From a virus, in the IMG/VR virus record IMGVR_UViG_3300025853_000838, positions 1 to 20,688 of that record: a DNA stretch of 20,688 bases, one strand, 5' to 3'. The position numbers were made by a program, and so were the translations under genes. Within the stretch, counting starts at the first letter, position 1. Each line of letters opens with the position of its first letter. The notes under the pieces are model-generated. The model did no database searches. It was not told where the DNA came from and was given only the letters and a program-made list of their open reading frames with translations. Shown here in pieces: positions 1-20,688 of this stretch.

Positions 1-75
1 AGTGTTTTAGGTATCGAGGCTTTAGAAGAAGGTGGAGACGATTTTTTAAACGATAATAATAACGAGTTAGATTAA
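1..75 (+). CDS. C-terminal end of an unknown phage protein (partial)
   Basis: Open from the first base; the last 24 codons end in TAA at 73-75, overlapping the ATG of the next gene (TAATG). The visible tail is strongly acidic and Asn-rich (ends NNNELD). Too little is visible to name it. Its tight coupling to the following fibre gene suggests a structural gene of the same late operon. Confidence 0.75.
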   Translation, partial: SVLGIEALEEGGDDFLNDNNNELD

Positions 76-986
76 TGGCTTTAGATTTAGGTATATTTTT
101 AGAAGGCGCTCAAAGTACTTTTAAGGTAAAGGTATCAGAGAATGACCAACAAGCTCAATACTTAATAGATAAGCTTGTAAGTTCAGACGGTTCGGTAACT
201 ATTACGGAGACTAATGACGGAGGGATAGAAACTATTGATTTAACCGCTTCGGGTGGTGGTGGTGTTTCATCGCCATTAACTACTAAAGGCGATTTATTTA
301 CTTACGACACAGATAATCAAAGGTTAGGAGTAGGCGCAGACGGGCAAGCGTTAATAGCTGATAGTGCTGAGGCTACGGGTTTAAAGTGGGGTACTGTTTC
401 TGCTGATAATATGGCTACTGCTGATTTAACCTTAACGGGTGATAGAACGCACGATTTAGTTAACTATTCTTTTGCTATAAACAACTCTTTACAAGCTAAT
501 GTAGATTTTAGTTTAAGTGCGTCAGGAGATTTTAATTGGAATGGTCAATCTGGAGGGAATAACTTTGTATTAAATACTTCATCTTCAAAACAGCTTCAAA
601 TTAGAGGTGGTCATCCTACTGATTGGTTAAACTTATATTCGACAACCTCTGGTACATCAACAGCTGAATTTTACAGTATGACTTGGTCTGCTAATAACGG
701 AACAAAACCAGCTTTTAAGATTTTTGGTAACGGTGAAATAAGCCAACAATATGACACAAGAATAGGGGGAGGTTTATCTGCTCCTAATGCAAGCACAAGG
801 TTACACATTACGGGGGGAGGTCCTACAAATGCATCAACAACTTTATTAGTAGAAAACAGTTCAAATGTAGAAGCTTTTAAAATATTAGGTGATTTAGCTA
901 TAATAATGGCTAATTTACCAACATCTTCAGCGGGACTTGCAACGGGTCAAATATGGAATAATTCAGGAGTCTTAAATATAGTTTAA
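75..986 (+). CDS. Tail fibre / receptor-binding type structural protein
   Basis: A 303-residue protein of fibre type. Around residues 65-107 is a segment of the form PLTTKGDLFTYDT...GVGADGQALIADS...GLKW, a module I recognise from many phage tail-fibre proteins. The middle is rich in Gly, Ser, Thr and Asn, as in beta-structured fibres. The C-terminus (LPTSSAGLATGQIWNNSG...) is the short end module common to such proteins. No chaperone-type or peptidase domain is apparent. It starts at an ATG overlapping the upstream stop, and sits in a run of structural genes. Its role would be host recognition at the tail tip; the receptor cannot be deduced. The fibre assignment is good, the exact position in the virion is not known. 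Confidence 0.75.
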   Translation: MALDLGIFLEGAQSTFKVKVSENDQQAQYLIDKLVSSDGSVTITETNDGGIETIDLTASGGGGVSSPLTTKGDLFTYDTDNQRLGVGADGQALIADSAEATGLKWGTVSADNMATADLTLTGDRTHDLVNYSFAINNSLQANVDFSLSASGDFNWNGQSGGNNFVLNTSSSKQLQIRGGHPTDWLNLYSTTSGTSTAEFYSMTWSANNGTKPAFKIFGNGEISQQYDTRIGGGLSAPNASTRLHITGGGPTNASTTLLVENSSNVEAFKILGDLAIIMANLPTSSAGLATGQIWNNSGVLNIV

Positions 987-1001
987 TTTTAAATAAAAAA
1001 A

Positions 1002-1319
1002 ATGGCGATTAAAGTAAATAACACAGCAGAAAGCAAAGAAGGTTTAATTATACCTTCGGGGTATTTAATCGGGTTTGATATGGTTATTCCAGATAACACA
1101 AAAGAGCTTCATTATTCTCCAAAGGTTTACATAAGCGAATTAGCAAGAACAGAAGGTAAGGCTCAAGTTTACCCTTCTTTTATTCAAGAACTTGCTTATG
1201 TTTATAAACCAACAGATGAGGAGTTTGCTAATCTAAATCCGGTAACGGTTAATACTTTCTACCAAACTTATTTAGAGAGCTTATCAGAAGTTGGAACAGA
1301 TACGGAAATTATTTTATAG
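1002..1319 (+). CDS. Unknown protein of the structural cluster (105 aa)
   Basis: I do not recognise this protein. It is a soluble-looking 105-residue chain without membrane segments or cysteines, rich in Tyr and acidic residues. It starts at an ATG after an A-rich leader (AAATAAAAAAA), the usual start context here, 15 bases after the fibre gene. Its stop TAG overlaps the GTG start of the next gene (TAGTG). Position directly behind a fibre gene suggests a small virion or fibre-assembly protein, but that is inference from context only. Confidence 0.65.
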   Translation: MAIKVNNTAESKEGLIIPSGYLIGFDMVIPDNTKELHYSPKVYISELARTEGKAQVYPSFIQELAYVYKPTDEEFANLNPVTVNTFYQTYLESLSEVGTDTEIIL

Positions 1320-1687
1320 TGAATAACGATAGGTTAAATATAGAGAAGGTTACTAGAGCTTCGTTTACTGTATTCGATGTACCTAAAAGGTATAGAGTTA
1401 TGATAATCGAGGCTTTTACTTCTGATTTTTGGGATTACTATATTAAATCAGACGGGTTAACCTTTTTTAATACTAAGTGGTCTAACGAATTTCATCCAGT
1501 TTTTGTATGGCACGATTACGCTATGCAGAACAGAGAAAAGTTAAGAGGTTCTAAAGATTTAGAATCTTACGTAAGGGATACTAATTTAACCCTTAAAAAG
1601 CTAATGGAGATATATAATTTTAGTAACTTAAAGACTTGGGTTTATCCGATATTGGCAACCCTTGCATTTAAACTATTTAAACGATAA
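1319..1687 (+). CDS. DUF1353-like small phage protein
   Basis: The protein (122 aa) begins at a GTG that overlaps the previous stop codon, a translationally coupled start. The centre has DGLTFF...W...FHPVFVWHDYAM at about residues 44-69, followed by a helical stretch and a C-terminal hydrophobic segment (about 105-122, WVYPILATLAFKLF). The order 'DG....P....HDY' followed by helices resembles DUF1353, a family of small proteins frequent in tailed phages whose function is unproven. The match is by motif from memory, so the family call is tentative. The hydrophobic C-terminus could lie against the membrane. Confidence 0.5.
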   Translation: MNNDRLNIEKVTRASFTVFDVPKRYRVMIIEAFTSDFWDYYIKSDGLTFFNTKWSNEFHPVFVWHDYAMQNREKLRGSKDLESYVRDTNLTLKKLMEIYNFSNLKTWVYPILATLAFKLFKR

Positions 1688-1690
1688 AAA

Positions 1691-1855
1691 ATGACAGAAC
1701 AAGACTTAAAAAACATCGAGGTAGTATTCGCAATCGCTAGAAAAGAATTAGCGTTAGACGAGACTCAGTTAGTAGAAATTATTAACCTTAAGAGAAAGGT
1801 TTTAGACGCATTAACTCCTAAAGAAGAAAACGAAAAACTTAAAGTAGAAAAGTAG
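1691..1855 (+). CDS. Small charged protein (54 aa)
   Basis: A complete 54-codon frame, ATG at 1691 to TAG at 1853-1855, filling the gap between its neighbours. The product is highly charged and almost certainly helical (TEQDLKNIEVVFAIARKEL..., tail KEENEKLKVEK). It starts after AAAAA, matching the start context of its neighbours. I do not recognise a family. It may partner the next protein, which has a long coiled coil, but nothing proves this. Confidence 0.6.
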   Translation: MTEQDLKNIEVVFAIARKELALDETQLVEIINLKRKVLDALTPKEENEKLKVEK

Positions 1856-1869
1856 ACCTTTATAGAATT

Positions 1870-2178
1870 ATGTTAGATTTAGATATCTTGTTTAAGTATA
1901 TAGTAACTGGGGGAGGCGCTATAATTGCTTACTTCTTTAAAAGTATCCACAAGAGTTTTAAAGACCAAGAAGATAAAGTTGCTAATATGCAGAATGAGAT
2001 ATCTAAATTAGAAAACAAAGTAGAATTGATAGATAACAATAACTCTGCTCAAATAGAGAAGTTAGAGGACCTTAGTAAGATACAGTTCGATCAATTACAT
2101 CAAGAGATAGGAGAGTTGAAAAGTTATGTTAACTCTATAAATAAGAATATTCAAGAATTAGTAAAAAGTATAATATGA
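1870..2178 (+). CDS. Membrane-anchored coiled-coil protein, lysis-accessory candidate
   Basis: In this 102-residue protein one hydrophobic segment lies near the N-terminus (about residues 5-23, including VTGGGAIIAYFF). A basic patch follows (KSIHKSF), and then a long heptad-like coiled coil to the end (about 30-100, Leu/Ile/Val spaced with Lys, Glu and Asn). A membrane anchor plus coiled coil is seen in phage holin-associated proteins such as the XhlA type (there the anchor is C-terminal) and in some spanin-like proteins. No signal peptidase or lipobox site is visible. It overlaps the next gene by four bases (ATGA). The lysis role is inference. Confidence 0.6.
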   Translation: MLDLDILFKYIVTGGGAIIAYFFKSIHKSFKDQEDKVANMQNEISKLENKVELIDNNNSAQIEKLEDLSKIQFDQLHQEIGELKSYVNSINKNIQELVKSII

Positions 2179-2759
2179 GTTTAGCAGAGACAAAGATAAT
2201 AACAGAGCAGGAGGTTAAGAATTGGACTGATATTAGTAATAACGTTCAGAGTAGTAGTTTAGCTTTTGCTATTACTATTAGCCAAGATTTATACGTAAGG
2301 ACGGCTCTAGGAGAGAAGCTTTACGAAGAGTTAGTAGGTCAAGTAGCTACTGATACTTTAACGGCTTTAAATACTACTTTACTTAACGGTAACGATAGGC
2401 TTTTTAGAGGTATTAAGCCCGGTTTAGCTTGGTGGATTGCTTACGAGTCTTATACTTACTTACACTCTAAGATTAGCCCTACAGGAATACAATCTAAATC
2501 TACCGACCAAGCGGTTAGTATAGATTCTAGATCACTGGAAATCCGTAAGAATATGGCTAAGAAAAAAGCGGAGTATTATATCGACCAACTTATTTGCTAC
2601 TTAAGAGATAACGAGACTGATTATCCTCTATTTAGAGATTCTGATTCTTGTTGTACTAACTTAGCTTTCGACGGTTACGGTAACTCAGGTATTATTACCG
2701 ACGACGAGGACTATTTAGATTTTTATAGAAGAGATAACGACGGATTCAAACCTTTATAG
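2175..2759 (+). CDS. DUF6712-like protein, putative head-tail connector
   Basis: A 194-residue protein whose N-terminal half has the pattern of a family common in Bacteroidota phages: I(I/T)EQEVKNWT at residues 9-18, then a helix leading to AITISQDLYVRTALGEKLYEEL at about 32-53. The 'Q(D)xYxxxxLGxxLYxxL' signature is what I associate with DUF6712, which I recall being annotated in such phages as a neck or head-tail adaptor protein. The C-terminus (from about 158) is Asp/Asn-rich with a CC pair and probably disordered. ATG overlaps the previous stop. Lying among fibre genes is unusual for a neck protein, so the role is less sure than the family. Confidence 0.6.
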   Translation: MSLAETKIITEQEVKNWTDISNNVQSSSLAFAITISQDLYVRTALGEKLYEELVGQVATDTLTALNTTLLNGNDRLFRGIKPGLAWWIAYESYTYLHSKISPTGIQSKSTDQAVSIDSRSLEIRKNMAKKKAEYYIDQLICYLRDNETDYPLFRDSDSCCTNLAFDGYGNSGIITDDEDYLDFYRRDNDGFKPL

Positions 2760-2762
2760 AAT

Positions 2763-2993
2763 ATGGCGTTTGAGATAACTAATTCAGGGGGTTTTTTTAA
2801 GATAAAAAACACTATTACTAACGAGGTAAAAGCGATAGCTAAAAACGATATTAGATTTGTTTTAAGAAATGATTTATCTATCGTTAAAGGCGCAAACTTT
2901 AGATTTGCCGTTATAAGTAATGTAAGTGAGGTTACTACGCCTTCTGCTACTGATTTAAACGATTTATTAACTAAACTAAATAACTTAACATAA
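2763..2993 (+). CDS. Small beta-domain protein, paralogue of the next fibre's N-terminus
   Basis: This 76-residue protein consists of a short beta-rich stretch (SGGFFKIKNTIT...) and a C-terminal helix after TTPSATDLNDLLTKLNNL. It can be laid along the first ~75 residues of the next protein: GG-x-x-KI near the N-terminus, an acidic turn (NDIRF against DDVIM), and a closing 'T(V/T)P(S/T)xT...L(L/I)xxhxxL' helix. The two genes are therefore probably a duplication of a virion-attachment module. Its stop overlaps the next ATG (TAATG). It may be a small fibre-base or adaptor protein; no catalytic motif is seen. Confidence 0.6.
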   Translation: MAFEITNSGGFFKIKNTITNEVKAIAKNDIRFVLRNDLSIVKGANFRFAVISNVSEVTTPSATDLNDLLTKLNNLT

Positions 2994-4378
2994 TGGCTAC
3001 GATAACGGTAGAAGGAGGACAATTAAAGATAGTTTATGGTAACGACATAGATACTATCCCTTTAGACGATGTGATAATGGAATCAAAAGGAGTTGATTCT
3101 GTAGTATTTAAGCAATGTACTGCGCCTGTAGTAGAATTAGAAAGGAGTACTATTACTGTTCCTACTTCTACTAGTGTAGAGAACTTGATAGACCAGATAG
3201 GAGTACTTATAGATGTTAATGATAGTGGTATAACTAACTTAACCTTTGTAGCTTCTAAAAGTGATTTACCATCTCCTATAGGAGGTGTTATAACTCTATT
3301 AGCAGAGCATACTTATTATTTCACTGCTGATGTGGATTTAGAGGGAGATAGACTTGTAGGAAGTCAAGACACTGTTATTCTTGGTGCATCTTCAGAAAAT
3401 TGCTCTATAACTTCAACAGGTTTAGGGACTGGGGTAGCTTTATTTACTACTGAATGGACTACACCTATAAGACATATAACATTTAGAGACGTTGATACTT
3501 GTCTTGATATTAACGGAGTAACTAATGCTCCGGTAGCTTTAGATTGGACTGGTGTTAATTTTTTAAACATCCCTAATATTGGAGAGATTAGTACTTGTGA
3601 TAACTGGATATATTCTAAAGGTGCTTTTTTAAACTCTAAAGGGTTTATTTTTAGCGGTACTGTAGGTACAATAGGTATTGATAACTCTATATTTGTAGGA
3701 GACGGTTCTGCTGGGGGTATTATAGAGCTTAGTTCTACTTTAAATGTTACACGAAGATTTAGAGTTATTTATTCTTCTATAGTTGCTTTTGGTGCTACTG
3801 TAGGTATTGACGCTAATGTAAGTGCTACAATTCCGACAGAAGGATATATTTTCGATACTGTTAACTTCTCTGGTGGGTCAACTTATCTTTCAGGTATAAC
3901 GGAAACGGATAATAGAACTAGGATAGATAACTCTAGAGGAGTTAAAAACACAGCAGAGATAGGGAACTATTATATGCTTAATAATGCCACAGTAACGACT
4001 ATAACTTCAGCAGGTGTACCAGTTAAGATAGAGGGTACGTCAACAGCTAACGCTATTAATCAGAAATTCAGCCATTCAGATAATAGGTTAACTTATACAG
4101 GAGGGTTAACGAGAAACTTCCAAGTATCAGCTACAGCTTCTTTTACTTCGGGGAATAATAGACTTATAGGATTATACGTAGCTAAGAATGGGGCTATTAT
4201 AGCTGACTCTGAAATGTACGCGACGACTTCGGGTAGTGGTAGAGCTGAAGCTATACACGTTCAAACTATTTTTGAAATGGATGAAAACGACTACGTAGAA
4301 CTTTGGATAGAAAACGACTCTAATGCTGATGACATTACGGTTGAATTTTTAAACTTTATTTGTAAATCTTTAGACTAA
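2993..4378 (+). CDS. Tail fibre / receptor-binding protein with beta-helix-like body
   Basis: A 461-residue protein with three parts. Residues 1-75 repeat the fold of the preceding 76-aa protein and are probably the virion-attachment domain. Residues about 80-340 are a series of short beta-strand units rich in Gly, Asn, Thr and Ile, containing phrases such as HTYYFTADVDLEGDRLVG, as in right-handed beta-helix spikes and fibres. The last ~110 residues (GLTRNFQVSATASFTSGNNRLIGLYV...) resemble the compact C-terminal jelly-roll domains of phage receptor-binding proteins. No clear polysaccharide-lyase catalytic site could be picked out by eye. Start and stop both overlap neighbouring genes. Host recognition is the likely job. 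Confidence 0.7.
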   Translation: MATITVEGGQLKIVYGNDIDTIPLDDVIMESKGVDSVVFKQCTAPVVELERSTITVPTSTSVENLIDQIGVLIDVNDSGITNLTFVASKSDLPSPIGGVITLLAEHTYYFTADVDLEGDRLVGSQDTVILGASSENCSITSTGLGTGVALFTTEWTTPIRHITFRDVDTCLDINGVTNAPVALDWTGVNFLNIPNIGEISTCDNWIYSKGAFLNSKGFIFSGTVGTIGIDNSIFVGDGSAGGIIELSSTLNVTRRFRVIYSSIVAFGATVGIDANVSATIPTEGYIFDTVNFSGGSTYLSGITETDNRTRIDNSRGVKNTAEIGNYYMLNNATVTTITSAGVPVKIEGTSTANAINQKFSHSDNRLTYTGGLTRNFQVSATASFTSGNNRLIGLYVAKNGAIIADSEMYATTSGSGRAEAIHVQTIFEMDENDYVELWIENDSNADDITVEFLNFICKSLD

Positions 4379-4731
4379 TGACTATACTACAAGATTCAAC
4401 TAACGACTTACTTTTTTATAAACAAAGTGCTTTAGAGTCACCTTATTTTTTAATTAGATTAGTTAATAAGATTACAGCTAAAGAATTTGTTTGTTTAGAT
4501 CAATCTATGGTTGTTTGTCCGTTTATTCAATTAGAACTATTAGAAGTAGGGAAAGATGGATCTGAGGATCCTCTAAACGCTTCTATTAAGATAGATACTG
4601 GTTCTTATGATTTATATTTGTATGATCAATTAAGCTCTACAAATTTAGATTACACTTTAGCTAACTCTGAATTATTTAAGGGAGAAGCTTATGTATATTC
4701 TGATGAAGACCTTGATAGATCTTTTTTATAA
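4378..4731 (+). CDS. Unknown protein of the structural cluster (117 aa)
   Basis: I do not recognise this 117-residue protein. It looks soluble and mixed alpha/beta, acidic overall, with a C-terminal stretch rich in Tyr, Asp and Glu (SYDLYLYDQ..., VYSDEDLDRSFL). Two cysteines (CLDQ, VCPF) are not arranged as a metal site. It begins at the ATG overlapping the stop of the fibre gene (TAATG) and is therefore co-translated with it; a fibre-associated or assembly role is plausible from position only. Confidence 0.65.
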   Translation: MTILQDSTNDLLFYKQSALESPYFLIRLVNKITAKEFVCLDQSMVVCPFIQLELLEVGKDGSEDPLNASIKIDTGSYDLYLYDQLSSTNLDYTLANSELFKGEAYVYSDEDLDRSFL

Positions 4732-4773
4732 TTAGTAAATAACAATGAGTAGATAAATAAGTAAATTAGTAAT

Positions 4774-5037
4774 ATGAGTAAATTAAAAAGTATACTATCA
4801 TCATTATTAACTGGAGCAATTAGTGCTATACCAGTTGTAGGGAATGTAGCTAAAGAGATTAAGGAGTCTAGGTCGGTTAGACTACCTCATTCAAGTATAG
4901 GGAAAGTAGATTACGCTAAGATTGCAGGTTATTCTATTATGTTTGTTATAATATTAGCAGTTGTCTTCGGTAAGATTGATATAGAAACAGCTAAAGAGCT
5001 GATTAAGAAATTAAACCTATTTTCGTTTTTTTCATAG
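4774..5037 (+). CDS. Small membrane protein, holin candidate
   Basis: The protein (87 aa) has an amphipathic/hydrophobic N-terminus (residues 5-27, SILSSLLTGAISAIPVVGNV), a basic middle (KEIKESRSVRL), a clear transmembrane segment at about 50-66 (AGYSIMFVIILAVVFG) and a Lys-rich C-terminal helix. Size and topology fit a class I/II-like holin and it is the last gene of the structural unit, just before the terminator. The endolysin of this phage is far away (17117-17569), so the usual holin-endolysin pairing does not help. The 42-base leader contains repeated AGTAAAT. Holin function is inference. Confidence 0.55.
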   Translation: MSKLKSILSSLLTGAISAIPVVGNVAKEIKESRSVRLPHSSIGKVDYAKIAGYSIMFVIILAVVFGKIDIETAKELIKKLNLFSFFS

Positions 5038-5061
5038 TGTTTTTGTTTTGGTTTGTTGATT

Positions 5062-5084
5062 AAAGGGGCTTCGGTCCCTTTTTT
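5062..5084 (+). terminator. Rho-independent terminator with UUCG loop (T1)
   Basis: An 8-bp stem (AAAGGGGC paired with GTCCCTTT, one G-U pair) closed by a TTCG tetraloop and followed by a run of T up to 5084. It lies 25 bases after the last structural gene and before promoter P1, so it ends the late structural transcript. Confidence 0.85.
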
Positions 5085-5090
5085 CGCCTA

Positions 5091-5119
5091 AATTATTCTC
5101 GTTGATTTTCAAGTACTTA
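5091..5119 (+). repeat. Boundary repeat copy R1 (TTGA-TTT-TCAA palindrome)
   Basis: The block ATTCTCGTTGATTTTCAAG...ACTTA recurs before the promoters at 13090 and 19501. Its core is an 11-base palindrome TTGA-N3-TCAA (5102-5112), here with TTT in the centre, and with AAA in the second copy. In this copy the following hairpin arms are not conserved, and terminator T1 stands just upstream instead. Confidence 0.6.
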
Positions 5120-5139
5120 ACTTTTTATTGCAAAATAAT

Positions 5140-5182
5140 TTGTTAAAAAGCTTTCAGATTTAAACAATGCTCTATATATTTG
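5140..5182 (+). promoter_or_regulatory. Bacteroidota-type promoter P1
   Basis: TTGTTAAAAAG (5140-5150), TTTCA (5152-5156), an 18-base spacer and the -7 box TATATTTG (5175-5182). The same elements occur at three other gene starts in this window. The leader to the ATG at 5213 is A-rich with ACGAATAA. It should drive the replication/recombination unit. Confidence 0.8.
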
Positions 5183-5212
5183 TATCAACAACAACGAATA
5201 AATTAAACGAAT

Positions 5213-5542
5213 ATGAAAACTCAAGAATTAGCAAAGCAAGAAGTATTGGAATTAGAAATCGATTTTGATACTCTAGTTTCAGACTTCGAACAGTCTGAAG
5301 ACTTTTACCCAGTTTTAGAAGAATTAGAATCAGATAACTATTATTTCGATATAACTTTCGAAGTTAATGGGAGTAACGTTTCTTCTAGTGCTGGTTGGTG
5401 TGACTACAATGACCCTATTTTAATTAATTTCTCTGGCGAGATAGTTCCTTGTCAAATTATAGCTTTTGATAAAGAAACTGAGCAAGAGTTTGAATTAAGA
5501 ATTACTAACCAAATTAAAGAACAATTAAAGACTGTAAGATAA
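5213..5542 (+). CDS. Unknown acidic protein, first gene after promoter P1
   Basis: This 109-residue protein has a very acidic first half (many Glu and Asp, low pI) followed by beta-like segments (YYFDITFEVNGSNVSSSAGW, then C-DYNDPILINFSGEIVPCQII) and a charged helical end. I do not recognise a family. As the first gene after a strong promoter, and small and acidic, it has the look of an early host-takeover or DNA-mimic type protein, but no specific motif supports that. The leader AACGAATAAATTAAACGAAT before ATG is of the same type as at the other promoter-proximal genes. The stop TAA overlaps the next ATG. Confidence 0.7.
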   Translation: MKTQELAKQEVLELEIDFDTLVSDFEQSEDFYPVLEELESDNYYFDITFEVNGSNVSSSAGWCDYNDPILINFSGEIVPCQIIAFDKETEQEFELRITNQIKEQLKTVR

Positions 5543-5727
5543 TGAGAAACGAGAACCAATTCAAAGGACTAGCGAAAGGGATAAGTAAAAGCACTTACCC
5601 GGGTAGCTACACTAATCACAAAGAGTGGTTAGATAGCCACACAGAAAAGAGATTTAACGAAACGATGTGGAGAATTAGATTTTTAACTTTAAATAACGTA
5701 GAAGATGACAAGAGAACAAATTGTTAA
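5542..5727 (+). CDS. Small basic protein (61 aa)
   Basis: The product is rich in Lys, Arg, Asn and aromatic residues (MRNENQFKGLAKGISKSTY..., HTEKRFNETMWRIRFLTL). Its ATG overlaps the stop of the previous gene, and its own end overlaps the next gene by 23 bases, as in compact phage early regions. No family is recognised and no metal-binding or membrane motif is seen. Confidence 0.6.
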   Translation: MRNENQFKGLAKGISKSTYPGSYTNHKEWLDSHTEKRFNETMWRIRFLTLNNVEDDKRTNC

Positions 5728-5881
5728 GATGTATGAAGACCAAATTGCTAATGCTGAAAATGGTTTAATGGCATCGAGTATTAAATTTGAAATGAAGAAA
5801 CACTTAGAAGCTTATGACCAAGGAAGAGAGTACAAAGTACAGATTGATGCACCGATTGAATGTATTGGTTGCGGATCTTAA
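5705..5881 (+). CDS. Small protein with C-terminal CxxC (58 aa)
   Basis: A complete 58-codon frame from ATG 5705 to TAA 5879-5881, starting inside the end of the previous gene. The product begins with helical sequence (MTREQIVKMYEDQIANAE) and ends in ECIGCGS, a single CxxC that could bind metal as a dimer or be redox-active. It would otherwise leave an uncoded gap of about 200 bases before the ERF gene in a region with no other large gaps. Function unknown. Confidence 0.6.
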   Translation: MTREQIVKMYEDQIANAENGLMASSIKFEMKKHLEAYDQGREYKVQIDAPIECIGCGS

Positions 5882-5924
5882 GGCAATTATTTACTTATTT
5901 TTATTAAACAAACTTTAAAACATT

Positions 5925-6500
5925 ATGGAAAAGACGAATTTATTTAAAGCATTAGCTAGCTTTCAACAAGAAGTTCCAGCTATTCACCAAAACACTAAAG
6001 GGTTTAGTTACACTTACGCTAACTTAGCTCAGATCTTTGAAACGATTAATCCATTAATGAAAAAGAATGGGTTAGGATTCACTCAGCAATTAGGTAACAA
6101 CGATTTAGGGTTTACAACTATAACTACTGTTATATTTCATGCTGAATCAGGAGAGTCTATTGATAGTACGATGATCATTCCAGACGATGTTAAGTTAAAA
6201 GGAATGAATGACTTTCAGATCATGGGTTCAGCGATCACTTATTACAGACGTTACTCGTTATCAGCTATTTTAGGTTTAGTTACTGATAAAGATACAGACG
6301 CATCTGGGGAACAAGAGAAACCAGCTCAAAAAAGACAAACTCCAAAACCTAAACCTAAAGAGGTTTTAAATCAAGATCATAAAGCTTGGAAGAATGTAGT
6401 AGTAGGACTTAAATCTGGTTACTCTATGGACCAAGTTAAGAAAAAGTACAATGTATCAGCTGAGATCGAAGCAGAGTTAAATAAGCTAAAAGACGAATAA
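5925..6500 (+). CDS. erf: ERF-family single-strand annealing recombinase
   Basis: A 191-residue protein with the ERF pattern in order: NLFKALASFQQEVPAI at 5-20, YTYANLAQIFETINPLM around 29-45, GLGFTQQL at 49-56, a TTVIFHAESGES strand at 67-78, and the family's strongest motif GSAITYYRRYSL at 101-112, followed by LGLVTDKDTDAS. After residue 130 comes a Pro/Lys-rich linker (QKRQTPKPKPKEV) and a short helical C-terminal domain. ERF proteins form rings that anneal complementary single strands during phage recombination and genome circularisation. The stop TAA overlaps the ATG of the exonuclease gene, as expected for an annealase-exonuclease pair. Confidence 0.92.
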   Translation: MEKTNLFKALASFQQEVPAIHQNTKGFSYTYANLAQIFETINPLMKKNGLGFTQQLGNNDLGFTTITTVIFHAESGESIDSTMIIPDDVKLKGMNDFQIMGSAITYYRRYSLSAILGLVTDKDTDASGEQEKPAQKRQTPKPKPKEVLNQDHKAWKNVVVGLKSGYSMDQVKKKYNVSAEIEAELNKLKDE

Positions 6501-7114
6501 TGGAAGAATTTAAAATCAGACCAAGTCAATGTGGTAAAATTATGGCGAGCTCTCGTAAAAAAGGAGGGCTTTCTAAAACAGCTAAATCTTACGTTGATCA
6601 ATGGATAAAAGAGAGAATCTACGGTTATCGAAACGAAATCAGTAGTAAGTATTTAGATAAAGGTAATCAAGTTGAAGATGAATCAATTGATTTTATCGCT
6701 AAACATTTAAACCTTAAAGGGATCAAAAAAAACGAAAAGAAGTTTGAAAATGATTTTATAGTAGGTACTCCCGATGTTATCACTAAGGACACTGTAATCG
6801 ATATGAAAAACTCTTGGGATTGCTTTACTTTTCCTTTATTAGATAACGAGATACCTAATAAAGACTACTTTTATCAGTTACAATGTTATATGGCGTTAAC
6901 TGGTAAAAAGAAAGCTAAATTAGTTTATACTCTAATGAATACTCCAGAGGATTTAGTTAAATACGATTTAATGAGCCATAATTACGACGAGATAGACCCG
7001 AAGTATAGAATTAAGGTTTTCGACATCGAAAGAGACGAAGACGTAATAGACGAGATTAGGAAAAGGGTTATCGAGATTAGAAACCATTTAGAGGTAGTAA
7101 CCGCATTTATTTAA
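6500..7114 (+). CDS. YqaJ-type viral exonuclease (PD-(D/E)XK fold)
   Basis: A 204-residue protein with the nuclease motifs of the YqaJ/lambda-exonuclease group: an N-terminal RPSQCGKIMA helix start, KGNQVEDESIDF (acidic residues about 59-61), IVGTPDVI with Asp92, then VIDMKNS with Asp101 and Lys103 (the D-x9-x-D-x-K core), and YFYQLQCYMALTG (Gln126, Gln128, Tyr130), typical of the family. It should resect double-stranded ends 5' to 3' and hand the single strand to the ERF protein encoded just upstream, whose stop overlaps this start. Length is normal for the family. Confidence 0.88.
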   Translation: MEEFKIRPSQCGKIMASSRKKGGLSKTAKSYVDQWIKERIYGYRNEISSKYLDKGNQVEDESIDFIAKHLNLKGIKKNEKKFENDFIVGTPDVITKDTVIDMKNSWDCFTFPLLDNEIPNKDYFYQLQCYMALTGKKKAKLVYTLMNTPEDLVKYDLMSHNYDEIDPKYRIKVFDIERDEDVIDEIRKRVIEIRNHLEVVTAFI

Positions 7115-7226
7115 CGGGCTTGCGGTATGGTTAGTAAAGCCACCTACTACCGCAACCTATAAAATACAAACTTTAATTGGCTTTATTAACTATGACCGCT
7201 TGTTAGCGGTTGTTATTTACTTACTT
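7115..7226. repeat. Palindromic intergenic segment upstream of the 7227 gene
   Basis: Two hairpins follow the YqaJ gene. The first has arms TTGCGGTA (7120-7127) and TACCGCAA (7148-7155), with an inner GGT/ACC pair. The second has ACCGC (7195-7199) and GCGGT (7206-7210). The segment starts TTAACGGGC and ends GGTTGTTAT. It lacks the phage's own boundary motifs and promoter. It resembles, from memory only, palindromic intergenic elements of Bacteroidota chromosomes. Confidence 0.5.
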
Positions 7227-7436
7227 ATGGATAAATTAATTGCTGAAATAGGCGATACAATAAGCTGGACATTTGACGACACCCCGACAGAAAGTAAAAT
7301 GTTTAGAGGTAAAACATTTAGTGCAAAAGTGGCTATGGTTGACGTTGAAGAAAGACACTACGGGGTATATGCTGATTATGGGCAAGATTTGATACCATTT
7401 GACCACGCCACTATTCAGCGGACTAATAACCGCTAA
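7227..7436 (+). CDS. Small probable moron protein (69 aa)
   Basis: ATG at 7227 is chosen over an upstream in-frame TTG at 7200, because the stretch between lies in the hairpin segment. The 69-residue product is beta-rich (GDTISWTF..., AKVAMVDVEERHYGVYADYGQDLIPF) and may form a small SH3-like barrel. I do not know its function. Codon choice differs from its neighbours: GGC, GTG, CCG, GCC, CGG and CGC codons appear, while the rest of the window relies heavily on AGA, TTA and A/T-ending codons. Hairpins flank it on both sides, and the gene-end codons themselves form a stem (AGCGG/CCGCT, 7417-7421 with 7430-7434). This points to a separately acquired cassette. Confidence 0.6.
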   Translation: MDKLIAEIGDTISWTFDDTPTESKMFRGKTFSAKVAMVDVEERHYGVYADYGQDLIPFDHATIQRTNNR

Positions 7437-7445
7437 CGCTAAAGT

Positions 7446-7502
7446 AGAAAGCGTTTAAATGCTTTCTAAAGACCGTTAAAAGGCGTTTTAATGCCTATTT
7501 TT
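7446..7502 (+). terminator. Two tandem look-alike hairpins, the second a weak terminator
   Basis: AGAAAGC (7446-7452) and GCTTTCT (7461-7467) enclose GTTTAAAT. Then AGGC (7481-7484) and GCCT (7493-7496) enclose GTTTTAAT, followed by ATTTTT. Both hairpins carry nearly the same core, GCGTTTaAATGC. They close the inserted-looking island; the second could act as a weak terminator. Confidence 0.5.
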
Positions 7503-7529
7503 AAACAGTAATTAATTAAATTTTATAAT

Positions 7530-7796
7530 ATGTCACAACAAGACAAGATTTTCGTAGGAAACGGAAAAAAGAATGATCAGTACGGATTTATTAACTTTTC
7601 AATCTGTTTATCAGATTTGCCGCAAGAACACATCACTGAGTTCAAAGGTAAGAAGTACATTAATTTAACTATCTCTGAAAAAAGAGAATCACCAGATCAA
7701 TATGGTAAGACTCATTCGGTAGTGGTTAACACTTGGAAGCCAGAAGGAAGTGCTGAACAAGCAAATGAAGAGGTAACAGATGATCTGCCTTTTTAA
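7530..7796 (+). CDS. Short SSB-like protein with DDLPF C-terminal tip
   Basis: An 88-residue protein with a beta-rich body (KIFVGNGKKNDQYGFINFSICLSDL..., KYINLTISEKRESP) and a short acidic linker ending EVTDDLPF. That tip copies the C-terminal hook of bacterial SSB proteins (consensus DDIPF), which docks recombination and repair enzymes. The body is shorter than a standard ~105-residue OB-fold and I could not match it residue by residue, so single-strand binding is inferred from the tip and from its place directly downstream of the annealase and exonuclease genes. The helicase encoded at 10232-11275 ends in a related tip (EDSIPF). Confidence 0.6.
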   Translation: MSQQDKIFVGNGKKNDQYGFINFSICLSDLPQEHITEFKGKKYINLTISEKRESPDQYGKTHSVVVNTWKPEGSAEQANEEVTDDLPF

Positions 7797-7830
7797 GTAA
7801 ATTGATCAAAGAATTAGATTTAGAAATTAT

Positions 7831-7852
7831 AGAGGGGTGGAAACGCTCCTCT
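7831..7852 (+). other. GAAA-tetraloop hairpin in a leader
   Basis: A 9-bp stem (AGAGGGGTG with CGCTCCTCT, two G-U pairs) is closed by GAAA. It is followed by TAAAAACAAAACAAA and the ATG at 7868 rather than a T-run, so it looks like a leader or mRNA-stabilising/processing hairpin, not a terminator. Positions 7797-7867 hold no gene. Confidence 0.6.
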
Positions 7853-7867
7853 TAAAAACAAAACAAA

Positions 7868-8038
7868 ATGGGAAAATTAGGAGAAATTTTATTAGCAGTT
7901 TATTTTATTATTAGCCAGATAATGTCAATAGTGTTCTTTATTGATATTTGTAAAGACTGGGATAACTTATTAGCGATTATATTCGCTGGTCCGATAGTAG
8001 CAGAATTAAAAGGTCTACTTTGGGTATTCTTTATTTAA
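7868..8038 (+). CDS. Tiny two-segment membrane protein (56 aa)
   Basis: A complete frame from ATG 7868 to TAA 8036-8038. The product is almost entirely hydrophobic, with segments at about 5-27 (GEILLAVYFIISQIMSIVFF) and 34-56 (LLAIIFAGPIV...GLLWVFFI), separated by a short charged loop (DICKDWDN). It is preceded by a tetraloop hairpin and an A-rich leader, like the next gene. No family recognised; first of three consecutive small membrane proteins between the recombination and replication genes. Superinfection exclusion, host membrane takeover or a holin role are all possible. Confidence 0.6.
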   Translation: MGKLGEILLAVYFIISQIMSIVFFIDICKDWDNLLAIIFAGPIVAELKGLLWVFFI

Positions 8039-8043
8039 TAACT

Positions 8044-8059
8044 AGCCTCTTCGGAGGCT
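8044..8059 (+). other. TTCG-tetraloop hairpin in a leader
   Basis: AGCCTC and GAGGCT form a perfect 6-bp stem around TTCG. The following sequence is TTAAAACCAAAACAAA-ATG, with no T-run. Its arrangement relative to the next start matches the hairpin at 7831-7852. Confidence 0.65.
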
Positions 8060-8075
8060 TTAAAACCAAAACAAA

Positions 8076-8282
8076 ATGAACAGATTTTTTGAAAGATTTA
8101 GAAAAAACGTATTAACTCAGTTATTTACTTATTTGGTCATTATGATTACATCTGGAATATTATCTAATTGGTTTTCTTGGACCTATCCGATTATGGTAGT
8201 TATGGCTATTGTTATAGCCTTTTACATATCCGTATTCGTAGTAGCCGGAATTGTTAACTTTATTAAAGACTTAAGAAGATGA
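8076..8282 (+). CDS. Small membrane protein with two transmembrane segments (68 aa)
   Basis: The protein has a basic N-terminus (MNRFFERFRKN), hydrophobic segments at about 12-29 (VLTQLFTYLVIMITSGIL) and 37-62 (YPIMVVMAIVIAFYISVFVVAGIV), and a basic C-terminal tail (KDLRR), so both ends probably face the cytoplasm. It overlaps the next gene by four bases (ATGA). No family recognised. The topology would also suit a holin, but it is embedded in the early replication unit, which argues against simple late lysis timing. Confidence 0.65.
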   Translation: MNRFFERFRKNVLTQLFTYLVIMITSGILSNWFSWTYPIMVVMAIVIAFYISVFVVAGIVNFIKDLRR

Positions 8283-8662
8283 TTAGTTTTATTTTTGTTC
8301 TATTAGCTTCTATCTGTAATGCTATAATGGACGTAACTCAATTCCATTTTCATAGATCAATATTTAATAACGATTTATTTAGAGCTAGATGGTGGAATGG
8401 TCAAGTATCTTGGAGGAATAAATACATTAACGGAGACGTTAAGCAGGGTAGAACTAGTATACCAGTATGGTTTACGGATGCTTTCCACTTCTTTAAGAGT
8501 TCTATGATTATTAACTTGACTTTAGCGATAGTATTATATGATGTTATGATTAACCCGTTAATAGATTTTTTAATCTTAGGTCTTACTTGGAACACTTTTT
8601 TTAATTTATTTTACAGACACTTACTTAAAAAACAAACTTATGAGCAAAAAAAGAAGCGTTAA
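8279..8662 (+). CDS. Membrane protein with conserved-looking WWNGxxSWxNKYxNGD loop (127 aa)
   Basis: The protein has an N-terminal hydrophobic segment (residues 2-16), an extended loop with FHFHRSIFNND...WWNGQVSWRNKYINGD and IPVWFTDAFHFFKSS, then two further hydrophobic segments (about 75-92 and 92-110) and a basic tail (KKQTYEQKKKR). I recall similar small membrane proteins, with SW-NK--NGD and TDA-H-FK phrases, in Bacteroidota phages and their hosts, but know of no assigned function. The His- and Trp-rich loop could bind a metal or cofactor. The gene overlaps the preceding one by 4 bases and the following one by 23. Confidence 0.65.
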   Translation: MISFIFVLLASICNAIMDVTQFHFHRSIFNNDLFRARWWNGQVSWRNKYINGDVKQGRTSIPVWFTDAFHFFKSSMIINLTLAIVLYDVMINPLIDFLILGLTWNTFFNLFYRHLLKKQTYEQKKKR

Positions 8663-9338
8663 TACTGCCTTTTGGAGTGACCCTTTTATAGAGGATATAG
8701 CTCCAGAGTACAAACTGTTATTCCTTTATTTGATCACAAATGAGAAGACAAATATGTTAGGGATTTATGAAGCATCTAAAAGAAAGATGTCATTCGAAAC
8801 AGGATTATCTATTGAATGCATAAAGGATGCATTAGATGTTTTTCAAAGATTAGGCAAAGTGAAGTACGTTGATAACTACATTATTTTAGTTAATTATATG
8901 AAGCATCAGAAATACAATACAAACATGAAGAAGAGTGCTATTGAAACATTCAATGAGTTGCCATCTTCTGTTAGAGACAATATTGATGTTTTAGATAAAA
9001 CTGATGTAGATAAATCATTCAATTTTTTGATAGATAATTATTCTAGTGTTAAAGGAATTGCTACTATAACAACTGAAGTCGAAGATCCATCAAATTATTA
9101 CGAAAATGGTCATTTGATATTATCAATGAAAGATTACGATAAACTTTTGAAACACTATGATTCTGCTACTATTGATCACTACATAGCTAAGATTGAAGGT
9201 TGGAAAAAGAATAAGCAAGTAAAAAGCGTTTACCTAACTATACTTAATTGGCTTAAACGAGACCAGGAAGTTAAAAAGAACGACGTTAAGATAATTAAAA
9301 ACGAATCTTACTCTACAGGATTTAACGAACACTTTTAA
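8640..9338 (+). CDS. Phage replication-initiation / replisome-organiser-like protein
   Basis: A 232-residue protein whose N-terminal ~110 residues look like the winged-helix domain of phage replisome organisers: FWSDPFIEDIAPEYKLLFLYLITNEKTN (11-38), GIYEASKRKMSFETGL (42-57), a second helix (CIKDALDVFQRLGKVKYVDN) and IILVNYMKHQKYN (82-94). The C-terminal half contains a DnaD-like helical piece (YYENGHLILSMKDYDKLL..., KNKQVKSVYLTILNWLKRD), seen in proteins that bring a helicase to the origin. The helicase gene lies two genes downstream. The start at 8640 lies inside the previous gene, after a run of A. Role good, exact family unsure. Confidence 0.7.
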   Translation: MSKKRSVNTAFWSDPFIEDIAPEYKLLFLYLITNEKTNMLGIYEASKRKMSFETGLSIECIKDALDVFQRLGKVKYVDNYIILVNYMKHQKYNTNMKKSAIETFNELPSSVRDNIDVLDKTDVDKSFNFLIDNYSSVKGIATITTEVEDPSNYYENGHLILSMKDYDKLLKHYDSATIDHYIAKIEGWKKNKQVKSVYLTILNWLKRDQEVKKNDVKIIKNESYSTGFNEHF

Positions 9339-9349
9339 AATAGAATAAT

Positions 9350-10225
9350 ATGAAAGAGAAGTTACTTGTAAGTTTTAGCGGTGGAGAAACATCAGGATAT
9401 ATGCTTTATTGGATTTTAAACAATTGGCAAGATAAGTATGAGATAAAAGTTGTTTTTGCTAATACTGGAGAAGAAAATGAAGAGACTCTTTTATTTGTAG
9501 AAAGATGCGCTAATCTATTTAATATTGAAGTTATTTGGGTTGAGGGAGTTTTTCATAAAGAACACGGTAAAGGAACTACACATAAAATAGTAAACTTTGA
9601 AACGGCTACAAGGTCAAATAGACTTTTTGAAGAAATGATTCAGGTTTATGGAATACCAAACAATTCTTATCCTCATTGTAATAGAGAGTTAAAACTCCAG
9701 CCAATTAAAAGCTATTTAAGAAGTATAGGTTGGAAAGATTACTATACTGCAATTGGAATAAGGTATGATGAGATTGACAGAATAAACAGTAAAAGAAAAG
9801 AACACAAACTTCTTTATCCATTAGTAACAGAAGTAAAAACAACAAAGACAAAAGTGAACTCATGGTGGGATGAACAGCCTTTTAGATTAGAGTTAAAAGG
9901 TTATCAAGGCAATTGCAAAACGTGTTGGAAGAAGTCAGAAAAAAAACTTCTAAAGATTGCTTTTGAAGCTCCTGAAAAATTTAATTCTTTTAAGATCCTT
10001 GAAGAAGAGTATTCAAATTTTATCCCTGAATCAAGAAGTCTTGAAGGCAAATCTGATAATTATAAGATAACATTCTTTAGAAAAAACAGATCTGCTGAAT
10101 GGTATATTGAAAATGCCGTTGACTTAATTGTTAAAGATGATAGTTCTGAAACATCAGAGCAGCTTGATTTATTTGAAGAAAGCTGTGATATTTTCTCAAT
10201 GTGCGGAGACGACAATAACAATTAA
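9350..10225 (+). CDS. PP-loop ATP pyrophosphatase, PAPS-reductase-like
   Basis: A 291-residue protein with the PP-loop SFSGGETS (residues 8-15), then VVFANTGEENEET (34-46), PHCNRELKLQPI (109-119) and AIGIRYDEIDR (134-144), the order found in PAPS reductase/DndC-type N-type ATP pyrophosphatases. Cys110, the pair Cys189-x2-Cys192 (GNCKTCWKKS) and Cys279 and Cys285 near the end could ligate an iron-sulphur cluster. Such proteins activate a substrate by adenylation; relatives act in sulphate reduction, tRNA thiolation and DNA phosphorothioation. Genes of this type are common in phages but rarely understood. Here it sits between two replication genes, which favours a nucleic-acid role over sulphur assimilation. 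Fold confident, substrate unknown. Confidence 0.8.
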   Translation: MKEKLLVSFSGGETSGYMLYWILNNWQDKYEIKVVFANTGEENEETLLFVERCANLFNIEVIWVEGVFHKEHGKGTTHKIVNFETATRSNRLFEEMIQVYGIPNNSYPHCNRELKLQPIKSYLRSIGWKDYYTAIGIRYDEIDRINSKRKEHKLLYPLVTEVKTTKTKVNSWWDEQPFRLELKGYQGNCKTCWKKSEKKLLKIAFEAPEKFNSFKILEEEYSNFIPESRSLEGKSDNYKITFFRKNRSAEWYIENAVDLIVKDDSSETSEQLDLFEESCDIFSMCGDDNNN

Positions 10226-10231
10226 AATAAT

Positions 10232-11275
10232 ATGAAAACGAACAAACCAAAACACTATTACGAGCTTAAGGACGTTTCTAATGAATTATTTAAGCTAAGA
10301 GAAAAAGGATTAACGAGAGGTAAAGAAATCGGATTTGACTTCGATAAGTGCGGAATGTCTATTAAAAAAGGTTGTACTACTTATATCGCAGGCGCACCTG
10401 CTTCGGGTAAGTCAGAATGGTGGTTAGAGATATTAGTTAACCTATCTTGTATATACGGAGATAAGCATATTATATTTACTCCTGAGACTGGAGAAGTACA
10501 CGAGGTTTTCGCTGAACTTTGCCATAAGTACGTTAACAAGCCTTACTTCGGTAAAGATGATGTTAAAATGACTGAAGCGGATAAAAGCCAAGCGGAGTAT
10601 TTTATAGGTGAACACTTTGTAGTTATCGACCCTAAAGACGATACTATGACTTTAGATCAATATTATGAAATGGTTGATCAAGTTGAAGAAGAACTTGGAT
10701 GGAAATTCAATACTACAACAATTGATCCATTTAACGAAGTTAAGCATGATTTTAGCGGTAGACAAGATTTGTATGTTGAAGAACTTTTAGGTAAGTGTAG
10801 AAGAAACGCTAGAAAAACCGGTAGACATAACTGCTTAATCACTCACGTTAGAGACCAGCCTATCATCGAAAAAGATGGTAAGAGATTTTGCCCAATACCG
10901 ACTCCAAGAGAGTTTGCCGGAGGTCAAGCGTGGTTTAGAAAAGGTGAACAGATGATTATAGTATGGAGACCTCCTTACGGAGTTACTAGAGATAACGGAC
11001 AAGGAACTTACGAAGCAAACGAGGCTATTATAAGGATAGCTAAAGAAAAGCCCAAAGGTGCTTCTAAGAAAGGAGATTATACTTTCTTTTACAATAAGGA
11101 AATGAACGCTTACTACTGTAAAGATTGGGACGGAGTGGATATTTACGCTGATAGGACTAAGCTTAAAGAAAGGTGTGGGATTCAAGAAGAAATGAGCTTT
11201 GATAAAGAAGAAACCACTGAAGCATTTAACAAAGGAACAACATTTAATAGAGATGAGGATTCAATACCATTTTAA
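10232..11275 (+). CDS. Replicative DNA helicase-like RecA-fold ATPase (DnaB/Twinkle type)
   Basis: A 347-residue protein with Walker A GAPASGKS at 54-61, a second strand IIFTPETGE (80-88) with the Glu expected in DnaB-like helicases, Walker B TTTIDPFNE ending in Asp165 and Pro-Phe-Asn, motif 3 LITHVRDQP (202-210) and motif 4 REFAGGQAWFRKG (226-238) with the GG-x-x-WFRKG sensor. There is no primase and no DnaB N-terminal domain; only about 50 residues precede the Walker motif. It should unwind the fork as a ring, loaded by the protein at 8640-9338. The C-terminus ends RDEDSIPF, like an SSB tip. It follows the PP-loop gene by six bases. Confidence 0.85.
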   Translation: MKTNKPKHYYELKDVSNELFKLREKGLTRGKEIGFDFDKCGMSIKKGCTTYIAGAPASGKSEWWLEILVNLSCIYGDKHIIFTPETGEVHEVFAELCHKYVNKPYFGKDDVKMTEADKSQAEYFIGEHFVVIDPKDDTMTLDQYYEMVDQVEEELGWKFNTTTIDPFNEVKHDFSGRQDLYVEELLGKCRRNARKTGRHNCLITHVRDQPIIEKDGKRFCPIPTPREFAGGQAWFRKGEQMIIVWRPPYGVTRDNGQGTYEANEAIIRIAKEKPKGASKKGDYTFFYNKEMNAYYCKDWDGVDIYADRTKLKERCGIQEEMSFDKEETTEAFNKGTTFNRDEDSIPF

Positions 11276-11277
11276 AA

Positions 11278-11574
11278 ATGAATATAGAAGGAAATACATT
11301 ATACAGTTATGGAGTTTTAGGAACTATCATAGCAAAGTTAGATGCCAGACAAGATAAAAGCGAATCGGTTAAAAAAACATTAAATGATCTAAGGAATGTT
11401 AGAATTCATATAATGTACTTACAGAATACTTTAGAGATGTGTCAGCATAAACTACAGAAAATGGAGTTAGAAGATTGTAGAAGAGATGCGGCGATTACGT
11501 CTTATCAAAGAAAGTTAAGAGTACAAGAGAAGGAACTTAATGAGATTAAAGAAGTTTTATACGACTCTATTTAA
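11278..11574 (+). CDS. Coiled-coil protein of unknown function (98 aa)
   Basis: The protein is helical throughout, with charged heptads from about residue 22 to the end (KLDARQDKSESVKKTLNDL, then LQNTLEMCQHKLQKMELEDC, then LRVQEKELNEIKEVL). It starts two bases after the helicase stop. I do not recognise a family. Position directly behind the helicase allows a helicase accessory or loader role, but the sequence shows only an oligomerising coiled coil. Confidence 0.65.
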   Translation: MNIEGNTLYSYGVLGTIIAKLDARQDKSESVKKTLNDLRNVRIHIMYLQNTLEMCQHKLQKMELEDCRRDAAITSYQRKLRVQEKELNEIKEVLYDSI

Positions 11575-11609
11575 TTAATTTTTAATATTTTACACACAAA
11601 TAAATAAGA

Positions 11610-12686
11610 ATGCCTAGTAAAAAAGCCACAATGGATTATAGAAAGAAAAACCCTCATCAAGTTAGGATGAGCCCTGAAGAATATCAAGTTTGGAAAGAGT
11701 TCAAAAATGATAAGAACGAAAGAGAATCATTATTAAAAGAAGAAGCTACTCAAGCAGGTATCGACTTAAAAGATATTAAGCATTATTGGTATAAATCTGA
11801 AAAGTTTTCGATGTTCGCAAAGAACGATGTTAAGTCATTAGATGAGATAAAAGCTGAAATACTAGATGAGATTAAGTCACTAGCCCCAAAGTTCCCTAAA
11901 ATCAAAAGAAAAGCATCAGAGGATGATCATCTTTTGTTTATCGGATTAGCTGATTTACATTTAGGGAAATTATCAAGTGCTTTTGAAACTGGTGATCCTT
12001 ATAATCACATGATCGCTGAAGATAGAGCTAAAGAAGGAATTATAGGTTTATTAGATAAATCTTCTGGATTCAACATTGATAAGATAGTTTTTAATATGGG
12101 TAACGATGTTCTTCACGTTGATACCCCTAAAAACACTACTACATCTGGAACACAGCAAGATGCTTCTCTTATGTGGTATGATGCTTTTAGAATGGCTTTT
12201 AAACTAATGGTTGAATTGATTGAGATTTGTTCTAGTGTTGCTGATGTTCACGTTATTTATGATCCATCTAATCACGATTACATGAGCGGATTTATGTTAG
12301 CTCAAGGGGTTGAAGCTTGGTTTAGAAAATCTAAGAATGTAACATTTGATGTTTCAATTGCTCATAGAAAATACTACAAGTACGGTAAAAACTTAATTGG
12401 AACTACTCACGGAGATGGAGCTAAAGCTGATAAGTTACCTCAACTTATGAGTATTGAAGCTAAAGAACATTGGGTAGATTGTGATCATTATTATATCTAT
12501 ACTAAACATCTACATCATAAAGTTTCTAAAGACTATATGAATGTGAATGTTGAGACATTAAGATCTCCTTCTGGAACTGACTCCTGGCATCATCGAAATG
12601 GGTTTCAACATGCTCCTAAAGCTGTCGAAGGATTTTTACATCATAAGTTATTTGGAAGAATAGCTAGTTTAACTCACTTATTTTAA
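11610..12686 (+). CDS. Calcineurin-like metallophosphoesterase (SbcD/Mre11-like group)
   Basis: A 358-residue protein with an N-terminal, mostly helical region of about 105 residues (possible DNA-binding part, MDYRKKNPHQVRMSPEEYQVW) followed by the phosphoesterase motifs in order: LADLHLGK with Asp115 and His117, NMGNDVLHVD with Gly164-Asn165-Asp166, DPSNHD with Asn221-His222-Asp223 (Ser in place of the usual Gly), TTHGDGAK with His267, and HLHH at 300-303. All metal ligands are present. The long NTTTSGTQQDA insert after the GND motif is typical of a phage subgroup. A nuclease or DNA-end-processing role is likely, fitting its place before a RusA-like gene; its stop overlaps that start. Confidence 0.82.
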   Translation: MPSKKATMDYRKKNPHQVRMSPEEYQVWKEFKNDKNERESLLKEEATQAGIDLKDIKHYWYKSEKFSMFAKNDVKSLDEIKAEILDEIKSLAPKFPKIKRKASEDDHLLFIGLADLHLGKLSSAFETGDPYNHMIAEDRAKEGIIGLLDKSSGFNIDKIVFNMGNDVLHVDTPKNTTTSGTQQDASLMWYDAFRMAFKLMVELIEICSSVADVHVIYDPSNHDYMSGFMLAQGVEAWFRKSKNVTFDVSIAHRKYYKYGKNLIGTTHGDGAKADKLPQLMSIEAKEHWVDCDHYYIYTKHLHHKVSKDYMNVNVETLRSPSGTDSWHHRNGFQHAPKAVEGFLHHKLFGRIASLTHLF

Positions 12687-13036
12687 TGGCTCATTATCAC
12701 TATACAATTAAAGAGAATCCAATATCATTAAACGATTGGTACGCCGGGAAACATTGGACAGTTAGGAAGAAACAAAAAGATAGGTGGTACGCTATTTTTA
12801 AAGAAGTTTTAGATAATAACATCCCTAATATAAAGAAAGAGTATAGGATCAAGATGCATGTTAATTCTAGGCATGATCCTTCTAATGTTATAACAATGAT
12901 CAAGATATTTGAAGACACTCTTAAAAAGCTAGGTTATATTATAGATGATTCACCTAAATACTGTAAAGGTATCACTATAGAACCTCATCCAGACTTAGAA
13001 AAACCATCATTCAATCTAGTTCTAGAGAGTTTATAG
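12686..13036 (+). CDS. rusA: RusA-like Holliday junction resolvase
   Basis: A 116-residue protein, the usual RusA length, with SLNDWYAGKHWTVRKKQK near the N-terminus (14-31; the N-x(n)-R-K-K substrate-contact stretch), the acidic core RHDPSNVITMIKIFEDTL (62-79, acidic Asp64 with Asn67 and Asp77) and LGYIIDDSP (82-90, Asp87-Asp88). In RusA the core reads D-x-D-N...D-x-L...DD; here D-P-S-N replaces D-x-D-N, so one acid is shifted. It should cut recombination junctions and branched DNA before packaging. It is the last gene of the unit, directly before a terminator. Confidence 0.8.
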   Translation: MAHYHYTIKENPISLNDWYAGKHWTVRKKQKDRWYAIFKEVLDNNIPNIKKEYRIKMHVNSRHDPSNVITMIKIFEDTLKKLGYIIDDSPKYCKGITIEPHPDLEKPSFNLVLESL

Positions 13037-13043
13037 TTAATTT

Positions 13044-13068
13044 TTTCTCATTGAAAATCAAGCACTTA
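13044..13068 (+). repeat. Boundary repeat copy R2 (TTGA-AAA-TCAA palindrome)
   Basis: TTCTCATTGAAAATCAAGCACTTA, matching R1 at 5091 and R3 at 19455. The palindrome TTGA-AAA-TCAA is at 13051-13061. Its right end runs into the terminator stem, so part of the conservation may reflect the hairpin. Confidence 0.6.
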
Positions 13069-13088
13069 AGAAATTAGGTGCTTTTTTT
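13060..13088 (+). terminator. Rho-independent terminator with GAAA loop (T2)
   Basis: A 10-bp stem (AAGCACTTAA with TTAGGTGCTT, one G-U pair) closed by GAAA and followed directly by TTTTT. It is 23 bases after the RusA-like gene and just upstream of promoter P2. Confidence 0.88.
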
Positions 13089-13089
13089 A

Positions 13090-13131
13090 TGTTAAAAAGT
13101 TTTCAGTTACAAACAAAAGTCTGTATATTTG
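13090..13131 (+). promoter_or_regulatory. Bacteroidota-type promoter P2
   Basis: TGTTAAAAAG (13090-13099), TTTCA (13101-13105), an 18-base spacer and TATATTTG (13124-13131). The leader carries ATCAATAA and AACGAATAA before the ATG at 13161, as at P1 and P3. It should transcribe the nucleotide-metabolism and packaging unit. Confidence 0.8.
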
Positions 13132-13160
13132 ATATATCAATAATTAAAAAACGAATAAAT

Positions 13161-13436
13161 ATGAAATTAAGAAGCGGACAAATTCAAGATGTTAAAAGAG
13201 CAATCATCAACGAAGTAAAAGAATTAGAGTACGGTACTAGAGGTCTTAACTCTTATGTAACATTAACTGGTTTAGATTTAGACTTACAGTACTCTTTAAA
13301 AGTAGCTCCAGTAGTAGAAAGTGGTTTAACCTTAATAGCTTGTTTAGATTATTGTGTAGGATTCGATAAGGAGGGTAACTCTATTGAGATAGTTAACGAA
13401 GAAGACATTGAACGTATAACTGTTAAACTTTGGTAA
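13161..13436 (+). CDS. Unknown promoter-proximal protein (91 aa)
   Basis: The frame is open further upstream, to an ATG at 13089, but that start would lie inside terminator T2 and promoter P2. The ATG at 13161, after the AACGAATAAAT leader, is the real one. The product begins MKLRSGQIQDVKRAIINEVKEL and continues with beta-like segments (YVTLTGLDLDLQYSLKVAPVV, LIACLDYCVGF). I do not recognise a family and see no membrane or metal motif. Confidence 0.7.
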   Translation: MKLRSGQIQDVKRAIINEVKELEYGTRGLNSYVTLTGLDLDLQYSLKVAPVVESGLTLIACLDYCVGFDKEGNSIEIVNEEDIERITVKLW

Positions 13437-13437
13437 T

Positions 13438-13605
13438 ATGGATGATGGAATTTTACAAGCAATAGAAAAAATAGATGTTCTTTTAGAAGCTTATCAAGCT
13501 AGACTTTGTACACAAAAGGATAATAGATCATTGAAACAAGGTTTTGACGATTTATGGTTTATTAAAGAACAACTTTGGAGAGTAGGAAAAATAGAAAACA
13601 ATTAA
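13438..13605 (+). CDS. Small helical protein (55 aa)
   Basis: ATG 13438 to TAA 13603-13605, one base after the previous stop and two bases before the next ATG, so it fits exactly between its neighbours. The product is helical and mildly acidic in the first half (MDDGILQAIEKIDVLLEAYQ), with Trp-rich sequence at the end (DDLWFIKEQLWRVGKIENN). Function unknown. Confidence 0.65.
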   Translation: MDDGILQAIEKIDVLLEAYQARLCTQKDNRSLKQGFDDLWFIKEQLWRVGKIENN

Positions 13606-13607
13606 AT

Positions 13608-14303
13608 ATGAAAAGGAAAGAAATAGAAAAATTCAACAAAGCTAACGGTCAACAAATTAGTAATAGACCTATCACTAAATCAAATTTTGATTTGAACGTA
13701 ATTAACTTTGATATAAAAGGTTATAAACATGCTAAAGAAGCTAACGATATTATCGGGGTTGCTCATCATTTAGGTAGTATTCTACACGCTGTTTTATCCT
13801 GTTCTGTTGAACACGGATTAGAAATGAGCCCTATATTTGAAGTTATCAACGATGAACATATCAATTTTATCAAGAACGGAGAATATGAAGTTAGAGATAG
13901 GATCAAAGGAGCTTTATCTTACTCTATTCAGTATGATGGAGCAGTAACTGATCCAAATAAAAGAGTTAAGGACATTGACGTTGAGGTTGAGAAATATGTA
14001 ACAACTGTTGTTGACTGTGTTGCTAATTACTTTGATGTAACTGTAAATGCTTTATGTGGAGAGAGTAGAAAAAACCCACTCCCAGTAGCTAGACACTTGA
14101 TCAGTTACTTTTGTTTTGAGAGATACATTTCTTACTCTCAATTTGGTCCTATATTAACTAACATTATTAATAGGGATAGAACAACCTTTATACACGGTAA
14201 TAAAAAAATCGCAGAAGGTATGCCTTATGACTCTAAACTTAGAGTAGCTGTTAAAGAGATTGAAGATCAAATAAAAAGAACACTATTACAATTAAATTGT
14301 TAA
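13608..14303 (+). CDS. DnaA domain IV-containing replication-initiator-like protein
   Basis: ATG 13608 is preferred over an in-frame ATG at 13575, which overlaps the previous gene. The product has 231 residues. Residues about 132-201 match the DnaA C-terminal DNA-binding domain: VVDCVANYFDVTVNALCG, ESRKNPLPVARHLISYF, and the signature region INRDRTTFIHGNKKI (187-201; DnaA has RDHxTVxHxxxKI). The AAA+ ATPase of DnaA is absent. In its place residues about 50-92 (HHLGSILHAVLSCSVEHGLEMSP...) look like the second half of a MazG-type helical domain without its acidic metal ligands, a weak likeness. The protein probably binds DnaA-box-like DNA, to start phage replication, to regulate, or to interfere with host initiation. 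Confidence 0.75.
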   Translation: MKRKEIEKFNKANGQQISNRPITKSNFDLNVINFDIKGYKHAKEANDIIGVAHHLGSILHAVLSCSVEHGLEMSPIFEVINDEHINFIKNGEYEVRDRIKGALSYSIQYDGAVTDPNKRVKDIDVEVEKYVTTVVDCVANYFDVTVNALCGESRKNPLPVARHLISYFCFERYISYSQFGPILTNIINRDRTTFIHGNKKIAEGMPYDSKLRVAVKEIEDQIKRTLLQLNC

Positions 14304-14340
14304 AAAAGTTTCATTTATTAACAGAATATACTTATATTTG
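14298..14340 (+). promoter_or_regulatory. Bacteroidota-type internal promoter P3
   Basis: TGTTAAAAAAG follows T14298, then TTTCA (14309-14313), a 19-base spacer and TATATTTG (14333-14340). The upstream element overlaps the stop codon of the DnaA-domain gene and there is no terminator before it. The leader ATCAATAACAAAAACGAATAA is of the common type. Confidence 0.8.
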
Positions 14341-14364
14341 AATCAATAACAAAAACGAATAATT

Positions 14365-14598
14365 ATGAAAGTACAAGATCTAAGAAAAGAATTGTCAAAC
14401 GGAATCACAGACTTTGCATTTATTAAAAAGGACGGTTCAGTAAGAATAGCTAAAGGTACTACGAATTTAACCTTTGTTCCAGTAGAAAAACATCCAAAAG
14501 GAACAGGGAAAGCGAGTGACAAAGTTTTAGCTTACTTCGATTTAGAAAAAGATAACTGGAGATGTCTATCAGTTAACACGGAATTTGTAACAGCTTAA
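14365..14598 (+). CDS. DUF2693-like small SH3-barrel protein
   Basis: A 77-residue protein with the pattern I associate with DUF2693 of Bacteroidota plasmids and phages: LRKELSNGITDFAFIKKDGSVR (6-27), AKGTTNL (29-35), HPKGTGKASDKVLAYFDLEK (43-62) and a Trp-Arg pair (WRCLSV). Short beta-strands with Gly turns suggest an SH3-like barrel. No function is established for the family as far as I know. It has its own strong promoter (P3), suggesting that it is needed early or in quantity; a DNA- or RNA-binding role is possible. Confidence 0.72.
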   Translation: MKVQDLRKELSNGITDFAFIKKDGSVRIAKGTTNLTFVPVEKHPKGTGKASDKVLAYFDLEKDNWRCLSVNTEFVTA

Positions 14599-14607
14599 TA
14601 AACCAAT

Positions 14608-15009
14608 ATGAATATTTTAGAAAAAGCAAATGAGATCGTGAACGAACGATCAGAAGAAAAAGAAAGACAGTATGGACCGTTTCAGCAGTGTATGCTTAAA
14701 ACGGCTAAATTAGCCTCTATAATGAGCAATAAAGAGATTTCTATAGTAGATGCTTATAATGTGTTAGTGGCTCTTAAAATGGCTCGTCAGAGCTATGCCC
14801 ATAAAGAAGATAACTTACTTGACGCTGTGGCTTATTTAGGGTCCTTAAATAACTTCTTAGAAAAAGAAGGGAGCCCTAATAACAGACTAAGTGATGAAGA
14901 ATACGACGAAGCCTACGAAAAAACTTTGAGGCCTAAAACAGCTTTTGAAAAGTTTGATGAGGATTACGAAAAGACATTGGGGTATAAAATGAGTAATAGA
15001 CATAGGTAG
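14608..15009 (+). CDS. DUF6378-like protein
   Basis: The protein (133 aa) has its conserved part in residues 1-87: EEKERQYGPFQQCMLKTAKL, IVDAYNVLVALKMARQSYAHKEDNLLDAVAYLGSL (47-81). This 'ERQYG-F...K...A-YLG' arrangement is the DUF6378 pattern known from tailed phages, an all-helical domain. Beyond residue 88 two similar acidic segments occur (DEEYDEAYEKTLRPKTAFEK and DEDYEKTLGYKM), a small internal repeat. The gene sits directly before the thymidylate-synthase homologue with one base between stop and start, which hints at nucleotide metabolism; unproven. Confidence 0.72.
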   Translation: MNILEKANEIVNERSEEKERQYGPFQQCMLKTAKLASIMSNKEISIVDAYNVLVALKMARQSYAHKEDNLLDAVAYLGSLNNFLEKEGSPNNRLSDEEYDEAYEKTLRPKTAFEKFDEDYEKTLGYKMSNRHR

Positions 15010-15010
15010 T

Positions 15011-15790
15011 ATGAATACTTACGAAGAAAACTATTCGGCAGCTATACACTTAGTGGCTAAGAAAGGAGAAAAAATAAATTCCAGGAATGGAAAGGTTCGC
15101 CAATTAACAGGAATCCAGATTAGGGCCAATCTAAGGGAAGGTTTTCCCATTGTAACAGGTAAAAAGATTTTTCCTAAAAGTATATTTGTTGAGGTTGAGT
15201 GGTTATTAAGAGGAGAAACAAATGTAAAGTTTCTTCAAGAAAGGGGCGTTACCATTTGGAATCAATGGGCAAAAGAAGATGGTGATTTAGGACCAGTTTA
15301 TGGTAAACAAATCAGGGATTTTGAAGGGGTTGACCAACTTAAAAACCTTATTAAAGATCTTAAGTCTAACTATACTTCAAGAAGACACCTAATAAGTATG
15401 TGGAACCCTATTAGAATTAACGAGATGGAACTACCTCCTTGTCATTATGCTTTTCAATTAGTTACTTACCCGGACCATATTGATATTGTCGTATCAATGA
15501 GGTCTTTAGATTTATTTATTGGATTGCCTTATGATGTAGGAATGTACGCCACTATTTTATCTATAATAGCTAAAGAACTTAATAAAAAACCTGGTGAAGT
15601 CATTATAAACGCAGCAGCTTGCCATTTATACGAGGAGCATGTTTCAAAAGCAGCGATTTATGCGGGGCGTAAAAAGAAAGCCTTACCAACTTTAGTAAAC
15701 TGTCCAAAGTTTAGTGAGTTCAGCTATGATAAGATGATTTTAGAAAACTATAATCCGGATTCAAGATTAGAAGTAAAAGTGAAAAAATAA
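15011..15790 (+). CDS. Thymidylate-synthase-fold enzyme, probably a dCMP hydroxymethylase
   Basis: A complete 259-residue thymidylate-synthase homologue: EVEWLLRGETN (Glu63), IWNQWAKEDGDLGPVYGKQIR (82-102), SRRH phosphate contact (123-126), LPPCHYAFQLV with catalytic Cys144, MRSLDLFIGLPYDVGMYA (163-180) and HLYEEH with His205 and Tyr207. In dTMP synthases the residue after 'GLP-aromatic' is Asn (E. coli N177); here it is Asp175. T4 dCMP hydroxymethylase has Asp179 there, and the Asn-to-Asp change in L. casei enzyme shifts preference to dCMP. The likely reaction is therefore dCMP plus methylene-tetrahydrofolate to 5-hydroxymethyl-dCMP, or 5-methyl-dCMP as in XP12-type phages. Codons such as CGC, CCC, GCC and CGT are commoner than in nearby genes, hinting at separate origin. 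Homology is certain, substrate inferred. Confidence 0.85.
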   Translation: MNTYEENYSAAIHLVAKKGEKINSRNGKVRQLTGIQIRANLREGFPIVTGKKIFPKSIFVEVEWLLRGETNVKFLQERGVTIWNQWAKEDGDLGPVYGKQIRDFEGVDQLKNLIKDLKSNYTSRRHLISMWNPIRINEMELPPCHYAFQLVTYPDHIDIVVSMRSLDLFIGLPYDVGMYATILSIIAKELNKKPGEVIINAAACHLYEEHVSKAAIYAGRKKKALPTLVNCPKFSEFSYDKMILENYNPDSRLEVKVKK

Positions 15791-15802
15791 AAATTAAAAA
15801 TT

Positions 15803-16123
15803 ATGGAATTAAAAAACGAATTTAGCTCAATTAGAGAATGGGCAAAAGACAAAGGAATCTTCGAAAAAGGAGATGTAAAGACACAAACTTTAAAGCTTTA
15901 TGAAGAAGCTGGAGAATTATCAAAAGCAGTGCTAAAAGATGATATTCCAGAGATCATTGATGCTATTGGTGATTGTGTTGTAGTACTAACTAACGTAGCT
16001 GAGTTAGCTAAGATCAAGTATGGAATTGATATTACTTTAGAATCTTGTGTTAATGAGGCTTATAGTGTTATTGCTAAGCGTAAAGGTAAAATGGAAAACG
16101 GAACATTTGTAAAAGAAGCCTAA
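15803..16123 (+). CDS. MazG-like nucleotide pyrophosphohydrolase
   Basis: A 106-residue all-helical protein with the MazG/dCTPase metal-binding pattern: KLYEEAGELSKAV (31-43; Glu34, Glu35, Glu38, the EExxE motif) and EIIDAIGDCVVVL (50-62; Asp53 and Asp57, the ExxD-like motif), then the dimer helix YGIDITLESCVNEAYSVIAKR with the usual KGKM end. Single-domain MazG-like enzymes hydrolyse an NTP or dNTP to the monophosphate and pyrophosphate; the superfamily includes dCTP pyrophosphatases. Directly behind the dCMP-type hydroxymethylase gene, a dCTPase/dUTPase role that supplies dCMP is an attractive reading, though unproven. The stop overlaps the next ATG. Confidence 0.82.
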   Translation: MELKNEFSSIREWAKDKGIFEKGDVKTQTLKLYEEAGELSKAVLKDDIPEIIDAIGDCVVVLTNVAELAKIKYGIDITLESCVNEAYSVIAKRKGKMENGTFVKEA

Positions 16124-16536
16124 TGAGAAGATACGTTGCTAAAATAGATTTGTCTGATTTTAATAATAGATCTACCGGGGAACTTGGGGAGCTAGCTTTC
16201 AAAAGCTGGTTCCTTAAGAACTTTCAAGGTGAAACTATTCATGATCAGTCGTTAGATAGAGATTACATGGGAATTGATTTTGCTTGTAATAAAGGTTACA
16301 CTTACCAAGTCAAAGCTACTTCTAAAAAAACCTACACCTTTAATTGCTCTTTAGAAAGTCTCTCTAAACATTTAAGGGCAGACTTCTATGTATTTATTCA
16401 AATTAAGGATAAATACGCTTATATTGAAGGTATTTACAGTGAAGACTATGTAAAAGCAAATATAAAAGAGAGTTATAAGTATAAGAACACTTTTGTTTAT
16501 GCAAAGGATTTATTACAACAAAAATTATTTAATTAA
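16123..16536 (+). CDS. PD-(D/E)XK superfamily nuclease (137 aa)
   Basis: The protein carries the restriction-nuclease-like core early in the chain: STGELGELAFKSWFLKNF (helix with Glu20 and Glu23), RDYMGIDFAC with Asp52, and GYTYQVKATSK with Gln62-Val-Lys64, that is an E...D-x9-QxK site where Gln replaces the second acid, as in several branches of the superfamily. A short alpha/beta half follows (ADFYVFIQIKDKYAYIEGIY). Typical roles are host DNA breakdown, mismatch or junction cleavage. It is translationally coupled to the MazG-like gene, so a nuclease acting on unmodified host DNA is conceivable. Confidence 0.7.
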   Translation: MRRYVAKIDLSDFNNRSTGELGELAFKSWFLKNFQGETIHDQSLDRDYMGIDFACNKGYTYQVKATSKKTYTFNCSLESLSKHLRADFYVFIQIKDKYAYIEGIYSEDYVKANIKESYKYKNTFVYAKDLLQQKLFN

Positions 16537-16538
16537 TT

Positions 16539-16943
16539 ATGGATTCACAGAAAGAGAGCTTTATTAAGCTTATAGAGTCAATAGGTTATCCTTATAGGAG
16601 TATGACTCAAATTGACAAAAAAGAGTTAATTAATTTACACAGAAACGTTTTCAATAAGAGTAGTGCATATTACGAAAGTCGTACGTGTAGCTCTTGTTAC
16701 GTCTCTATGCTTAACGACTTAGTGATCAAGTTTAATTTACCTAAAAGAATTGAAGTCGCTAGAGATTACGAAACTAGAAAAGCTATTTGTCTGGATTGTA
16801 CAGCTACAAAAGATCAAGAAGGACCAATATACACTTGCGGTAAGTTAGGTAAACCTTCTAACGGTAAAAACAAAACTTGCGGATGTGTTATTAATGTTAA
16901 GGCTAGGTTTAAAATGTTCTCTTGTCCTAGAGGTAAATGGTAG
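16539..16943 (+). CDS. Cys-rich, probably zinc-binding protein (134 aa)
   Basis: Eight of its cysteines are arranged as metal ligands: Cys50-x2-Cys53 (TCSSC), Cys84-x2-Cys87 (CLDC), Cys100, Cys114-x-Cys116 (TCGC) and Cys129 at the end (CPRGKW). The 'CGC...K...CP-GKW' ending is a phrase I know from small zinc-ribbon proteins of Bacteroidota phages. The N-terminal 45 residues are helical and without cysteines. Probably a DNA- or protein-binding structural zinc protein; no enzyme motif is seen. Confidence 0.65.
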   Translation: MDSQKESFIKLIESIGYPYRSMTQIDKKELINLHRNVFNKSSAYYESRTCSSCYVSMLNDLVIKFNLPKRIEVARDYETRKAICLDCTATKDQEGPIYTCGKLGKPSNGKNKTCGCVINVKARFKMFSCPRGKW

Positions 16944-16946
16944 ATC

Positions 16947-17120
16947 ATGTACGAATTTAATTTTATAAAATGTAGTGAGTACAATTTTGTTAATAAATTG
17001 GAGAAAGCTACAGAGTTAGGTTGGGAGTTAGCAGGTAATATAAATCCCTATAGAGGTAGAGGTTCTGGAGGTGAGCAGACCTATTTTACTATACCATTAA
17101 AAAGAAAAAAAGAAAGATGA
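16947..17120 (+). CDS. DUF1737-like small protein (57 aa)
   Basis: ATG 16947 to TGA 17118-17120, overlapping the endolysin ATG by four bases (ATGA). The product reads MYEFNFIKCS, then a helix (VNKLEKATELGWELAGNI), a Gly/Arg-rich turn and a last strand (QTYFTIPLKRKKER). 'GWEL-G' between strands is typical of DUF1737, a tiny beta-alpha-beta family of unknown function. Family call by eye. Confidence 0.62.
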   Translation: MYEFNFIKCSEYNFVNKLEKATELGWELAGNINPYRGRGSGGEQTYFTIPLKRKKER

Positions 17121-17569
17121 GTAAGACAATAAAAGATTATTTCTCTATTAAAGAGTTAGTAGACGAAGAGGTGTTTAACAGATTTGGTAATGGTGCTTGG
17201 AAGTTTTTAGATGAAAACTTATTAGATTGTTTATTCATTATTAGACATAACTTAAGAAAACCTATAACGGTTAATAATTGGGCGTGGAGAGGTGAGTTCT
17301 CTCAAAGAGGATTAAGGCATAATAATAGCCCTATGGTTAAAAAGAAAACTAAGGCTTACTTATCAGCTCATATGTTTGGTAAAGCGGTAGACTTCGACGT
17401 TGAAGGAATGACAGCTATAGAAGTTAGAGAATGGATAGTAGCTAATGCTGACTTATTTCCTTGTCAGATTAGGTTAGAAAGGAATTTAAAAGGGAAGCCG
17501 ATTTCTTGGTGTCATCTTGATTGTATCCAAGACGAATCTAAGTCGAAAGTGTATCTATTTGATGTTTAA
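17117..17569 (+). CDS. Endolysin, M15-type peptidoglycan peptidase
   Basis: A 150-residue protein with the M15 zinc-peptidase pattern: an N-terminal FSIKELVD...LDCLFIIRHNLRKPITVNN segment (9-54), YLSAHMFGKAVDFDV (81-95; the S-x-H-x-x-G-x-A-x-D motif with His85 and Asp92) and ISWCHLDC (129-136; third ligand His133 and Asp135). Such enzymes cut peptide stems of the cell wall; related ones are L-Ala-D-Glu or D-Ala-D-Ala peptidases. No signal peptide or membrane segment is present, so a holin must let it out. It is encoded just before the terminase genes instead of in a lysis cassette. Confidence 0.82.
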   Translation: MSKTIKDYFSIKELVDEEVFNRFGNGAWKFLDENLLDCLFIIRHNLRKPITVNNWAWRGEFSQRGLRHNNSPMVKKKTKAYLSAHMFGKAVDFDVEGMTAIEVREWIVANADLFPCQIRLERNLKGKPISWCHLDCIQDESKSKVYLFDV

Positions 17570-17584
17570 AAGCATATAATAATT

Positions 17585-18004
17585 ATGGCAGGAAAGAAAA
17601 AAGAATACGTAGCAGACTCAGTAGAAGTCGATAATAGAATAGCTGAAGCAATAGATTTTTTGCTTAACAAGAATATGAGTAGAGGTGAATGGGTTATTCA
17701 CTGTAAGAAGAAGTATGGTATTGAGTCAAGACAATCTGATACTTATTGGAAGAAAGCTAAAGATCATGTGAAAGAAAAATTCGCTAAAGATAGAGAAGCT
17801 ATGGCTGAATCACATCACGCTAGACTTTTTAAGTTATATATGGAAGCTATTAAAGAAGGTGAAATGGAAATAGCTAGAAAGATCTTAGCAGATATAGCAA
17901 AGCTTACTGGAGTAAATGAACCAGATAAGAAGGACGTTACTAGCGAAGGAGAAAGAATACAGATTAATATTGGAATTGAACCGGACGAAGATAATGAGGA
18001 GTAA
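17585..18004 (+). CDS. terS: Terminase small subunit
   Basis: A 139-residue, mostly helical protein. The first 60 residues include a helix-turn-helix-like region (IAEAIDFLLNKNMSRGEWV, then YGIESRQSDTYWKKAKDHV), followed by a helical oligomerisation part (HARLFKLYMEAIKEGEMEIARKIL) and KLTGVNEPDK, an ending I associate with phage small terminases. The C-terminus is acidic (EPDEDNEE). It should recognise the packaging site and load the large subunit encoded 126 bases further on. The call rests on architecture and on the neighbour; sequence signatures in this family are weak. Confidence 0.75.
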   Translation: MAGKKKEYVADSVEVDNRIAEAIDFLLNKNMSRGEWVIHCKKKYGIESRQSDTYWKKAKDHVKEKFAKDREAMAESHHARLFKLYMEAIKEGEMEIARKILADIAKLTGVNEPDKKDVTSEGERIQINIGIEPDEDNEE

Positions 18005-18143
18005 ATTATTAGAAGAAAATAGAAGAAAGAGAAAGGAGTTTAGAACTAGGGTTAGCGCTATGCCTTTCGAGATTAGATATAGTAGCTCGTTTAGATACGT
18101 AGGCGCTAAATTTAGAAGAACACGTACTTATGGTGAAGAATGA
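17994..18143 (+). CDS. Tiny basic protein between the terminase genes (49 aa)
   Basis: A complete frame from ATG 17994 to TGA 18141-18143. It overlaps the small terminase gene by 11 bases and the large terminase gene by 14, so it exactly bridges an otherwise empty gap. The product is strongly basic (MRSKLLEENRRKRKEFRTR..., KFRRTRTYGEE) with an aromatic middle. It could be a DNA-binding helper of packaging, or merely a coupling frame that carries ribosomes to the large subunit. No family recognised. Confidence 0.5.
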   Translation: MRSKLLEENRRKRKEFRTRVSAMPFEIRYSSSFRYVGAKFRRTRTYGEE

Positions 18144-19449
18144 TATTAAATTAACTAAGAAACAAGCATTAGCGTTTAAATACCTAAATGACAAGGAGAC
18201 TATAGAGGTGCTATACGGCGGGAGTGCCGGAGGGGGTAAGTCCTTCTTCGGCGTTCTTTGGTTAATACATAATTGTGTAAAGTATCCGGGTACTAGGTGG
18301 TTAATGGGACGTTCTAAATTAGATGCTCTTAAGAAAACCACTCTTAACTCCTTTTTTGACGTTACCGGAATGTTAGGTATTGATTCGGAGTATAATTATA
18401 ACGCTAACGAGAAAACTATAACTTTTAAAAATAAGTCGCAGATAGTTCTAAAGGATTTGTTTCTATATCCTTCAGACCCTAACTTCGATAGTTTAGGTTC
18501 TCTTGAGATTACCGGCGCTATGATAGATGAGGCTAACCAAGTGGTAGAAAAAGCTAAGAACATTGTAGTATCAAGGATTCGTTATAAGTTAAATGAATAT
18601 AACTTAACTCCTAAGTTATTAATGACTTGTAACCCTGCTAAGAATTGGGTTTTTACTTCATTCTTTAAACCTAGCGTAGAAAACCGTTTACCTAAGCATA
18701 GAAAGTTTATCCAAGCTTTAGCAACAGATAATAAGCATTTACATCCTTCTTATATAGAATCTTTAAAAAGATTGGACGAAGCTTCTAAACAAAGACTTTT
18801 ATACGGGAATTGGCAGTATGATGATGATTTAGCTAAACTATTCCCTTTTGAGAATATAGTAGACGCTTATACTAACGAATTTGTACCTGAAGGAGAAAAG
18901 TATATAACTGCGGATATAGCTCGTTTTGGTAATGATAGTACCGTAATAGCTTTATGGAACGGATGGAGATTAGAGAGGGTTATTAAGCTTGATAAATACG
19001 ATACAGTCCAAACATCACAAGAGATTAGAAAGTTAGCTACGGAAAACTACATCCCTATGAGTAGGGTTATAGCTGATGCCGACGGAATTGGAGGAGGAGT
19101 AGTGGACCAGTTAAGATGCAAGAGTTTTGTAAATAACTCGACTCCGGTTAAAGTAGAAGGGTCTAAGCAAAACTTTAGTAATTTAAAAAGTCAATGTTAC
19201 TTCCATTTAGCTGAGAAGTTTAAAAAGAAAGAGGTTTACTTAATAGATAGTACTTTTAAAGAACAGTTAAACGAAGAGTTATCTTTAATCCGTAGAAAGG
19301 ATATGGATAAAGACGTTAAATGGGCGGTAGAAGGTAAGGAGACTATTAAAACTATGCTAGGTAGATCTCCAGATATTGCAGACACGATAATGATGCGTAG
19401 CTATTTCGAACTCGTAGGTTCTAAATCTTGGATTGATGATTTAATCTAA
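18130..19449 (+). CDS. terL: Terminase large subunit (ATPase and nuclease)
   Basis: A 439-residue protein of standard length. The N-terminal packaging ATPase shows Walker A GGSAGGGKS (30-38), Walker B AMIDEANQV with Asp133-Glu134, and the coupling motif LMTCNPAKNW (164-173). The C-terminal RNase H-like nuclease shows ITADIARFGNDS (Asp262), VIADADGIGGG (Asp316, Asp318) and PDIADTIMM near the end. It cuts and pumps DNA into the prohead. The gene ends before a terminator; portal and capsid genes, which usually follow, are not in the remaining 1.2 kb. Confidence 0.95.
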   Translation: MVKNDIKLTKKQALAFKYLNDKETIEVLYGGSAGGGKSFFGVLWLIHNCVKYPGTRWLMGRSKLDALKKTTLNSFFDVTGMLGIDSEYNYNANEKTITFKNKSQIVLKDLFLYPSDPNFDSLGSLEITGAMIDEANQVVEKAKNIVVSRIRYKLNEYNLTPKLLMTCNPAKNWVFTSFFKPSVENRLPKHRKFIQALATDNKHLHPSYIESLKRLDEASKQRLLYGNWQYDDDLAKLFPFENIVDAYTNEFVPEGEKYITADIARFGNDSTVIALWNGWRLERVIKLDKYDTVQTSQEIRKLATENYIPMSRVIADADGIGGGVVDQLRCKSFVNNSTPVKVEGSKQNFSNLKSQCYFHLAEKFKKKEVYLIDSTFKEQLNEELSLIRRKDMDKDVKWAVEGKETIKTMLGRSPDIADTIMMRSYFELVGSKSWIDDLI

Positions 19450-19454
19450 TAAAA

Positions 19455-19480
19455 TTATTCTCATTGAAAATCAGGCAGTT
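19455..19480 (+). repeat. Boundary repeat copy R3
   Basis: TTATTCTCATTGAAAATCAG follows the large terminase gene and matches R1 and R2; the palindrome is TTGA-AAA-TCAG (19464-19474) with one mismatch. It runs into the terminator stem as in R2. Confidence 0.6.
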
Positions 19481-19502
19481 AGAAAATAACTGTCTTTTTT
19501 TT
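19473..19502 (+). terminator. Rho-independent terminator (T3)
   Basis: A 9-bp stem (AGGCAGTTA with TAACTGTCT, one G-U pair) around GAAAA, followed by a T-run to 19502. It ends the unit that finishes with the large terminase gene and abuts promoter P4. Confidence 0.85.
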
Positions 19503-19545
19503 GTTAAAAAAGTTTCATTTATTAACATTAAAAGATGTATATTTG
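19501..19545 (+). promoter_or_regulatory. Bacteroidota-type promoter P4
   Basis: TTGTTAAAAAAG (19501-19512), TTTCA (19513-19517), a 20-base spacer and TATATTTG (19538-19545). The stretch from TTGTTAAAAAAG through TTTCATTTATTAACA is identical to P3. The leader is A-rich (ACAACGAACAAAAACAAAACG) before the ATG at 19571. Confidence 0.8.
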
Positions 19546-19570
19546 AAACAACGAACAAAAACAAAACGAT

Positions 19571-19786
19571 ATGTTACATTTTATTTCAGACAGTCAAGCT
19601 ACTTTTCATTTAGATAATGAAGAAAAAGTATTATCAACTCTAAATAGGTTAGGTGTTGGTTTCGAGATTAAAAAACCCTCTTATTATTTACAGCAAATAG
19701 GCTGCCTTAAAGCGAAAGTGGTTTTCGATTATAGTTTAAGCGTGAGAGAATTGTTTATTTTACAAAACGACAAAATTTTTAGTTAA
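19571..19786 (+). CDS. Unknown small protein, first gene after promoter P4 (71 aa)
   Basis: The product mixes a short helix (NEEKVLSTLNRLGVGF) with beta-like segments (KAKVVFDYSLSVRELFIL). No family, membrane or metal motif is recognised. A strong promoter and small size are typical of an early accessory gene. The ATG follows ACAAAACGAT. Confidence 0.65.
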   Translation: MLHFISDSQATFHLDNEEKVLSTLNRLGVGFEIKKPSYYLQQIGCLKAKVVFDYSLSVRELFILQNDKIFS

Positions 19787-19792
19787 CCAATA

Positions 19793-19804
19793 GCCCTACG
19801 GGGC
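19793..19804 (+). other. TACG-tetraloop hairpin in a leader
   Basis: GCCC and GGGC pair around TACG, a UNCG-class loop. It lies between a stop codon and the A-rich leader ACAAACAAAACGATATT of the next gene, without a T-run, like the hairpins at 7831 and 8044. Confidence 0.5.
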
Positions 19805-19822
19805 CACAAACAAAACGATATT

Positions 19823-20305
19823 ATGAAAAACGAGATTAAAAACAGAGCAAGAGTAGCTAGTGTTAACCAGAGTAAAGAGGATAAAATGCACTTAGTTTAT
19901 TTAGCTATGCTTAACGGTATTAAGATTAACGAAGAGTTAAAGTCTTTATACGATAAGAAATTAATTCTAACTTGTGATAGTATCTATTATTTAAACGACG
20001 AACTTATTATACCGGGTTTTAACGAAGAAGAGCCAGTTCCTTCTTATAACGGTAACGGAGTAGAGGAAAAGATAGTAGACTATAGCGAGTTAATGAGCTA
20101 CTTAATAAGAAAAAATAAAGAGAATTTAGAGCTTTGCTCTATAAAGTATAAAGGAGTTCTAATAGATTGCTATTATATCTTTAATGAGTTTGAGTTTACT
20201 TTAAAATATGTAATGCTAGGAGATACCAATATTACTGACTTAGTAGACTTAGAGTCTATTGAGATAGATCTAGCAAACAAGTTAATAGATGATTGGGCTA
20301 GTTAA
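19823..20305 (+). CDS. Unknown protein (160 aa)
   Basis: The protein starts with a basic helix (MKNEIKNRARVASVNQSKEDK), continues with alternating short strands and helices (KKLILTCDSIYYLNDELII), a central acidic linker (NEEEPVPSYNGNGVEEKIVD) and an acidic C-terminal part ending LANKLIDDWAS. I do not recognise a family, and see no membrane segment or catalytic motif. It belongs to the unit starting at P4. Confidence 0.65.
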   Translation: MKNEIKNRARVASVNQSKEDKMHLVYLAMLNGIKINEELKSLYDKKLILTCDSIYYLNDELIIPGFNEEEPVPSYNGNGVEEKIVDYSELMSYLIRKNKENLELCSIKYKGVLIDCYYIFNEFEFTLKYVMLGDTNITDLVDLESIEIDLANKLIDDWAS

Positions 20306-20338
20306 TTAATTAAAAACGAAATCGAAAAACTATAAACT

Positions 20339-20688
20339 ATGAAAACAGAACACAAATTAGAAAACGGGACTATTTTAGAGGTTGGAAAGAAGTATATTGG
20401 AAATAGCTGGGAGGATTATGAGTATATGACTATTAAATACTTAGCGGATAGTTTTTTCGTTTATGAGTTAGACAGAGGTACTAAACATACTCAACATACT
20501 TGTGATTATGATTTCGCTTATAATAGTTGGAACTTACAACCTTACCAAGAACCAAAGAAAATGGTTAAGATTTATAAGTATGCTTGGTTTAGTTCATTTA
20601 CTTGGCTTGAAACAAACTCTTACTACAAAGATGACCAAACTTTTCAGAAAGATTATGATTGTGATAAATTCATCCGATTAGATTACAC
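20339..20688 (+). CDS. Unknown protein, truncated by the window end
   Basis: ATG at 20339 after an A-rich leader (AAAAACGAAATCG); 116 codons are open to the last base. The visible part is rich in Tyr, Trp and Asp (HTCDYDFAYNSWNLQPYQEP, FSSFTWLETNSYYKDD). It begins with MKTEHKLENGTILEVGKKYIG, a short beta-domain style often seen in small phage proteins. No family is recognised. Confidence 0.65.
   Translation, partial: MKTEHKLENGTILEVGKKYIGNSWEDYEYMTIKYLADSFFVYELDRGTKHTQHTCDYDFAYNSWNLQPYQEPKKMVKIYKYAWFSSFTWLETNSYYKDDQTFQKDYDCDKFIRLDY

Follow-up and report, generated by a model that had tools for sequence, protein, structure and literature searches.

A phage thymidylate synthase homologue with aspartate at the substrate-selecting position: a predicted dCMP methylase beside a MazG-like protein

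Results

The gene and its neighbours

The stretch of DNA analysed here (the window) is 20,688 bases long, about one third of them G+C, and makes up one IMG/VR virus record. On its forward strand, at positions 15011 to 15790, it carries an open reading frame of 259 amino acids, from ATG to stop, for an enzyme of the thymidylate synthase (TS) fold that we predict to be a dCMP C5-methylase. Residues 7 to 257 match Pfam family PF00303 (E 1.4e-71), and the features of this superfamily are evident in the full-length match, the catalytic cysteine and the arginines of the SRR motif. All four PHROG and all eight NCBIfam matches also bear the name thymidylate synthase (one NCBIfam model, TIGR03284, is above its cut-off), so that automatic annotation would call the gene ThyA, much as an earlier note on this DNA had anticipated. 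Nearly all of the similar solved chains are likewise thymidylate synthases (among 60 listed of 123).

The fold landmarks described in that note are found in the translation, namely the nucleophile Cys144, the motifs SRRH (123-126) and HLY (205-207), and the segment GLPYDVGMYA containing Asp175. The equivalents of Glu58, Tyr94 (here Tyr97), His207 and Tyr209 are kept; Leu141 and His145 correspond to Leu143 and His147 of the E. coli enzyme, and Trp83, Trp86 and a C-terminal tail ending in VKVKK are present. Asp175 aligns with E. coli Asn177, and the asparagine that marks dTMP-forming synthases at this position is thus absent. A sequencing error is unlikely, because four further IMG/VR contigs, one of them (G001) of 37,650 bases, encode an identical protein. 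Chance is unlikely too: in a scan whose query alignment was Asp-type, and from which the best 80 among 595 confirmed loci were taken, the nearest 16 besides the window (15 different proteins, with 48-59% identity) all carry Asp, as does the next one, L265, at 42% identity. Kept across relatives, Asp at position 177 is hence a feature of an Asp177 group. Met163, which corresponds to Gln165 in E. coli and is Met also in T4 gp42, was considered as a second mark of dCMP specificity and rejected, because Asn177 synthases of Paenibacillus and others carry Met there too.

Immediately upstream, at 14608-15009 on the same strand, lies the gene for a DUF6378 protein (PF19905, 2.6e-10). It adjoins the TS gene in 18 of 18 related loci, with 42-77% identity, and over its first 86 or so residues it is the best conserved member of the cassette among close relatives. 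A search of 50,697 phage records gave no match to the window's DUF6378 protein at E 1e-5, and its structural model, which is of intermediate confidence (mean pLDDT 70), gave no structural match at E 0.001. That it might be another MazG-type enzyme was considered and rejected, the profile comparison being empty and no PDB relative being found at E 1. Just upstream of the cassette, at 14365-14598, the window also encodes a WYL_2 Sm-like protein (PF10902, 2.1e-19).

Downstream of the TS gene, at 15803-16123 on the forward strand, lies the gene for a MazG-like nucleotide pyrophosphohydrolase (Pfam MazG, 2.4e-7, over cut-off; PHROG MazG-like, 7.4e-33), a predicted dCTPase partner that would convert dCTP to dCMP. 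Its homologues adjoin the TS gene in 17 of 18 related loci and are 50-71% identical in the alignment. Residues E34, E35, G37, E38, E50, D53 and D57 are invariant in 13 MazG-like sequences, and the window protein has the EExxE ... ExxD arrangement that we take to be the metal-binding pattern of MazG. The nearest solved chains (1vmg, 2yxh and 2gta) are named as hypothetical or MazG-related proteins.

An optional member of the cassette, a 137-residue protein with a D..D..Q-V-K pattern, is encoded at 16123-16536, again on the forward strand. It follows the MazG gene in 7 of the 18 related loci and occurs also near three Asp-type TS genes of another subclade (L022, L121 and L087). The protein has no Pfam match, and its low-confidence model (mean pLDDT 55) gave no structural match at E 0.001. 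Aligned by eye, its pattern is, we presume, reminiscent of PD-(D/E)XK nucleases, and this motif prompts the idea that the protein might be a nuclease. Close relatives thus share the order DUF6378 protein, Asp-type TS and MazG, sometimes followed by the nuclease-like protein, while window genes beyond the cassette are patchy in the 18 related loci, many of which are short fragments (Erf-like in 4, exonuclease in 7, terminase in 3).

Relatives and phylogeny

The Asp version of the substrate-selecting motif, used as a pattern, matched at least 119 stretches in viral contigs, and an open reading frame with a TS profile was found at all 119 loci taken from these matches. The matched Asn pattern gave at least 120 stretches, both totals being lower bounds and no measure of relative frequency. 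The alignment scan that yielded the 595 confirmed viral loci, of which the best 80 were used, relied on conserved stretches other than the selecting motif in the window TS and five close relatives, all Asp-type, and shares some contigs with the Asp pattern scan. In bacterial and archaeal genomes, 68 of the 69 placed TS genes (among the best 80 of 330) are Asn-type and one (L372) is Asp-type. No isolated phage with an enzyme at 60% or more identity to the window TS or to that of L063 was found in 50,697 phage records, and among seven phage TSs compared only that of the uncultured phage MedDCM-OCT-S28-C10 has Asp. In this phage (AP013540.1, locus L412) the Asp-type TS gene lies amid genes annotated as NTP pyrophosphohydrolase, dTMP kinase and dCMP deaminase, and the arrangement reads as a more complete form of the same scheme, one that brings its own kinase.

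A FastTree phylogeny of 362 sequences, with the column of position 177 kept, places the window TS in a 62-member clade composed only of Asp-type enzymes (support 0.76). In a second tree of 80 representatives below 62% identity, from which that column was removed, the window TS falls in an all-Asp viral clade (20 of 20 representatives; 100/91) that branches out of the TS-like stem, and within it in a group of six rows (100/99). At a deeper level the window TS belongs to a clade of 70 rows (100/99), and AXL1 gp63 falls outside it, in a clade of six rows (100/99). The window TS does not group with T4 gp42, which serves as the outgroup on a very long branch and whose own place is unsure; bootstrap values had not settled in this tree. 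At least six changes between Asp and Asn are needed on it. The earlier note had considered that the enzyme might sit among dTMP synthases with unrelated Asn-to-Asp changes; instead, it belongs to a deep, conserved Asp group with neighbours of its own. Isolated Asp177 enzymes nested among Asn-type ones also occur (L115:1194-2009 and L098:6303-7115), neither of them with an adjacent MazG or DUF6378 gene; these natural single-site changes would be good test cases for substrate switching.

Neighbourhoods of Asp-type and Asn-type genes

Adjacency was scored with profiles built from the cassette, the window itself being left out. Among the loci listed, a MazG gene directly adjoins the TS gene in 112 of 147 Asp-type viral loci versus 2 of 137 Asn-type ones. 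The former comprise 114 loci from the Asp pattern scan (at least 119 matches), 32 from the alignment scan (best 80 of 595) and AXL1; the latter comprise 115 from the Asn pattern scan (at least 120 matches), 19 from the alignment scan (best 80 of 595) and three others. The corresponding figures for the loci listed are 101/131 versus 2/134 below 95% identity and 103/132 versus 2/110 where both flanking genes are in view; with both flanks in view they are 51/72 versus 2/75 below 75% identity and 18/30 versus 1/34 below 62%. Broken down by Asp subclass, again among the loci listed and with one bacterial Asp locus included, MazG adjoins the TS gene in 57/71, 24/27, 15/19 and 16/19 loci. The cassette profile finds it in none of seven Xp12-like and none of five T4-like loci listed; the AXL1 TS gene nonetheless adjoins an annotated nucleotide pyrophosphohydrolase.

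A Pfam census of both flanking genes at 36 random loci per type, drawn from 72 Asp-type and 75 Asn-type loci, points the same way. Counting a protein under every family it matches, the 72 flanking proteins of Asp-type genes include 23 MazG, 22 PRA-PH, 19 DUF6378, 3 dUTPase and 3 dCMP deaminase matches and no dihydrofolate reductase (DHFR). DHFR accounts for 14 of the 72 flanking proteins of Asn-type genes, and MazG, PRA-PH and DUF6378 are not among the families listed for these (25 of 26). Few independent origins, however, underlie the association of Asp with MazG. When it was tested by paired comparison on the tree, two independent pairs lay on well-supported branches, and the test had no power.

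Residues and genes bearing on the product

The earlier note had left the product open between 5-hydroxymethyl- and 5-methyl-dCMP. In the portions of PMC6400193 available to us, hydroxymethylases are proposed to be marked by a Ser-x-Tyr motif and by an Asp, sometimes a Glu, at the third position ahead of the catalytic Cys; T4 gp42 is described as having Val85 in place of Trp83 of E. coli TS and as lacking the C-terminal tail, and its D145N mutant as giving no product. In our alignment T4 gp42 and SPO1 gp29 (the latter bearing the annotation dUMP hydroxymethylase) have Asp three before the Cys and AXL1 gp63 has Asn, while the window TS has Leu141, as does E. coli TS, and so lacks the Asp or Glu of the hydroxymethylases. 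The window TS also has Pro-x-Tyr, with Pro95 at the place of T4 Ser94, both Trp residues and a His after the Cys. The Leu, the two Trp, the His and the tail therefore favour methylation, and the absence of an Asp three before the Cys makes the methyl product the likelier half of the alternative.

The gene content of viral records of 32-68 kb bears on the same question. A methylase yields dihydrofolate, which DHFR recycles, whereas a hydroxymethylase would need no DHFR. No DHFR over cut-off was found in 28 Asp-type records, among which there is one weak sub-threshold match, as against 11 of the 22 Asn-type ones. Such a lack would be in line with a hydroxymethylase, or else with reliance on the DHFR of the host; on its own it does not exclude methylation, because the four Xp12-like records among the 28 have no DHFR over cut-off either. 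Carbamoyltransferase was found in 0/28 Asp-type versus 4/22 Asn-type records, counts that give no support to the hydroxymethyl route. Viral records of four Asn-type loci (L146, L155, L184 and L189) carry both DHFR and carbamoyltransferase, and they differ in this from the pattern of modified contigs in PMC8670742, where, in the portions available, carbamoyltransferase accompanies TS in modified contigs only.

The rest of the phage

The window terminase comes closest to those of two isolates, Flavobacterium phage 11b (52%) and Cellulophaga phage phi10:1 (51.5%), and a flavobacterium may therefore be the host. On the 37.65-kb contig, 56 of 70 open reading frames were searched, the 14 excluded being mostly ones that overlap others. 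Pfam matched 25 families in these 56, with no DHFR, DNA polymerase, nucleotide kinase, dCMP deaminase, DNA methyltransferase or second TS; a single TS was also the rule in 15 of 15 Asp-type records examined. In the nearest isolates, 11b and phi10:1, DNA methyltransferases are annotated. GC-containing palindromes of four bases are avoided in the window phage (-0.61), though less strongly than in 11b (-1.35) and phi10:1 (-1.16); for six-base palindromes its avoidance (-0.90) is close to that of phi10:1 (-0.91; 11b, -1.32). Among the loci listed, 147 Asp-type and 135 Asn-type loci show no difference in palindrome avoidance (p 0.32), and the comparison does not clearly favour modification of virion DNA or protection from restriction.

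Other genes of the phage deserve mention in their own right. The window encodes a PAPS-reductase-family protein at 9350-10225 (Pfam, 1.5e-8; PHROG phosphoadenosine phosphosulfate reductase, 9.6e-45), and one of the 56 contig open reading frames, perhaps this same gene, matches the PADLOC model SspD (4e-9). A DnaA C-terminal DNA-binding domain is encoded at 13575-14303 (PF08299, 3.2e-9), and an annotated DnaA protein is present also in phi10:1 (gp034). Outside the window, on this 37.65-kb contig (L250:901-2928), two open reading frames that by eye resemble family-2 glycosyltransferases flank a hexapeptide-repeat transferase; they have no Pfam or PHROG match at E 0.01 and could serve the decoration of virions or of DNA.

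Discussion

The prediction of the earlier note that dCMP is the substrate is well supported by the all-Asp clade, by the coupling to MazG and by the association of Asp177 with modified cytosine in the available portions of PMC8670742. From residues, clade and gene coupling, all read in the sequence, we infer substrates, product, incorporation and protection as follows. In a phage lineage, the substrate-selecting Asn of a thymidylate synthase would have been replaced by Asp. The MazG-like neighbour would hydrolyse dCTP to dCMP, thereby removing unmodified dCTP and supplying the substrate, and Cys144 would attack C6 of dCMP while Asp175 recognises and protonates N3 of the cytosine. Methylene-tetrahydrofolate would provide the one-carbon unit, and a closed active site like that of TS would end the reaction by hydride transfer, giving 5-methyl-dCMP. 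For the incorporation of 5-methylcytosine into its DNA the phage would rely on kinases and a DNA polymerase of the host, none having been recognised among its own genes, and the modified base may blunt cytosine-specific restriction. We consider it rather probable that the enzyme is indeed a dCMP C5-methylase with a dCTPase partner. Several observations count against it: the lack of DHFR over cut-off in the 28 Asp-type records, the few independent origins behind the Asp-MazG association, the missing MazG neighbour of L115, L098 and, with the cassette profile, the Xp12-like and T4-like loci, the carbamoyltransferase counts, the continued avoidance of GC-containing palindromes, the usual His at position 147, and the fact that neither a dNMP kinase nor a DNA polymerase family was found. 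Since the TS has the Asp residue, and the neighbour, expected of a cytosine-modifying enzyme, cytosine in the DNA of this phage is probably modified.

The closest competitor, which we nonetheless hold to be doubtful, is a dCMP hydroxymethylase, in which water rather than hydride would end the reaction and the resulting 5-hydroxymethyl-dCMP might later be glycosylated in DNA. Asp177 would fit dCMP equally in this case, and the lack of DHFR over cut-off in the 28 Asp-type records points in its direction, as do the glycosyltransferase-like frames beside the hexapeptide transferase, although these match no Pfam or PHROG family at E 0.01. The active site argues otherwise, for it has neither the signature Asp or Glu nor the Ser of T4 gp42 and keeps the Trp and the tail that gp42 has not; carbamoyltransferase, moreover, is missing from all 28 records. 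An ordinary dTMP synthase that tolerates Asp and boosts the thymidylate supply of an AT-rich phage would agree with the TS-like active site, the family matches and the 34% G+C. We judge it improbable, given that Asp is kept across a deep clade, that neighbours differ sharply (DHFR for Asn-type genes, MazG and DUF6378 for Asp-type ones) and that the change from Asn to Asp can switch preference from dUMP to dCMP (PMC8670742, which, in the portions available, cites N-to-D mutants that make 5-methyl-dCMP).

Slighter still is the likelihood that the MazG-TS pair acts on nucleotide pools, for instance by lowering dCTP or a signalling nucleotide, so as to hinder host replication or defence rather than to alter phage DNA. 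The persistence of palindrome avoidance would be in keeping with such a role, as would the failure to recognise any polymerase or dNMP kinase family in the phage. An intact TS active site is not obviously needed for it, however, and the published link of Asp177 enzymes, in the available portions of PMC8670742, is to modified-cytosine DNA itself. Returning to the dCMP methylase, it may be extended to a compact, shared cassette for cytosine substitution with an origin separate from the T4 and Xp12 systems. Such a cassette would comprise DUF6378, the TS-derived methylase, the MazG dCTPase and a PD-(D/E)XK-like nuclease, which would cut host DNA for want of the modification and leave the modified DNA of the phage intact, with complete reliance on host kinases and polymerase. 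Taken as a whole, we regard this scheme as unlikely.

If the methylase reading is true, a possibly sizeable share of the phage genes annotated as thymidylate synthase would encode cytosine-directed enzymes, and a single residue, in many cases along with an adjacent MazG gene, could serve to recognise them. The contrast of 112/147 versus 2/137 among the loci listed would then amount to a simple sorting rule, and in phages whose cytosine may be modified DUF6378 would emerge as a partner yet to be studied.

Comparison with known systems

The notion of Asp177 as a mark of cytosine specificity is already in print, since Asp177 has been published both in contigs with modified cytosine and in cytosine-directed enzymes. 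In the portions of PMC8670742 (MetaGPA) available to us, positions 177 and 147 are those that best separate modified from unmodified contigs among 433 TSs, and the TSs of modified-cytosine phage contigs have mostly Asp177; carbamoyltransferase, PRA-PH pyrophosphohydrolase and dCMP deaminase co-occur with TS, in many cases specifically where the contig is modified. Similarly, PMC5175136, as far as available, assigns Asp to the cytosine-directed and Asn to the uracil-directed enzymes of the TS family. The window TS resembles the environmental phage enzymes of MetaGPA in its Asp177, its neighbouring pyrophosphohydrolase (there PRA-PH, PF01503) and its origin in the phage fraction. The MetaGPA contigs, however, were enriched by an enzymatic test for modified cytosine, whereas the window is known from its sequence; position 147 differs in the modified contigs of that study and is the usual His here; and the carbamoyltransferase that accompanies TS there is found in none of our 28 Asp-type records. 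With four of 22 Asn-type records carrying it, our counts are in tension with what is available of PMC8670742 and fit a simple Asp rule poorly.

Among isolates, the DNA of Xp12 has 5-methylcytosine for all its cytosines and the related AXL1 resists most of the restriction enzymes tried, according to the available portions of PMC9206674, while for DLP4, another member of the group, resistance extended to every one of 36 enzymes (PMC6469090, likewise seen in part). AXL1 gp63, by analogy with its relative Xp12 a probable dCMP methylase, shares with the window TS the equivalent of Asp177, the GLPYDV motif and an adjacent pyrophosphohydrolase. It lies nonetheless on a distant branch, with Asn three before the Cys, Pro after it and a shorter tail, where the window TS has Leu and His, and the AXL1 cluster carries DHFR and dCMP deaminase, neither of which was recognised in the window phage. 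The dCMP hydroxymethylase T4 gp42 has Asp179 at the same site and shares the MRS-x-D motif, but differs in its Asp145, its Val85, the lack of a C-terminal tail and a very long separate branch, as against the Leu, Trp and tail of the window TS. Closest in design are the L. casei N229D and E. coli N177D enzymes, in which Asn likewise gives way to Asp in an otherwise TS-like site; these are single mutants made in the laboratory, and the window TS, if our reading is true, would be the natural counterpart of such dCMP methylases. Our literature search, which covered parts of the sources, found DUF6378 mentioned in print and no description of its function or of the DUF6378-TS-MazG cassette. The enzyme class is therefore already known, and what the present analysis adds to it is a TS-like, tail-bearing clade that combines Asp177 with His147, together with its cassette of DUF6378, MazG and the 137-residue protein.
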